Shown here: in pieces, positions 1 through 64,000 of the stretch
How positions within the stretch are numbered: position 1 is the stretch's first letter
Layout: the number at the start of each line of letters is the position of its first letter
NCBI GenBank assembly: GCA_944380515.1
Contig: CALWHT010000050.1
Coordinates: 23,124-87,123, forward strand
Direction of reading: 5' to 3'
Source: an uncultured Roseburia sp.
Lineage (GTDB): Bacteria > Bacillota > Clostridia > Lachnospirales > Lachnospiraceae
DNA: 64,000 nucleotides
Program-made: the position numbers and the translations under genes
Notes under the pieces: generated by a model
What the model saw: only the letters and a program-made list of their open reading frames with translations
What the model was told of the DNA's origin: nothing
The model's database searches: none

Positions 1-45
1 CTTACCGGGAAATTGTTTTTGAAACAAGAGGCTTTTAAAATCTGC

Positions 46-72
46 ACCCGCGGTTGGCTGGCGCATATGATA
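46..72 (+). promoter_or_regulatory. Possible SigK-type (mother-cell) promoter
   Basis: AC at 46-47, a 16-nt gap, then CATATGATA at 64-72 matches the late mother-cell sigma pattern AC-N16/17-CATANNNTA. A start near position 80 would place the ribosome site GGAG (91-94) and GTG start (101) correctly. The motif is short, so this is a hint only. Confidence 0.3.
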
Positions 73-100
73 TAGTGATGTTATCTATAGGGAGTATAGA

Positions 101-580
101 GTGGACTATAATCAGGAGCAGTTTTTCCGTATGCAGTTCGATGCGCCCAAAATGCCTTTTTATATGAGCTATCCGATGCAGAATCTGTATCTGACAGAAA
201 TGGAATATGAGAAAGACATGGAGCGCATGAAGGAGCTGTATCCAAGGGAAGTAAAGCGGATTCTCGAATTTGTGGAAGATGAATGTGATAAAATGGAATA
301 TGAGGGAAGCCTGATGTTCGACGAGTACCCGGACCGCCTGATGCTGGAGATGGTCGTAGACCGGATTTATCAGAATGCAGCCGGCGAGAAACAGGATATG
401 GAGGCGGAACAGTACTGGGGCGGCATGACGCCTCCTCCACCGCCGCCGGGCCCGGGAAGGCCGCCGCAGGGACCGCCCAGAGGGCAGGGAGATCATTTAA
501 GGAGCCTGATTGGCGTACTGTTAAACAACGAGATGTACCGCAGGCGCTGCCGGCACAGGCGGTGCAGGCGCTGGTGGTAG
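101..580 (+). CDS. Hypothetical protein, acidic body with Pro- and Arg-rich tail
   Basis: This 159-residue protein starts at GTG 101 behind GGAG. I do not recognise a named family. Residues 1-105 are acidic and helical-looking with many Met, Tyr and Glu. A proline-rich stretch follows (six consecutive Pro near residue 111), and the last 15 residues are Arg/Cys rich, ending in Trp-Trp. There is no signal peptide or membrane segment. The composition and the SigK-like motif upstream would suit a spore-associated structural protein, but that is inference. A terminator hairpin follows at 651-681. Confidence 0.6.
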   Translation: MDYNQEQFFRMQFDAPKMPFYMSYPMQNLYLTEMEYEKDMERMKELYPREVKRILEFVEDECDKMEYEGSLMFDEYPDRLMLEMVVDRIYQNAAGEKQDMEAEQYWGGMTPPPPPPGPGRPPQGPPRGQGDHLRSLIGVLLNNEMYRRRCRHRRCRRWW

Positions 581-650
581 ACGCTGTTTATTAAGAAAAA
601 AGAAAGAATCGGAATTAGCCATTGCGGATTTTTCCAAAAATGCATACAAT

Positions 651-681
651 ATAGCTATCGCGTCTGCGGTAGCTATTTTTA
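651..681 (+). terminator. Rho-independent terminator
   Basis: The arms ATAGCTATCGC (651-661) and GCGGTAGCTAT (666-676) pair over 11 positions with one wobble around a 4-nt loop, followed by a T run. It separates the first gene from the GTG-started gene at 698. Confidence 0.7.
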
Positions 682-697
682 TGAAGGAGGGACGATC

Positions 698-3217
698 GTG
701 CGGAAGGGTGCAGTAAAAGCAATCGTCTTAATAATAATATTTATAGTCGGGCTTGTCGTATTCAGTGTTATGACAAACCATGTCAATGAGGATCTGACAA
801 CGGAGATGGAGGAAGCAACGCTTCCGGTTATCACATTGTTTCAGGGTGAAACGGAAATCAATGAGCTTTACGGCTATCGCACGGAGATGAATGCCGCTTA
901 CATGCGGGATACGATTACTCCAATCGGGGAGGACCGAAAGCTTCCGATTACGATTCAAAGCTATCAGACGGCGGTGGATGCCGTTTCCTACGAAATCAGA
1001 AGCCTCGACGGCGAGCGTCTGATTGCCAATGCGGATGTCAATTCCTATGAGGATAATAAGGGAATCATATCCGCGGAGCTTGAGATTCAGAACCTGCTGA
1101 AGGAGGATGAAGAATATCTGCTGATCATTATGCTGGAAAGCGGAAATGAGCAGATTTATTATTATACAAGGCTTGTGGAAGCGCCGGAAAGCCACGTGGA
1201 GGAAAGTATCGCGTTTGTAAAGGATTTTAATAATAAGACCTTTAACAGTGAGACGGTGGGAACGCTTTCAACCTATATGGAAAAAACGACCGGGGACAAT
1301 ACGACGCTGCAGTTTGTTTCGCTCAATTCGTCGTTAAAGCAGGTCTCCTGGGCGAATCTGCCGGTGGAGCGGCTGACCGCGCCCGTTCCTTCCATCAAGG
1401 AAATTACGGACACCTACAATGTGATCGTGCTCAATTATGTGGTTACGAGTACCGGGGAGAACGGGGAAAATGAATACTATAATGTCGAGGAGTATTACCG
1501 GGTCCGCTACACCAGCAGCCGGATGTATCTATTGAATTTCGAGCGCACCACAAACCAGATTTTCCGCCGGGAGAGTGCGGCTTTTTACGACAATTATATC
1601 CAGCTCGGCATACGCTCCGCCGATGTGGAATATCGGGCAAACGAGACAGGAACAACGGTTGCCTTCGTGCAGGAGGGGGAACTCTGGAGCTACAACGAGA
1701 CGGAGAACACGCTGGCAAAGGTGTTCAGCTTCCGTGGCTATGAAGGGATTGACGAGAGGGAGAATTACGGCGAACATGATATAAAAATTGTCAGCATTGA
1801 CGAGACAGGAAGCCTGGACTATATTGTTTACGGCTACATGAACCGCGGACTTCACGAGGGGGAGGTTGGAATAGCGGTTTACCACTATGACAGTCTGGCG
1901 AACACCAACGAGGAAATGATATTTATCCCGTCCGATAAATCCTATGAGGTAATGAAGTCCGAAATGGGACAGTTAATGTATGTAAACGAGGGCGGCGAGC
2001 TGTATCTTATGATGGACGGTACGGTTTATGGCATTGATTTGTCAACGCTTGAAGTAAGGAAACTGATTGAAGGGCTGGACAGTAAGGTCTTTGCCGTTTC
2101 CGCAAGCAACCGCTTCTTTGCGTGGACACAAGACGGAGAAAACAGTGAGATTGTCCATGTCATGGATTTTTCCGATGAAACCACAAGGGAAGTGACGGAG
2201 GGCAGCGGAAAATATGTAAGACCCCTGGGCTTTATGGAAGAGGACTTTGTGTATGGGGTCGCGAACGCGGCGGATGTTTCCACGGAGGCTGCGGGCAATA
2301 CCATAGTTCCGATGTATCAGGTAAAAATAGCCGACGTGACCTCAGATACCATCGAAATTTTAAAAACGTATGAAAAAAGCGGATATTATGTGTCAGATGT
2401 TGAAATTGATGATTATACAATGTACCTAAACCGCATACAGTATAATGGGACGGCCTATGTGGAGGCGGATCAGGATATGATCATGAACCGGGAGGGCGAC
2501 GGGGCAGCGTCGGTGGAGGTGCGCAGCAGCAGCTCGGACATAAAGCAGACACAGTACCAGCTTTCGCTGGCAAATCCGGTCAGCGAAAAGGAGCCCAGGC
2601 TTCTTACACCCAAAGAGACAATTCTTACAGAGGAGCGTAATGTCACGCTCACGCAGGATGGAACCGGGGAGCGGTATTATGTTTATGTAAAGGGTGACGT
2701 CATCTTTACCACGGATGATGTGACGGAGGCAATCGGCCAGGCAAACGAGAACATGGGAGTGGTGATAGGCGCCGACCAGAAATATGTCTGGAAACGATCC
2801 AGAAATGCGACCCAGCCGGCATTTTCGGATATCGCGGTCGGAGAGGAGGATATGGATTCCGGAAGCATTGCAAAATGTATCAATGCCATGCTTGAGAAGG
2901 AAGGAATTAATATCAGCGTGAACGCACTGATTGCCGGAGGTGAGACGCCAAAAACGATTCTGGGAAATACGATGAGGGACGCGCAGATTTTGGATTTGAG
3001 TGGCTGTAATGTGGAGGAGGTGCTTTATTATGTAAGCTGCGGAAGTCCTGTTTTTGCCATGACCGGAAGCGAGGAAGCTGTACTTTTGGTCGGTTATGAT
3101 GCGGATAATGTTATCGTTTATGATTCGGATACCGGGACAAACCAAAGAATTAGCCTTGAGGAGGCGGATGAAGTATTTTCCGGTGCCGGAAACGTATTCT
3201 TAACCTATCTGAAATGA
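698..3217 (+). CDS. Membrane-anchored protein with degenerate C39/papain-like C-terminus
   Basis: The 839-residue protein starts at GTG 698, seven bases after AGGAGG (685-690). Residues about 7-27 form one N-terminal transmembrane anchor, so the rest is probably extracellular. The middle is beta-rich and repeat-like, with many Tyr, Glu and Thr, and I recognise no family there. The last 115 residues resemble the C39_2/papain-like fold: Cys727 begins a CINAML helix like the catalytic-Cys helix, and a VGYDADNVIVYDS strand pair follows. The residue normally His just before that strand is Glu793, while Asp809 is kept, so peptidase activity is doubtful. A binding or structural role is as likely as proteolysis. 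Confidence 0.6.
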   Translation: MRKGAVKAIVLIIIFIVGLVVFSVMTNHVNEDLTTEMEEATLPVITLFQGETEINELYGYRTEMNAAYMRDTITPIGEDRKLPITIQSYQTAVDAVSYEIRSLDGERLIANADVNSYEDNKGIISAELEIQNLLKEDEEYLLIIMLESGNEQIYYYTRLVEAPESHVEESIAFVKDFNNKTFNSETVGTLSTYMEKTTGDNTTLQFVSLNSSLKQVSWANLPVERLTAPVPSIKEITDTYNVIVLNYVVTSTGENGENEYYNVEEYYRVRYTSSRMYLLNFERTTNQIFRRESAAFYDNYIQLGIRSADVEYRANETGTTVAFVQEGELWSYNETENTLAKVFSFRGYEGIDERENYGEHDIKIVSIDETGSLDYIVYGYMNRGLHEGEVGIAVYHYDSLANTNEEMIFIPSDKSYEVMKSEMGQLMYVNEGGELYLMMDGTVYGIDLSTLEVRKLIEGLDSKVFAVSASNRFFAWTQDGENSEIVHVMDFSDETTREVTEGSGKYVRPLGFMEEDFVYGVANAADVSTEAAGNTIVPMYQVKIADVTSDTIEILKTYEKSGYYVSDVEIDDYTMYLNRIQYNGTAYVEADQDMIMNREGDGAASVEVRSSSSDIKQTQYQLSLANPVSEKEPRLLTPKETILTEERNVTLTQDGTGERYYVYVKGDVIFTTDDVTEAIGQANENMGVVIGADQKYVWKRSRNATQPAFSDIAVGEEDMDSGSIAKCINAMLEKEGINISVNALIAGGETPKTILGNTMRDAQILDLSGCNVEEVLYYVSCGSPVFAMTGSEEAVLLVGYDADNVIVYDSDTGTNQRISLEEADEVFSGAGNVFLTYLK

Positions 3218-3302
3218 CCCTTAAAATACGAGAAAAATGCATAAAAAATCAGACGTTGAGAAAAATACTTCGTTGAACTTTAACAGATTTTATTTAAGTG
3301 TA

Positions 3303-3331
3303 TTGCAAATTGTACATGAATGGGTTATATT
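3303..3331 (+). promoter_or_regulatory. SigA-type promoter of the HPr-like gene
   Basis: TTGCAA (3303-3308), a 17-nt spacer and TATATT (3326-3331) lie 35 bases before the ATG at 3366. Confidence 0.6.
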
Positions 3332-3365
3332 TTGAGAAGTACTTAAAAAGAGGAAGTGGAGGAAT

Positions 3366-3620
3366 ATGAGCAGAAAAGAAGTAGTTGTATCTAATGTTTC
3401 TGAGGAACACAATAATCCGATTGCAGAGCTTGTCCAGGTAGCATGCAGTTTTGACAGCGAAATTATACTGGAAAGCAACAACCGCAGAATCAACGCCAAA
3501 AGTATTATGGGAATTATGGCCTTTAATCCTTCTAAGGGGATGACGGTGAATATCGTCGCAGAGGGAAGCGATGAGGAGGAAGCGTTAAATGCAATGGAGA
3601 AGTTTTTAGTGTGTGAGTAG
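3366..3620 (+). CDS. HPr-family phosphocarrier-like protein
   Basis: This 84-residue protein has the HPr length and fold pattern. In phosphotransferase systems HPr carries phosphate on His15 from Enzyme I to the sugar-specific EIIA; in Firmicutes it is also phosphorylated on Ser46 by HPr kinase to act with CcpA. Here the His is present in EEHNNPIAEL, but the usual G-L-H-x-R-P is altered: Gly-Leu became Glu-Glu and the catalytic-site Arg17 became Asn. The Ser46 region AKSIMGIM is intact. It may therefore be a regulatory HPr paralogue (Crh-like idea) rather than the main carrier. Start ATG 3366 sits behind GTGGAGG; it has its own promoter and no PTS genes nearby. Confidence 0.75.
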   Translation: MSRKEVVVSNVSEEHNNPIAELVQVACSFDSEIILESNNRRINAKSIMGIMAFNPSKGMTVNIVAEGSDEEEALNAMEKFLVCE

Positions 3621-3651
3621 TTTGTTTTTTTAATTGAGGAGGGAGAGACTC

Positions 3652-4206
3652 ATGATGGAAAAAAAGACGACAGCAAAAGTGGACGAGACCAAAGCAGTAA
3701 AAGCAGATGACGTAAAAGCAACCGTGAAGGAAGGCGCCGCGGCAGTAAAAGCAGCAGTGAAGGAAGCGGCAGCAGAGGTAAAGGAGCCGGCAGCGGAGGC
3801 GAAGGCGGCAGTGAAGGGAGCTGCAACAGAGACGAAGGCTGCAGTGAAGGACGTTGCGGCAGAGACGAAAGCGGCAGTGAAAGAAGCAGCACAGGAGACA
3901 AAGGCAGTTGTAAAAGAAGTAGCAGAGGAGACAAAGACAGCGGTGAAAGGTGTAAGAGGAAGAAAGCCGGGAAAAACGGCTGCGAAGAAGGCAGTGAAAG
4001 AGGAATTAAAGCCGGAAGTGTTCATTCAGTATCAGGGAAATGAAGCGATTGTGGCAGAGGTAATCGAGAAAGCGAAGAACACATATGTGGCAGAGGGACA
4101 CAGAGTTTCTTCTATTAAGAGCCTTCAGGTATATTTAAAGCCGGAAGAATTTGCAGCTTACTATGTTATCAATCAGAAGGTTGCCGGGAGAGTAGATTTA
4201 TTTTAA
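3652..4206 (+). CDS. Ala/Lys-rich repeat protein with DUF6465-like C-terminal domain
   Basis: I choose ATG 3652 (or 3655) because AGGAGGGAG lies at 3637-3645; the longer TTG-started reading would begin on the ribosome site itself. The 184-residue product has residues about 10-105 made of imperfect 11- and 22-residue repeats of the type ETKAAVKEAA, resembling group-3 LEA amphipathic helices, then a basic GRKPGK linker, then a compact domain of about 65 residues (IQYQGNEAIVAEVI to the C-terminus) that I associate with DUF6465 of Lachnospiraceae. Function is unknown. The basic helical arm may bind nucleic acid or membrane; that is inference. Confidence 0.7.
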   Translation: MMEKKTTAKVDETKAVKADDVKATVKEGAAAVKAAVKEAAAEVKEPAAEAKAAVKGAATETKAAVKDVAAETKAAVKEAAQETKAVVKEVAEETKTAVKGVRGRKPGKTAAKKAVKEELKPEVFIQYQGNEAIVAEVIEKAKNTYVAEGHRVSSIKSLQVYLKPEEFAAYYVINQKVAGRVDLF

Positions 4207-4275
4207 ATAGAGAGGAACCGCATGGAACGGTCATGCATAAATATTTAAAATAAATATCAGATATAGAACAGAAAA

Positions 4276-4311
4276 GAGGGACAAATCCATTTTGGATTTG
4301 CCCCTCTTTTT
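4276..4311 (+). terminator. Terminator after the Ala/Lys-rich protein gene
   Basis: GAGGGACAAATCCA and TGGATTTGCCCCTC pair over 14 positions with one mismatch, preceded by AAAA and followed by TTTTT, so it could work in both directions. Confidence 0.8.
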
Positions 4312-4315
4312 CTAT

Positions 4316-4348
4316 AGAGCGCCACCGCCGGGTGGCGCTTTTTAGAGC
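4316..4348 (+). repeat. 33-bp hairpin repeat, copy 1
   Basis: The unit AGAGCGCCACC...GGTGGCGCTTTTTAGAGC contains an 8-bp GC-rich stem with loop GCCG and a T5 tail. An identical unit lies at 4409-4441. Confidence 0.85.
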
Positions 4349-4408
4349 TTCGGGAAACTGCGCGAGCCAATTGGTAAAGCATCAGGGAGAATGCGAAGCA
4401 TTCTCTTA

Positions 4409-4441
4409 AGAGCGCCACCGCCGGGTGGCGCTTTTTAGAGC
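4409..4441 (+). repeat. 33-bp hairpin repeat, copy 2, overlapping the prs stop codon
   Basis: This is identical to the unit at 4316-4348. The minus-strand stop codon of prs (4435-4437) and its last codon lie inside it. Between the copies a further hairpin GAGAATGC-GAA-GCATTCTC occurs at 4388-4406. Confidence 0.85.
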
Positions 4442-5616
4442 GTTTCCCCGGCTTTGTACTTGGATACCAGGCGTTCGATTCGTTCATACGGATTTAACAA
4501 ATCACTGATGGAGGAATCGTGGTTTAAGGTATCAATGATATAGGCGATATACTTGCTCATATCGCAGTTGATATAATAAGGCTTGGAGAGCAGCTCCGGT
4601 GTCTGATAGGTAAGGTTCGTGGTCACAACCTTGTAGATGATACCGTCTGCAACCGCCTTGTCAAATTTTTCAAGTCCGTTGGTAAAAAGTCCGAAGGTCG
4701 CTACGACGAAAATCCGGTTTGCTTTGCGTTTCTTTAACTCGGTGGCAACGTCAATCATGCTTTCACCGGACGAAATCATATCGTCGATAATAATAACGTC
4801 CATACCCTCCACGGAGGAACCGAGGAATTCATGCGCGACGATCGGGTTGCGTCCGTCTACGATTTTACTGTAGTCACGTCTCTTATAGAACATACCCACG
4901 TCAAGCCCAAGCACGCTCGCGAGATATACCGCGCGGTTGGTACCGCCCTCATCCGGGCTGATGATCATCATGTGCTTGGAATCAATCTTTAAATCAGGAA
5001 CATTTTTTAAGATGCCTTTGATAAACTGGTAGGCGGGCTGAACCGTCTCGAAGCCTTTCAGCGGAATCGCGTTCTGTACACGCGGGTCGTGGGCGTCAAA
5101 GGTGATAATATTGTCAACACCCATGGCGGTAAGCTCCTGCAGCGCCAGAGCGCAATCCAGTGATTCCCTTGCGGTACGCTTATGCTGGCGGCTTTCATAC
5201 AGGAAAGGAATGATCACGGTGATGCGGCGTGCCTTTCCGCCGACTGCGGCGATAATGCGCTTTAGGTCCGCGTAGTGGTCGTCCGGCGACATATGGTTTT
5301 TATGTCCGCAGACCGTATAGGTAAGGCTGTAGTTTGTCACGTCCACCATCAGGTATAAGTCATAGCCGCGGACGGATTCCTTGATGACACCCTTCGCTTC
5401 TCCGGTTCCAAAACGCGGAACTGACGTGGAGATAATGTAGGAGCTGCGGCGGTAATCACGGAAAGCGAGCTCGGATTCATGCTGATGCAGTCTCTTTTCC
5501 CTCCAGCCGACCAGATACTGGTCTACCTTACAGCCCAGTTCCCTGCAGCTCTCCAGCGGAATAAGGCCAAGTGCTCCGTCCGGGATGGTTTCTAAATTTC
5601 TTTCATCGTTTGGCAT
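4435..5616 (-). CDS. prs: Ribose-phosphate pyrophosphokinase (PRPP synthetase)
   Basis: It makes PRPP from ribose-5-phosphate and ATP, feeding purine, pyrimidine, His, Trp and NAD synthesis. The PRPP-binding loop is DVIIIDDMISSGES, and an ATP-loop FLYESRQHKR region is present. I choose the inner ATG (5614-5616, MPNDERN) because GGAGGAA lies six bases before it; the ATG at 5629-5631 has no ribosome site and the Shine-Dalgarno would fall within its codons 2-3. The 393-residue length exceeds the common ~315, with an N-terminal extension of about 60 residues, a form I associate with Lachnospiraceae. It lies downstream of the dnaC-like gene on the same strand with a 65-bp gap. Confidence 0.9.
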   Translation of the reverse strand: MPNDERNLETIPDGALGLIPLESCRELGCKVDQYLVGWREKRLHQHESELAFRDYRRSSYIISTSVPRFGTGEAKGVIKESVRGYDLYLMVDVTNYSLTYTVCGHKNHMSPDDHYADLKRIIAAVGGKARRITVIIPFLYESRQHKRTARESLDCALALQELTAMGVDNIITFDAHDPRVQNAIPLKGFETVQPAYQFIKGILKNVPDLKIDSKHMMIISPDEGGTNRAVYLASVLGLDVGMFYKRRDYSKIVDGRNPIVAHEFLGSSVEGMDVIIIDDMISSGESMIDVATELKKRKANRIFVVATFGLFTNGLEKFDKAVADGIIYKVVTTNLTYQTPELLSKPYYINCDMSKYIAYIIDTLNHDSSISDLLNPYERIERLVSKYKAGETL

Positions 5617-5681
5617 TGAATGTTCCTCCATAAAATAAAGTTAACATGTATTTCAATAGATTACTCTAATTGAAGACAGGG

Positions 5682-6662
5682 CTATCGGTTGCGTTTTAAA
5701 ATGCGGATATCGTCTCCAAACAGCTTGATCAGCGTGTAGTAACTCGATATCCGGGAGAGAATACGCTCCGAATAAATGTCGGCAAGCTGGGTCATGCCGA
5801 GGTTTGTGGAAATCACAGTGGATTTTTTTCTCAAAATACGTTCATTCAGGCAAAGAAAAAGCTGTGAGGTCGTAAAGGAATTTGCAAGCTCGGTTCCCAA
5901 ATCGTCGATGATCAGCAGATCGCAGGTAAAAATATTGCGGTGTGCCGCGACGGCGTCCTCGTCCTTTTCAAACACGCCTTTGCTTAATATATCAAATAAT
6001 TGAAACGCCGTAAAGTAGATAACGGAATGACCGCTGTCCATAAGCTCCTTTGCCACGCAGTTGGATAAAAAGGTCTTTCCGATACCAGTATCTCCATAAA
6101 AATAAAGATTAGAGAATTCATCATCAAAATGACGGATAAAATCCTTGCATTTCGCAACGGCATCTTTGGCCGTTTCCAAAGAGGTTAACCCCGTGGCGGG
6201 ATTGACCTGCGTATCGGAATAATATTCAAAGGAAAAAGTAGAAAAGTTCTCCTTAATCAGAATTTCTTTCAGGTTGGACTGCGCGTAGATCAGATCAATG
6301 GCAGCCTGGCGGAAGCAGTGGCAGCGCTTTCCGTCAATAAAGCCGGTATCCTTGCAATCCCTGCATGTATAGGACGGCTCAAAATAGTCATCGGGAAAAT
6401 CATAGCGCGTTAAAAGCTCCTGCTTTTCGGCGCGGTAATTTGCAATCTGTGCTTTCAGATCCGAAAGGGCAAGCGCGTCACCGCCTAACATTTTTTTTGC
6501 CTGGGCCACGGAGCAGGAAGCGATGGCGTCGTCAATCTCCCGGAGCCGTGGAATCTTCTGATAGGCGTAGCGCAGTTTTTTCTCCTGTTCACGCTTGTTG
6601 CGAAGCTGTCTGGCGTCGTATGTTCGGATAATCTCGTCGTACTGGGTATTGCTTAATGGCAT
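5682..6662 (-). CDS. DnaC/DnaI-type helicase loader ATPase
   Basis: This 326-residue AAA+ ATPase of the DnaC/IstB/DnaI group probably loads the replicative helicase with the DnaD-type protein encoded 23 bp upstream. Residues about 1-90 are a helical, charged N-terminal region. A four-Cys zinc motif CRDC...RCHC follows near residue 100. The Walker A motif is GDTGIGKT near 195 and the Walker B is LLIIDDLGTE near 255, with a sensor Asn in ISTNL and an Arg finger candidate in SERILSRI. The ATG at 6662 has AGGAG eight bases upstream. Adjacent DnaA boxes strengthen a replication role. Confidence 0.88.
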   Translation of the reverse strand: MPLSNTQYDEIIRTYDARQLRNKREQEKKLRYAYQKIPRLREIDDAIASCSVAQAKKMLGGDALALSDLKAQIANYRAEKQELLTRYDFPDDYFEPSYTCRDCKDTGFIDGKRCHCFRQAAIDLIYAQSNLKEILIKENFSTFSFEYYSDTQVNPATGLTSLETAKDAVAKCKDFIRHFDDEFSNLYFYGDTGIGKTFLSNCVAKELMDSGHSVIYFTAFQLFDILSKGVFEKDEDAVAAHRNIFTCDLLIIDDLGTELANSFTTSQLFLCLNERILRKKSTVISTNLGMTQLADIYSERILSRISSYYTLIKLFGDDIRILKRNR

Positions 6663-6685
6663 GGCTCATCTCCTGTTATGTATGG

Positions 6686-7774
6686 CTAACGCTGCGCATT
6701 GGTTGTCAGCAGCATTTTTTCGAGCTGATCATAATCGTAGGAACGCTGGTTAAAATTATTGAATTTATTTTTGGAGGCATTTCCCGTCTGGGAAGCGCCG
6801 GAAGCATTCCTTGACTCCCGGTGCTCACTGCCGAGCCGCCGGACGTCTTCGAGCGAGCGCACCTGCCGTTCTTTCCAGTTCTTCAAAATAGAGTCCGCAT
6901 ACTGGAAACTCGGCTGATGGATGGCCTGAATGGTCTGCTGGCATGCCTCTGAGATAAGCTCGGTGGAAAAACCGTATTCCGAACGCCAGCGCTCAATAAA
7001 CTCTGTCTCGGACGGAACGAGGTTCCTGCCGGAAATTCCGAATGCGCGCATGACAGCGTAATAGGCCGCGCTGTGGATTTTGGCTTCCTGTTTGGCGGCG
7101 CTTACGCTCCGTATACCGGATTCCGCCCACCGTATGGCAGTCGTTTCGATATAGCGTATGGCGGTATGGTTCTTGCTCACACAGTATTCCACAAGGTATT
7201 CGATTAAATCGGCGGAAAAGCCGAGACCGTCATACAGATAAAGAAACGTGTTGGTATCGGTCTGACTTAACGGCCGTCCGAGATAGCGCTCGGCAATAAA
7301 TAAAAGCTCGGCAATCTGGTCGTTTTCGCAGAAATCTTTCAGGTCGTCCGCCGTGTAGCATTTTTTCGGGGGAACGGAATCCGTTTCCTCCGGGGTCTGG
7401 ACCTGTGCCGGAGAATCCCCGGCGGGAAGCCGGGAAGCTTCCGGATCCCCAGATAATGCCTCTTCCTCATGGCGGGGAACGGAGTCGAGCAGACAGATTC
7501 CGGTAAGGTTGTCCTCCGCATCATATTCCAGCTGCAAAAGCTTCATGCGCTCCCAGTAGCTTAAGGCACGCCGCACGTCTTTTTCCGTGTGCTCGAATTT
7601 ATCGGCAATCGAGGAAAGAGAAAAGGCGGAGTCAGGCGCATTCATCAGGCGCAGCAGATACAGATATATTTTTACGAATTCCCCGTTCGCATCAGACATA
7701 TATTCGTCAATAAAAATATTGGAAACACTCGTGGCAGAGGTATCGCTGTCACGGTGGATTCGTATTTTTGCCAT
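6686..7774 (-). CDS. DnaD-domain primosome protein
   Basis: DnaD-type proteins remodel DNA at origins and restart sites and help recruit the helicase loader. I take the start at ATG 7774 (MAKIRIHRD), giving 362 residues; the reading open to 7930 runs back through the promoter. Residues about 20-95 form the winged-helix N-terminal domain (IFIDEYM...KLLQLEY). A Pro/Glu linker follows, then the C-terminal DnaD domain (YTADDLKDFC...YIETTAIRWAESGI), including the conserved YLxxxxxxW-like end. It is the first gene of the minus-strand set dnaD-dnaC-prs. Confidence 0.85.
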   Translation of the reverse strand: MAKIRIHRDSDTSATSVSNIFIDEYMSDANGEFVKIYLYLLRLMNAPDSAFSLSSIADKFEHTEKDVRRALSYWERMKLLQLEYDAEDNLTGICLLDSVPRHEEEALSGDPEASRLPAGDSPAQVQTPEETDSVPPKKCYTADDLKDFCENDQIAELLFIAERYLGRPLSQTDTNTFLYLYDGLGFSADLIEYLVEYCVSKNHTAIRYIETTAIRWAESGIRSVSAAKQEAKIHSAAYYAVMRAFGISGRNLVPSETEFIERWRSEYGFSTELISEACQQTIQAIHQPSFQYADSILKNWKERQVRSLEDVRRLGSEHRESRNASGASQTGNASKNKFNNFNQRSYDYDQLEKMLLTTNAQR

Positions 7775-7822
7775 AGCCCCAAAGCCCCCTCTTTCGCATG
7801 TAACGATTTTTGTACGCTCCAA

Positions 7823-7828
7823 ATTATA
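7823..7828 (-). promoter_or_regulatory. Extended -10 promoter element for the dnaD-like gene
   Basis: On the minus strand TGCTATAAT gives an extended -10 about 50 bases before the ATG at 7774. The -35 position reads TTCTCT with a 17-nt spacer, which is weak. Confidence 0.45.
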
Positions 7829-7897
7829 GCACAGGCACAGAAAAAAGAGAAGCAAATTTTTTGCCGCAAAGCCTGTAAAATCGGGGGTTTCATGAAA

Positions 7898-7915
7898 TGT
7901 GGACAATGTGGATAA
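7898..7915 (+). promoter_or_regulatory. Tandem DnaA boxes, distal pair
   Basis: TGTGGACAA (7898-7906) and TGTGGATAA (7907-7915) abut head-to-tail. The consensus TTATNCACA read on the other strand is TGTGNATAA, so the second is a perfect box and the first has one mismatch. Confidence 0.65.
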
Positions 7916-7983
7916 CCCGTGAAAAGGCATTTGGGGGAAAGATTATGGAAACCTGTCGGAGGTGGAAGGAAAACAGCTTTTTC

Positions 7984-8035
7984 CGTGTATAAGACAAAAA
8001 TGGGCGAAAATATTATGTAAACAAAAAAATCCACA
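7984..8035. promoter_or_regulatory. Two weaker DnaA-box-like sites
   Basis: CGTGTATAA at 7984-7992 matches eight of nine positions, and AAATCCACA at 8027-8035 matches seven of nine in the opposite orientation. The stretch between is AT-rich. These sites count only in the context of the stronger pairs on each side. Confidence 0.35.
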
Positions 8036-8071
8036 TCTGAAAGTTGAAGTTTTCCCCAATCAGATGTGGAT
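8021..8071 (-). terminator. Terminator of murC
   Basis: A perfect 12-bp inverted repeat (8029-8040 with 8060-8071) surrounds a 19-nt loop and is followed on the minus strand by TTTTTTT (8022-8028). It begins 13 bases after the murC stop codon. Confidence 0.7.
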
Positions 8072-8082
8072 AATGTGGATAA
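8065..8082 (+). promoter_or_regulatory. Tandem DnaA boxes, proximal pair
   Basis: Two perfect boxes TGTGGATAA abut at 8065-8073 and 8074-8082, immediately after the murC stop. The first shares bases with the murC terminator stem. Confidence 0.7.
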
Positions 8083-8083
8083 C

Positions 8084-9463
8084 TTACCTGTCGAGAAAGT
8101 GTTCTCCCACAGTTACAATATCTCCGGCCCCCATAGTTATCAACAAATCTCCGTTCATACAATTTTTTTTCAAAAATTCTTCGATTTCCCCGAAAGAAGG
8201 AAAATAGTAACAGTTACAGCCGCGTTTTTTGAGCTTCTCTAAAATATCGCCGGAGCTGACACCGTAGATATTTTTTTCGCGGGCGGCGTAAATATCGCTT
8301 AAGACCACCATATCGGCGAGGGAGAGGACCTCGGCGAAGTCGTCGAGAAAGGCTTTGGTCCGCGAGTAGGTGTGAGGCTGGAATACCAGCACCAGGCGGC
8401 TGTGCGGATATTTTTTTGCCGCGGTCAGCGTCGCCCGGATTTCCGTCGGGTGATGCGCGTAGTCGTCGATTACGGTGACACCGTTCTTACAGCCCTTGTA
8501 CTGAAATCTGCGGTCTGCGCCTCCGAAAGCGGAGAGGCCCGCTGCGACGGCATCCTTCGGGAGCTTTAAGTCAAGGGCCAGGGAGATAGCTGCCATGGCG
8601 TTTAAGACATTGTGTATGCCCGGAACCCGGAGAGAAACGCGCATGACTTCATTTTTGCGGTACATGGCGGTAAAGGAGGCGCAGGCCTTTTCGTCGAAGG
8701 AAACATCTGCCGGATAGAAGTCGCAGGCGTCCGAGAGGCCGAAGGTAATCACCTGCGGCGCTAAGCCCCCGGTGATTTCGTCATAGCGCTCAATTTCGCC
8801 GTTGATGATGACGGCACCGTCTTTTTTTGTATTTTCTGCAAATTTGCGGAATGAATTGCGGATGTCCTGAATATCTTTAAAAAAGTCAAGATGTTCTGCT
8901 TCTACGTTCAGAATGATACTGTACTTTGGATAAAAATGCAGAAAGCTGTTTGTGTATTCGCAGGCCTCCGAGATAAAAATATCGGACTTGCCTACCCGCA
9001 GATTCCCGTCAATGGCTTTTAAGATACCGCCCACCGTGATAGTCGGGTCTGTCTCTGCGGCGAGAAGGATCTGGCTGATCATGGACGTAGTCGTTGTTTT
9101 TCCATGGGTTCCGGCCACTGCGATGGAATTTTTATAATTATCCATAATCTGGCCAAGCAGTTCGGCTCGGCTTAAGGCCGGAATCTTAGCAGCGCGTACC
9201 TGCATCAGCTCGGGGTTATCCTCCCGGATTGCAGCGGTGTAAACGACGAGGTCAATGTCCTCCGTGATATTGGAAGCTTTCTGTCCGTAAAATACGGTAA
9301 TGCCCATTTGCTCCAGGTGCCGGGTAAGCTCGGATTCCCTGGAATCGGAACCGGAGACGGTAAAATGCTCATGTTTGAGTATTTCAGCAAGACCGCTCAT
9401 GCTGATACCGCCGATACCGATAAAATGGATATGTATCGGGTTTTGAAAATTGATTTTATACAT
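8084..9463 (-). CDS. murC: UDP-N-acetylmuramate--L-alanine ligase
   Basis: This enzyme adds the first amino acid, L-Ala, to UDP-MurNAc in the cytoplasm, using ATP. At 459 residues it is full length. The N-terminal Rossmann-like UDP-binding domain starts HFIGIGGISMSGLAEI. The central ATPase domain has the P-loop GTHGKTTTTSM near residue 113 and the Mur signature region EAEHLDFF. The C-terminal ligase domain carries DDYAHHPTEI and HTYSRT. It is transcribed alone from 9519-9546 and ends in its own terminator, divergent from glgC. Confidence 0.95.
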   Translation of the reverse strand: MYKINFQNPIHIHFIGIGGISMSGLAEILKHEHFTVSGSDSRESELTRHLEQMGITVFYGQKASNITEDIDLVVYTAAIREDNPELMQVRAAKIPALSRAELLGQIMDNYKNSIAVAGTHGKTTTTSMISQILLAAETDPTITVGGILKAIDGNLRVGKSDIFISEACEYTNSFLHFYPKYSIILNVEAEHLDFFKDIQDIRNSFRKFAENTKKDGAVIINGEIERYDEITGGLAPQVITFGLSDACDFYPADVSFDEKACASFTAMYRKNEVMRVSLRVPGIHNVLNAMAAISLALDLKLPKDAVAAGLSAFGGADRRFQYKGCKNGVTVIDDYAHHPTEIRATLTAAKKYPHSRLVLVFQPHTYSRTKAFLDDFAEVLSLADMVVLSDIYAAREKNIYGVSSGDILEKLKKRGCNCYYFPSFGEIEEFLKKNCMNGDLLITMGAGDIVTVGEHFLDR

Positions 9464-9518
9464 AGTCTGATTACCTGCCTGTTAATAGAATTTCAATTCA
9501 TTAGAATCTGTATGATTT

Positions 9519-9546
9519 ATTATACCCGTATCTTAATGATTTGCAA
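9519..9546 (-). promoter_or_regulatory. murC promoter
   Basis: On the minus strand TTGCAA (9541-9546), a 16-nt spacer and TATAAT (9519-9524) lie about 55 bases before the ATG at 9463. Confidence 0.6.
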
Positions 9547-9661
9547 ATTCTTTTGGCGTAAAATCTTTTCGACATGTTACGTGCACGGGCTGTCAATTGG
9601 AAAATATTTGTATAAAATGTCAAAAAAGATTATGGATTTCAAAAATTATTGTGAAAAATGA

Positions 9662-9690
9662 TGTACATTTTATGGGCGGTATGGTATAAT
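9662..9690 (+). promoter_or_regulatory. glgC promoter
   Basis: TGTACA (9662-9667), a 17-nt spacer and TATAAT (9685-9690), with an extended TGG just before the -10, lie 50 bases before the GTG start. The 278-bp murC-glgC gap otherwise shows only AT-rich sequence. Confidence 0.6.
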
Positions 9691-9741
9691 AAAAAGCGTT
9701 ATAAGGAACAAAGTACTAAAAAGTGACGAGAGGTGATTGGC

Positions 9742-11016
9742 GTGATTCGTAAAGAAATGATAGCAATGCTATTAGCTGGAGGACAGGGCAGCCGTCTGGG
9801 CGTGCTTACGGCAAGAGTTGCCAAACCGGCAGTTGCGTTTGGCGGTAAGTATCGTATTATCGATTTCCCGCTCAGCAACTGCATCAATTCCGGTATTGAT
9901 ACGGTGGGCGTTTTGACCCAGTATCAGCCGTTGCGTCTGAATACTCATATCGGGATTGGTATTCCCTGGGATTTGGATCGCAACAATGGAGGGGTAACAG
10001 TTCTTCCCCCTTATGAGAAAAGCAACAACAGTGAATGGTACAGTGGGACGGCAAATGCAATTTTCCAGAATATGAATTATATGGAAAATTATAATCCCGA
10101 ATATGTGCTGATTTTGTCAGGTGATCACATTTACAAGATGGATTACGAGGTCATGCTCGATTTCCACAAGGAGAACAATGCGGATGTCACGATTGCGACC
10201 ATGCCGGTGCCGATTGAGGAGGCAAGCCGTTTCGGAATTGTCATTGCGGATGAGAATAAGAAGATTCTCGACTTTGAGGAAAAGCCGGCGCAGCCGAGAA
10301 GCAATCTGGCTTCCATGGGTATTTACATATTCAGCTGGGATGTATTAAAGGAAGCGCTCTATGCCATGAAGGATCAGAGTGGCTGTGACTTTGGTAAGCA
10401 TATCATTCCGTATTGTCACGAAGGTGGAAAACGTCTTTTTGCCTTTGAGTACAACGGTTATTGGAAGGACGTCGGAACACTCGGCTCCTACTGGGAAGCA
10501 AATATGGAGCTGATTGATTTGATCCCGGAATTCAATCTGTACGAGGAATACTGGAAGATATATACCAAGAGCGATATCATTGAGCCGCAGTACCTGGCAG
10601 CGGACTCAGTTGTGGAAAAGAGTATTATCGGAGAGGGCTCCGAGATATACGGCGAGGTTCACAGCTCTGTGATTGGACCCGGCGTTACAATCGCAAAGGG
10701 CAGCGTAATCAGAAATTCCATTATTATGAAAGGAACGCAGATTGGCGAAGGCGTTACGGTAGACAAGTCTATCATAGCGGAGAATTGCAGTATCGGCAAC
10801 AACGTAGTCCTCGGCGCGGGTGAGGAGGCGCCCAATAAGCTGAATGCGAGTATTTATTCCTTTGGTCTGGTCACGATTGGAGAGGACTCCGTAGTGCCGG
10901 ACAATGTGACGATTGGAAAGAACACGGCGATTTCGGGTGTTACGGAGAAAGAAGATTACCCGGATGGAATCCTTGGTAGCGGTGAAGTAATTATTAAGGC
11001 AGGTGACACAATATGA
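9742..11016 (+). CDS. glgC: Glucose-1-phosphate adenylyltransferase, catalytic subunit
   Basis: It makes ADP-glucose from glucose-1-phosphate and ATP, the committed step of glycogen synthesis. I choose GTG 9742 ([10 protein letters not shown]) because AGAGGTG lies eight bases upstream and it gives the usual 424 residues; GTG 9733 falls in the ribosome site. The nucleotidyl-binding motif is [13 protein letters not shown]; other family motifs include [23 protein letters not shown] and FEEKP. A left-handed beta-helix C-terminus ([17 protein letters not shown] onward) follows. The stop overlaps the glgD start by four bases, so the two are translationally coupled. Confidence 0.95.
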
Positions 11017-12128
11017 AGGCAATAGGTATTATTTTAGCTGGCGGTAATAACAGCCGTATGCAGGAGCTATCCAATAAAAGGGCGATTGCGGCAATGCCCG
11101 TTGGCGGCAGTTTCAGATGCATCGATTTTGCACTCAGCAACATGAGTAATTCCCATATACAGACGGTGGCGGTTTTGACGCAGTACAGCGCAAGATCCTT
11201 AAATGAGCATTTAAGCTCTTCCAAATGGTGGGATTTCGGCAGAAAGCAGGGCGGCTTATTTGTGTTTAATCCGACCGTGACGGTGGACAACAGCTGGTGG
11301 TACCGCGGAACTGCGGATGCGATGTACCAGAATATCAGCTTTTTAAAGAAACGCCATGAGCCGTATGTAATTATTACCAGCGGTGACTGTGTCTACAAGA
11401 TGGACTATAATAAGGTGCTTGATTTCCATATTGAAAAGAAAGCGGATATTACGGTAGTATGCAAGGACATGGAGCCGGGCGTGGATGTCAGCAGATTCGG
11501 TGTCATCCGGATGAATGAGGATTCCAGAATTGTGGAGTTTGAGGAGAAGCCGATGGTTTCCCAGTCAAATACCATTTCCACCGGTATCTATATCGTGCGC
11601 AGAAGACAGCTTATTGAGATGCTTGAGCGCAGCGCGGAGGAAGACCGCTGGGATTTTGTTACCGACATCCTGATTCGCTATAAGAATATGAAGCGGATTT
11701 ATGGTTATAAGATGAAAGAGTACTGGAGCAATATCGCGACGGTGGAGTCTTATTATCAGACGAATATGGATTTCCTGAAGCCGGAGGTCCGTAAGTTCTT
11801 TGGGGACGAGCCGAGGATTTATTCCAAGGTGGATGATCTGCCGCCGGCAAAATACAATGCGGGCTCCGATGTGCGCAACAGCCTGGTTGCGAGCGGCTGT
11901 ATTATAAACAGTAAGGTGGAGAACTCCATACTATTTAAAAAAGTGTTTGTCGGAAAGAATTGTGTGATTAAGAATTCGATTATTTTGAATGATGTGTACA
12001 TTGGGGATAACACGCATATTGAGAACTGTATTGTGGAGAGCCGTGATACCTTAAAGGCCAACACCTATTATTGCGGCGATAACGGAATCAAGATTGTGTC
12101 GGAGAACAACGAGCGTTACGTGTTGTAG
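11013..12128 (+). CDS. glgD: GlgD-type regulatory subunit of ADP-glucose pyrophosphorylase
   Basis: GlgD pairs with GlgC in Firmicutes to form a more active hetero-oligomer. This 371-residue protein keeps the overall fold ([29 protein letters not shown]), but the N-terminal GGQGSRL loop has become GGNNSRM and the segment between that loop and the Pro-Val region is shortened, as expected of the non-catalytic paralogue. The C-terminal beta-helix is shorter than in GlgC. The ATG overlaps the glgC stop. I see no terminator between it and spoVG. Confidence 0.92.
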
Positions 12129-12185
12129 AAGCGCAGGGACATTTTTAGGATAAAGGTACGAACAACATAAAGGGGGACATCAGAC

Positions 12186-12452
12186 ATGCAGATAACGGAC
12201 GTGAGAATCAGAAAAGTAGAAAAAGAAGGAAAGATGAAAGCGGTGGTATCCATCACAATCGACGAGGAATTTGTTGTACACGATATTAAGATTATCGAAG
12301 GGGAAAAGGGTCTTTTTATCGCAATGCCGAGCCGGAAAGCGGCGGACGGCGAATACCGCGATATCGCACATCCAATCAATTCGGAGACCAGGGAGCGGAT
12401 CCAGAGACTTATTTTAGAGAAGTATGAGGAGACGCTGGCTGCCGAAGAATAA
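12186..12452 (+). CDS. spoVG: Septation/sporulation regulator SpoVG
   Basis: SpoVG is a small nucleic-acid-binding protein that affects asymmetric septation and sporulation and many other genes. The 88-residue product begins [20 protein letters not shown] and carries the conserved core [27 protein letters not shown] lies nine bases before ATG 12186. It precedes glmU as in Bacillus, separated by a terminator. Confidence 0.95.
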
Positions 12453-12500
12453 GGAGCATGCAGGGGATAGCAAATAATATATATAATGTAAGGGGAAAAT

Positions 12501-12545
12501 AAACTGCCGTATCGGTGCGGGAAGGCGCCGGTACGGCAGTTTTTG
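12501..12545 (+). terminator. Terminator after spoVG
   Basis: AAACTGCCGTA (12501-12511) pairs with TACGGCAGTTT around an inner CGG/CCG helix, followed by T5. Confidence 0.85.
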
Positions 12546-12566
12546 AGTTCATCAGAAACAAAACGC

Positions 12567-12594
12567 TTGTAAAATCCCAAAACTACGGTAAAAT
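12567..12594 (+). promoter_or_regulatory. Promoter of glmU-pth-mfd
   Basis: TTGTAA (12567-12572), a 16-nt spacer and TAAAAT (12589-12594) stand 50 bases before the glmU ATG. Confidence 0.5.
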
Positions 12595-12645
12595 GAAATT
12601 TAGACTGTAAATAACGATAATCACAGATAGACGAGGAGGCTTCCA

Positions 12646-13404
12646 ATGGAGGAATTAAAAGCGGTGATTCTGGCGGCAGGCAAAGGAACCAGAATGAAAT
12701 CGGATTTGCCGAAGGTTGTACACACGATAGAGGGGAAATGTCTGGTCGATTATGTCGTCGACGCGGCTATCGGAGCAGGAGCCGAAGATATTTGCCTGGT
12801 CGTGGGCTATAAATATGAAATTGTGCGGGAGTCCGTCCGGCATCAGGAGGTGCGCTTTGTACTTCAGGAGCAGCAGCTTGGTACTGGCCATGCCGTCAGA
12901 TGCGCGAAGGATTTTCTGGGGGATGAGGGACAGACGATGATTCTGTTCGGCGATGCTCCTCTCATTACCGCAGAAACATTGCTGCGCTTAAAGGAATACC
13001 ACGTGAAAAACAACAATACGGTTACGGTGCTCTCCGCAATGGTGGAGGATCCGACCGGCTACGGAAGAATCATAAGGGACGCGGAAGGGAATTTCGTAAA
13101 GAGTGTTGAGCATAAGGACGCGAGTGAAGAAGAATTAAAATCACATGAGATAAACTCCGGTATGTATATCTTTGATACCCGGGAGTTAAAGGAAGCCCTC
13201 GAAAAAATACAGCCGAACAATGCGCAGGGAGAATATTATCTGCCTGATACGCTGACAATTATTAGGGAAAAGGGAAAAAAGGTTGACGCGTTTGCGCTGG
13301 AGGACGATGAGGATATTACCGGGGTCAACGACCAGGAGCAGCTTGCGGCTGCGGCAGCCGTAATTCGCAGAAGAAATGCACAAAGGAGTACGTCATGTTT
13401 TTGA
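12646..13404 (+). CDS. glmU: UDP-GlcNAc pyrophosphorylase, single-domain GlmU
   Basis: It forms UDP-GlcNAc from GlcNAc-1-phosphate and UTP for wall synthesis. The motifs are LAAGKGTRMKSDLPKV at the N-terminus, QEQQLGTGHA, LFGDAPLI and EINSGMYIFD. At 252 residues it holds only the uridylyltransferase domain; the C-terminal left-handed beta-helix that acetylates glucosamine-1-phosphate in the ~455-residue bifunctional enzyme is absent. The end is a normal helix (AAAAAVIRRRNAQ) and the stop overlaps pth by 10 bases, so this looks like a natural short form rather than a break. A separate acetyltransferase is needed elsewhere. Confidence 0.88.
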   Translation: MEELKAVILAAGKGTRMKSDLPKVVHTIEGKCLVDYVVDAAIGAGAEDICLVVGYKYEIVRESVRHQEVRFVLQEQQLGTGHAVRCAKDFLGDEGQTMILFGDAPLITAETLLRLKEYHVKNNNTVTVLSAMVEDPTGYGRIIRDAEGNFVKSVEHKDASEEELKSHEINSGMYIFDTRELKEALEKIQPNNAQGEYYLPDTLTIIREKGKKVDAFALEDDEDITGVNDQEQLAAAAAVIRRRNAQRSTSCF

Positions 13405-13982
13405 TCGTCGGACTTGGAAATCCGGGCAGGCAGTATGAGCATACCAGACATAATGTGGGATTTGATGTCATGGATGCCATTGCGGAGAAATATAATATCA
13501 GTATCAGTGAGAAAAAGCACAAGGCGCTCTGCGGAAAGGGCGTCATAAACGGCGTAAAGGTAGTTCTCGCGAAGCCGCAGACCTTTATGAACTTAAGCGG
13601 TGAAAGTGTGGAGAGCCTTCTTTCCTATTATAAACTGGACCCGGAGGAGGAAATGCTTGTCATTTATGACGACATCAGCCTTGCGCCGGGAAATCTGCGT
13701 ATCCGAAAAAAGGGAAGCGCGGGCGGCCACAACGGCATCAAAAATATCATCGCGCAGACAGGTACACAGAATTTTCTGCGTATAAAAGTCGGTGTCGGGG
13801 AAAAGCCGAAGGGCTGGGATCTGGCAGATTATGTGCTGGGACGTTTTGATGAGGACGAGCGGGCGGCTGTCGAGGAAGCGATTGGGCACGCCGTTTTGGC
13901 GGCGGAGCTTATGCTGCAGGGGGAAGTCGATGCGGCAATGAACGAATTTAACGCAAAGAAGAAGGAGCCGCGCGAAGCATAA
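13395..13982 (+). CDS. pth: Peptidyl-tRNA hydrolase
   Basis: Pth frees tRNA from prematurely released peptidyl-tRNA. The 195-residue protein has all family landmarks: IVGLGNPGRQYEHTRHNVGF (catalytic His20), KPQTFMNLSG, DDISLAPGNLRIRKKGSAGGHNG and RIKVGVG. The ATG lies within the last codons of glmU. The order spoVG-glmU-pth-mfd follows Bacillus, except that prs is missing from its usual place after glmU and sits instead at 4.4 kb. Confidence 0.96.
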   Translation: MFLIVGLGNPGRQYEHTRHNVGFDVMDAIAEKYNISISEKKHKALCGKGVINGVKVVLAKPQTFMNLSGESVESLLSYYKLDPEEEMLVIYDDISLAPGNLRIRKKGSAGGHNGIKNIIAQTGTQNFLRIKVGVGEKPKGWDLADYVLGRFDEDERAAVEEAIGHAVLAAELMLQGEVDAAMNEFNAKKKEPREA

Positions 13983-14018
13983 GTCCGGCGGCGAAAACGT
14001 TTTGGAATGGAGATTGGC

Positions 14019-17000
14019 ATGAAAACGTTTACGGAACCTCTGCTGGGGTTAAAAGAATTTGAAGACCTGCAGTCCATGCTGCCGAAGCTAAGCGGCATCG
14101 TACAGATATCGGGCTGCATAGACGCGGCAAAGCCGCATTTGATGTATAGCGTAAACAATGGTTCCGGCAGCAGAATCATCGTTACGTTTCAGGAGCAGCG
14201 TGCAAAGGAGCTGTGCGAGGAATATCGGTTTTTCGACAAAAAGGCCGCATATTATCCGGCAAAGGATATTCTGTTCTATCAGTCGGACATTCAGGGCAAT
14301 GTACTGACGGCGGAGCGGATTAACGCCTTAAAGCTCCTTGCGGAGGAAAAATCCTGCACTATAATAACTACATTTGACGCATTAATGAACCCGATGCCGG
14401 AGCCGGAAAAATTCATTCAGGCGGTGACGAAAATCGCGGTCGGCGATACGGTCCATTTAGAGAAGCTGACCAGGCACCTCGTCGAGCTGGGATATGAAAA
14501 AAATTATCAGGCGGAGGCGATGGGTGAGTTTTCCGTCCGGGGAGGAATTATCGATGTATTTCCGCTGACGGAGGAAAATCCGATCCGAATCGAGCTGTGG
14601 GGGGATGAGGTGGATTCCATCCGCTCGTTTGACGCGAAAAGCCAGCGCTCCGTGGAAAATCTGAACGAAGTCCATATTTATCCGGCCTGTGAGCTGGTTT
14701 TAAGCCCGAAAGAGCGGGAGGCCGGGCTGCAGCGCATCTTAGAGGAAGCCGGGCAGGTGTCGGCAAAGCTGAAAAAGGAAATGAAAACAGAGGAGGCATA
14801 CCGTGTGAAGGCGGCTGCGGAGCAGCTTGCCGAGGCGGCCGGAGAGCTTGGCATCAGCGCCGGGCTGGATGCCTACCTCTCTTATTTTTGCGGGGAGCGC
14901 GTTTCGCTTCTGGACTATTTTGACAGGGAGGGCACCGTTATTTTTCTGGATGAGGCCCTGCGCTGCATCGAGCGGGGAACGGCGACCGAGACAGAGTTTT
15001 CCGAGAGCATGAAGCAGCGGCTCGAAAAGGGATATATTCTGCCCGGGCAGATGCGCGAGCTGTTTTCCTGCAAAGAAATACTGGCGAAAATCCAGAACCG
15101 CAGATGTATTTCGCTGGCCGCGCTGGAGCGCAAGAGCAGCCACCTGGATATAAAGATGAAGTTCTCCATCGATTCGAGGACGGTGAACCCCTACAACAAC
15201 AGTTTTGAGCTTTTAGTGCGCGATTTGACGCGATATAAGAAAAACGGCTCCCGGGTCGTTCTGCTTTCCAGCTCGAGAACGCGGGCAAAACGCCTGGCGG
15301 AGGATTTTCTGCAGGAGGGCTTAAATGCTTTTTATTCGGAGGATTTTGACCATGAAGTGAAGCCGGGAGAAATTATGGTCGGCTACGGCAAGGTCAAAAA
15401 GGGCTACGAGTATCCTCTGCTGAAATTCGCGGTTATCTCCGAGAGTGATATTTTCGGCGGGGAAAAGAAGAAAAAGAAGCGCCGCCGTACCTATGAGGGA
15501 GAAAAAATAGCAAGCTTTACGGATTTGCATGTCGGCGATTATGTTGTGCATGAAAACCACGGGCTGGGAATCTACCGGGGCATCGAGAAGATTGAGGTTG
15601 ATAAAACCATCAAGGATTATATCAAAATCGAGTACGCGGGGGGCGGAAATCTCTATATTCTGGCGACGCAGTTAGAGCTGATTCAAAAGTATGCGGGCGC
15701 CGACGCCAAAAAGCCGAAGCTCAATAAGCTGGGCGGACAGGAGTGGAACCGGACCAAAACAAAGGTGCGGGGAGCGGTCAAAGAGATCGCGCAGGATTTG
15801 GTGGCGCTTTATGCCGAAAGACAGAATAAGAAGGGCTTCGTCTACGGGCCGGACACGGTATGGCAGAAGGAATTTGAGGAAATGTTTCCGTTTGAGGAGA
15901 CCGAGGACCAGGAGCTTGCGATTGAGGCGACCAAACGTGACATGGAGAGCACGAAAATTATGGACCGCCTTATCTGCGGGGATGTGGGTTACGGAAAGAC
16001 GGAAATCGCGATTCGTGCGGCATTTAAGGCGGTGCAGGACGGAAAACAGGTGGCGTTTCTGGTGCCGACGACAATCCTCGCACAGCAGCACTACAACAAT
16101 TTTGTGCAGCGCATGAAGGATTTTCCCGTAAACGTAGATTTGCTTTGCCGGTTCCGCAGTCCCGCCGAGCAGAAAAAAACCATTGAGGGACTCAAAAAGG
16201 GAAGCGTGGATATCGTCATCGGGACGCACCGTCTTCTGTCAAAGGACGTGGCGTATAAGGATTTGGGTCTGCTGATGATTGATGAGGAGCAGCGCTTCGG
16301 CGTTGCCCATAAGGAGAAAATTAAACAGTTAAAGACCGACATTGACGTGCTGACTTTAACGGCGACGCCGATTCCGCGAACGCTGCATATGAGCCTGATT
16401 GGCATCCGTGATATGAGCGTTTTAGAGGAGCCGCCGATGGACCGTCTGCCCATACAGACCTATGTGATGGAATATAACGAGGAGCTTGTGCGGGAGGCAA
16501 TCGCAAGAGAACTGGCCCGCGGCGGACAGGCGTATTACGTCTATAACAGGGTTCGGGAGATTGCCGACGTGGCGGCGAAAATCGCGGAGCTGGTGCCCGA
16601 GGCGAATGTCGCCTGCGCGCACGGCCAGATGAAGGAGACCGAGCTGGAAAATATCATGTATCGTTTCATCAACGGGGAAATTGACGTGCTCGTTTCCACG
16701 ACGATTATTGAGACCGGTCTTGACATCTCAAACGTCAATACCATGATCATTCATGATGCCGACAATATGGGACTTTCACAGCTTTATCAGCTTCGGGGCC
16801 GGGTCGGAAGGTCAAACAGGACGTCCTATGCATTTTTGATGTATAAGCGGGATAAAATGCTAAAGGAGGTCGCGGAGAAGCGTCTTGCCGCCATCCGGGA
16901 ATACACCGAGCTTGGAAGCGGCTTTAAAATTGCCATGCGGGATTTGGAAATCCGGGGAGCGGGCAATCTTCTGGGTGCGGAGCAGCACGGGCATATGGAG

Positions 17001-17588
17001 GCCGTGGGCTACGATTTATACTGCAAGATGCTGGGTGAGGCGGTCAAGCAGGCGAAGGGCATGCAGGTGGAAGAAAGCTTTGATACCTCAATTGATATTG
17101 ATATCGACGCTTATATTCCGGCTGCCTATATCCCCAATGAGTTCCAGAAGCTGGATATTTATAAACGGATCGCCGGCATCGAGACGCAGGAGGAGACGGA
17201 GGAAATGACCGAGGAGCTGATAGACCGGTTCGGAGACCCGCCGAAATCCGTGGAAAATCTGCTTTCGATTGCAAAAATAAAGTCTATGGCGCACCGGGTA
17301 TATTTTACGGAGGCTGCCCAAAAGGGCGACACCTTAAAGTTCACTTTGTATGGAAAGGCAAAAATCAATGTGGCGAAAATTCCCGAATTTGTGGAGAGCT
17401 GCGGTGCGGGCGTCACATTTACCGCGGATGCAAAGGCCCCGTATTTTACCTGCGTCCTTAAGAGAAATTCGCGTGACAAAAATGTGGATATCCAAAAGGT
17501 GCTGGAAGAATTTCTTGCGTCTGCGGCGGTCTTTTTACTCCCGGAGGAGCCGAAAAATACTTGCGGGTTCGACCAAAAGGCACTATAA
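14019..17588 (+). CDS. mfd: Transcription-repair coupling factor
   Basis: Mfd removes RNA polymerase stalled at DNA damage and recruits UvrA. I choose ATG 14019 (MKTFTEPLL) because GGAG lies five bases upstream; ATG 14007 has no ribosome site. The product has 1189 residues. In order there are a UvrB-like N-terminus ([26 protein letters not shown]), an RNA-polymerase-interaction CarD/RID domain ([20 protein letters not shown]), RecG-like helicase motifs (P-loop [22 protein letters not shown] box, [20 protein letters not shown]) and a C-terminal TRCF domain. A lysine/arginine-rich tract EKKKKKRRR lies just before the RID. Confidence 0.96.
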
Positions 17589-17621
17589 TAAAAAAAGCGA
17601 CTGCCATGACAGGAGGAAAAA

Positions 17622-17713
17622 GAGTGAAAAATAAATTTTTCACTCGCAAGTTTGTGTCTGCGCGCTGCTTGACAGCAAACTTATTATGCGCAAAAAGCAG
17701 CGCAGAAATGAGG
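17622..17713 (+). repeat. Dispersed hairpin element, copy 1
   Basis: A perfect 10-bp stem (GAGTGAAAAA 17622-17631, TTTTTCACTC 17636-17645) is followed by CGCAAGTTTGTG and a second imperfect stem (TCTGCG...CGCAGA, ending near 17713). A related element lies at 27407-27456. Both can be read from a GTG (here 17623, behind AGGAGG at 17611-17616) as VKNK...FFTRK, so either a short peptide or a mobile hairpin is possible. Confidence 0.5.
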
Positions 17714-17720
17714 AAAAACA

Positions 17721-18773
17721 ATGAACGGAAGAAAACATATGGCGCTGCTGCTCGGCGGTGTGATGGCGGTATCTGCACTTGCGGGCTGCGGCGGAATTGA
17801 TAAGGATAAAACGGTGGCGACCTTAAACGGGGAGCCGGTGACACTGGGAATCGCGAATTTTGCGGCGCGGTTTCAGCAGGCGGGCTACGATGATTTTTAT
17901 GTGGCCTATTTTGGCGAGAATGTCTGGAGCTCTGATTTATACGGCAACGGGAGCACCATGCAGGAAACGATTAAGGACAGTGTCATGGAGAGCCTTGAGG
18001 ACATGTATGTCTTAAAGCTTCATATGGACGAGTACGATGTTGTGCTGACGGACGAGGAGGAGGCGGCCATCTCCGATGCGGCTGCGGCTTTTCTGTCGGA
18101 TAACTCCGACGATGCGATCGAGGCGCTTGGTGCCACACAGGAAATCGTGGAGGAGTATCTTCAGTTATCCACGATTCAGCATAAGATGTATGACGCCATT
18201 ATCGCGGACGCCGATACGGAGGTGACGGACGAGGAGGCAAAGACGAGCGCGTACAGCTACGTGAATATTTCAAAAACCTCCTACACGGATGACGAGGGCA
18301 ACACAGTGGAATACACGGAGGAGGAATTAACGGAGCTTTCTGAGACGGCGGAGAGCTTTGCCGCCGATGCGGCTGCGGACGGGCTTGAGGAAGCTGCCGA
18401 AACCGCAGGCTATACGGTGAGCAGCGGAACCTTCACACAGGATGATTCCGGTCTGGATGAGGATGTCCTTGCGGCCTTAAAAGAGCTGGGAGAAGGGGAG
18501 GTTTCCGGGCTGATCGATACGGACAGCGCGTATTATGTCGTGCGTCTGGATCAGGAAGTGGACGAAGAAGCTACCGAGGAAAACCGCGCGAATATTATAG
18601 AGCAGCGTCAGTCGGATTTGTATGATGAAGTGCTCGAGGGCTGGAAAGAGGGCGTTGAGTGGGTGGTAGATACGGATGTCTGGGACACCGTAACCTTTGA
18701 CAATTTATTCACCACTGTTGTACAGAGTACCGAGACGGAAGCGGTGGAAGCGACCGAGGAAGCAACAGAATAA
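17721..18773 (+). CDS. Lipoprotein peptidyl-prolyl isomerase-like foldase (PrsA/SurA type)
   Basis: The 350-residue protein starts MNGRKHMALLLGGVMAV and has a lipobox ALAGC, so it should be lipid-anchored on the outer face of the membrane. Residues about 30-180 resemble the SurA N-terminal chaperone helices. The stretch GYTVSSGTFTQDD...ALKELGEGEVSGLIDTDSAYYVVRL looks like the second half of a parvulin-like PPIase domain, the part most often conserved. The protein is very acidic, and the tail is Glu/Thr-rich. It probably helps fold secreted proteins. Its neighbour mfd is upstream and a terminator follows. Confidence 0.75.
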   Translation: MNGRKHMALLLGGVMAVSALAGCGGIDKDKTVATLNGEPVTLGIANFAARFQQAGYDDFYVAYFGENVWSSDLYGNGSTMQETIKDSVMESLEDMYVLKLHMDEYDVVLTDEEEAAISDAAAAFLSDNSDDAIEALGATQEIVEEYLQLSTIQHKMYDAIIADADTEVTDEEAKTSAYSYVNISKTSYTDDEGNTVEYTEEELTELSETAESFAADAAADGLEEAAETAGYTVSSGTFTQDDSGLDEDVLAALKELGEGEVSGLIDTDSAYYVVRLDQEVDEEATEENRANIIEQRQSDLYDEVLEGWKEGVEWVVDTDVWDTVTFDNLFTTVVQSTETEAVEATEEATE

Positions 18774-18783
18774 CGGCAGCAGG

Positions 18784-18814
18784 AAAGACGCTGGACAAGG
18801 TCCGGCGTCTTTTT
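18784..18814 (+). terminator. Terminator after the PrsA-like gene
   Basis: AAAGACGCTGG (18784-18794) pairs with CCGGCGTCTTT, ending in a T5 run. Confidence 0.85.
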
Positions 18815-18844
18815 GGTAAAAAACAGCAGTGGGAGAGAAAATGA

Positions 18845-19354
18845 ATGAAAAAAGATAACATTGTATTAATAGGAATGCCCGGAGTGGGGAAAAGTACCAT
18901 TGGAGTGGTGCTTGCCAAGGTTCTGGGCTATCAGTTTGTGGATGCGGATTTACTCATTCAGAGAGAAGAAGGAAAATTACTGCATGAAATTATAGAGGAA
19001 GCAGGGACAGAGGGCTTTATCGCGGTCGAAAACCGCGTCAACAGCAAAATTTCAGCGTCCCATTCCATCATCGCGACCGGGGGGAGCGTTGTGTACGGTA
19101 CGGAGGCGATGACCCATTTAAAGGAAATCGGAACGGTAATTTATTTAAAGCTTCCCTACGAGGAGCTTGCGGCGCGTCTGTCCGATATCAGGGGCAGGGG
19201 AGTCGTATTGCGGGAGGGTCAGACCCTGCGGGATTTGTATGAGGAACGCGCGCCCCTGTATGAAAAATACGCCGACCTTACGGTGGAGGAGCGCGGTTTA
19301 AATGTGGAGCAGACAATTGATAAAATCTTGGAGCTGAAGGAACAATTCGGATGA
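18845..19354 (+). CDS. aroK: Shikimate kinase
   Basis: It phosphorylates shikimate with ATP in aromatic amino acid synthesis. The 169-residue protein has the Walker A motif GMPGVGKST at residues 10-18, the shikimate-binding DADLLIQ (Asp-x-Asp region), ATGGSVVYG and the lid Arg region DIRGRG followed by YEERAPLYEKYAD. The usual lid pattern LxxRPLL has become VVLREGQTL, so the lid differs from the canonical enzyme. No other aro gene is nearby. The stop overlaps the M23 gene start by four bases. Confidence 0.85.
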   Translation: MKKDNIVLIGMPGVGKSTIGVVLAKVLGYQFVDADLLIQREEGKLLHEIIEEAGTEGFIAVENRVNSKISASHSIIATGGSVVYGTEAMTHLKEIGTVIYLKLPYEELAARLSDIRGRGVVLREGQTLRDLYEERAPLYEKYADLTVEERGLNVEQTIDKILELKEQFG

Positions 19355-20970
19355 AAAACGGGATATTTTCAAAAAAAATGCTGGCTCAGGCGGCAGCGGC
19401 GGCCTCTCTGCTGCTGCTGCTTTTGCTTGGCGTTTCGGCCTTCCGGGAATATGGAATCGGCCAGAAATACCAGCGTGTACTGATAGACGGGCAGGTAATC
19501 GGCTGCACATCGGCGGGTGTGAATGTGAAAGACGTGTTTTTGGCTGCGAGGAGAGAGCTTGCGGCCGAGGCCGATGAGCGGCTGCGCATGGATTATGAGT
19601 GGAGCGTGGAAACTGCGGACGAGCCTTTCGTCCGCCTGCTTGGCACGGAAGAATTAAAAGAAAGCTTAAAAGCTGTATTGACCGAAAAAATCATAAGCGG
19701 CGGAGAGCAGGCGTATACGGTGGCAATCGGCTCCTATCGCGGCAATTTCGCGAGCCTTGAAGAAGTGCAGCAATTTTTAAATCAGGTCAAGGCGGAGACG
19801 GACGGGGACGGTGCATTTACGACTGAGGTATCGCCGTTGGACGGGCATATCAGCGGAATACTGACCGCCGGACTCACGGAGAACCGTAAAGAGGCTTCCG
19901 GGGAGAAAGAGGAGAATGACGCGGCCGTTTTTGGCGGCCCTTATGCCGGTGCGCTTTCCAACATGGCCGTAACCTGGGACGGGCTTTTGGCGGAGGAAGC
20001 GTCGTCGCCCTCCGCGGGAGTCTTTCTTGGTACGGCGGACGCGATTGAGGGGGCCGGGACTGTGGAAAAATATCAGACCGGAATCCTCGATATGGAATTT
20101 GTCGAGTGTGTGGAGATCTATGAAAATTATGTGGCGGAGGACGAGCTGACGAATATCGGGGAGGCGGTCGCCGAAGTCACAAAAGAAAAAGAATCGAATA
20201 AAATATATGTAGTAGAGAGCGGCGATTGTCTCTCGGTGATCGCAATGGACAATAATACGAGCGTTTCGTCCATTGTGGCGTTGAACGGGCTTTCCAATGC
20301 GGATGACATCCGCGAAGGGCAGGAACTGATCATCGCGGTTCCGGAGCCGGATTTAAAGCTCCGCGTGACTGTGGGAGAGGTATACGAGGAGGATTACGAG
20401 GAAGAACCGGTAATCATAGAAAATGATTCCTGGTACACAACAAGGGAAGTGGTACTGGAGGAAGGAACGGTCGGACACCGTGAGAGAAACGATGTTGTCG
20501 TTTATGAGAACGGAATGGAAATCAGCCGCGAGCTGGTGAACCAGAGAGTGATGAGCGAATCGCAGGCAGCGGTGATTGAGCGGGGGACCGTGATTCCGCC
20601 GACTTATATCAAGCCGATTTCGGGAGGACATTTTACATCCGGCTTCGGTTACCGGTGGGGCCGTCTGCATAGGGGCGTGGACTGGGGCTGCCCGGTGGGA
20701 ACTACGGTGTTCGCGTCCTGCGGAGGAACAGTCATCCAGGCGTCCTACAACGGCGGATACGGAAATAACGTTGTCATCAGCCATCCGGATGGCCGCATGA
20801 CAAGATATGCGCATAACAGTAAGCTTTTGGTCAGCGTCGGCCAGACGGTAGAGCAGGGAGAGCCGATTGCTTTAAGCGGAAATACCGGGCGCTCCACCGG
20901 ACCGCATGTGCACTTTGAGATATATATTGACGGAGTGGCAGTCAATCCGCTTAATTATATCAGCAATTAG
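19351..20970 (+). CDS. LysM-G5-M23 cell wall endopeptidase
   Basis: This 539-residue protein has an N-terminal membrane anchor or signal (residues about 8-31, Ala/Leu-rich). A long acidic region follows, then a LysM domain near residues 287-332 (IYVVESGDCLSVIAMDNNTSVSSI), a G5-like segment near 345-415 (WYTTREVVLEEGTVG) and a C-terminal M23 peptidase. The zinc ligands and catalytic residues are visible in HRGVDWG (His and Asp of HxxxD) and HVHFEIY (HxH). It should cut peptidoglycan cross-links outside the membrane. It is translationally coupled to aroK, which is an unusual pairing. Confidence 0.88.
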   Translation: MKNGIFSKKMLAQAAAAASLLLLLLLGVSAFREYGIGQKYQRVLIDGQVIGCTSAGVNVKDVFLAARRELAAEADERLRMDYEWSVETADEPFVRLLGTEELKESLKAVLTEKIISGGEQAYTVAIGSYRGNFASLEEVQQFLNQVKAETDGDGAFTTEVSPLDGHISGILTAGLTENRKEASGEKEENDAAVFGGPYAGALSNMAVTWDGLLAEEASSPSAGVFLGTADAIEGAGTVEKYQTGILDMEFVECVEIYENYVAEDELTNIGEAVAEVTKEKESNKIYVVESGDCLSVIAMDNNTSVSSIVALNGLSNADDIREGQELIIAVPEPDLKLRVTVGEVYEEDYEEEPVIIENDSWYTTREVVLEEGTVGHRERNDVVVYENGMEISRELVNQRVMSESQAAVIERGTVIPPTYIKPISGGHFTSGFGYRWGRLHRGVDWGCPVGTTVFASCGGTVIQASYNGGYGNNVVISHPDGRMTRYAHNSKLLVSVGQTVEQGEPIALSGNTGRSTGPHVHFEIYIDGVAVNPLNYISN

Positions 20971-21049
20971 CACAAATCCGCCGCCCGGGTGCGGAAATCA
21001 TGGGAATATCTGTATATTTACAGAGAAACGCAATTTGTGATATAATTGC

Positions 21050-21079
21050 TTGACAAAAGCGCATAATAGCTACTATAAT
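21050..21079 (+). promoter_or_regulatory. murA promoter
   Basis: A perfect TTGACA (21050-21055), an 18-nt spacer and a perfect TATAAT (21074-21079) lie 37 bases before the ATG. Confidence 0.75.
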
Positions 21080-21116
21080 TACGTGTTTGTATGGAAAAGG
21101 TTCGTAGAGGTGTGAT

Positions 21117-22409
21117 ATGGAACAATATGTCATTAAAGGGGGGAATCCGCTGGTCGGTGAGGTGGAAATCGGAGGCGCGAAAAACGCGGCGCTTGCGATT
21201 CTTTCCGCTGCGGTCATGACGGATGAGACCGTTACGATAGAAAATATACCCAATGTGAGGGACATCAATGTACTGCTGAATGCGGTACAGGAAATCGGGG
21301 CTAGGGTGGAGCGTACGGACGCGCATACGGTAAAGCTCAACGGCTCCTTTATCCACAATCTTGTCGTGGATAATGAATACATCCGCAAAATCAGGGCGTC
21401 GTACTATCTGCTCGGTGCGCTGCTGGGAAAATATAAACACGCTGAGGTGGCGCTTCCGGGCGGCTGTGATATTGGAAGCAGGCCGTTTGATCTGCACCTG
21501 AAGGGCTTTCGGGCGCTTGGGGCTACCGTAGATATTCGCCACGGGCTTGTGGTGGCGTCTGCCGAAAAACTGAAGGGAACCCACATTTATCTGGATAAGG
21601 TTTCGGTAGGGGCGACCATCAATATTATGATGGCGGCCGTGATGGCGGAGGGAAAGACTACCATCGAAAACGCGGCAAAGGAGCCGCACGTGGTGGATGC
21701 CGCGAACTTTTTAAGCAGCATGGGCGCCAATATCAGGGGCGCGGGTACGGATGTCATCCGTATCGTCGGAGTAGAAAAGCTGCATAAGTCCGAATATTCC
21801 ATTATTCCGGACCAGATTGAGGCCGGTACGTTTATGCTTGCCGCGGCGGCGACAAGGGGAGATGTGACGGTGAAAAACGTGATACCGAAGCATTTGGAGG
21901 CAATCAGTGCAAAGCTTCTGGAAATCGGCTGTGAGGTGGAGGAATTTGACGACGCGGTGCGCGTGGTGTCCGCAAAGCCGCTGCAGCATACACAGGTGAC
22001 GACGCTTCCCTACCCCGGCTTTCCGACCGATATGCAGCCGCAGATTGCGGTGGTTCTTGGAATGGCGCAGGGAACCAGCACCGTGACGGAGAGCATTTTC
22101 GAGAATCGGTTTAAATACGTCGGGGAACTGGCAAGAATGGGCGCAAACATCAAGGTGGAGAGCAATATCGCCATCATAGGCGGCGTTGATAACTATACCG
22201 GGGCCCGTGTGAACGCGCCGGATCTGCGTGCCGGGGCAGCGCTTGTCATTGCGGGGCTTGCCGCGGAGGGGATCACCGTAGTTGACGATATATATTATAT
22301 TGAGCGCGGCTATGAGGAATTTGAAAATAAGCTGGCCGCTTTGGGCGCTTTGATTGAGAAAGTAGGTACCGAGAAGGAAATCCAGAAGTTTACCTTAAAG
22401 GTTTCCTGA
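21117..22409 (+). CDS. murA: UDP-N-acetylglucosamine 1-carboxyvinyltransferase
   Basis: MurA transfers enolpyruvate from PEP to UDP-GlcNAc, the first committed step of peptidoglycan synthesis. At 430 residues it is full length. Lys22 is in GGAKNAAL, and the PEP-loop cysteine that fosfomycin alkylates is Cys117 in LPGGCDIGSRP, so the enzyme should be fosfomycin-sensitive. Other landmarks are DQIEAGTF and YPGFPTDMQPQ. It is a single-gene unit with its own promoter and a shared terminator. Confidence 0.95.
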   Translation: MEQYVIKGGNPLVGEVEIGGAKNAALAILSAAVMTDETVTIENIPNVRDINVLLNAVQEIGARVERTDAHTVKLNGSFIHNLVVDNEYIRKIRASYYLLGALLGKYKHAEVALPGGCDIGSRPFDLHLKGFRALGATVDIRHGLVVASAEKLKGTHIYLDKVSVGATINIMMAAVMAEGKTTIENAAKEPHVVDAANFLSSMGANIRGAGTDVIRIVGVEKLHKSEYSIIPDQIEAGTFMLAAAATRGDVTVKNVIPKHLEAISAKLLEIGCEVEEFDDAVRVVSAKPLQHTQVTTLPYPGFPTDMQPQIAVVLGMAQGTSTVTESIFENRFKYVGELARMGANIKVESNIAIIGGVDNYTGARVNAPDLRAGAALVIAGLAAEGITVVDDIYYIERGYEEFENKLAALGALIEKVGTEKEIQKFTLKVS

Positions 22410-22415
22410 TAAAAA

Positions 22416-22455
22416 TAAAGACGGCATATCCGTAAAGCAGGAATGCCGTCTTTTT
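22416..22455. terminator. Bidirectional terminator between murA and the HD-GYP gene
   Basis: AAAGACGGCAT pairs with ATGCCGTCTTT around a 15-nt loop, with A-rich sequence before and T5 after, serving both converging genes. Confidence 0.85.
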
Positions 22456-22460
22456 GTCCG

Positions 22461-23546
22461 TTATAAAATCGACTGAATATGTAAGTCCCCCGTGGTTGAT
22501 AAATCAATGCAGGAGCCGTCGTCAAACTGGACAACCGGTTTTGACAGGCGGCTTTTGTTGAGCATAACGATATTGGCGCTCCGGCCGTCATTCAACAGGA
22601 CGCGGTTGTTGCGGTAGGTGTCTGCGATGTGCTGCAAAAAGGTCAGGATAAACTTCGGATAATATTTCTGAAGTCCCTCCTGCTCAAAGGATTCGATGAC
22701 CTGGAACGGACACAGCGGAGCGCGGTAGGAGCGCGCTGCTGTCATGGCGTCATAAACATCCGCGATTGCCACAATCATCGCGTATACATCCGTATCGTCT
22801 TTGGTGAGGCCGAGGGGATAGCCGGAGCCGTCACAGCGCTCGTGGTGCGACAGGGCGGATTTCTTGATATGGGTATTCAGCGGAAGATTTTTCAGCAGGT
22901 CGTAGCCGTAGCGGGTGTGGTTTTTCACCAGTGCAAATTCCTCGGCGGTATACTTGTCCGGTTTGTTTAAAAGCTCGGACGGAACCTTAAGCTTTCCGAT
23001 GTCGTGAAGCAGGCCGCAGAGAGTAAGCGTGTCGAGGGCTTCCGAGTCAAGCTTCAGCCACTTTCCGATGCGCCGGCAGATTAAGGCTACATTGAGCGAG
23101 TGGGCATAGACGCTGTCCTTATGGGAACGCATATTGTGAAGCATGTCAAACAGCTCCAGAGAGGTTTTGCAGGAGTCAAACAACTCCGTCGTCTGCCTTA
23201 GCATTTCATCGGTTTCTAAGGTGCCGTCCTCGAATACATAATCTTCCATTGTGTTCTTGATGGAGTTTAAGACGAAGGAATGATCAAACTGAAAGGTTTG
23301 AAATTCTTTGGAAGTCTTTATTTTCTGCGAATAGATGGGGGCAGAGGCAGGCTTTGCCGCAGCAGGGGCAGCTTCCTCGCCGTCGCCCGCTACTGCAATC
23401 TCATTAACGCAGTAAAAAGAAAGCCGCATGATCAGCGGTCTGGTCAGTTCGACACCCCGCTCTATAATGACCTGCCCGCTTCTGGTTGTGACGGGCTCTG
23501 CCGTGACCATGCCGGCTTTCAGTTGATTGATATTTACCCTTCTCAT
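22461..23546 (-). CDS. HD-GYP cyclic-di-GMP phosphodiesterase
   Basis: HD-GYP proteins hydrolyse the second messenger c-di-GMP. The 361-residue protein has an N-terminal domain of about 55 residues (RRVNINQLKAGMVTAEPVTT), an Ala-rich linker near 58-70 and the HD-GYP domain near 140-320. The metal-binding pair is HD at 181-182 (HDIGKLKVPSEL) and the signature HHERCDGSGYP lies at 234-244. No membrane segment or receiver domain is present, so it is cytoplasmic. A GGDEF protein that could make the substrate is encoded at 29.8 kb. Confidence 0.92.
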   Translation of the reverse strand: MRRVNINQLKAGMVTAEPVTTRSGQVIIERGVELTRPLIMRLSFYCVNEIAVAGDGEEAAPAAAKPASAPIYSQKIKTSKEFQTFQFDHSFVLNSIKNTMEDYVFEDGTLETDEMLRQTTELFDSCKTSLELFDMLHNMRSHKDSVYAHSLNVALICRRIGKWLKLDSEALDTLTLCGLLHDIGKLKVPSELLNKPDKYTAEEFALVKNHTRYGYDLLKNLPLNTHIKKSALSHHERCDGSGYPLGLTKDDTDVYAMIVAIADVYDAMTAARSYRAPLCPFQVIESFEQEGLQKYYPKFILTFLQHIADTYRNNRVLLNDGRSANIVMLNKSRLSKPVVQFDDGSCIDLSTTGDLHIQSIL

Positions 23547-23586
23547 AAAAAGACCCCCGTTTCGTAAGATTAGCGCTTATGGCTAT

Positions 23587-23615
23587 AGTATAATTTTTCC
23601 ATATCAGAAAGTCAA
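23587..23615 (-). promoter_or_regulatory. Promoter of the HD-GYP gene
   Basis: On the minus strand TTGACT (23610-23615), a 17-nt spacer and TATACT (23587-23592) lie 40 bases before the start. It is back-to-back with the metK promoter. Confidence 0.6.
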
Positions 23616-23624
23616 TAAAAATGC

Positions 23625-23653
23625 TTGACATCTGTATGAAACGGGTGTATGGT
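23625..23653 (+). promoter_or_regulatory. metK promoter
   Basis: TTGACA (23625-23630), a 17-nt spacer and TATGGT (23648-23653) lie just before the SAM riboswitch. Confidence 0.6.
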
Positions 23654-23694
23654 AAACAGCGTAAGTTATACAACCGCATATAGCATAGAAATTT

Positions 23695-23858
23695 TCTTAT
23701 TCAGAGTGATGGAGATACAAAGGATCTGTGAAGTCACGGCAACCCCTCTACGGAAGGTGCCAACCTGAGCGAATCAATTTACAAGTTCGAACAATAAGAG
23801 GATTTGAGCATTGGCAAAAGATGTCACTTCCACTTGTTTTCGCAGGTGGATTTTTTTT
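23695..23858 (+). ncRNA. SAM-I (S-box) riboswitch with terminator
   Basis: The aptamer runs about 23695-23800, closed by P1 TCTTATT/AATAAGA. The S-box core is visible as CAGAGTGATGGAGA, then GTCACGGCAACC (23734-23744) and GGTGCCAACCTGAGC. The expression platform ends in a hairpin TCCACTTG/CAGGTGGA followed by T8 (23829-23858). High SAM should terminate transcription of metK, the SAM synthetase gene, giving feedback control. Confidence 0.93.
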
Positions 23859-23916
23859 GCGCCGTTTTAAAAAAGAGCGGTGAAGGAACAACAGCAGGAA
23901 AAGGAGAAAATAAACG

Positions 23917-25098
23917 ATGGAAAAAAGATTATTTACCTCAGAGTCCGTAACCGAAGGACATCCGGACAAAGTCTGCGATGCCATTTCCGATGCGATTTTA
24001 GATGCCTGCATGGAGCAGGATCCCATGAGCCGTGTGGCATGCGAGACCGCAAGCTGTACGGGCTTTGTGCTGGTGACCGGTGAGATTACAACAAAGGCAC
24101 AGCTTGACATTCCGGCAATCGTGCGCAGGACGGTGAGCGAAATCGGCTACAACGATGCAAAAACCGGCTTTGACGCGAATACCTGCGCGGTCATGGTAGC
24201 GGTTGACCGTCAGTCTCCCGATATTGCGATGGGCGTGGATAAGGCGCTTGAAGCGAAAAACGGAGAGCTGACCGACGAGCTTGATACCGGAGCAGGGGAC
24301 CAGGGCATGATGTTCGGCTATGCGACGAACGAGACGCCGGAGCTTATGCCGTATCCCATTTCCCTTGCGCATAAGCTTGCCCTGCAGCTTGCAAAGGTCA
24401 GAAAGGACGGAACGCTTGGCTACCTTCGTCCGGACGGAAAGACGCAGGTTTCCGTGGAATACGATGAGAACGGCAGACCGTTCCGGCTTGAGGCGGTCGT
24501 GCTTTCCACGCAGCATGACGAGAATGTAACGCAGGAGCAGATTCATAAAGACATCCGGCAGTATGTGTTTGACCCGGTGCTTCCGGCGGAGATGGTGGAT
24601 GCAGACACGAAGTTTTTCATCAACCCCACGGGACGTTTTGTCATCGGCGGTCCGCAGGGAGACGCGGGACTTACGGGACGTAAAATTATCGTGGATACCT
24701 ACGGCGGATATGCGCGTCACGGCGGCGGCGCATTTTCCGGCAAGGACTGCACGAAGGTGGATCGGTCCGCGGCGTATGCGGCGCGCTATGTGGCGAAGAA
24801 TATTGTTGCGGCGGGACTTGCCGACAAATGCGAGATTCAGCTTTCCTACGCAATCGGCGTTGCGCAGCCGACCTCTGTTATGGTGGATACCTTCGGAACC
24901 GGAAAAATTTCCGATGAGAAGCTGGTAAAAATCATCCGTGAGAATTTTGATCTGCGCCCGGCCGGCATCATCCGCATGCTGGATTTGAGAAGGCCGATTT
25001 ACCGCGGGACTGCGGCATACGGGCATTTCGGACGCACGGATCTGGCGCTGCCGTGGGAAGCGCTTGATAAGGTTGAGTGCCTGAAAAAATATCTGTAA
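23917..25098 (+). CDS. metK: S-adenosylmethionine synthetase
   Basis: MetK makes SAM from methionine and ATP. The 393-residue protein starts at ATG 23917 behind AAGGAG. The signatures are [20 protein letters not shown] at the N-terminus, [16 protein letters not shown] and the phosphate-binding [19 protein letters not shown]. Length and motif order match the family. It is controlled by the SAM-I riboswitch upstream. No clear terminator is seen in the 43 bases after it. Confidence 0.97.
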
Positions 25099-25164
25099 AG
25101 CATAGCTTTATGAAAAGTTTAGATTCTTTTACATAAAATAAATGGGATTTCTGACTTTTCATGC

Positions 25165-25170
25165 TATAAT
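25165..25170 (+). promoter_or_regulatory. Extended -10 promoter of the two-component system
   Basis: TGCTATAAT forms an extended -10 element about 55 bases before the histidine kinase ATG at 25226. No good -35 is visible. Confidence 0.45.
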
Positions 25171-25225
25171 GGGTCATAGGATAAATTCTTATGACCTGTT
25201 ATTATATTTGGAAGGCAGAAGCGTT

Positions 25226-26713
25226 ATGAAGTTTAGAAATAAAATCATTACTTCTTTTTGTATCATTATATTCGTTCCGATTCTCCTTGCAATCATTACC
25301 ATGTTCGGGTTTCAGCAGATTCAGATAAGAGCGATTGAGAAAACCTACGGGATCGGGGATAACGAGTACAACTATTTTTCCAATTCCATGCAGCTTTTGA
25401 GCCGGATTACGAAGGACTGCTTTAAGGACATTTCCGATACGGCACAAAATAACCCTGCCCGGATGGAGGACGAGACGTATCTGGAGAATACCAATCGGGT
25501 GCTGGAGGGAAAAAGCTCGTATTTGATCGTGAGAAAGGATAAGGAGCTTGTTTACATCGGAAAGGACGCAAGCGTCACTTTGCTGACGCAGCTTCCGGAG
25601 TACGGCAATACGCCGATGGATGCCGACGGGGGCACCTACATCGACGGGGAGGAGCAGGCGCTGATTAAGCAGATTGACTTTTCCTATCCCGACGGAAGCG
25701 AGGGAAGCGCGTTTATCGTCACCATGCTCGAGGAGTCTGTCCCCGAGGTCAAAAGCCTGATGGTCGATGTGATTGTCGCGATATTGGTGATTTTAGTGCT
25801 GACCGCGTGTATGCTTTCAGTCTGGATGTACACGAGCCTGATCAACCCGATCCGCAAGCTGCAGGCTGCGGCGCAGAATATTAAGGAGGGAAATCTGGAT
25901 TTCACGATTGAAGCGGAAAGCGACGATGAAATCGGAGAATTGTGCCGCTCCTTTGAGGAGATGCGCCAGCGGCTGAAATACAATACGGAGGAAAAGATTG
26001 AGGGCGAGAAGGAGAATAAAACGCTGATCAGCAATATTGCCCATGATTTAAAAACGCCGATTACCGCGGTCAAGGGCTATGCGGAAGGGTTGATAGACGG
26101 AGTTGCGGACACGCCGGAGAAGCAGAGCAAGTATCTTCGTACCATATACAACAAAGCAAACGAGATGGATACGCTGATCAATGAACTGACGCTTTATGCA
26201 AAGATTGATACCAACCGGATTCCGTACAATTTTGCAAAGCTGAATGTTTCGGAATACTTTGACGACTGCGTGGAGGAAATCGGGCTTGATCTGGAGGCCA
26301 AAAATATCGGACTGGCCTATTTTAACTATGCGGATGAGGATGTGCAGATTATTGCTGACCCCGAGCAGCTCCGCCGCGTCATCAATAATATCATTGGCAA
26401 TTCCGTCAAGTATCTGGATAAGCAGAAGGGCTTTATCAATATACGTATCAAGGATGTCGGCGACTTCATTCAGGTTGAGATAGAGGACAACGGAAGAGGG
26501 ATCGCGGCGAGGGATCTGCCGTATATTTTTGACCGGTTCTACCGCGCGGACGCGTCAAGAAATTCCGCGACCGGAGGAAGCGGCATCGGACTTTCGATTG
26601 TGAAAAAGATTATCGAGGACCACGGAGGCAAAATCTGGGCGACCAGCAGGGAGTCCATCGGAACGGTCATGTACTTTGTAATACGTAAATATCAGGAGGT
26701 ACCAAATGAGTAA
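25226..26713 (+). CDS. Membrane sensor histidine kinase
   Basis: I choose ATG 25226 (MKFRNKIITSF), 10 bases after GGAAGG, giving 495 residues; the reading open to 25142 crosses the promoter. Two membrane segments (about 9-30 and 185-207) bracket an extracellular sensor domain of about 150 residues. A HAMP domain follows (LINPIRKLQAAAQNIKEG), then the H-box SNIAHDLKTPITAVKGY with the phospho-accepting His, the N-box NIIGNSVKYL, and the ATP-binding G boxes DNGRGI and GGSGIGLSIV. The stop overlaps the response regulator start by eight bases. The signal is unknown. Confidence 0.92.
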   Translation: MKFRNKIITSFCIIIFVPILLAIITMFGFQQIQIRAIEKTYGIGDNEYNYFSNSMQLLSRITKDCFKDISDTAQNNPARMEDETYLENTNRVLEGKSSYLIVRKDKELVYIGKDASVTLLTQLPEYGNTPMDADGGTYIDGEEQALIKQIDFSYPDGSEGSAFIVTMLEESVPEVKSLMVDVIVAILVILVLTACMLSVWMYTSLINPIRKLQAAAQNIKEGNLDFTIEAESDDEIGELCRSFEEMRQRLKYNTEEKIEGEKENKTLISNIAHDLKTPITAVKGYAEGLIDGVADTPEKQSKYLRTIYNKANEMDTLINELTLYAKIDTNRIPYNFAKLNVSEYFDDCVEEIGLDLEAKNIGLAYFNYADEDVQIIADPEQLRRVINNIIGNSVKYLDKQKGFINIRIKDVGDFIQVEIEDNGRGIAARDLPYIFDRFYRADASRNSATGGSGIGLSIVKKIIEDHGGKIWATSRESIGTVMYFVIRKYQEVPNE

Positions 26714-27395
26714 GGTGTTAATTATTGAAGACGAGGTGGCAATCGCGGACCTGGAGAAGGACTATCTGGAGTTGAGCGGGTTTGAGGTTGAAACGGAAAA
26801 TGACGGCATGGTTGGATTAAAACGCGCGTTGTCCGAGGATTTCGATATGTATATTCTGGATTTGATGCTGCCGGGGATTGACGGCTTTGAAATCTGCCGG
26901 CAAATCCGGGAGGAAAAGAATACGCCCATTCTGATGGTTTCGGCAAAAAAGGATGACATTGACAAGATACGGGGGCTGGGGCTTGGCGCGGACGACTACA
27001 TCACAAAGCCGTTCTCCCCGAGCGAGCTTGTGGCGCGTGTCAAGGCGCACCTTGCACGGTATGAGCGCCTGATCGGAAGCAATATGATGGAAAACGACAT
27101 TATTGAAATCCGTGGCATCCGCATTGATAAGACGGCGCGCCGCGTCTGGGTCAATGGGGAGGAAAAACAGTTTACCACCAAGGAATTTGACCTTTTAACC
27201 TTTCTGGCGGAGCATCCGAACCATGTGTTTACCAAAGAGGAGCTGTTCCGTGAAATCTGGGATATGGAGTCGATCGGCGATATTGCGACCGTGACCGTTC
27301 ATATTAAAAAGATTCGTGAAAAAATAGAGATGAACACCAATAAGCCTCAGTATATAGAAACGATCTGGGGCGTGGGGTACCGGTTTAAATTATAA
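26706..27395 (+). CDS. OmpR/PhoB-family response regulator
   Basis: The 229-residue regulator has a receiver domain (acidic pocket IIEDE at residues 6-10, phospho-acceptor Asp in YILDLMLPG near 53, Thr/Ser switch in LMVSAKKDD and Lys in YITKPF) and a C-terminal winged helix (RRVWVNGEEKQFTTKEFDLLTFL through TVTVHIKKIREKI). It should be phosphorylated by the kinase encoded directly upstream, with which it is translationally coupled. I see no target genes in the immediate neighbourhood. Confidence 0.93.
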   Translation: MSKVLIIEDEVAIADLEKDYLELSGFEVETENDGMVGLKRALSEDFDMYILDLMLPGIDGFEICRQIREEKNTPILMVSAKKDDIDKIRGLGLGADDYITKPFSPSELVARVKAHLARYERLIGSNMMENDIIEIRGIRIDKTARRVWVNGEEKQFTTKEFDLLTFLAEHPNHVFTKEELFREIWDMESIGDIATVTVHIKKIREKIEMNTNKPQYIETIWGVGYRFKL

Positions 27396-27406
27396 AAGGA
27401 AGGAGT

Positions 27407-27456
27407 GTGAAAAATAAGCTTGATAGCTTATTTTTCACACGCAAACTTGTTTGCGT
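27407..27456 (+). repeat. Dispersed hairpin element, copy 2
   Basis: A perfect 14-bp stem (27407-27420 with 27425-27438) is followed directly by an 8-bp stem ACGCAAAC/GTTTGCGT (27439-27456). Sequence and possible GTG-started reading (VKNKLDSLFFTRK) resemble the element at 17622-17713. It lies between the response regulator and the RluA-type gene and could also stop or slow transcription. Confidence 0.5.
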
Positions 27457-27521
27457 TGAAGCGTCACAAATAAGCCCTGATGGCATCCCGTCGCGTAAAA
27501 CGCTCCGGAATGGAGATTGAT

Positions 27522-28175
27522 ATGAATATTCAGATATTATATGAAGATGAAGCCATCCTTGTATGCAGGAAACCCGCCGGTGTGGCGGTGCAGACGAGGC
27601 GGCTGGGAGAGCCGGATATGGAGAGCCTGCTGAAAAATTACCGCGCGTCGAAGGGAGAGCCGCCCTTCATCGGGGTGGTTCATCGGCTGGATCAGCCCGT
27701 GGAGGGCGTGATGCTGTATGCAAAGACAAAGCAGGCCGCGTCGGCGCTCGGGCGGCAGATTGCGTCGGCACAGGCGGATAAATGCTACTATGCGATGACA
27801 GACGGCGTGCCCGCACGAAGCGGCGGCACGCTGGAGGACTATCTGCTGCGGGACGGAAAAACCAACGTTTCTTCGGTGGTCACGAAAAGTACGCCGGGAG
27901 CAAAGCACTCGGAGCTTTCCTACGAGGTGCTTGAGCAGAACGGAAAGCGGGCAGTCTTAAAAATCCGCCTGAAAACCGGACGCCATCATCAGATTCGGGT
28001 TCAGCTTGCACACGCGGGCTTCCCCATTGTCGGGGACAGGAAATATAACTTTAAAGAAAATATTGCTCCGTCGGGCAGCGGGCTGGCGCTCTGCTCGTAT
28101 CGCATCGCTTTTCGCCATCCCGTCACTTGTAAGAAAATGGAGTTTGAAATTGACAAGCCTTTCTGTTTATCATAG
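27522..28175 (+). CDS. RluA-family RNA pseudouridine synthase
   Basis: This enzyme family isomerises uridine in rRNA or tRNA. I choose ATG 27522 (MNIQILYEDE) because GGAG lies six bases upstream, giving 217 residues. The catalytic motif is HRLDQPVEG (usually HRLDxxTSG), with the catalytic Asp present, followed by TGRHHQIRVQLAHAGFPIVGDRKY. No S4 domain is present, so it is a short form. The normal Thr-Ser of the motif is Val-Glu, a modest departure. The substrate site cannot be told from sequence. Confidence 0.88.
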   Translation: MNIQILYEDEAILVCRKPAGVAVQTRRLGEPDMESLLKNYRASKGEPPFIGVVHRLDQPVEGVMLYAKTKQAASALGRQIASAQADKCYYAMTDGVPARSGGTLEDYLLRDGKTNVSSVVTKSTPGAKHSELSYEVLEQNGKRAVLKIRLKTGRHHQIRVQLAHAGFPIVGDRKYNFKENIAPSGSGLALCSYRIAFRHPVTCKKMEFEIDKPFCLS

Positions 28176-28216
28176 AATAAATGGAAAGGTTTTTATATTG
28201 TAAATGGAGGACTATC

Positions 28217-29656
28217 ATGGCAAAGGATAAAAAAATGGTCGAGGCGATTACTTCGATGGAGGAAGATTTCGCTCAGTGGTATACAGATGTTGTAAAAAAA
28301 GCGGAGCTGATTGATTATTCTTCTGTCAAAGGCTGTATGATTATCCGCCCGGCTGGCTATGCAATCTGGGAGAATATCCAGCGTGAACTGGATCGGCGCT
28401 TCAAGGAGACCGGCGTGGAGAATGTATATATGCCGATGTTTATCCCGGAAAGCCTGCTTGAGAAGGAAAAAGACCATGTGGAGGGTTTTGCGCCGGAGGT
28501 GGCGTGGGTTACGCACGGGGGCTTAAATCCGCTTACCGAGCGTCTGTGTGTGCGGCCGACCTCCGAGACGCTCTTCTGTGATTTCTATAAAAATATTATT
28601 CATTCCTACCGTGACCTTCCGAAGGTGTATAACCAGTGGTGCTCGGTGGTGCGCTGGGAGAAGGAGACACGGCCGTTTCTGCGCTCCAGAGAATTTTTGT
28701 GGCAGGAGGGCCACACTGCGCATGCCACGGCGGAGGAAGCCGAGGAGAGAACCGTGCAGATGCTGAACCTCTACGCGGATTTCTGCGAGGAGGTTCTCGC
28801 GATGCCGGTCATCCGCGGGCGTAAAACAGAAAAGGAAAAGTTCGCGGGGGCTGAGGCAACCTATACCATCGAGGCGCTCATGCATGACGGAAAGGCGCTG
28901 CAATCCGGTACCAGCCATAACTTCGGTGACGGCTTTGCAAAAGCGTTCGGCATCCAGTTTACCGATAAGGATAACACGCTCCGGTATGTCTACCAGACCT
29001 CATGGGGCATGACGACCCGGCTGATTGGAGCTATCATCATGGTTCACGGTGATGATTCGGGCCTGGTACTGCCGCCGAGAATCGCTCCGGTGCAGGTGAT
29101 GGTGATTCCCATCCAGCAGCAGAAGGAGGGCGTTTTAGAAAAGGCGCGGGAGGTATGCGCCCGTATCGGAGCCGTATGCAGAGCAAAGCTTGACGACTCC
29201 GAGAAGAGCCCGGGCTGGAAATTCTCCGAGCAGGAAATGCGCGGGATTCCGCTGCGCATCGAGCTTGGACCGAAGGATATTGCGGCGTCATCCTGCGTAG
29301 TCGTGCGCCGTGATACCGGAGAAAAGATCCAGGTGGCGCTGGAGGAACTGGAAACAACGGTTCCCAGGCTTCTTGATGAGATTCAGAGGGATATGTTTGC
29401 CCGGGCAAAGGCACACCGGGACGCACACATCTGGGATGCCCGCAATTATGAGGAATTTAAGGCGATTGCGGCGGAAAAACCGGGCTTTATCCGCGGAATG
29501 TGGTGTGGGGACCGGGCATGCGAGGACAAAATCAAAGAGGAGACGACCGCGACTTCACGCTGCATGCCGTTTCACGATCAGGAGCAGATTTCCTCAACTT
29601 GCGTCTGCTGCGGCAGGCCGGCGCATAAACTGGTATACTGGGGCAAGGCATATTAA
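28217..29656 (+). CDS. proS: Prolyl-tRNA synthetase, short (archaeal/eukaryotic-like) form
   Basis: It charges tRNA-Pro. I choose ATG 28217 behind ATGGAGG, giving 479 residues. Class II motifs are present: motif 2 region [22 protein letters not shown] and motif 3 region [22 protein letters not shown]. The short ProRS lacks the editing insertion of the long bacterial type and has a C-terminal zinc-binding domain; four cysteines occur as CGDRAC and CVCC, and the protein ends in Tyr (YWGKAY), as typical. No T-box is seen upstream. Confidence 0.93.
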
Positions 29657-29691
29657 GAATTCTCATGTGGTTCATGCAAAAAGCAGAATGA

Positions 29692-29739
29692 GAGGCGGAC
29701 GGGGTGTTGCCCCGCCGCCTCCGAAAATAAATATTTTTT
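29692..29739 (+). terminator. Hairpin after proS, possible terminator
   Basis: GAGGCGG (29692-29698) with an inner CGGGG/CCCCG helix pairs with CCGCCTC (29715-29721). The T run begins about 10 bases later, so termination is plausible but not textbook. Confidence 0.5.
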
Positions 29740-29749
29740 TGGCATAGAT

Positions 29750-29761
29750 GGAAACGTTTCC
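29750..29761. promoter_or_regulatory. CG-centred palindrome, LacI-family or cre-like operator
   Basis: GGAAACGTTTCC is a perfect 12-bp palindrome 25 bases before the GGDEF gene start. With its flanking bases it agrees with the CcpA cre pattern at 12 of 14 positions. Confidence 0.4.
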
Positions 29762-29786
29762 GGTAGCGTTTTTTAGGAGGGGAAGC

Positions 29787-32700
29787 ATGATAGAAAAATA
29801 TTATAATGGGGCCGTGGAGCAGGTGCTTGCCGGTTTGGGGGAAGCGGCGCATAATTATCTTCTGGTCAGATACAGCGGGGATTTTTCGGTGCGTGATCTG
29901 ACAAGCATACAGCAGGCGAGAGCGAGGGAGGACATTTTTTTTCGGGAGTATGAGTTTACGCACGGACAGGTGGCCGGCGCTTATGAGCCTTATCTGTCGA
30001 TTTTGTGCGACGGCTTCCGCCGGTATATGAGCGGAAGCTTTGAGGAATTTTTGGAGGAGTGCGATGTCTATTATCTGCACCGCCCGGTGCTTTTAAGCTA
30101 TTTTAATACGGGCTTTTGCAGGAGGGAGGAGATAATCCTCCTGGATGAGGCGGCCTATGAGCAGGAGCGCATGGCGGCGGCGCTCGAAAAAATGCTGCTT
30201 TCCCTTGCCGAAAAGCATCCGCTGGTTATTCTGTTAAACCGTTTTCAGCTTGCGTCAAAGAGCACGATGGCTTTAACCTACCGTCTGCTGTGCAGGGAAA
30301 ATAAAAATATCGGCCTGCTGCTCGGCGTCAGCGACATTCAGTCCATGCCCGAATTTTTAATTCCCGAGTGGGAGATGATTTATGAGAAAATGGATGACGG
30401 AAGCCGGGTGTACCATATCGGAAATTCGGGAAGGAAAAAGGCGGAAGGTTTCGGCGGAGGTCAGGAGACGGACTATGCCAGCAATGAATTTTACCGGAAG
30501 ATCAATAACCTTGTGGAGCTTTTGGATTTCGAGCAGGCTGCCTGTCTGCTCGGGGAGATGGAGCGGAAAATCAAATTTGATAACCTGGTGGTGGCCGATG
30601 AGATTCGGTACCGCATGTGGCTTTTGTTCGCGAATGTCTCAATTTTGAGGCAGGATATGTCCAAGACTCTTGAAATCTGCGAGGATTTGGAAAACATCAG
30701 CCTTCCGGGAAAAGAAGGGGAGTGCAGGTTCGAGCATGATTATATGCTTGCCAGGGCCTATATGTATCAGGGAAAGCTAAAGGAGGCGTTAGAGGCCGCC
30801 AAGGCGGCGGGAAGGGCGGCCGGGGAGCTTTCGGATGAGTTCCGGATTTTTCTTGTGGAGCTGCTTGAGGTACAGATTCAGATGTCCGGCTGGTATAATA
30901 TTTTTTTCTGCGCGCAGGATATCACGATCAGCGATTCCCTGATTGAAAAGCTGATTCGGTATAATTTCAGAAATCATCTGGCGCATATTTATGTGTATGC
31001 CTATGACAATAAGCCGGAAATCGTCGCGAAGGCGTACCGCTCCGAGGAGCTTTTGGTTTATTTCAGCAAGGGTGTTAAAATTGCCAAGGAAATCGGAAAC
31101 GAGCAGTTTATCAACACGGCTTATCAGAAAAACATTATGCTGGCGTCCACCAACGGCATGTATGAAATATCGCTTCTGTATTCCGTGCGTACCTATGAGG
31201 CGCTGCGGGACAAGACATCGGTGGAGGCGGGCAGGATTTATTCGGGTATTGCGTATAATCTCTGCGCGGTCGGGGAAAATGAGCGGGCAATGCAGTATTA
31301 TGACCATGCCATCCGTCTGTTTTACCGGCTCAGGCGGTCAGAGGACATTGCCGAGGTTCAGTATAACATGTCGTTAAACTGTATTATGTGCGGGGATTAT
31401 CCGAAAGCGGAGATGTATCTGACTCAGTGTATGAAGGCGGTCGAGAAGCTTCATCTGAACAGCCTTCGGGTCTGCAATCTCTCCAAGCTTTACGGTCTGC
31501 TCGCATTGGTGTCGATTTTGCAGAGCAATCGGTTTAATTGCGAGCGGTATCTGCATAACTGTAAACAGTTTTTGAATTATGTACTGGAGAAAGAAAAGCT
31601 CGGGGATGATTTGGGAACGGTACACGACTATGCGAAGATTGACGACGATATGTTTTTGTATACGTTTTCCAATGCGCTTCTGGCGCGCCATGACGGCGAG
31701 GAGGCGCAGGCTGCAAGGCTGTTCGAGGAGGCGGAGGAATATTTAAAGCACTGCGAGGGTAACCAGTTTTTCAGCTATGTACTTTTCCGCAGAAGCCGGA
31801 TGGAGTGCTATCTCGCGCTGGGAAAAAGGCAGCTCTGCGAGGAGGAACGCGCCTGTCTCATGCAGTATGAGGAATCCCACCGCAGTATGTTCGGCGGGCT
31901 GGTAAAGGAAATTCTAAAGACGCTTCCCCCGGTGTCCGGGCAGGAGACGGAAAAGGGCGAAACCTCCATGCAGAAGCTGGATGAGCTGATTTGGCAGGAA
32001 AGTATGGTCCTGGCATATAAGAGCAAGAAGCGGCAGCTTGATTTTATCTCCACCTGGCAGAAGCTCATTGATGTGACCGGTATGCACGCGTCGGAAATGA
32101 TGGATATGGTGATGAAGACGTTTCTGAATCACTTTAATGTGGACTGTGCAGTCTATGTGCGCTGGAACGAAAAGCAGCCGCAGGTACTTTACAATAATAC
32201 CGGAAAAAATCTGACGCGGGAAATTTTAAAGCAGATTGCCGAATCCCTAAAGCAGAATACCGGCGGCTTTGCGATTTCAAAAATCAGCAGCAATTATGCG
32301 GAGCATCAGGATATTACCTCTGTTTTCGGCGACGATGATGTTTGCTCGATGGTGGCGGTTCCGTTTTTTAACAATGCCAGAATCGAAAGCTTTCTGATCA
32401 CGTATGTCCTGATGAAGGATAACTGGCATTCGTCCGTCAACCGTTATATGCTCGATGAGGACGATTTGAATATGTACCAGCTTTTGTTCCGCGAGGTAAG
32501 ATATTCTTTGAACCGGCTTGACGCTTATGATAAAATATATGAGATGAACAATAAACTGTATCTTTCGGCGGTGACGGATCAGCTCACCGGGATTTATAAC
32601 CGTGAGGGCTTTTATCAGCAGCTGAACAGCCTGTTAAAGGAGTTTGAGGCCGGAAGGCGAAGCGCCGAGCTGGGGCTGATGTTCATTGATCTGGATAATT

Positions 32701-33101
32701 TCAAACACTATAACGATACCTTCGGCCATGACGTCGGAGATTTGATATTAAAAGAGATGGCGGAAATCTTCGAGCACCTTGCGAGACAGCGCGGGTTTGT
32801 CTGCCGCTACGGCGGGGATGAATTTATCATTGTGCTCTATACCGCGGATAAGACGGTGCTTGAGAAGACTGCCCGTGATATTTACCGCTCGATTGACGAG
32901 TGCGGCGGGTTTGAACGGCAGATTTCCAGAAAGCTGGGAAAAGCGGTCTCCATTGATGAGAAGCAGCGGATATCCTGTTCGATCGGCGTTGTTGCGGGAG
33001 AGAATATCAGAAATGAGGATGAAATTAACCAGATGATCAAACGGGCCGATGACCTGCTTTACACAATCAAGACGTCTACAAAAGGAACCTACCGCATATG
33101 A
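29787..33101 (+). CDS. Large TPR-GAF-GGDEF diguanylate cyclase
   Basis: The start at 29787 follows AGGAGGGG, giving 1104 residues. GGDEF domains make c-di-GMP; the motif RYGGDEF lies at about 1007-1013, preceded by DQLTGIYNREGF and FIDLDNFKHYND, all intact. I see no RxxD inhibitory site five residues before it. Upstream in order: an N-terminal 200-residue region resembling a STAND/AAA-type domain with a Walker-B-like LVILLNRFQL but no clear P-loop; a long helical repeat region (about 250-700) that looks like TPRs; and a GAF-like domain (about 760-930). There is no membrane segment. It overlaps the CCA gene by four bases. Confidence 0.85.
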   Translation: MIEKYYNGAVEQVLAGLGEAAHNYLLVRYSGDFSVRDLTSIQQARAREDIFFREYEFTHGQVAGAYEPYLSILCDGFRRYMSGSFEEFLEECDVYYLHRPVLLSYFNTGFCRREEIILLDEAAYEQERMAAALEKMLLSLAEKHPLVILLNRFQLASKSTMALTYRLLCRENKNIGLLLGVSDIQSMPEFLIPEWEMIYEKMDDGSRVYHIGNSGRKKAEGFGGGQETDYASNEFYRKINNLVELLDFEQAACLLGEMERKIKFDNLVVADEIRYRMWLLFANVSILRQDMSKTLEICEDLENISLPGKEGECRFEHDYMLARAYMYQGKLKEALEAAKAAGRAAGELSDEFRIFLVELLEVQIQMSGWYNIFFCAQDITISDSLIEKLIRYNFRNHLAHIYVYAYDNKPEIVAKAYRSEELLVYFSKGVKIAKEIGNEQFINTAYQKNIMLASTNGMYEISLLYSVRTYEALRDKTSVEAGRIYSGIAYNLCAVGENERAMQYYDHAIRLFYRLRRSEDIAEVQYNMSLNCIMCGDYPKAEMYLTQCMKAVEKLHLNSLRVCNLSKLYGLLALVSILQSNRFNCERYLHNCKQFLNYVLEKEKLGDDLGTVHDYAKIDDDMFLYTFSNALLARHDGEEAQAARLFEEAEEYLKHCEGNQFFSYVLFRRSRMECYLALGKRQLCEEERACLMQYEESHRSMFGGLVKEILKTLPPVSGQETEKGETSMQKLDELIWQESMVLAYKSKKRQLDFISTWQKLIDVTGMHASEMMDMVMKTFLNHFNVDCAVYVRWNEKQPQVLYNNTGKNLTREILKQIAESLKQNTGGFAISKISSNYAEHQDITSVFGDDDVCSMVAVPFFNNARIESFLITYVLMKDNWHSSVNRYMLDEDDLNMYQLLFREVRYSLNRLDAYDKIYEMNNKLYLSAVTDQLTGIYNREGFYQQLNSLLKEFEAGRRSAELGLMFIDLDNFKHYNDTFGHDVGDLILKEMAEIFEHLARQRGFVCRYGGDEFIIVLYTADKTVLEKTARDIYRSIDECGGFERQISRKLGKAVSIDEKQRISCSIGVVAGENIRNEDEINQMIKRADDLLYTIKTSTKGTYRI

Positions 33102-34420
33102 AAATTGTTTTGCCGGAAAAAGTAACCTATATTATCGATACTCTCTGGGCGCATGGCTACGAAGCGTATGCGGTCGGCGGCTGTGTGCGTGATACCGTGC
33201 TTTCCCGTACGCCGGGAGACTGGGATATTACGACCTCGGCGAAGCCGGATCAGGTAAAAGAGCTGTTTCGCCATACGATTGATACGGGAATCCAGCATGG
33301 GACCGTCACAGTCATGCTCGAACATGAGGGCTTTGAGGTGACCACCTATCGGATCGATGGGGAGTATGAGGATGCCAGACATCCGAAGGAGGTGCAGTTT
33401 ACCGGAAACCTGTTAGAGGATTTGAAGCGCCGTGACTTTACCGTAAATGCGATGGCGTATAATGACAGGGACGGCCTTGTGGATGCCTTTGACGGGCTTT
33501 CCGATTTAAAGCGCGGCATTATCCGCTGCGTCGGCAATCCCAGGGAGCGGTTTTCCGAGGATGCCCTTCGCATGCTGCGCGCGGTGCGGTTTGCGGCGCA
33601 GCTTAACTTTGTGATTGAGGAGGGAACAAAAGCGGCAATCCTTACCCTTGCGCCAAACATTGCGAGGGTGAGCGCGGAACGGATACAGGCAGAGCTGTTA
33701 AAGCTCCTTGTGTCCGACCATCCCGAAAAGCTTCGGATTGCATACGAAACCGGTCTTACGGCGGTTTTTCTTCCCGAGTATGACGCGATGATGAAAACGC
33801 CGCAGAATAATCCCCACCATTGTTATTCCGTAGGCGTGCATGTGACGGAGTCCTTAAAATATGTGGAACCGGATAAGGTGCTGCGTCTGGCAATGCTGCT
33901 TCACGACGTGGCAAAGCCGGCGTGCAGGAGTGTGGACGGCGCCGGAGTGGATCATTTTTACGGGCATCCGAAGGAGGGCAGCGAGATGGCGCGCGCGATC
34001 CTGCGGAGGCTCAAGTTTGACAATGATACGACGGACCGGGTATGCCGCCTCATCCGCTGGCACGATGATAACCCCGGGCTGAACGAAAGCCTCATCCGTA
34101 AGGCGGCAAACCGCATCGGTACGGAGCAGTACCCGGCGCTTTTTGCGGTAAAGCGGGCGGATATCCTCGCCCAGAGCGCTTACCGCAGGGAGGAAAAGCT
34201 TGCTTATGTGGACGGCTATGAGGCAATTTACGATGAAATTCAGAAAAAAGGACAGTGCCTGACGGTAAAGCAGCTCGCGGTGACCGGAAATGATTTGATC
34301 ACGGCCGGTATGAAGCCCGGAAAGGAAATCGGTGAAACGTTAAGAAGGCTGCTGGAGCTGGTGCTTGAGGACCCTTCCTTTAACACAAAAGAGAAATTAC
34401 TCGAACAGGTTCATAAATAA
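33098..34420 (+). CDS. cca: CCA tRNA nucleotidyltransferase / poly(A) polymerase family
   Basis: It should add or repair the CCA end of tRNAs; the two tRNA genes in this window lack an encoded CCA, which fits the need. The 440-residue protein has the class II nucleotidyltransferase head GGCVRDTVLSRTPGDWDI with catalytic Asp41 and Asp43, RRDFTVNAMAYN, and the neck motifs EDALRMLRAVRFAAQL and ERIQAELLKLL. A C-terminal HD domain follows (LLHDVAKP, HDDNPG). Some relatives add only A or C residues, so exact specificity is inferred. The ATG overlaps the previous stop. Confidence 0.88.
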   Translation: MKIVLPEKVTYIIDTLWAHGYEAYAVGGCVRDTVLSRTPGDWDITTSAKPDQVKELFRHTIDTGIQHGTVTVMLEHEGFEVTTYRIDGEYEDARHPKEVQFTGNLLEDLKRRDFTVNAMAYNDRDGLVDAFDGLSDLKRGIIRCVGNPRERFSEDALRMLRAVRFAAQLNFVIEEGTKAAILTLAPNIARVSAERIQAELLKLLVSDHPEKLRIAYETGLTAVFLPEYDAMMKTPQNNPHHCYSVGVHVTESLKYVEPDKVLRLAMLLHDVAKPACRSVDGAGVDHFYGHPKEGSEMARAILRRLKFDNDTTDRVCRLIRWHDDNPGLNESLIRKAANRIGTEQYPALFAVKRADILAQSAYRREEKLAYVDGYEAIYDEIQKKGQCLTVKQLAVTGNDLITAGMKPGKEIGETLRRLLELVLEDPSFNTKEKLLEQVHK

Positions 34421-34439
34421 AGATTCCCTCTCATATGAT
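34413..34439 (+). promoter_or_regulatory. Possible SigE-type promoter of the CotS-like gene
   Basis: ATA (34413-34415), a 16-nt gap and CATATGAT (34432-34439) fit the early mother-cell sigma pattern ATA-N16-CATACANT with two -10 mismatches. It overlaps the end of cca. Confidence 0.35.
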
Positions 34440-34490
34440 GAATAGACGCGGTGGAAAGACCGTAAATCAATCATATTGGAGGGGGTCTTT

Positions 34491-35468
34491 TTGTATAATC
34501 GGCCGGAACAGATATTAGAAAAATATGACCTGGAAATAAAGTCCGTTTCCAAGGGTCGTGACAGTTATAATTGTGAGACGGACCTGGGGCAGAAGGTGTT
34601 AAAGGAATACAGGGGCTCCATGGAGCGGGCGGAATTTCTTGCGGATATGCTTTCCCATCTGAAGCGGGAGGGCATGCGTGTGGAGACGGTGGTGCGGACC
34701 GCGGAGGGAACGCCGTTTGCGGTGAATGAGGACGGCGTGAAATACATGCTGGTCGATTCCTTTGCCGGGGCGGAGTGCGACACGAAAAGCCGATCGGATA
34801 TGCTTGCGGCGGCACGCTTTCTGGCGGATTTACATAATGCGTCCATGCGCTATCCGGGGGAGGTTCCGGAATTTGTCCGGACGGAAAACTATGCGCTGCT
34901 GCATTTGTATGAGAAGCATAACCGTGAATTAAATAAGGTAAAAAATTATGTGCGCTCCAGGAAAAAGAAAAATGAATTTGAGATGATGTTTGCCGGGCAG
35001 TATTCCGGTTTTATGGAAAAAGCGCTGAGTGTGACGGAGCAGTTAAAAAGGATGGAGCAGGGCGAGGAGCTGTTCGGCTTCTGCCACGGGGACTATAACC
35101 AGCATAATGTCATTTTTGCCCAGCAGGGGCCCTGTGCCGTGCATTTTGAAAATTTTTCATATCAGGTGAGGATCAGCGACCTGGCGAATTTTATTCGAAA
35201 AATGATGGAAAAAAATAACTGGAATACGGGACTCGGACTGGATTTGATACGCGCCTACGACGGAGGGCGAAAGCTCTCGGACACGGAACTGCGCTATCTC
35301 TATCTTTCCCTTGCCTATCCAGAAAAATTCTGGAAAATTGCCAATCATTATTATAATTCGCACAAGGCATGGCTTTCCGGCAGGAATATCGAAAAGCTGG
35401 AACGGGTTATTGCGCAGGAGGACGCAAGGGAACAGTTTTTGGAGCTGTTGTTTCACTTTACCGCTTGA
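34491..35468 (+). CDS. CotS-family spore coat kinase-like protein
   Basis: I choose TTG 34491 (MYNRPEQILEKY) because GGAGGGGG lies six bases before it; the product has 325 residues. It matches the CotS/YutH branch of the aminoglycoside-phosphotransferase fold, seen in spore coats: KSVSKGRDSYNCETDLGQKVLKEY at the N-terminus, an RFLADLHNAS helix and the catalytic loop FCHGDYNQHNVIF. The metal-binding Asp expected after the loop (usually IDFD) reads HFENF, so kinase activity may be weak or absent. A SigE-like promoter upstream supports sporulation expression. Confidence 0.8.
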   Translation: MYNRPEQILEKYDLEIKSVSKGRDSYNCETDLGQKVLKEYRGSMERAEFLADMLSHLKREGMRVETVVRTAEGTPFAVNEDGVKYMLVDSFAGAECDTKSRSDMLAAARFLADLHNASMRYPGEVPEFVRTENYALLHLYEKHNRELNKVKNYVRSRKKKNEFEMMFAGQYSGFMEKALSVTEQLKRMEQGEELFGFCHGDYNQHNVIFAQQGPCAVHFENFSYQVRISDLANFIRKMMEKNNWNTGLGLDLIRAYDGGRKLSDTELRYLYLSLAYPEKFWKIANHYYNSHKAWLSGRNIEKLERVIAQEDAREQFLELLFHFTA

Positions 35469-35485
35469 GAAATTTGTTATATACT
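35457..35485 (+). promoter_or_regulatory. Possible promoter of the PEGA lipoprotein gene
   Basis: TTTACC (35457-35462), a 17-nt spacer and TATACT (35480-35485) precede the gene; the -35 is weak and overlaps the end of the CotS-like gene. Confidence 0.35.
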
Positions 35486-35532
35486 GAAAATGCGGTAACA
35501 GTGGAATGAAGATAAAGGACACGGGTGAATAC

Positions 35533-36915
35533 ATGAAGATAAAAAAGGGAGCATGGATTGTTGTATTGGCGGCTCTGCTTGCAGCGGCAGGCTGCGGAAG
35601 GGAAAATACGGTCGTGACAGGACGGTATTATTATCCGGAGAACGGCGCGGCTGAGACAGTGGCGGCGACGGAGCAGGAAGCGGCTGCGGAAGGGGAAGAA
35701 CAAAAGGCGGATACCCTCGGAACGGACCAGTTCATGATCCTTTCCCATGACATGCAGGCGGAGTGTCTGACGCTTGAGCAGATAGCCACGGGAAAGGAGT
35801 ATATTTATTATTATACCCTCTCTACCAGATTCCTGGATAAGTACGGCAGCCGGGCAGCGGCATTAAGCTTTGAGCCGGGACGTGTCGTGACGGTCGGGGA
35901 AAAGGACACAAGCGGCAGAATTACCGAGGTGCGTTTATCGGACGCCGTGTGGGAGTATCCGGATGTGACGCGATACTCCGTGGATATGGAGCGGGGGATT
36001 TTTAAAATCGGTGAGGACCGCTATTCCTTTGAGGCGGATATTTTTGTCTGCGAAGACGATGAGGTAAAGAGCATTTCGGATTTGACGGACCTTGATACCC
36101 TCCGCGTTGTGGGCGTCGGGAAAAAGCTGATTTCGATTGCGGTCACGACGGGACACGGAGAGCTTGCGCTTACCAATACGGAGCTGTTTGACGGAAGCTA
36201 CATTCAGATAGGCAGCAGGATTTTCGAGCAGATCAACGGGGAGATGACACTGGAAATTCCGGAGGGCACCTACACGGTCACGGTCGCCAACAACGGCTAC
36301 GGGGGCAGCACGGAGGTGGAAATCGCGAGCGGAGAGGTGACGGAGCTGGATCTTAATACCTTAAAGGGCGAGGGACCGAAATTCGGCAGTATTTTATTTG
36401 CCGTGGACGTAGAAGGGGCAATCATCCAAATCGACGGGGAGATTGTGGATTACAGCGAGGCGGTTTCCCTGCAATACGGCGTGCATACCCTGACGGTGAC
36501 GGCGGAGGGCTATGAGACCTACAGCAAAAAGCTGTTTGTCAATTCCAGCGAGGCGACCATTGTAATAGGACTTTCCGGGGAGGATACGGATTCCGGTACG
36601 GGGTCGACGGAGAGCACAGAGACTTCGGAGAGTACGGAAACTTCGGAGAGTACGGGAACCTCCGGGAGCACGGGAACCTCAGGCACCGCCGGAGGACAGG
36701 CGGGCTCTCTTGCGGGAAGCCTTGCCGGCAGCGCGTCTTCGGACAGCAGTACCTCATCAGGCAGCAGTACGTCGTCGGGAAGCAGTACGTCAACGGAAAG
36801 CTCGCTGACTGACGAGCTTTTGGATTCGGTGCTTGGTTCCGATTCCGATACCGGCACGGATTATTTATCCACTCTGTCGGAACTTTTGAATGCCCTGGCG
36901 GGTGATGACGAATGA
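35533..36915 (+). CDS. PEGA-domain lipoprotein with Ser/Thr-rich tail
   Basis: Starting at ATG 35533 gives 460 residues with a signal MKIKKGAWIVVLAALLAA and lipobox AAGC, so it is a surface lipoprotein. ATG 35506 is a less likely start because it would put nine polar residues before the signal. The middle is beta-rich; two PEGA-like repeats (GTYTVTVANNGYGG and GVHTLTVTAEGYETY) lie near residues 250-350. Residues about 355-425 are a low-complexity Ser/Thr/Gly stretch with TSEST repeats, as in wall-spanning linkers, and the C-terminus is acidic (LLDSVLGSDSDT). Function unknown; PEGA domains are common surface modules. Confidence 0.75.
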   Translation: MKIKKGAWIVVLAALLAAAGCGRENTVVTGRYYYPENGAAETVAATEQEAAAEGEEQKADTLGTDQFMILSHDMQAECLTLEQIATGKEYIYYYTLSTRFLDKYGSRAAALSFEPGRVVTVGEKDTSGRITEVRLSDAVWEYPDVTRYSVDMERGIFKIGEDRYSFEADIFVCEDDEVKSISDLTDLDTLRVVGVGKKLISIAVTTGHGELALTNTELFDGSYIQIGSRIFEQINGEMTLEIPEGTYTVTVANNGYGGSTEVEIASGEVTELDLNTLKGEGPKFGSILFAVDVEGAIIQIDGEIVDYSEAVSLQYGVHTLTVTAEGYETYSKKLFVNSSEATIVIGLSGEDTDSGTGSTESTETSESTETSESTGTSGSTGTSGTAGGQAGSLAGSLAGSASSDSSTSSGSSTSSGSSTSTESSLTDELLDSVLGSDSDTGTDYLSTLSELLNALAGDDE

Positions 36916-37009
36916 CGGCTTTCAAAAGTACGGAATGGGTCTTGAAAAAATAGTAGCGGAACGTTAATATAAAAATAGAAAACGCAGATATTTGGGAGGA
37001 GACGCAGAT

Positions 37010-38743
37010 ATGGGATACAAAGAAAATTATGAGAGCTGGCTGAACAATCCTTATTTTGATGAGGATACGAGAAACGAGCTGAAGGGAATCGCCGGAAATG
37101 AGAAGGAGATTGAGGATCGGTTTTATATGGATCTCGAATTCGGTACGGCGGGTCTTCGCGGTGTCATCGGAGCCGGCACGAACCGCATGAACATTTACAC
37201 GGTGCGCAAGGCGACCCAGGGACTCGCCAATTACATTGCCAGCGTGAACGGACAGGACAGGGGCGTAGCTATCGCCTATGATTCCAGGAGAATGTCGCCG
37301 GAGTTTGCGGATGAAGCGGCGCTTTGTCTTGCGGCAAACGGCATTAAGGCCTATGTTTTTGAATCCTTACGTCCGACGCCGGAGCTTTCCTACGCGGTGC
37401 GTAAGCTGGGCTGCATTGCGGGCATTAATGTGACTGCCAGTCATAATCCGCCCGAGTATAACGGCTACAAGGTATATTGGGAGGACGGCGCGCAGATTAC
37501 GCCGCCGCACGATACAGGCATCATGGACGAGGTAAAGAAGGTGACGGATTACGCCGCGGTTAAGACCATGGCGCTTGAGGAAGCAAAGGCGGCCGGGCTT
37601 TATCAGACCATCGGTGCGGACATCGACGACGCCTATATTGCGGAGTTGAAAAAGCTTGTCCTTCATCAGGACTGTATCGATAAGGTCGGCGCGGAGCTTA
37701 AAATTGTCTATACACCGCTGCACGGCACGGGAAACATTCCGGTACGCCGCGTGCTTGCGGAGCTTGGTTTTAAGAATGTCTATGTAGTACCGGAGCAGGA
37801 GCTGCCCGACGGCAATTTCCCGACCGTAAGCTATCCGAATCCGGAGTCTGCGGAAGCGTTTGAACTGGGACTTGCTCTGGGCAGGAAGGTGGATGCCGAT
37901 TTGATTCTTGCCACCGACCCGGACGCGGACCGTCTCGGCGTTTATGTGAAGGATTCCAAAACCGGGGAGTATCACAGCCTTACGGGAAATATGTCCGGCT
38001 GTCTGATTGGCGATTATGTCATCGGTCAGAGAAAGGAACTGTTCGGACTTCCGAAGGACGGCGCGTTTATCCGCTCCATTGTTTCCACCAATATGGCGGA
38101 TGCCATTGCGGAACACTACGGAATTCAGCTTGTGGAGGTGCTGACCGGCTTTAAATTCATCGGGCAGAAGATGCTGGAATTTGAAAAGACCGGAAACGGA
38201 ACCTATCTCTTCGGAATGGAGGAAAGCTATGGCTGCCTGACCGGAACCTACGCGAGGGATAAGGATGCCGTTGTGGCTTCCATGACGCTGTGTGAGGCGG
38301 CGGCTTACTACAAGACGAAGAACATGACCCTGTGGGATGCGATGCTTGCGATGTACGAGAAGTACGGTTATTATAAGGACGACGTGACCTCCATCACCTT
38401 AAAGGGAATTGAGGGTCTGGCAAAGATCCAGGAAATCATGAATACGCTGCGTGAAAATGCTCCGGCCGAAATCGGCGGTTACCGGGTGACGGCCGTGCGT
38501 GATTACAAAAAAGATACCATTACCGATACCACGACCGGCGCGGTGAGTCCGACCGGGCTTCCGTCCTCCAACGTGCTCTACTATGAGATGACCGACGGAG
38601 CGTGGGTGTGCGTGAGACCTTCCGGCACCGAGCCGAAGGTGAAATTTTATCTCGGCGTGAAGGGAGACTCTTTAGAGGATGCGGACAACAAATCAAAGGA
38701 TTTGTCCGAAGCGGTGCACGCCATGATAGACAAAATGTTGTAA
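37010..38743 (+). CDS. Phosphoglucomutase/phosphomannomutase
   Basis: This alpha-D-phosphohexomutase of 577 residues interconverts hexose-1- and hexose-6-phosphates, linking glycogen and wall precursors to glycolysis. I choose ATG 37010, eight bases after GGGAGGAG. The phosphoserine loop is VTASHNPPEYNGYKVYW, the metal loop is DPDADRLG and the phosphate-binding C-terminus is RPSGTEPKVKFYLG. FGTAGLRGVIG near residue 45 is the family start. It resembles PgcA of Bacillus; glgC, glgD and malQ in this window share its substrates. Confidence 0.93.
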   Translation: MGYKENYESWLNNPYFDEDTRNELKGIAGNEKEIEDRFYMDLEFGTAGLRGVIGAGTNRMNIYTVRKATQGLANYIASVNGQDRGVAIAYDSRRMSPEFADEAALCLAANGIKAYVFESLRPTPELSYAVRKLGCIAGINVTASHNPPEYNGYKVYWEDGAQITPPHDTGIMDEVKKVTDYAAVKTMALEEAKAAGLYQTIGADIDDAYIAELKKLVLHQDCIDKVGAELKIVYTPLHGTGNIPVRRVLAELGFKNVYVVPEQELPDGNFPTVSYPNPESAEAFELGLALGRKVDADLILATDPDADRLGVYVKDSKTGEYHSLTGNMSGCLIGDYVIGQRKELFGLPKDGAFIRSIVSTNMADAIAEHYGIQLVEVLTGFKFIGQKMLEFEKTGNGTYLFGMEESYGCLTGTYARDKDAVVASMTLCEAAAYYKTKNMTLWDAMLAMYEKYGYYKDDVTSITLKGIEGLAKIQEIMNTLRENAPAEIGGYRVTAVRDYKKDTITDTTTGAVSPTGLPSSNVLYYEMTDGAWVCVRPSGTEPKVKFYLGVKGDSLEDADNKSKDLSEAVHAMIDKML

Positions 38744-38770
38744 GAAAAATTCTTTTTGCAGTTTCTTTGG

Positions 38771-38797
38771 AAAAATCCCCGGAAATCGGGGATTTTT
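38771..38797 (+). terminator. Terminator after the phosphohexomutase gene
   Basis: AAAAATCCCCG pairs with CGGGGATTTTT around a 5-nt loop (38771-38797). Confidence 0.9.
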
Positions 38798-38798
38798 C

Positions 38799-38827
38799 TT
38801 GACAACAGGGATAAAAACAAGTATAAA
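38799..38827 (+). promoter_or_regulatory. hup promoter
   Basis: TTGACA (38799-38804), a 17-nt spacer and TATAAA (38822-38827) begin one base after the preceding terminator. Confidence 0.75.
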
Positions 38828-38900
38828 TAATGAAGTAGGTATTTTGAAGAAAACCTCGACATTAAATTTACTGTGAAAATCCAGAGGAGGAATTTTTAAC

Positions 38901-39176
38901 ATGAACAAAGCAGAATTAGTTGCAGCAATGGCTGAAAAAACGGAATTGAGCAAAAAGGATGCGGAAGCAGCATTAAAAGCATTCACGGATGTTGTTGCAG
39001 AGGAATTAAAAAAAGGTGAGAAGGTTCAGTTAGTTGGATTCGGAACATTCGAAGTATCCGAGAGAGCAGAGAGAACGGGAAGAAATCCGCAGAGCGGAAA
39101 AGAGATGGTAATCCCGGCTTCCAAGGCTCCGAAGTTCAAAGCAGGAAAAGCTTTAAAGGATATGATTAACGCATAA
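38901..39176 (+). CDS. hup: HU-family DNA-binding protein
   Basis: HU bends and compacts DNA. The 91-residue protein starts [20 protein letters not shown] and has the arm signature [21 protein letters not shown] followed by [23 protein letters not shown] lies eight to ten bases before the ATG. It has its own strong promoter and terminator and begins the conserved run to rqcP and yabP. Confidence 0.96.
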
Positions 39177-39193
39177 TTGACGAAGAGTTTACG

Positions 39194-39227
39194 CGGGCGG
39201 GTTCCGGCAAGGGAGCCCGCCCGTTTT
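39194..39227 (+). terminator. Terminator after hup
   Basis: CGGGCGGG (39194-39201) pairs with CCCGCCCG (39216-39223), followed by TTTT. Confidence 0.8.
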
Positions 39228-39288
39228 GTACGTGCGCTGTGCGGCAGAAGCTGAAACGGCAGAAATGAAAAACAGGGGGAAATGTAAA

Positions 39289-39531
39289 ATGAGATTGGAT
39301 AAATTTTTAAAGGTATCGCGCCTGATTAAGCGGCGGACGGTTGCCAACGAGGCATGCGACGCGGGACGAGTGACTGTAAACGGCAGGCCCGCAAAGGCTT
39401 CGGCGAATGTGAAGGTCGGCGATATTATTGAAATCGCCTTCGGGACAAAGGCTGTGAAGGTAAGAGTTCTTGCGCTTATGGATACCACAAAAAAGGAACA
39501 GGCAAAAGATTTATTTGAATATATAGCATAA
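39289..39531 (+). CDS. rqcP: S4-domain RNA-binding protein RqcP (YabO)
   Basis: RqcP/YabO acts with RqcH on stalled 50S subunits in ribosome quality control. I choose ATG 39289 (MRLDKFLKVSR) because AGGGGGA is just upstream; this gives the usual 80 residues. The S4 fold is clear: MRLDKFLKVSRLIKRRTVANEAC and GRVTVNGRPAKASANVKVGD. The gene sits between hup and yabP as in many Firmicutes. Confidence 0.93.
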   Translation: MRLDKFLKVSRLIKRRTVANEACDAGRVTVNGRPAKASANVKVGDIIEIAFGTKAVKVRVLALMDTTKKEQAKDLFEYIA

Positions 39532-39539
39532 AAAGGGAC

Positions 39540-39585
39540 ACCTCCTAATATATTTAGAAACAGCTATCAATGGCAGTTAGGAGGT
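39540..39585 (+). promoter_or_regulatory. Inverted repeat masking the yabP ribosome site
   Basis: ACCTCCTAA (39540-39548) is the exact complement of TTAGGAGGT (39577-39585), which contains the AGGAGG of yabP. The 28-nt loop is AT-rich. Folding would hide the ribosome site. Confidence 0.55.
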
Positions 39586-39593
39586 TTTGGGTG

Positions 39594-39884
39594 ATGGATG
39601 ACAGAAACGGCAGTACGGCGAAAGCCCACAAGGTTCTTTTGGCGAACCGCACAAGCGGGGCATTTTCGGGAGTTGTGGATGTGCTTTCCTTTGATGTGGC
39701 GGAAATTCTTCTGGAAACGGAGCTTGGCATGCTTCTGATTAAGGGACATGACCTTCATGTGAACAGGCTGACGCTGGAGAAGGGGGAAATCGACATCGAG
39801 GGGCGCATTGACTCCCTGACATATTCGGACGTAAAGGGTGCGGGAAAACAGGCGGAATCATTTTTCGGAAGGCTGTTTAAATAA
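39594..39884 (+). CDS. yabP: Sporulation protein YabP
   Basis: YabP is needed, with YabQ, for spore cortex formation. The product has 96 residues from ATG 39594 (or one more from GTG 39591). Family features include AHKVLLANRTSGAFSGVVDV, a Phe-Asp core SFDVAEILLETELG and LLIKGHDLHVNRLTLEKGEIDIEGRIDSLTY. The stop overlaps the first base of yabQ. The ribosome site is potentially masked by the upstream inverted repeat. Confidence 0.92.
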   Translation: MDDRNGSTAKAHKVLLANRTSGAFSGVVDVLSFDVAEILLETELGMLLIKGHDLHVNRLTLEKGEIDIEGRIDSLTYSDVKGAGKQAESFFGRLFK

Positions 39885-40360
39885 TGACGTCCATTTTGGC
39901 GGAAATTCCGACAGTCAGCGAAACCATCAGTCAGCAGGCGGTATTTTTGGGCATTTCCATACTGCTTGGCGCGCTGCTGTTTTTTCTGTACGACATCCTG
40001 CGCATCTTTCGGAGAATCGTCCCGCATGGAAATATCTGGATTGGTGTGGAGGATTTTATTTACTGGATGGCCTGCACGGCGGCTGTGTTCGTCATGCTGT
40101 ATCAGGAAAACGACGGGATGGTCCGGGGGTTTGCCATCGGCGGCATCGTTCTTGGAATGGCGGTCTATTACGCCCTGCTCAGCCGTTTTGTCATCCGTAT
40201 CAACGTACTGGTGCTTAAGACAATACTTGGCTTCCTGGGAAAAATTCTTGGCTTTTTGTTCCGGCCCCTGTGGAAAATCTGGAAAAAAGTATGGGCATTT
40301 TTCAGAAAACAATTGAAAAAAATCTTAAGAGCGGTTAAAATGGGCTTATGTAAACTTTAG
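39884..40360 (+). CDS. yabQ: Sporulation membrane protein YabQ
   Basis: YabQ is a membrane protein required for cortex formation. The 158-residue product has about four membrane segments (about 18-40, 55-72, 81-101 and 108-128) and a basic, Lys/Trp-rich tail (RPLWKIWKKVWAFFRKQLKK). The gene overlaps yabP by one base and is followed 25 bases later by divIC. The YDILRIFRR motif after the first membrane segment is typical. Confidence 0.9.
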   Translation: MTSILAEIPTVSETISQQAVFLGISILLGALLFFLYDILRIFRRIVPHGNIWIGVEDFIYWMACTAAVFVMLYQENDGMVRGFAIGGIVLGMAVYYALLSRFVIRINVLVLKTILGFLGKILGFLFRPLWKIWKKVWAFFRKQLKKILRAVKMGLCKL

Positions 40361-40385
40361 CCCGACAGAGGGGGGAGGGACGGAT

Positions 40386-40688
40386 ATGGCAGGTACAAGA
40401 CGTCGGAGAAAAAAGAATAACCGAACCGGAAAGTTTTATATAGGTATGATTGTCCTTGCGTTTGTAGCGGTAATGTCCGTTCAGATTGTGAAGGTCTATC
40501 AGAAGGACCAGGAGTACATAAGCAGACAGGAGGAGCTTGTGCAGCAGCTCGAGGACGAGAGTGAGCGTGCCGAGGATTTAAAGGAGTACGAGGCGTATAC
40601 AAAGTCGCAGCAGTATGTGGAGGATACCGCCAAAAGTAAGCTGGGACTGGCCTATGATAACGAAATCATATTTAAAGAACAGGATTGA
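40386..40688 (+). CDS. divIC: Septum formation initiator DivIC/FtsB
   Basis: DivIC joins FtsL and DivIB at the division septum. The 100-residue protein has a basic cytoplasmic start (TRRRRKKNNR), one membrane segment at about 18-35 and an extracellular coiled coil (RQEELVQQLEDESERAEDLKEYEAY), then the conserved YVEDTAKSKLGLAYDNEIIF end. It closes the yab run; a terminator follows. Confidence 0.92.
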   Translation: MAGTRRRRKKNNRTGKFYIGMIVLAFVAVMSVQIVKVYQKDQEYISRQEELVQQLEDESERAEDLKEYEAYTKSQQYVEDTAKSKLGLAYDNEIIFKEQD

Positions 40689-40700
40689 GTATAGAGGGAC

Positions 40701-40745
40701 AAAAATGCAGGTGTCTTATCGGAAGATAGGATACCTGCATTTTTG
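40701..40745. terminator. Bidirectional terminator, divIC / aldo-keto reductase
   Basis: AAAAATGCAGGT (40701-40712) pairs with ACCTGCATTTTT (40733-40744), with an inner TCTTATC/GATAGGA helix. It serves both converging genes. Confidence 0.88.
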
Positions 40746-40792
40746 CGTTTAAAAGTGTTTCCCGGGTCGGTAAAATGTGACCGATGAAAAAA

Positions 40793-41782
40793 TCAGCCGA
40801 CAATATCGTCGATTTTCTGCAGCTCCTGCGCAGTGAAATCGGTGTGTCCAAGGATGCTTAAGTTTTCCGTAATCTGTTCCGGTTTAGATGCGCCGATTAA
40901 TACGCTTGTCACTTTTTTGTCCTTTAAGACCCAGCTTAAGGCCATGCCGGCAAGCGTTTGCCCTCGTTTGGCCGCAAGTTCATTTAAAGCATGAAGCTGT
41001 GAAAGACGCCCGGGAGTCAGCGAGGACTCGTTTAAGAAACGGCCGTCTTTTGCTATGCGGCTGTCTGAAGGGATTCCGTTTAAATAACGGTCGGTCAGCA
41101 GGCCCTGTGCCAGCGGGGAAAATGCGATGATGCCCTTTTTAAGCTCGCAGGAGGCATCCTTCAGCCCGTTTTCCTCGATGCCCCGGTCAAGAATGGAATA
41201 GCGGTTCTGGTTAATGATGAAGGGGCAGCGAAGGTCGTTTAAGAGGGCTGCGGCTTTCTTAAGGGTCGGACCGTCATAGTTGGAGAGGCCGACATAAAGT
41301 GCCTTACCGCTCTTGACGATAGAGGCTAAGGCACCCATGGTCTCCTCAAGCGGAGTTTCCGGATCCATGCGGTGATGGTAGAAAATATCGACATATTCCA
41401 GCCCAAGCCGCTTTAAGCTCTGGTCTAAGCTTGCGATCAGATATTTGCGGCTGCCCCAGTTTCCATAAGGGCCTTCCCACATATCGTAGCCTGCCTTCGT
41501 GCTGATGATAAGCTCGTCCCGGTAGGGGTGAAGGTCATCCCTTAAGATTTGTCCGAAGTTGCGCTCCGCGCTTCCTGGCGCGGGCCCGTAGTTGTTGGCC
41601 AGGTCAAAATGTGTGATGCCGTGGTCGAAGGCGGTTCGGCACATCGCCTTCATGTTGTCGTAATTTCCGGTATCTCCGAAGTTGTGCCAAAGTCCGAGAG
41701 AGACTGCGGGGAGCTTTAGGCCGCTCGCGCCGCAGCGGTTGTACTGCATGGTCTCATAGCGGGTATCTGCTGCCTGATACAT
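40793..41782 (-). CDS. Aldo/keto reductase (YghZ-like)
   Basis: This 329-residue TIM-barrel oxidoreductase should use NADPH to reduce aldehydes; the closest type I recognise is the YghZ/L-glyceraldehyde-3-phosphate reductase group. The catalytic tetrad is visible: Asp and Tyr in FDLANNYG, Lys in IISTKAGYDMW and His in DIFYHHRMD. The NADP-binding end is SVLIGASKPEQITENL. AGGAGG precedes the ATG. It interrupts, on the opposite strand, the otherwise conserved divIC-spoIIE order. Confidence 0.9.
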   Translation of the reverse strand: MYQAADTRYETMQYNRCGASGLKLPAVSLGLWHNFGDTGNYDNMKAMCRTAFDHGITHFDLANNYGPAPGSAERNFGQILRDDLHPYRDELIISTKAGYDMWEGPYGNWGSRKYLIASLDQSLKRLGLEYVDIFYHHRMDPETPLEETMGALASIVKSGKALYVGLSNYDGPTLKKAAALLNDLRCPFIINQNRYSILDRGIEENGLKDASCELKKGIIAFSPLAQGLLTDRYLNGIPSDSRIAKDGRFLNESSLTPGRLSQLHALNELAAKRGQTLAGMALSWVLKDKKVTSVLIGASKPEQITENLSILGHTDFTAQELQKIDDIVG

Positions 41783-41922
41783 GGTAAAAACCTCCTGGTG
41801 AAAAATTCTGTTTGCAACATTGTAACATACGCAGCGGGAATTGGAATACGTGAAGCGAAGAAAAGGTTCTTAAAATGGCTCAATGCTTTCTAATTCCCTC
41901 GAAAAGACATGGAAAAAGGGAT

Positions 41923-41989
41923 TTTGGCGAAAAGTTTTTTTTCTGAGGTCGTTCCTTTGACAAACATTTTTAAAACCGGCTCCTATAAT
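41923..41989 (+). promoter_or_regulatory. Spo0A-type promoter of spoIIE
   Basis: A perfect TTGACA (41957-41962) and a perfect TATAAT (41984-41989) are 21 bases apart, the unusual spacing known for Spo0A-driven promoters. TTTGGCGAAA (41923-41932) matches the 0A box TTTGTCRAAA at nine of ten, and the reverse complement of 41955-41964, TTTGTCAAAG, also at nine of ten, overlapping the -35. The rest of the 296-base gap is the spoIIE leader and a weak minus-strand TACAAT (41819-41824) for the reductase. Confidence 0.7.
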
Positions 41990-42078
41990 TAGATGCACTG
42001 ACCCGGCAGGAGACTTTGCCATCGGGACAAAACCGGCCGGGAAGGCAAAATCTAAATAGAGAAGGCAGGAGAGAAGTC

Positions 42079-43920
42079 ATGAAAAAAGCAGATGCAAAAC
42101 AAATGATGCTCGGAGTGTTGGGGAGTCTGGTCTGCGGGGGAAGCGTTTTAGGATGCTATCCGCTGGTGCCGGCATATTTTGCGGCGCTCTATCTGGAGCA
42201 TATGAACGGTATGATACTGTTGGGATTTATGTACATAGGAATGGCGTTTTTTATGCCGCTGACAGCGGCGGTGAAATACGGTGTCGCGCTGCTTGTGATT
42301 GCGGGCGCAATCCGTCTGGTGGAATGGGCCAACGAGGGCTGCCCCGCGTTTCTGGCGGGAATTTTGGCGGCGCTCTCCACCATGATATTGTCCTTTTGCG
42401 GGGGGCTGCTGGAGTGGAAAAATCAGCCCGAGGCTGCCGCCGTCTTTTTAGAAGGAATTTTTATCTTCGGGGCGGTGATTTTGCTGAGCAGGGCGCTGCA
42501 TGCCGTCATGGAGTGGAAGCCGAAGGAAAAGCAGCCGGTCGAACGGACGGAGACCGGCAACGGAGAGCGCCTGATGAATTATGCGGAATCCTTCCAGGGG
42601 CTTTCCCGGATTTTTCATACCATGAGCGTGAAAAAGGAAAGCTATACGGCGGAGGAGCTGGGGCAGGTGCAGAATGAACTGACGGGAAAAATCTGTGCCT
42701 CCTGCGAGTCCTGCGCCGTCTGCTGGGAAAGGGATTCCACACCGCTTTACGGTATTTTGTCCTCGATGATTTCCTCGATTTGGCATGTCGGGGAGCCGGG
42801 AAAGGAAAACGAGGAGCAGTTAAGCCGTTACTGTGCCAGAAGCAGGGATATGGTGGAGGAGGCTGTGCGGGTCTTTGAACGCGTCAATTTAAACCGCGCC
42901 TGGTATAACCGGCTGTTGGAAAACCGGGAGGTGATTGCAGAGCAGCTTGACGCCATGGCGTACATTATGCAGGACTGCGCCCGGGAGGAACGGGTGCTTG
43001 ATACGCAGGAGCGGCGGGCGCTCGCGGAAATAAGGTACCGTGCCAGGGAGTACGGGATTGTCATTGAGGAAATGCATCTGATTGAAACGCTGGACGGGCG
43101 GCTGAAGCTGGAGGTGACGCTTAAAAGCAGGCTGGGCGGCTGCATTTCCATGAAAACCTTCCTTGCGGCGGCGGGACATGCCCTGGGAAAAAAGCTGCGT
43201 ATGACGGCGGATTCCAAAACCTTCATTTCCAGGGAGCCGGCTCCCTTTGTCCTGTATGAGGACACGGTTTACCGGAATGTACAGGGCATCGCCCGCATGA
43301 CAAAGGACGGGGCGGGGATTTCCGGGGATAACTTTTCCTTTCTGGAGCTGGAGCGCGGCGAACTGCTGCTGGGGCTTTCCGACGGCATGGGTTCCGGGAG
43401 CATGGCATGCAAGGAGAGCGAGATGGTACTGGATTTGGTGGAGCGCTTCATGGAAGCCGGTTTTTCGGTCGAGACGGCAATCCGCATGATGAATTCCGCG
43501 ATGGTGATGAAGGGGGAGGACGACCTTTATTCCACGGTGGATCTGTGCAAAATCAATCTGTATACCGGGAAGGCCTGTCTGTATAAAATCGGTGCGTCGG
43601 CGACCTTTATCAAGCGGGAGGATGAGGTGGAGTGCATCACCTCGTCTTCCCTCCCGGTGGGCGCCAAAGCGCAGATTGAGATAGAAACCAGTGAGACCGT
43701 GCTCAAAAACGGCGATTTTGTTGTCATGGTTACCGATGGTGTGTTAGAATATTTACATGTTCCCAAACCGGAGGAAACAATGCAGGAAATCATAGAGAGC
43801 ATCCAGACCAATAACCCGGGTATTCTTGCCAAACGGATTATGGAGCGGGTGATGCTGTTTACGGGAGGAAAAGCGAGAGATGATATGACCGTGCTTGCGG
43901 CCTGCATCTGGGAGAAGTAG
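42079..43920 (+). CDS. spoIIE: Stage II sporulation protein E phosphatase
   Basis: SpoIIE dephosphorylates SpoIIAA to release SigF in the forespore. I choose ATG 42079 (MKKADAKQMM) after GGAG, giving 613 residues against ~827 in Bacillus. The N-terminus holds about six membrane segments (residues 10-160) instead of ten. A cytoplasmic middle region with a Cys cluster (CASCESCAVCW) precedes the PP2C domain (about 390-612), whose metal-binding motifs are GDNFSF, LLLGLSDGMGSG, MVTDGVLEY and ARDDMTVLAA. The next gene tilS starts one base after its stop. Confidence 0.93.
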   Translation: MKKADAKQMMLGVLGSLVCGGSVLGCYPLVPAYFAALYLEHMNGMILLGFMYIGMAFFMPLTAAVKYGVALLVIAGAIRLVEWANEGCPAFLAGILAALSTMILSFCGGLLEWKNQPEAAAVFLEGIFIFGAVILLSRALHAVMEWKPKEKQPVERTETGNGERLMNYAESFQGLSRIFHTMSVKKESYTAEELGQVQNELTGKICASCESCAVCWERDSTPLYGILSSMISSIWHVGEPGKENEEQLSRYCARSRDMVEEAVRVFERVNLNRAWYNRLLENREVIAEQLDAMAYIMQDCAREERVLDTQERRALAEIRYRAREYGIVIEEMHLIETLDGRLKLEVTLKSRLGGCISMKTFLAAAGHALGKKLRMTADSKTFISREPAPFVLYEDTVYRNVQGIARMTKDGAGISGDNFSFLELERGELLLGLSDGMGSGSMACKESEMVLDLVERFMEAGFSVETAIRMMNSAMVMKGEDDLYSTVDLCKINLYTGKACLYKIGASATFIKREDEVECITSSSLPVGAKAQIEIETSETVLKNGDFVVMVTDGVLEYLHVPKPEETMQEIIESIQTNNPGILAKRIMERVMLFTGGKARDDMTVLAACIWEK

Positions 43921-45408
43921 ATGACGGATGAAGTATTAAAATGGATCAGACAGGAAAAACTTATCGAGAGGGGAGATACCGTGCTTGCGGGGGTTTCCGG
44001 CGGGGCGGATTCGGTGTGTCTGCTGCTGGTGCTAAGGAAGCTGCGGCAGGAAATCGGTTTTACGCTCTCGGCGGTGCATGTGGAGCACGGGATCCGCGGG
44101 GAGGAGAGCCGTGCGGACGAGGCGTTTACCGGGCAGCTCTGCGCCGGGCTTTCCGTGCCGCTGCGGACGTTTCGCGTGGATGTGCCGGGCTTTGCGGATC
44201 TAAACGGGCTCGGGCTCGAGGAGGCGGCAAGGACAATGCGCTATGATTGCTTCCGGAAAGCGGCAGAGGAAGCGCGGCAGTCCTCCGGGCGGGTAAGAGT
44301 CGCACTCGCGCACCACGCCGATGATAATGCGGAGACGGTTCTTTTTCGGATGATACGCGGCAGCGGGCTGGACGGACTTTGCGGTATGCGCCCGAAGCGG
44401 CGGCTCATGGAGGGGGCGGATGTGATCCGTCCGCTGCTTGTGGTATCGAGGGCGGATATTGAGGCGTATTTGAAAGAAAATGCAAGAGAATACCGGACCG
44501 ACCGCACGAATTTTGATATGGAATACAGCAGGAACCGCCTGCGCCGCGCGGTTTTGCCGGAGCTTGAGAAAATCAACCGGCAGGCAGTTTTACACATCAA
44601 TCAATGTGCCGGTTATCTGTGCCGGCTGGCGGATTACATGGAGGAGAAAACCGGGGAAGCGTTTGCGGACTGCTGCATGCAGAGGGAAGACGGCTGCTGT
44701 ATCGGGATGGAACGCTTTTTTACATATCCGGAGCTGATCCAGACGGAGATTGTGCACCGCGCGCTTACGGAGCTGTCGGGCGGAGGCAGGGATGTCGGGC
44801 GCGTGCATGTGGAGGCGGTCATGAAGCTGTTCGGGCAGCAGGTCGGACGAAGCGTAATGCTTGCGCACGGGATAACGGCAAAACGGACCTACGGGGGAGT
44901 CGTGCTGCGGCGCGCGGAGGAAATGCTGTCAGCACGGCAACTTGCCGGGCAACTTGCCGGGCAGGACGCTCTTGAAAATCAGGTGTTTTTTGTCGGGGAA
45001 GAGGAACGCAGGCGGCTGGAGGCGGGAGAGTCGGTCGCGGTCAGGCTGCCCGGCGCTTCCCTGTACCTGAGAATTTTGCCAAATAATCGGCAAAATAGCA
45101 AAATTCAAAAAAAGAAGTATACGAAATGGCTGAATTATGATAAGATAAAATGTGATTTGCAGATTCGAAAACGTGCGTCGGGAGATTATCTGACCGTGGA
45201 CGAAGCCGGCCACAGAAAAAAGCTCAAAGACTATTTTATCAATGAGAAGGTGCCGCAGGAACTGCGGGACAAAGTCTGGCTTTTGGCGGAGCAGTCACAT
45301 ATTGTATGGGTGATTGGCGGACGTATCAGCGCCGCTTATAAGGTCACAAACGATACAAAACGCATTTTGGAAGTACGGGCAGACGGAGGAAATTACCTTG
45401 AAGATTAA
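43921..45408 (+). CDS. tilS: tRNA(Ile)-lysidine synthetase
   Basis: TilS converts C34 of the CAU anticodon to lysidine so that tRNA-Ile2 reads AUA. The 495-residue protein has the PP-loop VSGGADSVCLL (residues 25-35), AVHVEHGIRGEES and the downstream HHADDNAETVLFR. The C-terminal domains include LKDYFINEKVPQ. A 12-bp tandem duplication encodes LAGQLAGQ near residue 341. It follows spoIIE directly and overlaps hpt by 11 bases, so the three are coupled. Confidence 0.94.
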   Translation: MTDEVLKWIRQEKLIERGDTVLAGVSGGADSVCLLLVLRKLRQEIGFTLSAVHVEHGIRGEESRADEAFTGQLCAGLSVPLRTFRVDVPGFADLNGLGLEEAARTMRYDCFRKAAEEARQSSGRVRVALAHHADDNAETVLFRMIRGSGLDGLCGMRPKRRLMEGADVIRPLLVVSRADIEAYLKENAREYRTDRTNFDMEYSRNRLRRAVLPELEKINRQAVLHINQCAGYLCRLADYMEEKTGEAFADCCMQREDGCCIGMERFFTYPELIQTEIVHRALTELSGGGRDVGRVHVEAVMKLFGQQVGRSVMLAHGITAKRTYGGVVLRRAEEMLSARQLAGQLAGQDALENQVFFVGEEERRRLEAGESVAVRLPGASLYLRILPNNRQNSKIQKKKYTKWLNYDKIKCDLQIRKRASGDYLTVDEAGHRKKLKDYFINEKVPQELRDKVWLLAEQSHIVWVIGGRISAAYKVTNDTKRILEVRADGGNYLED

Positions 45409-45928
45409 AAAGATCAATGTGCATATTTCGGAAGAAGAAATTGAAAAGCGGGTGAGGGAGCTTGGCGCGGAAATCAGCGCGGCTTACGGCAGCGAATCGG
45501 TCTGCCTGATCTGTATTTTGAAGGGCTCTGCATTTTTTACCTGCGAGCTTGCAAAGCGGATTACTTCTCCGGTAGAAATTGAATTTATGTCGGTGTCAAG
45601 CTATGGCGCCGGAACCTCCTCAAGCGGGGTGGTAAAAATAGTCCAGGATCTCTCGACGAGTATCGAGGGCAAGAATGTGCTTGTGATTGAGGACATCATT
45701 GATTCCGGAAGGACGCTCAGTTACCTTTTGCAGAATTTGAAAACAAGAAATCCAAAGAGCATCAGGCTATGTACGCTGCTGGATAAGCCGGAGCGCCGCG
45801 TTGTGGATGTGAAGGTCGATTATGTGGGCTTTGAGATCCCTGACGAATTTGTCGTGGGCTACGGGCTGGATTACAATCAGCACTACCGGAACCTGCCGTA
45901 CATTGGATTTGTAGAGATAGAGGAATAA
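45398..45928 (+). CDS. hpt: Hypoxanthine phosphoribosyltransferase
   Basis: It salvages hypoxanthine and guanine with PRPP. I choose TTG 45398 (MKIKKINVHIS), seven bases after GGAGGA, giving 176 residues; the longer reading runs back inside tilS. The PRPP loop is VLVIEDIIDSGRTLSYLL, with the base-binding region KPERRVVDVKVDYVGFEIPDEFVVGYGLDY. The order tilS-hpt-ftsH is standard in Firmicutes. Confidence 0.94.
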   Translation: MKIKKINVHISEEEIEKRVRELGAEISAAYGSESVCLICILKGSAFFTCELAKRITSPVEIEFMSVSSYGAGTSSSGVVKIVQDLSTSIEGKNVLVIEDIIDSGRTLSYLLQNLKTRNPKSIRLCTLLDKPERRVVDVKVDYVGFEIPDEFVVGYGLDYNQHYRNLPYIGFVEIEE

Positions 45929-45940
45929 AGGAGAAGCAGA

Positions 45941-47767
45941 TTGAATAGTAAAAGAAACGGTTTTAGAGGATTTGGAATTTACCTGATATTGATACTGGCA
46001 GTGATTGCTATCTGGTATTGGCTGGACGGCAATACGTCCACAAACCATTATACGAGACAGCAGTTTGAGACAGCGCTTGCCGAGGGTGAGGTGGCGCAGG
46101 TGAATATCGTGCCTAACCGCGAGGTGCCGACGGGAAGTGTCTATATTACGTTCCGCGATTCCAGCACGGAGGTGCTTTTGGTCTCCGATGTGAATGAGAT
46201 TGAAGAATACATGCGGGATCAGGATTTTAAGACCTATACCGTACAGAATCCGCCGGAGGAGAGCTGGCTGTTGACGCTGCTGCCGTATCTGATTATTTTC
46301 GCGGCGATGTTCATCTTCTTTATGATTATGACGAATCAGGCGGCGGCAAGCTCGGGCGGCGGAAACAAGATGATGAACTTCGGCAAGAGCAGGGCAAAGA
46401 TGATGACAGATGAGCAGGCAAAGCGGGTGACCTTTGCCAATGTTGCCGGATTGAAGGAAGAAAAGGAAGAATTGGAGGAAATCGTGGATTTCCTGCGTGC
46501 TCCGAAAAAATATACGCAGCTTGGCGCGAGGATTCCGAAGGGCGTGCTTTTGGTCGGACCGCCCGGAACCGGTAAGACTCTCCTGGCAAAGGCGATTGCA
46601 GGCGAGGCCGGTGTGCCGTTTTTCAGCATTTCCGGTTCTGATTTCGTGGAAATGTTTGTCGGCGTCGGAGCCTCCCGTGTGCGTGATCTGTTCGAGGAGG
46701 CGAAGAAGAACGCGCCCTGTATCGTGTTTATCGACGAGATTGACGCGGTTGCGAGACGCCGCGGCACAGGTATGGGCGGCGGGCACGACGAGCGCGAGCA
46801 GACCTTAAATCAGATGCTTGTGGAGATGGACGGTTTCGGCGTCAACGAGGGAATTATCGTGATGGCGGCGACAAACCGCGTAGATATTTTGGACCCTGCG
46901 ATCATGCGTCCGGGACGCTTTGACCGGAAGGTGCATGTGGGCTGTCCCGATGTGGGCGGCAGAGAGGAGATCCTTGCCGTTCACGCAAAGAACAAGCCGC
47001 TCGGCGATGATGTGGATTTAAAGGAGATTGCCCAGACAACGGCGGGCTTTACCGGGGCTGATTTGGAGAATCTTCTCAATGAGGCGGCAATTATCGCGGC
47101 AAAGGAAAACCGGGTGTATATCGTTCAGGCGGATATCAAGAGGTCCTTTGTCAAGGTTGGAATCGGCGCCGAAAAGAAAAGCCGCATTATTTCCGAGAAG
47201 GAAAAGCGGATTACGGCCTTTCATGAATCCGGGCATGCGATTTTATTCCATCTGCTCCCGGATGTCGGACCGGTATATTCCGTTTCGATTATTCCGACCG
47301 GAAACGGGGCGGCCGGGTATACGATGCCGCTGCCGGAAAAGGATGAGATGTTTAACACCAAAGGAAAGATGCTGCAGGATATTATTGTTTCCCTGGGCGG
47401 ACGTGTGGCGGAGGAGCTGGTGTTTGATGATATTACGACCGGAGCTTCTCAGGATATTAAGCAGGCGACCAGGATGGCAAAGGCGATGGTCACAAAATAC
47501 GGCATGTCTGAAAATATCGGTTTGATCTGCTATGACAATGATGACGATGAGGTGTTCATCGGCCGTGACCTTGCCCATACCAGAGGCTACAGCGAAGGGG
47601 TGGCAACTGAAATCGACCGGGAAATCAAGAGCATTATCGATGACTGTTACGCGAAGGCAAGGCAGCTCATTACGGAAAACAGGAGTGTTTTGGATGCCTG
47701 TGCAAAGCTGCTTTTGGAAAAGGAAAAAATCGGACGCCAGGAGTTTGAGGCATTATTTGAAGCGTGA
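45941..47767 (+). CDS. ftsH: ATP-dependent zinc metalloprotease FtsH
   Basis: FtsH degrades membrane and regulatory proteins. The start is TTG 45941 ([12 protein letters not shown]) behind AAAGGAGAAG, giving 608 residues. Two membrane segments (about 10-27 and 108-130) flank a short extracellular domain. The AAA+ motor has the Walker A GPPGTGKT, Walker [12 protein letters not shown] and the second-region [10 protein letters not shown]. The zinc site is HESGH, with the third ligand region [12 protein letters not shown]. It ends the spoIIE-tilS-hpt-ftsH run; no terminator follows before the small-RNA region. Confidence 0.96.
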
Positions 47768-47840
47768 TTGTGCAATATTTGCCGGTGCGGGAAAATGTGG
47801 TTCAAAGGTACTGTACAAAATGTATAAAATGAGAAGGCAA

Positions 47841-47994
47841 AATTTGTGAAGTTTGTGCACACTTGTTTGCGGTGGCGTGGTATTATAATAACCGTAAAAC
47901 CCCCCAATACATTATATATAGTTTTTGCTATACCCCATAGTAAAAATACCTTCTCCTAAAAATGGAACTGACTCGTCAGTTTCATTTTTTTTGC
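47841..47994 (+). repeat. Small-RNA unit, tandem copy 1 (promoter to terminator)
   Basis: This 154-bp unit is about 95% identical to 48120-48274, with a stretch of about 80 bases unchanged. It contains TTTGTG direct repeats and the near-palindrome AAGTTTGTGCACACTT, a -10 TATAAT (47884-47889), a C-rich transcribed region and a terminator. The offset between copies is 279 bp. Weaker similarity continues upstream to about 47808. Confidence 0.85.
47896..47992 (+). ncRNA. Putative C-rich small RNA, copy 1
   Basis: Predicted to start about seven bases after TATAAT and to end in the terminator GGAACTGA-CTCG-TCAGTTTC-T8 (47964-47992), giving about 97 nt. Inside are CCCCCC near the 5' end, a 10-bp hairpin TTTTTGCTAT/ATAGTAAAAA exposing loop ACCCC, and an unpaired ACCTTCTCCT like an anti-Shine-Dalgarno. 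No sensible reading frame is present. I do not recognise an RNA family. Confidence 0.6.
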
Positions 47995-48119
47995 TTTTGC
48001 AGGAAAAATAAAGGTATTGGCTTTCCCATCAAATCAAAAGCCCGCCGCAGGCGGTACGGGACAGAAATTTTAAGATTGGGAGGAAGGTACTGTATAAAGT
48101 GCACAAAAACAAATATGAA

Positions 48120-48274
48120 AATTTGTGAAGTTTGTGCACACTTATTTGCAGAGGCGTGGTAATATAATAACCGTAAAAACCCCCCAATACATTATATATA
48201 GTTTTTGCTATACCCCATAGTAAAAATACCTTCTCCTAAAAATGAAACTGATTGGTCAGTTTCATTTTTTTTGC
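48120..48274 (+). repeat. Small-RNA unit, tandem copy 2 (promoter to terminator)
   Basis: Second copy of the unit at 47841-47994, differing by about seven substitutions and one inserted A. The -10 TATAAT is at 48163-48168. The bases between the copies (47995-48119) hold a CCGCC-GCA-GGCGG hairpin and nothing else I can name. Confidence 0.85.
48174..48272 (+). ncRNA. Putative C-rich small RNA, copy 2
   Basis: Same predicted layout as copy 1, about 99 nt, with terminator GAAACTGA-TTGG-TCAGTTTC-T8 (48244-48272). Compared with copy 1 the terminator changes are a loop change and G-U to A-U in the stem, which keeps the structure. The ACCCC-loop hairpin and the CCTTCTCCT segment are identical in both copies. 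Confidence 0.6.
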
Positions 48275-48280
48275 GCTTAT

Positions 48281-48300
48281 TATTAGATAAGAATCTAATA
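48281..48300. promoter_or_regulatory. Upstream operator of the MFS-ArsR unit
   Basis: TATTAGAT-AAGA-ATCTAATA is an 8-4-8 inverted repeat just before the -35 at 48309. Its partner is at 48341-48359. Confidence 0.65.
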
Positions 48301-48308
48301 ACAATGTG

Positions 48309-48337
48309 TTGACATTTATCTAACAATTTGCTATATA
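48309..48337 (+). promoter_or_regulatory. Promoter of the MFS-ArsR unit
   Basis: TTGACA (48309-48314), a 17-nt spacer and TATATA (48332-48337) lie between two identical operator palindromes. A half-site TTATCTAA lies within the spacer. Confidence 0.75.
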
Positions 48338-48340
48338 CAA

Positions 48341-48359
48341 TATTAGATATATATCTAAT
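48341..48359. promoter_or_regulatory. Downstream operator of the MFS-ArsR unit
   Basis: TATTAGAT-ATAT-ATCTAAT repeats the upstream operator, exactly 60 bp later, and covers the expected transcription start, consistent with repression. Confidence 0.65.
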
Positions 48360-48410
48360 TACATACGAGATAATGGTTAAACAAAGGAGAAGAGGGGGGG
48401 GGAACAGGAA

Positions 48411-49664
48411 ATGAAGAAAGAAAAAGCGAAAGAAATCAGTTACAGAGACGTATTTTCTCAAAAGGAGTATGTCAAAATCATTTTTTCCAATATGATTAAC
48501 CGTTTTGGGGATTCCATAGACGCGATAGCCTTTACCTGGCTGGTGTATTCCGTGACGGGAAGCGCTTCCTGGTCAGCGGTGATTTTTGCGCTGAATCAGC
48601 TTCCGACCGTATTTCTGCAGCCCTTTGCAGGGGCGCTGGTCGAGGGTCTGGATAAAAAACGGGTGATGGTGGCCGCAGATGCCGTGCGGGGTGTGATTAC
48701 GGCGGGGCTTGCCCTGCTTTATGTGACGGGACAGATAAATCCCTGGGTGCTTGCGGGCTTTACGCTGTTAAATTCTTCGGTCGAGGCGTTCGGGCTTCCG
48801 GCGGGGATGGCGCTGGTGCCAAAGCTTTTGGAAAAAAAATATTATTCCTACGGTACCTCGCTGAATAATACGGTGTCTACCGTGGTCCAGCTTATCGGAC
48901 TTTCCGCGGCAGGTGTTATCATTGCTGCTCTTGGAATCTGGTCCGCAATTCTCATCGACGCGGCTTCGTTTTTCGGCTCGGCGCTGATTCGGTCGAGGCT
49001 CCGGGTGAAAGAGGAAGATTTGCACAGGGAGCCGTTAAAGCTCGGGGAATATAAAAGGTCATTGGCGGGCGGTGTGCGGTATCTGAAGGAAAAGCCTGTG
49101 ATCCGGAATTTCTGTATTTTGGGCGTGGTGATCAATGCCGTGATGGTCCCGCTGAACAGCCTGCAAAGCCCGCTGACGGATGAAGTGTTCGGGCAGGGAA
49201 GCGGGCTTTTAAGCGTCTTATCCATTGCCTGTATGGTCGGAATGGGGTTTGGATCTGCGGTATTTCCCGCCGCGGACAAAAGGTGCTCCGTCAGAAGCGT
49301 GATAGTCACCGGAGGGATTTTGGCGGGAGCGGGTACCTATGCCTACAGTCTGGGTACTTTTGTTCGGGGAAACGTTATGGTCGGCTGTCTTCTGGCGGCA
49401 GCGGCAAGTATCCTGGTGGGATTCGGCATAGGCCTGATTTCCACGGCGCTGAATGTGCAGTTTGTAAAGGTTGTGGAACAGGATTATCTGGCACGTGCAG
49501 GCTCTGTTTTTAACGCGGCGGCATGTGCCGCAACGCCGGCTGCCTCGGCGGCGGTCGGAGCGCTTGCCGCAATATGCCCGGTCCGCCAGATTTTTGTAGT
49601 CAGCGGGATGCTCTGTGTGGTATTATTTGTCTATACGGCGCTGCGCAGAGTGCAGTTCGAATGA
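48411..49664 (+). CDS. MFS-family exporter
   Basis: This 417-residue transporter has about 12 membrane segments and fits the MFS_3/EntS-like efflux group (FSNMINRFGDSIDAIAFTWLVY at the start, then ALVEGLDKKRVMVAADAVRG between segments 2 and 3). The substrate is unknown; a drug, metal or siderophore is possible. ATG 48411 is preceded by AGGAGAAG (48385-48392), a run of nine G (48394-48402) and AGGAA. It is followed after 22 bp by the ArsR-type regulator and is flanked by palindromic operators, so it is probably an inducible exporter. Confidence 0.88.
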   Translation: MKKEKAKEISYRDVFSQKEYVKIIFSNMINRFGDSIDAIAFTWLVYSVTGSASWSAVIFALNQLPTVFLQPFAGALVEGLDKKRVMVAADAVRGVITAGLALLYVTGQINPWVLAGFTLLNSSVEAFGLPAGMALVPKLLEKKYYSYGTSLNNTVSTVVQLIGLSAAGVIIAALGIWSAILIDAASFFGSALIRSRLRVKEEDLHREPLKLGEYKRSLAGGVRYLKEKPVIRNFCILGVVINAVMVPLNSLQSPLTDEVFGQGSGLLSVLSIACMVGMGFGSAVFPAADKRCSVRSVIVTGGILAGAGTYAYSLGTFVRGNVMVGCLLAAAASILVGFGIGLISTALNVQFVKVVEQDYLARAGSVFNAAACAATPAASAAVGALAAICPVRQIFVVSGMLCVVLFVYTALRRVQFE

Positions 49665-49686
49665 TGAGCGGAAGGGTGCGGACGAT

Positions 49687-50823
49687 ATGCAGGGAAATAT
49701 CATACGGAAAATTGATTATATATCGGAGGCGTTTAGCCTGCTCGTGCTTCTCGCAAGTGACGAGGGTGTTGCGGAGCTGGAAAGGAGCCTCGGGAAAAAG
49801 TATGATTTAAGCGGGACGCAGCTGCGCGGGATATTTGACCTGTTAGGGCAGATTGAGCAGGAGGCGCACAGACAGCTGGATGACAGCAGGGAAGAAATCA
49901 AATACTATTTTTATGAAAAGGAAGGGGAGAGAGAGGCGCTTGCCGGGTTTGTCCTTTTGGGAGAGTGCTGGCATGGGTTTATTGGCGACAGCACAGAGGG
50001 TATAGAGAAAAATCTTGCGTCTATGACGGAGGAGGAATATTGCAGAGTCTTCGGGGAGCGGCTTTTTCTTTATGGAACAGGAATATTAGACAACAGCGAG
50101 ATTGAGAAGGACAGGACGCCGGGGGACGTCATGCGGCGGATTTTGCGGATGAAGCTTGCGGACGCGGAAAAGCTGCGGCTGCAGGAGGTGTTCTGGGAGC
50201 CGGAGCGTCACCGAAAGTGTGTGTTTGGGCTTTTGGAGCGCGCGGCAGGCGTCCTTCGTCATTTCGAAACGGAGCTGCTTCACTGGACGGAGCAGTTTTA
50301 CGATTATTGGAGGGAATATGGGGAGAGCCGGGATTTACGTTCTTTTCTCACAGAAAAGTGGGGCATCAGCATCGGCGAAAACTCTTACGGCTATGAGGTT
50401 TATCCGGCGTTTATTGCGGCGAATGCCGCGGGCTTTTTCTGTGACGTGGACGATAACGGTGAATTTCGCAGGGCGGATGTTTATCGGCTGGGCATACTTT
50501 TTTCCGCGGGCATTCCGCTTGGGGCGGGAAGCGGCAGGGTGGGCGCGGCGATGGAGGGCCATGCCCTTGAGGTCTTAAAGCTGTTAAGCGACCGCAGCAA
50601 ATTCGAGATTCTCTCCTATATCCGTGATAAAAGCGCTTACGGCAGCGAACTGGCGAAGCACCTGGATCTGACCACCGCAACGATTTCCCATCATATGGGA
50701 GGGCTTTTGGGAAAAGGCCTGGTGGAGCTGGAAAAGGAAAATAACCGTATTTTTTATCGTGCCAATACGGAGGAAATTGCGGAGGTGCTTTCCTGGTGCC
50801 AGCGGGTTTTAACCGGAAAATAG
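49687..50823 (+). CDS. Long ArsR-type transcriptional regulator
   Basis: I choose ATG 49687 (MQGNIIRKID), giving 378 residues, three to four times a simple ArsR protein. The C-terminal 80 residues are the winged helix: EVLKLLSDRSKFEILSYIRD, recognition helix ELAKHLDLTTATISHHM and wing KENNRIFYRA. The N-terminal 290 residues are mostly helical and acidic with Trp-rich patches; I recognise no metal-ligand motif or named domain there, so it may sense an organic ligand. It probably binds the TATTAGAT-N4-ATCTAATA sites before the MFS gene. Confidence 0.82.
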   Translation: MQGNIIRKIDYISEAFSLLVLLASDEGVAELERSLGKKYDLSGTQLRGIFDLLGQIEQEAHRQLDDSREEIKYYFYEKEGEREALAGFVLLGECWHGFIGDSTEGIEKNLASMTEEEYCRVFGERLFLYGTGILDNSEIEKDRTPGDVMRRILRMKLADAEKLRLQEVFWEPERHRKCVFGLLERAAGVLRHFETELLHWTEQFYDYWREYGESRDLRSFLTEKWGISIGENSYGYEVYPAFIAANAAGFFCDVDDNGEFRRADVYRLGILFSAGIPLGAGSGRVGAAMEGHALEVLKLLSDRSKFEILSYIRDKSAYGSELAKHLDLTTATISHHMGGLLGKGLVELEKENNRIFYRANTEEIAEVLSWCQRVLTGK

Positions 50824-50835
50824 AGGGGAAAGAGA

Positions 50836-50863
50836 TTGCACAAAAGCAGATTTGTGATATAAT
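50836..50863 (+). promoter_or_regulatory. Promoter of the GH13 gene
   Basis: TTGCAC (50836-50841), a 16-nt spacer and TATAAT (50858-50863) lie 41 bases before the ATG. Confidence 0.6.
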
Positions 50864-50904
50864 AGCCATGTATTTTCGTAAATTTTCGAAAGGGAGTATT
50901 TTCT

Positions 50905-53052
50905 ATGAACAAACAAGATTCTGTTTATGAGTTTAACCGTATACAGCGCTATATCATGCAGATGCGCCCGCTTTTGCGGAAGGAAGCGCTTTTTTCCGAC
51001 GGGACGGCCGACTACAGACAGCCTGTGGAGCCGGAGGCGGGGGAGGAAGTGACCATCCGTTTTCGCACGGCGAAAGACAATGTCGATATTGTATGGCTCT
51101 GCACCGGGGAGCAGCAGTATAAGATGAAAAAAGCCGAGACGGCGGGAGAATTTGATTATTATGAGGTAAAAATCACGCTTGGGGAAGAACCGTTCTGCTA
51201 TTATTTTAAGGTTGTGACGGGGCTTTTGTGCGTATATTATGACCGTTACGGCGTCAGCAAAAAATCCCGTGAGCAGTACTGTTTCCGCATCATTCCGGGC
51301 TTTTCCACGCCGGACTGGTCGAAGGGGGCGGTGATGTACCAGATTCTGGTGGATCGGTTTTACAACGGGGATACGTCCAACGACGTGCTGACCGATGAGT
51401 ATTTTTATATCCGCACGACCAGTCAGCGGATGGAGGACTGGGAGCAGTGCCCTTCGGATTTTTCCGTGGCAGAGTTTTACGGGGGAGATCTGGAGGGGGT
51501 TCGTCAAAAGCTGGACTACCTTCAGGGGCTTGGCGTGGAGGTTATCTATTTTAATCCGTTGTTTGTCTCTCCCTCCAACCACAAATATGACATTCAGGAT
51601 TACGATTATATCGACCCGCATTACGGAGTTATTTTAGAGGACGACGGGATGCTGCTTTCGGACGGGGTGACCGATAACCGCAGGGCAACCCGCCATGTGA
51701 ACCGCGTGACAAACCGGAAAAATTTAGAGGCGAGCAACCGCTTTTTCGCAAAGCTCGTGGAAGAAATTCATGCCAGAGGTATGAGGGTGATTCTCGATGG
51801 GGTGTTCAATCACTGCGGTTCGTTTAACAAATGGCTTGACCGGGAGGAAATTTACACGCTCACCGGAGATTATGAGAAGGGAGCGTTTATTTCGGAGGAA
51901 AGTCCGTACCGCAGCTTTTTTAAGTTCCGCGATGAGCACGCATGGCCCTTTAATACAACCTACGAGGGCTGGTGGGGGCATGATACCCTTCCGAAGCTCA
52001 ATTATGAGGACTCCGAAAAGCTGTACGACTATATTATGCGCATTGCCGCAAAATGGGTGTCCCCCCCTTACAATGTGGACGGCTGGAGGCTGGATGTGGC
52101 GGCGGATTTGGGCCATTCGCCCGAGGTGAATCATAAGTTTTGGAGGGATTTCCGCACGGCGGTAAAGACGGCGAATCCGGACGCGATTATTTTGGCGGAG
52201 CATTACGGGGACCCGAAGGAATGGCTCGAGAACGGGGACCAATGGGACACCGTAATGAATTATGACGCGTTTATGGAGCCTCTGACCTGGTTTTTGACCG
52301 GCCTGGAAAAGCACAGCGACGAGGCAAAGCCGGAGTTGCTTGGAAGCGAAAAGGATTTTGAGGGAGCAATGCGCCATTACATGGCAAGCTTCCAGACTTC
52401 CCAGCTATTATGCGCCATGAACGAGCTTTCCAACCATGACCATTCCCGTTTTATGACAAGGACAAACGGAAAGGTGGGGCGCGCGGCGGTGCTTGGAACC
52501 CATGCCGCGTCGGAGGGAATCCGTCCTGCGGTATTCCGGGAGGCGGTAGTCGTTCAGATGACCTGGCCCGGAGCGCCGACCGTTTATTACGGGGATGAAG
52601 CGGGGCTCTGCGGCTTTACCGACCCGGACAACAGGCGCACCTACCCGTGGGGAAAGGAAGATGTGGTATTGGTGGATTTCCACCGGGACATCATCCATAT
52701 CCATAAGGAAAATCCGGCGCTGCGCACGGGTTCCCTGAAGTTTTTAAAGGGTGGGGAGAATCTGCTCTGTTACGCAAGATTTAACCGCAGTCAGCAGTTT
52801 GTCGTACTGCTTAATAACGGCGAGTCGGAGCGGAGTATCGAGCTGGAGGTCTGGCCGGCGGGCATCCCGAGAGAAGCCGTGCTTGAGCGCATTATGATCA
52901 CAAACGAAGCCGGATATTCGCTGATGCCCAGGCGCTACGAGCTTAAGGACGGTGTGCTGGCGATTGAGCTGCAAAAGCAGTCTGCCGTGATTTTAAGATG
53001 CGAAATCGAGCCGCAGAACGAAAAAACGGTTGCGCGATCAAAGGCAATGTGA
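50905..53052 (+). CDS. GH13 alpha-glucanase, neopullulanase/cyclomaltodextrinase type
   Basis: The 715-residue enzyme should hydrolyse alpha-1,4 (and perhaps 1,6) links of starch-derived dextrins. An N-terminal beta domain (about 30-130) precedes the (beta/alpha)8 barrel. GH13 regions are visible: region I DGVFNHCG, region II DGWRLDVAAD with the nucleophile Asp, region III ILAEHYG with the acid/base Glu and region IV ELSNHDHSR with the transition-state Asp. A C-terminal beta domain follows. No signal peptide is seen, so it is intracellular. Confidence 0.92.
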   Translation: MNKQDSVYEFNRIQRYIMQMRPLLRKEALFSDGTADYRQPVEPEAGEEVTIRFRTAKDNVDIVWLCTGEQQYKMKKAETAGEFDYYEVKITLGEEPFCYYFKVVTGLLCVYYDRYGVSKKSREQYCFRIIPGFSTPDWSKGAVMYQILVDRFYNGDTSNDVLTDEYFYIRTTSQRMEDWEQCPSDFSVAEFYGGDLEGVRQKLDYLQGLGVEVIYFNPLFVSPSNHKYDIQDYDYIDPHYGVILEDDGMLLSDGVTDNRRATRHVNRVTNRKNLEASNRFFAKLVEEIHARGMRVILDGVFNHCGSFNKWLDREEIYTLTGDYEKGAFISEESPYRSFFKFRDEHAWPFNTTYEGWWGHDTLPKLNYEDSEKLYDYIMRIAAKWVSPPYNVDGWRLDVAADLGHSPEVNHKFWRDFRTAVKTANPDAIILAEHYGDPKEWLENGDQWDTVMNYDAFMEPLTWFLTGLEKHSDEAKPELLGSEKDFEGAMRHYMASFQTSQLLCAMNELSNHDHSRFMTRTNGKVGRAAVLGTHAASEGIRPAVFREAVVVQMTWPGAPTVYYGDEAGLCGFTDPDNRRTYPWGKEDVVLVDFHRDIIHIHKENPALRTGSLKFLKGGENLLCYARFNRSQQFVVLLNNGESERSIELEVWPAGIPREAVLERIMITNEAGYSLMPRRYELKDGVLAIELQKQSAVILRCEIEPQNEKTVARSKAM

Positions 53053-53058
53053 TATAAT
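53030..53058 (+). promoter_or_regulatory. tRNA promoter
   Basis: TTGCGC (53030-53035), a 17-nt spacer and TATAAT (53053-53058) overlap the end of the GH13 gene and drive the two tRNAs. Confidence 0.65.
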
Positions 53059-53097
53059 CAGATTCTGTCAGGATGCCCTGAGGTGTTCCTGACAAAT

Positions 53098-53179
53098 GGG
53101 CAGATTCCCGAGTGGCCAAAGGGGACAGACTGTAAATCTGCTGCAAATTGCTTCGGTGGTTCGAATCCACCTCTGCCCA
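53098..53179 (+). tRNA. tRNA-Tyr (GTA)
   Basis: Acceptor arms GGGCAGA (53098-53104) and TCTGCCC (53172-53178) pair, discriminator A at 53179. The anticodon GTA is at 53132-53134 in loop CTGTAAA. A long variable arm marks class II, and the T-loop GGTTCGAATCC is intact. The CCA end is not encoded. Confidence 0.97.
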
Positions 53180-53186
53180 TTGATTT

Positions 53187-53270
53187 GCCGGCGTGGCGGA
53201 ACTGGCAGACGCGCAGGACTTAAAATCCTGTTGTAGAAATACAGTACCGGTTCGATTCCGGTCGCCGGCA
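53187..53270 (+). tRNA. tRNA-Leu (TAA)
   Basis: Acceptor arms GCCGGCG (53187-53193) and CGCCGGC (53263-53269) pair, discriminator A at 53270. The anticodon TAA is at 53221-53223 in loop CTTAAAA. The long variable arm TTGTAGAAATACAGT fits Leu. CCA is not encoded. It lies seven bases after tRNA-Tyr in the same transcript. Confidence 0.97.
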
Positions 53271-53284
53271 GTGTTTAAAAGTAG

Positions 53285-53321
53285 GAGAAACGTTGATTTT
53301 ACAGCGTTTCTCTTATTTTTT
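53285..53321 (+). terminator. Terminator after the tRNAs
   Basis: GAGAAACG pairs with CGTTTCTC (53305-53312) and a T-rich tail follows. The 290 bases between this and the chemoreceptor hold no gene I can support. Confidence 0.8.
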
Positions 53322-53515
53322 AGACTTGTAATGATTAGTATTGGTTGGTATAAAAAGGCAAAGTGTGATAAAAAGGTATTTAAATATATGGAAGAACATG
53401 AAGATTGAGTGGGAAATGAGTAAAACTGGTCCTTACTCCATAATGGCACTTCCATGGGTAGAATTTACGGCAAGGGTTCCTGTCTGGTGAAAATTACGTC
53501 AAATCGAAAAAATAT

Positions 53516-53545
53516 TTGTCACTCTCTCTATAAGTATGATAAAAT
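53516..53545 (+). promoter_or_regulatory. Promoter of the chemoreceptor gene
   Basis: TTGTCA (53516-53521), an 18-nt spacer and TAAAAT (53540-53545) precede the ATG by 66 bases. Confidence 0.45.
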
Positions 53546-53611
53546 AAGTAATATACCAATGAAAGGAACAGCCATTTCCGGAAGGATTTTAGCGGCTGGA
53601 AGGGATTTTAT

Positions 53612-55306
53612 ATGGAAAAAAGGGAGAAAGTATCAGTCATTCAATCGATTTCAGCGAAGGTGATGTTTTTAACGGTTGTAGTTGTGGTGCTGGCGGTTGC
53701 GGGTACCTTGGTAAGTGCAGCAATGGGGTCAAGCAGTGTGGTTTCGGATTTGACCTCGGACTATATTCTGACCATAGCCCAGATGGGAGCACGGACGATT
53801 GATAATATTCCGGAAGAACTTGCGAATACGGATGAGTATGCGGGAGTTATGGCGGATATGAAGATGAACGGCGTCGATTCCTCCTATGCGTATCTGGTAG
53901 CGGAGGATGGAACCATGCTGTATCATCCGACAGCGGATAAAATCGGTCAGCCGGTGGAGAATGCAGTCGTAAGCGGTGTGGTCGAGCAGCTGGCGGCAGG
54001 GCAGAAGCCGGAGGACGCAGTAGTCGAATACGATTTCAACGGAGCAATTAAGTACGCGGGGTACGCGCTCACGTCACAGAATATGATTGTTGTGGTGTCT
54101 GCTGACCAGGATGAAATCATGGAGCCGATTCGCAGCATGATATTGCAGATGGCGCTGCAGGCTGTTGGGATTCTGGTGGTTTGCGTGGTGCTCGGATATA
54201 TTGTCAGTCGATTCTTTATCTGCGCGCCGATTAAGAAGCTCACTGAAATTATCGGTAACACGGCAAATCTGGATTTCCGGCAGAATGAAGAGGGAGAAAA
54301 GCTGTGCAAAAGGAAGGATGAGACCGGCGTTATGGCGCGTGAGGTTCGCCTTATGCGCAACAATTTAAGAGATATGGTGACCGGCATTAACGAGGCCAGC
54401 AAACAGATTACGGGAAATGTAGACGGGTTGCAGGAGGTCGTTGAGACCGTGGATCATATGTGTTCCGACAACTCCGCGACCAGTCAGCAGCTTGCGGCGG
54501 GCATGGAGGAGACCGCGGCGACGACGGTCAACATCAATGAGAATGTAGGCAGTATGAAGGAGGGAGCTGAGGCTATCAATTCCCTCGCGGAGCAGGGGGC
54601 GAGTACCTCGCAGGAAATTATGCAGCGTGCAAAAAATCTGCGTGATAAGACCGTTCAGGCAAGCACCCGCACCATAGAAATGTATGACAACGTGAAAGTG
54701 AAGGCAGAAAAGGCCATTGAAGGCTCCAAAGCGGTGGAGCAGATTAATGCCCTGACAAGCACGATTATGGAAATTTCTTCCCAGACCAGCCTTCTGGCCT
54801 TAAATGCCAGCATTGAGGCGGCGAGGGCAGGAGAGGCCGGCAGGGGCTTTGCCGTGGTTGCTTCTGAAATCGGAAGTCTTGCCGACCAGACCTCAAAGGC
54901 AATCGCGGATATAAGCGAAATTGTAAAGGCCGTCAACGAGGCGGTTGCCAATATGGCGGACTGTCTGGAAGAAACGACGACCTTCCTTGAGCAGACAGTA
55001 TTAAGTGATTATAAGGAATTTGAGCAGGTGGGCGATCAGTATCAGGTGGATGCGGATACCTTTGAGACCAGCATGAACGGAGTCAAGGATTCCATGCTGC
55101 AGCTCTCTGATTCCATTGAAGCGATTGCTCAGGCGCTCAGCGGAATTAACGATACCATCGGCGAATCGGCAATCGGTGTTTCGGATATTGCGGAAAAGAC
55201 AAGCAGTATGGCCGAAAAGACGGGAACGACGCATGATATGGTTTCGGAATGCTACGAGTGCGCTGCAAATTTAAGAAAAATCGTAGATCAGTTTGTTCTT
55301 TCCTAA
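53612..55306 (+). CDS. Methyl-accepting chemotaxis protein
   Basis: The 564-residue receptor has membrane segments at about 17-38 and 180-202 bracketing a Cache-type extracellular sensor domain of about 140 residues ([21 protein letters not shown] is a typical Cache stretch). A HAMP domain follows ([23 protein letters not shown]) and then a long coiled coil. The conserved hairpin tip is [26 protein letters not shown]. No other chemotaxis or flagellar gene is in the window, so the ligand and output are unknown. Confidence 0.94.
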
Positions 55307-55332
55307 AATAATGAATAAAACGGCATAAAAAC

Positions 55333-55387
55333 GGGCCTGTCCTCATAAGATGTGTTAGTCGCATATCAGAGTGAGGCAGGCCTTTTT
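55333..55387 (+). terminator. Terminator after the chemoreceptor
   Basis: GGGCCTGTCCTCA (55333-55345) pairs with TGAGGCAGGCC (55372-55382), leaving one bulge, followed by T5. Confidence 0.8.
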
Positions 55388-55449
55388 ATTGTGGCGTCGG
55401 TATGAGCCGTCCGCCGTTTCGCCTGCGGGAAAAGGGAGGACGAGAAGAC

Positions 55450-58062
55450 ATGGAATATTCCGGGAAGCCCATGGAGCGCGGAAAGAACGTATTAGAGAAG
55501 GAAGAAGGGAAATCCGTATTTGCCAGTTTTCTGGAGCAGCTAAACGACCCGCTCATTTTTATTCTGTTTGTGGCGGCGGCCATTTCGCTGCTGCTGCGGG
55601 AAATCGGGGATATGGTGATTATCCTCGCGGTGGTTTTGGTAAACGCGCTTGTCGGAGTGATACAGGAGGGGAAGGCTAAACGGGCGCTGGAATCGCTTGA
55701 GAAGATGACAAGTCCGCACGCGCTGGTTCGGGAGGGTGGGCATATCCATGAAATTCCCGCGGCCGACCTTATTCCGGGAGACATTGTCTGTCTGGAGGCC
55801 GGACGGCAGGTACCGGCAGATTTGAGGCTCACCTCCGCCGTGAATTTAAAAATCGAGGAGTCGGCGCTCACCGGCGAATCCGTACCGGTGTCGAAAAATA
55901 CCGCCGAGAAAAACGCGGCATATATGACGACCAATGTCACTTCAGGACGCGGGGAGGGCGTCGTCGTCGCAATCGGCATGGATACCAAAATCGGAGGCAT
56001 CGCCAGGCTGCTGCAAAATGCCAAAACAGAGCTTACGCCGCTTCAGAAGCGGCTTGCCGATTTGGGAAAGATTTTAAGCACGGTATCCATCTTTTTGTGT
56101 ATTCTGCTGTTTTTTATGGCGGTGCTGCAAAAAAGGGATATCGGGGAAATGCTCATTACTGCTATATCGCTCGCGGTGGCTGCGGTGCCCGAGGGACTGC
56201 CGGCGATTGTCACGATGGTGCTCGCGCTCAGCGTATCGCGTATGGTGAAGGTACATACGATCGTAAAACGTTTGCCGAGCGTGGAGACATTAGGCTGTGT
56301 CAGCGTCGTGTGCTCGGACAAGACGGGAACACTCACACAGAACCGGATGACGGTCACGTCGTGCTATACGGACGGAAGGGTATGCCCGCCGGAGCAGCTT
56401 GACGCCGGGGAAAACGGACACTTCCTCCGGGGCTTTGCCCTCTGCAATGACGCGTCGGTGGAACAGGAGCGCATCGGGGATCCGACGGAGCTTGCGCTTC
56501 TTGATATGGCGGAAATCTTCGGAATCCACAGGGAAGAGCTGGAGCGCCGGTTTCCCAGAAAAAAGGAGCTTGCGTTTGATTCCGCACGGAAAATGATGAC
56601 AACCCTGCATATGGGAGAGAGCGGCGGAATTTCCTACACGAAGGGCTCGCCCGATGAAATTATCGAGCGCAGCAGCTTTCTTTTGCTTCACGGGGAGCGG
56701 ATGCCCATGACGCCGGAGCACAAAAAAAGAATTTATGAAGCGCTTGCGGGTATGACGCAGAATGCGCTGCGCGTTCTCGCGCTCGGAATGCGGCAGCATG
56801 CGTCTGATGTGGAGGAAAACGGGCTGACGTTTATCGGCATGGCGGGTATGGCGGATCCCATCCGTCCGGAGGCAAAGGAGGCCGTTGCGGAATTTTTCCG
56901 GGCGGGCGTAAAAACGGTGATGATAACCGGCGACCGTATGGATACGGCGTTTGCCATCGCGAAGGAACTTGGCATCGCCTCGGAGGAACAGGAGTGCATT
57001 TCCGGGGAGGAACTGGAGCTTTTGAGCGAGGAGGAGCTTACCGCGAGGCTCCCGCAGCTCTCGGTGTTTGCCCATGTCTCACCCGAGCATAAGGTACGCA
57101 TCGTGGCTGCGAGCAAAAAGAAGGGGGAAATTGTTGCGATGACCGGAGACGGAGTCAATGACGCCCCGTCCTTAAAGTCGGCGGATGTAGGAATTGCGAT
57201 GGGAAAAGCGGGAACGGATGTTGCCAGAAATGCGGCGGACATTGTGCTGACTGACGATAATTTCGCGACGATCGCGGGAGCAATCGCACAGGGAAGATGT
57301 ATTTATGAAAATATCAGAAAATCCGTCATTTTCCTGCTGTCCTCCAATTTCGGAGAAATCATTACGATGCTTGCCGCGGTGGCCTGCGGGTTTGCGGCGC
57401 CGTTAAAATCCAGCCATATCCTCTGGATCAACCTGATTACCGATTCGCTTCCGGCGCTGGCTTTGGGCATCGATGAGGAGGAAAATAAAAGCTATATGGA
57501 CCGCCCTCCGAGGGGAAAGGAGGAAAGCCTTTTTGCCGGCGGCGGCTGGAGCTGTACCTGCTTTTACGGCGTTTTGATTGCAGTCATCAGCACGGCGGCG
57601 TTTTTACAGCTTCCGACGGCATTGCTGCTGGACTCCGGACGCAGCGTAACGCTTTCCGCCATTGGGGAGATGCTTGCGCGGGAGGATATCCTGCGGCGCT
57701 GTCAGACCTATGCCTTTACGGTGCTGGGAATGTCACAGCTTTTTCACGCAATCGGCATGCGCGATGTGGAGACCTCGCTGTTTCGGATCAATCATCTGGA
57801 AAACCGGCTGATGGTGCTTGCGTTTTTCATCGGGCTTGGGCTTCAGGTGCTTGTAACCGAGGTGCCTTACTTTGTAAATCTGTTCGGCACCTGCCGGCTG
57901 AGTATTTTAGAATGGGTAAAGCTGCTGGTGCTTGCATCCATGCCGCTTTTGGCGCATGAGCTTTTAATCCTGCTGGCGTATGCGAGGGAAAAGAGCGGCC
58001 GCGGCATTTTGCAAAAAAGGCCCGTGCGTGCGGGAAAAACCGGGGACAACCGCTGGCATTGA
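55450..58062 (+). CDS. Calcium-type P-type ATPase (P2A/P2B)
   Basis: From ATG 55450 this is 870 residues; ATG 55402 is an alternative without a good ribosome site. It pumps cations across the membrane with phosphorylation on the Asp of SDKTGTLTQN. The TGES loop (ALTGESVPV), KGSPDEI nucleotide site and TGDGVNDAPSLK hinge are present. Ca2+-site residues known from SERCA are all visible: PEGLPAI (M4), SSNFGEI with Asn and Glu (M5), NLITDSLPAL with Asn, Thr and Asp (M6). The N-terminus is about 30 residues shorter than usual. It has no riboswitch. Confidence 0.88.
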   Translation: MEYSGKPMERGKNVLEKEEGKSVFASFLEQLNDPLIFILFVAAAISLLLREIGDMVIILAVVLVNALVGVIQEGKAKRALESLEKMTSPHALVREGGHIHEIPAADLIPGDIVCLEAGRQVPADLRLTSAVNLKIEESALTGESVPVSKNTAEKNAAYMTTNVTSGRGEGVVVAIGMDTKIGGIARLLQNAKTELTPLQKRLADLGKILSTVSIFLCILLFFMAVLQKRDIGEMLITAISLAVAAVPEGLPAIVTMVLALSVSRMVKVHTIVKRLPSVETLGCVSVVCSDKTGTLTQNRMTVTSCYTDGRVCPPEQLDAGENGHFLRGFALCNDASVEQERIGDPTELALLDMAEIFGIHREELERRFPRKKELAFDSARKMMTTLHMGESGGISYTKGSPDEIIERSSFLLLHGERMPMTPEHKKRIYEALAGMTQNALRVLALGMRQHASDVEENGLTFIGMAGMADPIRPEAKEAVAEFFRAGVKTVMITGDRMDTAFAIAKELGIASEEQECISGEELELLSEEELTARLPQLSVFAHVSPEHKVRIVAASKKKGEIVAMTGDGVNDAPSLKSADVGIAMGKAGTDVARNAADIVLTDDNFATIAGAIAQGRCIYENIRKSVIFLLSSNFGEIITMLAAVACGFAAPLKSSHILWINLITDSLPALALGIDEEENKSYMDRPPRGKEESLFAGGGWSCTCFYGVLIAVISTAAFLQLPTALLLDSGRSVTLSAIGEMLAREDILRRCQTYAFTVLGMSQLFHAIGMRDVETSLFRINHLENRLMVLAFFIGLGLQVLVTEVPYFVNLFGTCRLSILEWVKLLVLASMPLLAHELLILLAYAREKSGRGILQKRPVRAGKTGDNRWH

Positions 58063-58096
58063 GAAAATATTTTTGATATTTTGGAAGAAAAAAAGG

Positions 58097-58126
58097 TTGA
58101 CAAAGAGCATGGGTTGTGGTTATACT
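58097..58126 (+). promoter_or_regulatory. Promoter of the riboswitch-controlled ATPase
   Basis: TTGACA (58097-58102), an 18-nt spacer and TATACT (58121-58126) lie 25 bases before the aptamer. Confidence 0.65.
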
Positions 58127-58150
58127 ACAGTCAATCAGAACCGAAACGTC

Positions 58151-58292
58151 CAAAAGGGAGTAATAGAAAATGCATTGTCAACATACGCGGTTCCATGGAA
58201 CCTGGTGATGCATACCATACTGTGAATGGTTATGAGACTTTTGACGCAGAATATACAGACGGCTGTATTTCTGCGTTGGGAGTCTCTTTTTT
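58151..58292 (+). ncRNA. yybP-ykoY (Mn2+) riboswitch with terminator
   Basis: The aptamer (58151-58243) is closed by CAAAAG/CTTTTG. Conserved loop elements are GGGAGTAAT near 58156, GTCAACATACGCGG at 58177-58190 and ATGAGACTTTTG at 58232-58243. Downstream, GAGACT (58234-58239), itself part of the aptamer, can pair with AGTCTC (58281-58286) around an ACGCAGAA/TTCTGCGT helix to form a terminator ending in T6. Ligand binding would therefore keep the terminator open. The 170 bases to the next gene show no further clear structure. Confidence 0.85.
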
Positions 58293-58466
58293 ATATTAAG
58301 GAACACCATGTCACATTAACTGGTATAAAAGAATGTGTAAGCCTGGTGAAAGCTGCAAAGAGCTGCCCCGGGGCGCCAATATTTACTTTCGGACGCGGTG
58401 AGAGGATGTCATAAATCGGGTGCACAGTTTTCACTCGTGTAACAGCGAACAGGGAGGAAAGGCAAC

Positions 58467-61070
58467 ATGAATGAATGGTATCAAAAGCCGGCGGAGGAAG
58501 CATTGCATAGCTTTGAGACAACGCAGGCAGGGCTGACGGAGGAGGAAGCGGTAAAACGGCGCGAGAAATACGGCGAGAACCAGCTTTCCGAGGGTGAGAA
58601 GAAAAGTCTTTTCCAGGTATTTCTCGGACAGTTTATGGATTTGCTGGTTGTGATTCTAATCGTGGCGGCAGTTATCTCCGCATTTTCCGGAAATCTGGAG
58701 AGTACGGTGGTAATCCTCGTGGTGCTGGTACTGAATGCGGTGCTTGGAACCGTGCAGTATGCCAAAGCCGAGAAGTCTCTTGCAAGTTTAAAGGAATTGT
58801 CTGCGCCGAATGCAAAGGTACTGCGTGACGGCAGAAAAACGGAGATTCCGGCGGTAGAGGTAGTGCCGGGCGATATTCTGCTTCTGGAGGCGGGAGATTT
58901 AACCGCGGCGGACGGACGGATCATTAAGAGTCATTCGCTGCAGGTCAATGAGAGCTCGCTGACCGGAGAATCCACCAATGTGGAAAAAGTGGAGGACACG
59001 CTGACAGGGGAATGTGCGCTGGGTGACCGGAAAAATATGGTTTACTCCGGCAGCCTTGTAACCTATGGGCGTGCGGAGGTCGTTGTGACCGCAACCGGAA
59101 TGGATACGGAAATCGGACGTATCGCCGGACTGATGAACAATGCGAAGGAGCGGAAAACACCGCTGCAGAAATCATTGGATGATTTCAGTAAAAAGCTTGC
59201 GGCATTGATTCTGGTAATCTGTGCGATCGTATTCGGACTGAGTCTTTACCGCGATATGCCTTTGGTGGACGCTCTGATGTTTGCGGTTGCGCTGGCCGTG
59301 GCGGCTATTCCGGAGGCGCTCAGCTCGATCGTGACCATCGTACAGGCGATGGGAACGCAGAAGATGGCGAAGAGAAATGCCATCATCAAGGATTTAAAGG
59401 CGGTGGAAACGTTAGGCTGCGTATCGGTTATTTGCTCGGATAAGACAGGTACCTTAACGCAGAATAAAATGACGGTGCAGAAAATTTATATTGGTGGAGA
59501 GACGATTGAGCCGCAGCAGCTTGACGTCAAAAACCAGCTTCACCGTTATCTGATGTATGATTCGATTTTAAATAACGATTCCCGGATCTCCGAGGGAAAG
59601 ACGATTGGCGATCCGACGGAATCCGCGCTGCTTGAAATGGTGCGCAAGGCGAAGGTGGACGATGAATTTTTCCGTGAGGTCATGGAGCGTCTGGAGGAAA
59701 TTCCGTTTGATTCCGACCGGAAGCTGATGAGTACGAAATACAAGCTGCACGGCGTGCCGACCGTTTTGACGAAGGGAGCCGTGGATGTGCTCTTAAAGCG
59801 TACGGATAATATCCGTGACAACGAGGGCATCCGTCCGATTACGGACGAGGACATCCGCGTGCTGGAGGAGAAGAACCGTGAATTTTCTGAGAACGGGCTT
59901 CGTGTGCTTGCCTTCGGTTACCGTGAAATGGCACCGGATGAGACGCTTACGCTCGAAAATGAAAACGGCTTTACCTTTGTGGGCCTGATAGCCATGATTG
60001 ACCCGCCGCGTGAGGAGGCCAAGGCGGCGGTGGCGGATGCCTTCCGTGCGGGAATCCGCCCGGTTATGATTACGGGAGACCATAAGATTACGGCGACCGC
60101 CATTGCAAAGCAGCTCGGCATTTTCCGGGAGGGAGATATCGCTGTTGTAGGAACAGAGCTGGATGCGATGACAGATAAGGAATTGGATCAGTTAATCGAG
60201 AAGATTTCTGTTTTTGCCCGTGTGTCGCCGGAAAATAAGATTCGGATCGTGGAGGCATGGCAGAGAAAAGGAAGAGTTGTTTCCATGACCGGAGACGGTG
60301 TCAACGACGCGCCCGCGCTTAAGAAAGCGGATATCGGTGTTGCGATGGGTATTACCGGAACCGAGGTATCGAAGGACGCGGCTTCCATGATTCTGGCGGA
60401 TGATAATTTTGCGACGATTATCGGTGCTGTCGCAAACGGCAGAAATGTATACCGCAACATCAGGAATGCGATTCTTTTCCTGCTGTCCGGAAATATGGCG
60501 GGAATCCTGGCGGTGCTTTATACATCCATTATGGCGCTTCCGGTACCGTTTGAGGCCGTGCATCTGTTGTTTATCAACCTTTTGACGGATTCGCTCCCGG
60601 CGCTGGCGATCGGTATGGAGCCGATGGACGGGGACGTTTTATCCGAGAAGCCGAGAGATCCGAAGGAAGGAATTTTAACCAGAGCGTTTTTGACCAAGCT
60701 GCTGGTGCAGGGCGGCTTTATAGCCATTGCGACGATGGCTGCATTTTATATGGGATTAGAGACAAGTGCTGCTATGGCAAGCACGATGGCGTTTGCGACG
60801 CTGACGCTGGCAAGACTGTTCCACGGCTTTAACTGCCGCAGCAAACATTCGATCTTTAAGATTGGCTTTTCCGGCAACTGGTACAGCCTCGGGGCGTTCG
60901 TGCTCGGTGTTCTGCTTCTGGCCGGAGTAGTATTTATTCCGTTCTTCCAGCGGCTGTTTTCGGTAGAGGTTATGAGCGTGGCGCAGCTGGGCTATATTCT
61001 TCTGTTCGCCGTATTGCCGACAGTACTGATTCAGGCCTATAAAGTAATTTCCGATATTATCAGAAAGTAG
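58467..61070 (+). CDS. P-type cation ATPase, probable Mn2+/Ca2+ exporter
   Basis: The 867-residue pump starts at ATG 58467 behind GGGAGGAAAGG. It has a full cation-ATPase N-terminus (GLTEEEAVKRREKYGENQL), TGES (SSLTGESTNV), SDKTGTLTQN, KGAVDVLL, TGDHKITA and TGDGVNDAPALK. In M4 the motif is PEALSSI; in M5 LLSGNMAGI keeps Asn but has Gly where SERCA has the site-I Glu; M6 NLLTDSLPAL is intact. One cation site may therefore be altered. The Mn2+ riboswitch in its leader makes manganese export the best guess. Confidence 0.88.
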   Translation: MNEWYQKPAEEALHSFETTQAGLTEEEAVKRREKYGENQLSEGEKKSLFQVFLGQFMDLLVVILIVAAVISAFSGNLESTVVILVVLVLNAVLGTVQYAKAEKSLASLKELSAPNAKVLRDGRKTEIPAVEVVPGDILLLEAGDLTAADGRIIKSHSLQVNESSLTGESTNVEKVEDTLTGECALGDRKNMVYSGSLVTYGRAEVVVTATGMDTEIGRIAGLMNNAKERKTPLQKSLDDFSKKLAALILVICAIVFGLSLYRDMPLVDALMFAVALAVAAIPEALSSIVTIVQAMGTQKMAKRNAIIKDLKAVETLGCVSVICSDKTGTLTQNKMTVQKIYIGGETIEPQQLDVKNQLHRYLMYDSILNNDSRISEGKTIGDPTESALLEMVRKAKVDDEFFREVMERLEEIPFDSDRKLMSTKYKLHGVPTVLTKGAVDVLLKRTDNIRDNEGIRPITDEDIRVLEEKNREFSENGLRVLAFGYREMAPDETLTLENENGFTFVGLIAMIDPPREEAKAAVADAFRAGIRPVMITGDHKITATAIAKQLGIFREGDIAVVGTELDAMTDKELDQLIEKISVFARVSPENKIRIVEAWQRKGRVVSMTGDGVNDAPALKKADIGVAMGITGTEVSKDAASMILADDNFATIIGAVANGRNVYRNIRNAILFLLSGNMAGILAVLYTSIMALPVPFEAVHLLFINLLTDSLPALAIGMEPMDGDVLSEKPRDPKEGILTRAFLTKLLVQGGFIAIATMAAFYMGLETSAAMASTMAFATLTLARLFHGFNCRSKHSIFKIGFSGNWYSLGAFVLGVLLLAGVVFIPFFQRLFSVEVMSVAQLGYILLFAVLPTVLIQAYKVISDIIRK

Positions 61071-61089
61071 GAAATTTCCTCGAAGGTAC

Positions 61090-61118
61090 AAAAAGGTGTG
61101 CTTTAGCACACCTTTTTT
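61090..61118. terminator. Bidirectional terminator, ATPase / lacI-type gene
   Basis: AAAAAGGTGTGCT (61090-61102) pairs with AGCACACCTTTTT (61105-61117), with a two-base loop and T run. Confidence 0.88.
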
Positions 61119-61177
61119 CGGTGTCTGCACTGCCGTCGTGCTTTTGTCCGTGCTTGCGCTTGCTGCCATGACGGTTC

Positions 61178-62281
61178 TTATTGTGTTTCCGGCGTCGGAG
61201 AATCGGCCGGTGTATGAGGCAGTGCGGAAGTAGCGGGGGGATCCTGCTGTTGTTCTTGCGTGCGACTGGAAGCGTGCGTTTCCGCCGGAGCCTGGTATCG
61301 CGCCGTGGATTCCCGCTCAATCAGCTTTGCCCGAATCTGGGTGCGGCAGAACGGGATATGGTGCACCAGGGAGTTTAAAACGACGTAGGCGCAGCGTCCC
61401 AGCTCATTGCGTTCCTGGCGCACGGTGGTAAGCGGCGGGTCTAAGGATGCGGCAAGCGGAAGGTCGTCAAAGCCGACCACGCTGATATCCTCCGGCACCC
61501 GAAAGCCCCGCAGCTTACATTCGGCGATGACGCCCGATGCAATGAGGTCGTTACCGCAGATGATTGCCGTGGCCCCCGCTCCGAGAAAGGTCGGTACATG
61601 GTATTTGGCGCTGTCCGCCACATAATAGCCGTAGGCGGTCAAATCCTCCTCCACGTCAAGGCCATGGGCGCGCATGCTTAAAAGCCAGGCCTCCTGGCGC
61701 TGCTCCGACACCATAGAATGGAGCGAGCCGTTCAGGAAGGCTATTTTTTTGTGTCCAAGCGTATAAAGATGGTCCACCGCGGCGTCGATACCCTCATAGT
61801 TGTCGGTTCCCACGTAGCAGACATTGGGATTTTTTCGGATATAATTGTCAAACAGGACGGTTGGCATGGTCGTGTGCGAAAGCTGCTGCATCCATTCGTC
61901 GTGCAGGGCAAAGCCCACCAGAAAAGCGCCGCAGAACCCGTTTTTTAACATATAGGTATCGTATTTTTCCGCAAGCTGAAAAGCAGGCGTAACCGGTATT
62001 ACCGTCACATCCCATTGATGGCGGAAAGCGTTTTGCTTAAAACCGAGTACAATTTCGTAACCGAACTGATCCGCCGTTTCATATTCCATATTTTCCACGA
62101 AAATCGCAAGCTTGCGGTTTTCTATTTTCTTTGATTTCTTGGTAGCATATTCCATTTCGACCGCAGTATCAAGCACCATCTGACGCAGCTCTTCGCTGAT
62201 GTCGCTTGCGCCGTTTAAGCCCTTGGAGACAGTGCTGACGGAAACGCCGAGACGGGTTGCAATATCTTTGATTGTTGCCAT
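61178..62281 (-). CDS. LacI-family transcriptional repressor
   Basis: The 367-residue regulator begins with the HTH MATIKDIATRLGVSVSTVSKGLNG, followed by a hinge helix (ELRQMVLDTAVEMEY) and a periplasmic-binding-like sensor domain (about 60-335) with the ligand end VVGFDDLPLAASLDPPLTTVRQ. A Gln/Pro-rich tail of about 35 residues is extra. It is divergent from malQ, and CG-centred palindromes lie between them, so it probably controls malQ and itself in response to a sugar. Confidence 0.9.
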   Translation of the reverse strand: MATIKDIATRLGVSVSTVSKGLNGASDISEELRQMVLDTAVEMEYATKKSKKIENRKLAIFVENMEYETADQFGYEIVLGFKQNAFRHQWDVTVIPVTPAFQLAEKYDTYMLKNGFCGAFLVGFALHDEWMQQLSHTTMPTVLFDNYIRKNPNVCYVGTDNYEGIDAAVDHLYTLGHKKIAFLNGSLHSMVSEQRQEAWLLSMRAHGLDVEEDLTAYGYYVADSAKYHVPTFLGAGATAIICGNDLIASGVIAECKLRGFRVPEDISVVGFDDLPLAASLDPPLTTVRQERNELGRCAYVVLNSLVHHIPFCRTQIRAKLIERESTARYQAPAETHASSRTQEQQQDPPATSALPHTPADSPTPETQ

Positions 62282-62322
62282 AACAGCCTCACTTTGTAAA
62301 TAAAAAATAAATTGCTGACTTC

Positions 62323-62351
62323 ATTATATCGGACAATGAAATGCTTGGCAA
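62323..62351 (-). promoter_or_regulatory. Promoter of the lacI-type gene
   Basis: On the minus strand TTGCCA (62346-62351), a 17-nt spacer and TATAAT (62323-62328) precede the ATG by 41 bases. Confidence 0.65.
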
Positions 62352-62375
62352 GATGTCTGTCATAAAGGTTTCTAA

Positions 62376-62389
62376 AATTTTCGAAAATT
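62376..62389. promoter_or_regulatory. CG-centred palindrome, candidate operator
   Basis: AATTTTCGAAAATT is a perfect 14-bp palindrome lying 25 bases upstream of the repressor's own -35. Confidence 0.4.
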
Positions 62390-62476
62390 ATTGCCGATTT
62401 CATGGTTAAAATACATAAAAAGGGATGGATAAAAACAGCAAAAACAGCAAAAACGTTGTTAAAAGCCGCAAATTCG

Positions 62477-62505
62477 TTGACAAAAAACGTTTTCAGTAAT
62501 AAAAT
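62477..62505 (+). promoter_or_regulatory. malQ promoter with LacI-type operator in the spacer
   Basis: TTGACA (62477-62482), a 17-nt spacer and TAAAAT (62500-62505). The palindrome AAAACGTTTT (62485-62494) lies in the spacer, and a related AACGTT centre is at 62452-62457. A 9-bp tandem repeat AAAAACAGC starts near 62431. Confidence 0.6.
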
Positions 62506-62558
62506 TGCAACAGATACGAAAAAAAGCGAAATATATAAAGGAAACCGGGGGGATTAAA

Positions 62559-64000
62559 TTGGGGGCAAAACGGATGGAAAGGGGAGCAGGAATCCTCTTG
62601 GCGGTTACAAGTTTACCTTCCTCGTACGGTATCGGTACTCTGGGAGAGGCGGCTTTCCGTTTCGTGGATGTTCTTGTGGACTTAAAGCAGAGGTATTGGC
62701 AGGTTTTACCGATAGGACCTACCAGCTTTGGGGACAGTCCCTATCAATCCTATTCCGCATTTGCAGGAAATCCTTATCTGATCGATTTGGACGATTTGGT
62801 GAAGGAGGGGCTGCTCTTACCCGAGGAAATACGGAGCTTTCACTGGGGCAATGATGAGGCGGATATCGATTACGGAATGATTTATGAAAACCGTTTTGCG
62901 GTATTGAAAATGGCGTTCGAACGTTTTGATACGGGAGGGGAGGCGTTTTGCCGATTCTGCGGCGAAGCGGCGAAGTGGCTTGATGATTATGCGCTTTATA
63001 CGGCATTAAAGGGATATTTTGGTGACCGTGAGTGGCAGAGCTGGGAGCCGGCGCTTAGAGACCGTGAAGAGGCCGCGCTTTGCGAGTACCGGGAAAAGCT
63101 GCATACAGATATGATGTTCTGTAAGTTCTGTCAGTACGAATTTTTCCGGCAGTGGAAGGCGTTAAAGAGATATGCAAACAGCCGGGGTGTCTCTATCATC
63201 GGGGATTTGCCGTTTTATGTGGCGGCGGACAGTGCCGATGCCTGGGCGCACCGGGAACTTTTTTTATTAGGAGAGGACGGGACGCCGGAGGTCGTCGCGG
63301 GAGCTCCCCCCGACGCATATTCTGAGGACGGGCAGAAGTGGGGAAGTCCGATATATGACTGGAGCCTCATGGAGGAAAACGGGTTTGCGTGGTGGCAGGC
63401 GCGGATTCTGGAAAATGCTGAGCTTTTCGATATGATCCGGCTGGATCATTTTACGGGAATCGTAAAATACTATACGGTGCCGAGTGAGGCCGAAAACGGC
63501 AAAAACGGAAAGTGGCGCAGAGGACCGGGGAAAAAGCTTACAGACGCCATTGAGCAGGCGGCGGGCGATATACCTGTGATCGTGGAGGATGTGGGGGCAA
63601 AGAACCCCATGCCCGGCGTAAAAAAATTGATGGCGAAAACCGGATGGGCAGGAATCAAGATTCTGATGTCCGCGTTTGACGGCGATACGGCAAACGACAA
63701 TCTTCCGCATAATTATACGGACGGGAATCTGGTGGTTTATGCGGGAACGCATGACAATGAAACGATCGTCGGGTATTTTCGGGATAAGACGGATTATGAG
63801 CTGGCTTATCTGTATGAATACCTGAATATCAAATATAAAGAGGAAATACCGGATGCACTGATCCGGGCCGCGTACGCGAGTGTCGCAGACGTGGCGATGA
63901 TACAGATGCAGGATATTATGAAGCTCGGGAACGAGGCCAGGATGAATGTACCTTCCACCGTCGGAAGCAACTGGAGATGGCGGATTGGGACAGACGGTCT
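62559..64000 (+). CDS. malQ: 4-alpha-glucanotransferase (amylomaltase), cut by window end
   Basis: MalQ moves maltodextrin units between glucans (GH77). About 480 residues are visible and the 3' end is missing. The start is TTG 62559 behind GGGGGG, or ATG 62574 behind GGGGG; MERGAGILLAVTSLPSSYGIGTLG is the family start. Catalytic regions are present: nucleophile Asp in MIRLDHFTG, acid/base Glu in VIVEDVGAKN and the third Asp in AGTHDNETIVGYF. It complements the GH13 enzyme and glg genes of this window. Confidence 0.94.
   Translation, partial: MGAKRMERGAGILLAVTSLPSSYGIGTLGEAAFRFVDVLVDLKQRYWQVLPIGPTSFGDSPYQSYSAFAGNPYLIDLDDLVKEGLLLPEEIRSFHWGNDEADIDYGMIYENRFAVLKMAFERFDTGGEAFCRFCGEAAKWLDDYALYTALKGYFGDREWQSWEPALRDREEAALCEYREKLHTDMMFCKFCQYEFFRQWKALKRYANSRGVSIIGDLPFYVAADSADAWAHRELFLLGEDGTPEVVAGAPPDAYSEDGQKWGSPIYDWSLMEENGFAWWQARILENAELFDMIRLDHFTGIVKYYTVPSEAENGKNGKWRRGPGKKLTDAIEQAAGDIPVIVEDVGAKNPMPGVKKLMAKTGWAGIKILMSAFDGDTANDNLPHNYTDGNLVVYAGTHDNETIVGYFRDKTDYELAYLYEYLNIKYKEEIPDALIRAAYASVADVAMIQMQDIMKLGNEARMNVPSTVGSNWRWRIGTDG

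Follow-up and report, generated by a model that had tools for sequence, protein, structure and literature searches.

A predicted C-rich small RNA gene, widespread in Lachnospiraceae and likely to act in trans, stands as a tandem pair behind ftsH

Background

In Bacillus and Staphylococcus, the small RNA (sRNA) RoxS/RsaE is described as carrying C-rich regions able to pair with Shine-Dalgarno sequences, with a regulator site upstream of its promoter and RosA as its sponge (PMC4409812, PMC8216469). In Listeria, LhrC1-5 are described as a multicopy sRNA whose redundant C/U-rich sites lie in loops and single-stranded stretches and whose expression depends on one two-component system (PMC4132741). 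SpoX and SpoY of Clostridioides difficile are sporulation-linked clostridial sRNAs reported to act on spo0A, possibly with RNA-RNA sponging (PMC10267692); the main text of that paper has no occurrence of spoVG. For C. phytofermentans, a non-coding transcript that lacks an explanation is described near cphy2658 (PMC5171806).

Keyword searches of the literature found no described trans-acting sRNA family of Lachnospiraceae. These bacteria are major gut fermenters, and the window analysed here, a stretch of 64,000 nucleotides from an uncultured Roseburia, contains a tandem repeat behind ftsH whose two units are, by sequence comparison, copies of a predicted sRNA gene widespread in this family.

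Two copies of one predicted gene

The repeat units occupy positions 47841-47994 and 48120-48274 of the forward strand, which also carries all features of the two copies given below. The original prediction described units of 154 and 155 bp, 279 bp apart and about 95% identical, and alignment bears this out, the two agreeing in 147 of 155 columns (94.8%). The unchanged core that it proposed is likewise present, with a longest identical run of 69 columns (from AAAACCCCCC to AAAAATG) instead of some 80 bases, and the differences between the units fall in the promoter region, the length of one A-run and the terminator hairpin. Each unit does have, as had been proposed, a TATAAT box and an intrinsic terminator: the hexamers end at 47889 and 48168, and a 14-bp hairpin with a U-run closes both units.

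Specifically, copy 1 has a -10 region at 47881..47889 (TATTATAAT, with TG just upstream) that is conserved in the sRNA family, a predicted transcript of about 97-99 nt at 47894..47992 (inferred 5' end, +/- 3 nt) and a terminator, identified by sequence and folding, at 47958..47992. Between promoter and terminator lie a CCCCCC motif (47900..47905) and an ACCCC motif (47932..47936), both predicted to be unpaired, followed by the C/U-rich motif AATACCTTCTCC (47946..47957), which is the complement of the Shine-Dalgarno-like GGAGAAGG and whose columns are mostly invariant in alignments A1 and A2. Copy 2 repeats this arrangement, with its -10 TATAAT at 48163..48168, a predicted transcript of again about 97-99 nt at 48173..48271 (inferred 5' end) and a terminator, by the same evidence, at 48238..48271. 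Folding of the predicted transcripts of about 100 nt gives z = -6.2 and -6.1, with none of 200 shuffles equally stable for either copy, values that are this strong because of, for the most part, the terminator and one AU-rich hairpin. A blastn search with copy 2 against its own genome returns copy 1 at 2e-42 and, at 2e-27, a third copy on a different contig, which lies downstream of a sigma-70 family gene.

The units had been said to contain no reading frame, and copies beyond the window mostly agree: the core is without a sense ATG in 173 of 219 collected copies, and no frame is conserved. On the opposite strand, a Shine-Dalgarno-like motif and ATGGG are found in 202 of these copies, as expected if the antisense strand encoded a micropeptide (GGAGAAGG-spacer-ATGGGG). 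However, the peptide would range from 3 to 146 aa, its frame shifts with the length of the C- and U-runs, the start is absent in 17 copies, and promoter and box belong to the sRNA strand. The antisense micro-ORF was rejected because neither peptide length nor frame is kept among the 219 copies, and we give it next to no chance of being correct.

By sequence, the units have what is expected of a trans-acting sRNA gene, namely their own promoter and terminator and no conserved frame, and appear to constitute a conserved non-coding gene that is apparently promoted and terminated independently.

The promoter box

The repeat starts about 43 bp upstream of TATAAT and thus includes an upstream promoter box (AAGTTTRTGCACACTT) that is found almost exclusively at genes of this sRNA, as GAAGTTTGTGCACACTTG at 47848..47865 for copy 1 and as GAAGTTTGTGCACACTTA at 48127..48144 for copy 2. 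The box of copy 1 is probably an activator site lying over the -35 position. With up to four mismatches, AAGTTTGTGCACACTTA occurs in 166 copies of a list of 237, compared with 2 when 237 shuffled stretches are scanned; this list, which belongs to the box scan and the core folding, held some false copies, for instance one inside ftsH. In 161 of these 166 copies, the box is centred 23-24 or 27 bp upstream of the -10 hexamer, and the 3-bp spread arises because TATTATAAT is ambiguous. Another 42 of the remaining 71 copies carry TTTGTRATNTTTGTGAA (up to three mismatches).

A search for the 16-mer AAGTTTGTGCACACTT, with at most one mismatch, points in the same direction. Across 40 genomes it yields 32 matches in 21 of them, compared with one for the backward control; 29 of the 32 abut an sRNA copy, another is an sRNA promoter that a contig end interrupts, and the last two (L310, L311) have no -10 at the expected distance. 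At the same stringency, 6 of 24 genus genomes have no match, and the box of the third copy in the source genome differs as well. The box thus looks dedicated to the sRNA gene, since 29 of 32 matches stand at copies, but it varies, since some genomes have none. The box region may resemble the TTTGTGAA repeats of ResD/SrrA.

Core anatomy and structure

Along the RNA, the elements of the family follow one another as a C-run of at least four, AAUACAUUAUAUA, a U-run with GCUA, CUAYACCCC, an A-rich linker that varies in length, AAAUACCUUCUC and the terminator. Box, -10 and core are conserved, with invariant columns in the C-run and in the CUUCUC motif (alignments A1 and A2); the terminator varies in sequence and was detected in 205 of 214 copies of the strict set. 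This set of 219 copies (206 loci) was defined by the presence of AATACCTTCT, and many of its loci come from a pattern scan. Conservation of the AU-rich block AATACATTATATA comes close to that of the C-rich motifs (193 of 219 copies), a count that is biased upward because AATACCTTCT was required and the scan pattern contains the block.

Mean unpaired probabilities are 0.95 (180 distinct cores) and 0.97 (172) for the two C-runs and 0.72 (178) for CUUCUC. The 10-bp hairpin with an ACCCC loop that had been noted in the window is indeed found in both units, with 11 bp in the minimum-energy fold, and is not conserved across the family: among the minimum-energy folds of 180 distinct cores, ACCCC falls in a loop in 97 and follows a hairpin in 52, and the ACCCC-loop hairpin was dismissed as a family feature. 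Distant forms keep the C-rich motifs and set them around hairpins whose sequences are unrelated, as in L240, where a hairpin with loop CUCCCCAAUA and a second hairpin precede CCCAAUAAGAAAUACCUUCUC. The variants L260 and L262 (family f22) carry an extra C-run just 5' of the terminator, with UAUUCUCCUUA in place of UACCUUCUCC. In L084, an additional hairpin stands between ACCCC and AAAUACCUUCUC, and the linker therefore tolerates structure.

The near-equal conservation of the AU block (with its biased count) would also be expected if the RNA mainly bound a protein, by titration or as a scaffold, with invariance reflecting protein contacts and mRNA complementarity being secondary. This is countered by RNAalifold, which found no consensus pair in the gappy alignment A2 and hence no consensus secondary structure, and by the AU block itself, which in the computed duplexes described below takes part in pairing to the spoVG 3'UTR and to a pullulanase leader. 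We regard a mainly protein-binding role as improbable.

Distribution and database status

The sequence-only model R1, built from 58 sequences, matches 181 of 248 family genomes and 175 of 242 genera (E<=1e-4). Across the order it matches 203 of 392 genomes (E<=0.01); many of the order-level matches outside Lachnospiraceae are weak (about 1e-3), and those read one by one, which are a part of them, mostly show the core with promoter and terminator. Across the class, 20 of 391 genomes match (E<=0.001), of which 17 belong to the order; the other three matches are partial and near the threshold, and were rejected as sRNA copies after a motif reading (L241-L243) revealed no full core. These searches suggest that other families of the order have weaker relatives, and they reveal no convincing one beyond the order.

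By blastn, 42 of 60 genomes have matches (the source genome included). Within the genus these are 35 of 36 genomes, and beyond it 7 of 24; on reading, the matches in two of the seven (G043, G047) were judged not to be sRNA copies. Scanning named species with a pattern found at least 120 stretches, and among the matches listed are Roseburia, Butyrivibrio, Blautia, Kineothrix, Fusicatenibacter, Enterocloster and many other Lachnospiraceae. Most matched family genomes have a single copy; the source genome has three, and several relatives also have tandem copies. One genome of another genus has five R1 matches, three of which were read in a single stretch (L313, G818:C2:15500-21500).

Rfam 15, at gathering scores, gives no match for the units in the window or for the copies in 20 related loci, RsaE/RoxS and LhrC included; the best sub-threshold matches score at most about half of the gathering value and were discarded. 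Elsewhere in the window, the same scores identify a SAM riboswitch (23694-23800) and two tRNA genes (53098-53179 and 53187-53270). The main texts of two genome-wide ncRNA surveys contain neither ftsH nor Lachnospir-, and their methods are, by their own account, not comprehensive for sRNAs. No description of this RNA was found in the literature searched, which lay outside most subscription papers and all supplements. The sRNA would represent a new family within a familiar type of RNA. The conservation of promoter, core and terminator, the negative frame and Rfam results, and the tandem and dispersed copies all agree with what the original prediction had proposed, a duplicated C-rich RNA of no recognised family that probably acts in trans.

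The locus and its neighbours

The usual upstream neighbour of the sRNA is ftsH, encoded in the window at 45941..47767 (+; Pfam Peptidase_M41/AAA/FtsH_ext). Of the strict-set copies with 600 nt of flank, 159 of 210 have it upstream in the same orientation, as do 122 of 144 copies at loci above L068, which were taken as outside the genus (mostly other genera; some, such as L113, L136 and L154, may belong to the genus itself). A sigma-factor gene is found upstream in 14 copies, none of them at loci above L068. Downstream, a GH13 alpha-amylase-family gene is a frequent neighbour (in the window at 50905..53052, +; Pfam Alpha-amylase), and an MFS exporter gene and an ArsR-type gene stand between it and the sRNA there. 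Two similar palindromes (TATTAGATAnnnATCTAATnACA, 83% alike) at 48281-48303 and 48341-48363 stand between the second sRNA and the exporter and may serve as operators for the ArsR-type regulator, whose gene is at 49681-50820.

Among ftsH-type copies with 1400 nt of flank, 90 of 134 are followed by GH13, which raises the question whether the element controls the next gene in cis, as a leader or attenuator, and does not act in trans. However, it has its own promoter, a strong terminator and tandem copies, the next gene in the window is the MFS exporter, and 14 copies follow a sigma-factor gene. A cis leader would hold a fixed position before one type of gene; here, the downstream gene varies and the RNA ends at its own terminator. 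Leaders of ftsH (61), GH13 (95), hpt (64) and tilS (52) show no complementarity to the sRNA (mean z 0.54, 0.14, 0.45 and 0.21, respectively), which for GH13 further argues against a leader, though a cis element need not pair. We consider a cis-acting role very unlikely.

Target searches

Pattern searches for targets gave little. With up to one mismatch, AGGAGAAGGTA shows no excess (100 matches versus 134 in the control), and a 22-nt RBS pattern has one non-self match in 34 genomes versus 7 in the control. GGAGAA-spacer-ATGGGG has eight matches, three of which are sRNA antisense; the five others, versus one in the control, are too few to use, and two of them precede a frame of more than 60 aa. 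GGAGAAG-GGGGG combinations occur four times in the genome, one being the exporter leader, and once in the control.

The exporter leader (AGGAGAAG followed by G9, about 48388-48410) has a motif order consistent with the sRNA, and its G-run is GGGG in the sister species. It was set aside as a target, ranking fifth among 42 gene starts of the window (from a crude start finder), with 28 of 300 mono-shuffled sRNAs pairing equally well. The best of the 42 starts, the leader of a DnaD-like gene (Pfam DnaB_2; complement(6686..7774)) at -31.6 kcal/mol, was likewise rejected since it is not kept beyond the sister species; the next best values at other loci are -25.5 and -23.8 kcal/mol (30 loci, four without a start and a few with starts that look misplaced). 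Computed pairing thus does not support the adjacent genes, the exporter included, as targets.

Candidate partner sites

Of the 36 genus genomes, 5 have non-self matches at E<=0.01, that is, matches that are neither sRNA copies nor sRNA terminators, where the E-value leads one to expect 0.36. They represent four independent sites, all in a UTR or RBS and with the complement on the mRNA strand. The first is a candidate site in the 3'UTR of spoVG (SpoVG by Pfam) at 12453..12495 (+; GGAGcaugcaGGGGAUAGCAAAuaaUAUAUAUAAUGUAaGGGG), complementary to the AU block and to parts of all three C-rich motifs. In the source genome and its sister G006 it stands directly before the terminator, with two GGGG runs and blocks of 13 and 8 bp, and is predicted to pair at -47.8 (window) and -44.4 kcal/mol (G006), values reached by none of 200 dinucleotide-shuffled sRNAs. 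It is the best non-self site among the 4262 windows of the 64 kb, surpassed only by the sRNA's own antisense; the next unrelated window reaches -44.0 kcal/mol, with 4 of 200 shuffles as good.

The second site, in the leader of a pullulanase gene of G019 (Pfam PUD, CBM_48, Alpha-amylase), combines 19 nt of perfect pairing with the GGGG of the Shine-Dalgarno region (-46.2 kcal/mol, 0/200 shuffles as good). The others are the RBS of a GH3 enzyme in G004 (-41.9 kcal/mol, 0/200; match E 0.00998) and the 3'UTR of an ABC permease in G001 (-38.6 kcal/mol, 1/200). All duplex energies leave out accessibility and concentrations. Among nine other windows chosen by high energy alone, four also had none of 200 shuffles as good, as is expected for extremes of more than 16,000 windows.

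Sites at or below -36 kcal/mol occur in the spoVG 3'UTRs of the window, G006, G019, G004 and G020, and in the other 24 of 29 usable spoVG 3'UTRs there is none; a thirtieth was truncated. In G019, G004 and G020 the sites pair at -36 to -38 kcal/mol and differ in sequence while keeping GGG(G)NUAGCAA, with 1, 1 and 7 of 200 dinucleotide shuffles as good.

These data can also be read as chance: the sRNA would act in trans, with the matches in spoVG and other UTRs being fortuitous and its real targets others. Specifically, two of the 24 non-genus genomes (G043, G047), in which no sRNA copy was found, have similar matches where 0.24 would be expected, and the E-value therefore understates the background; moreover, the pattern searches showed no excess, the sites are species-restricted, and the G004 match lies barely under the threshold. 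This is opposed by the placement of the four independent sites from the genus, each of which falls in a UTR or RBS and has its complement on the strand of the mRNA, and by the spoVG sites of four other species, three of which have changed in sequence but kept complementarity, if more weakly by the shuffle counts above. We view chance matches as a substantial possibility, falling short of an even one. The partner sites differ between species, which fits a broad, fast-changing target set and equally fits chance combined with the selection of hits.

A proposed model of trans-acting regulation

We consider it likely, from the sequence data, that each unit is an independent gene for a trans-acting antisense sRNA of the RoxS/RsaE or LhrC type that pairs with mRNAs. 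In such a model, RNA polymerase would start just past the -10, helped by a regulator at the dedicated box, and the resulting RNA of about 98 nt would end at its own terminator. It would expose CCCC(n), the AU-rich block, CUAYACCCC and AAAUACCUUCUC, and the C-rich seeds and AU block could then pair in trans with G-rich Shine-Dalgarno regions and their flanks, thereby blocking translation or destabilising the mRNAs. At the pullulanase and GH3 genes, pairing would occlude the Shine-Dalgarno sequence; long 3'UTR sites such as that of spoVG, just before the terminator, could be targets or sponges that titrate the sRNA. Extra copies may raise dosage, as in other sibling sRNAs.

A bolder and rather doubtful extension would make the nearly invariant RNA a master riboregulator of Lachnospirales, with its own transcription factor, that occludes the RBSs of polysaccharide-degrading enzymes and is sponged by 3'UTRs such as that of spoVG. 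If true, the use of starch and glycans would be tied to sporulation state throughout a dominant gut-bacterial family. For the trans-acting sRNA as such, the near-invariant core, the usual position after ftsH and the dedicated box offer an entry into RNA regulation in Lachnospiraceae, together with candidate partners.

Comparison with known systems

The nearest working analogues appear to be RoxS/RsaE with its sponge RosA, and the multicopy LhrC. Like RoxS/RsaE as described, the Lachnospiraceae sRNA combines C-rich regions, an upstream promoter box and a G-rich partner RNA (here a candidate, compare RosA), and it shares the presence of multiple unpaired C-rich regions, with two C-runs predicted to be unpaired and CUUCUC at a mean of 0.72. 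Unlike RoxS/RsaE, it has no Rfam match to RsaE, a different core and a different host group, and it is present in several copies in Roseburia. With LhrC1-5, as reported, it shares C/U-rich sites predicted in loops or single strands; multiple copies, as in LhrC, are seen in the source genome and several relatives, with one copy in most matched family genomes. It differs from LhrC1-5 in sequence, host and its strong synteny with ftsH. SpoX and SpoY, as far as described, would resemble it in a tie to sporulation and in possible sponging, whereas the RNAs themselves differ and the target there is spo0A.
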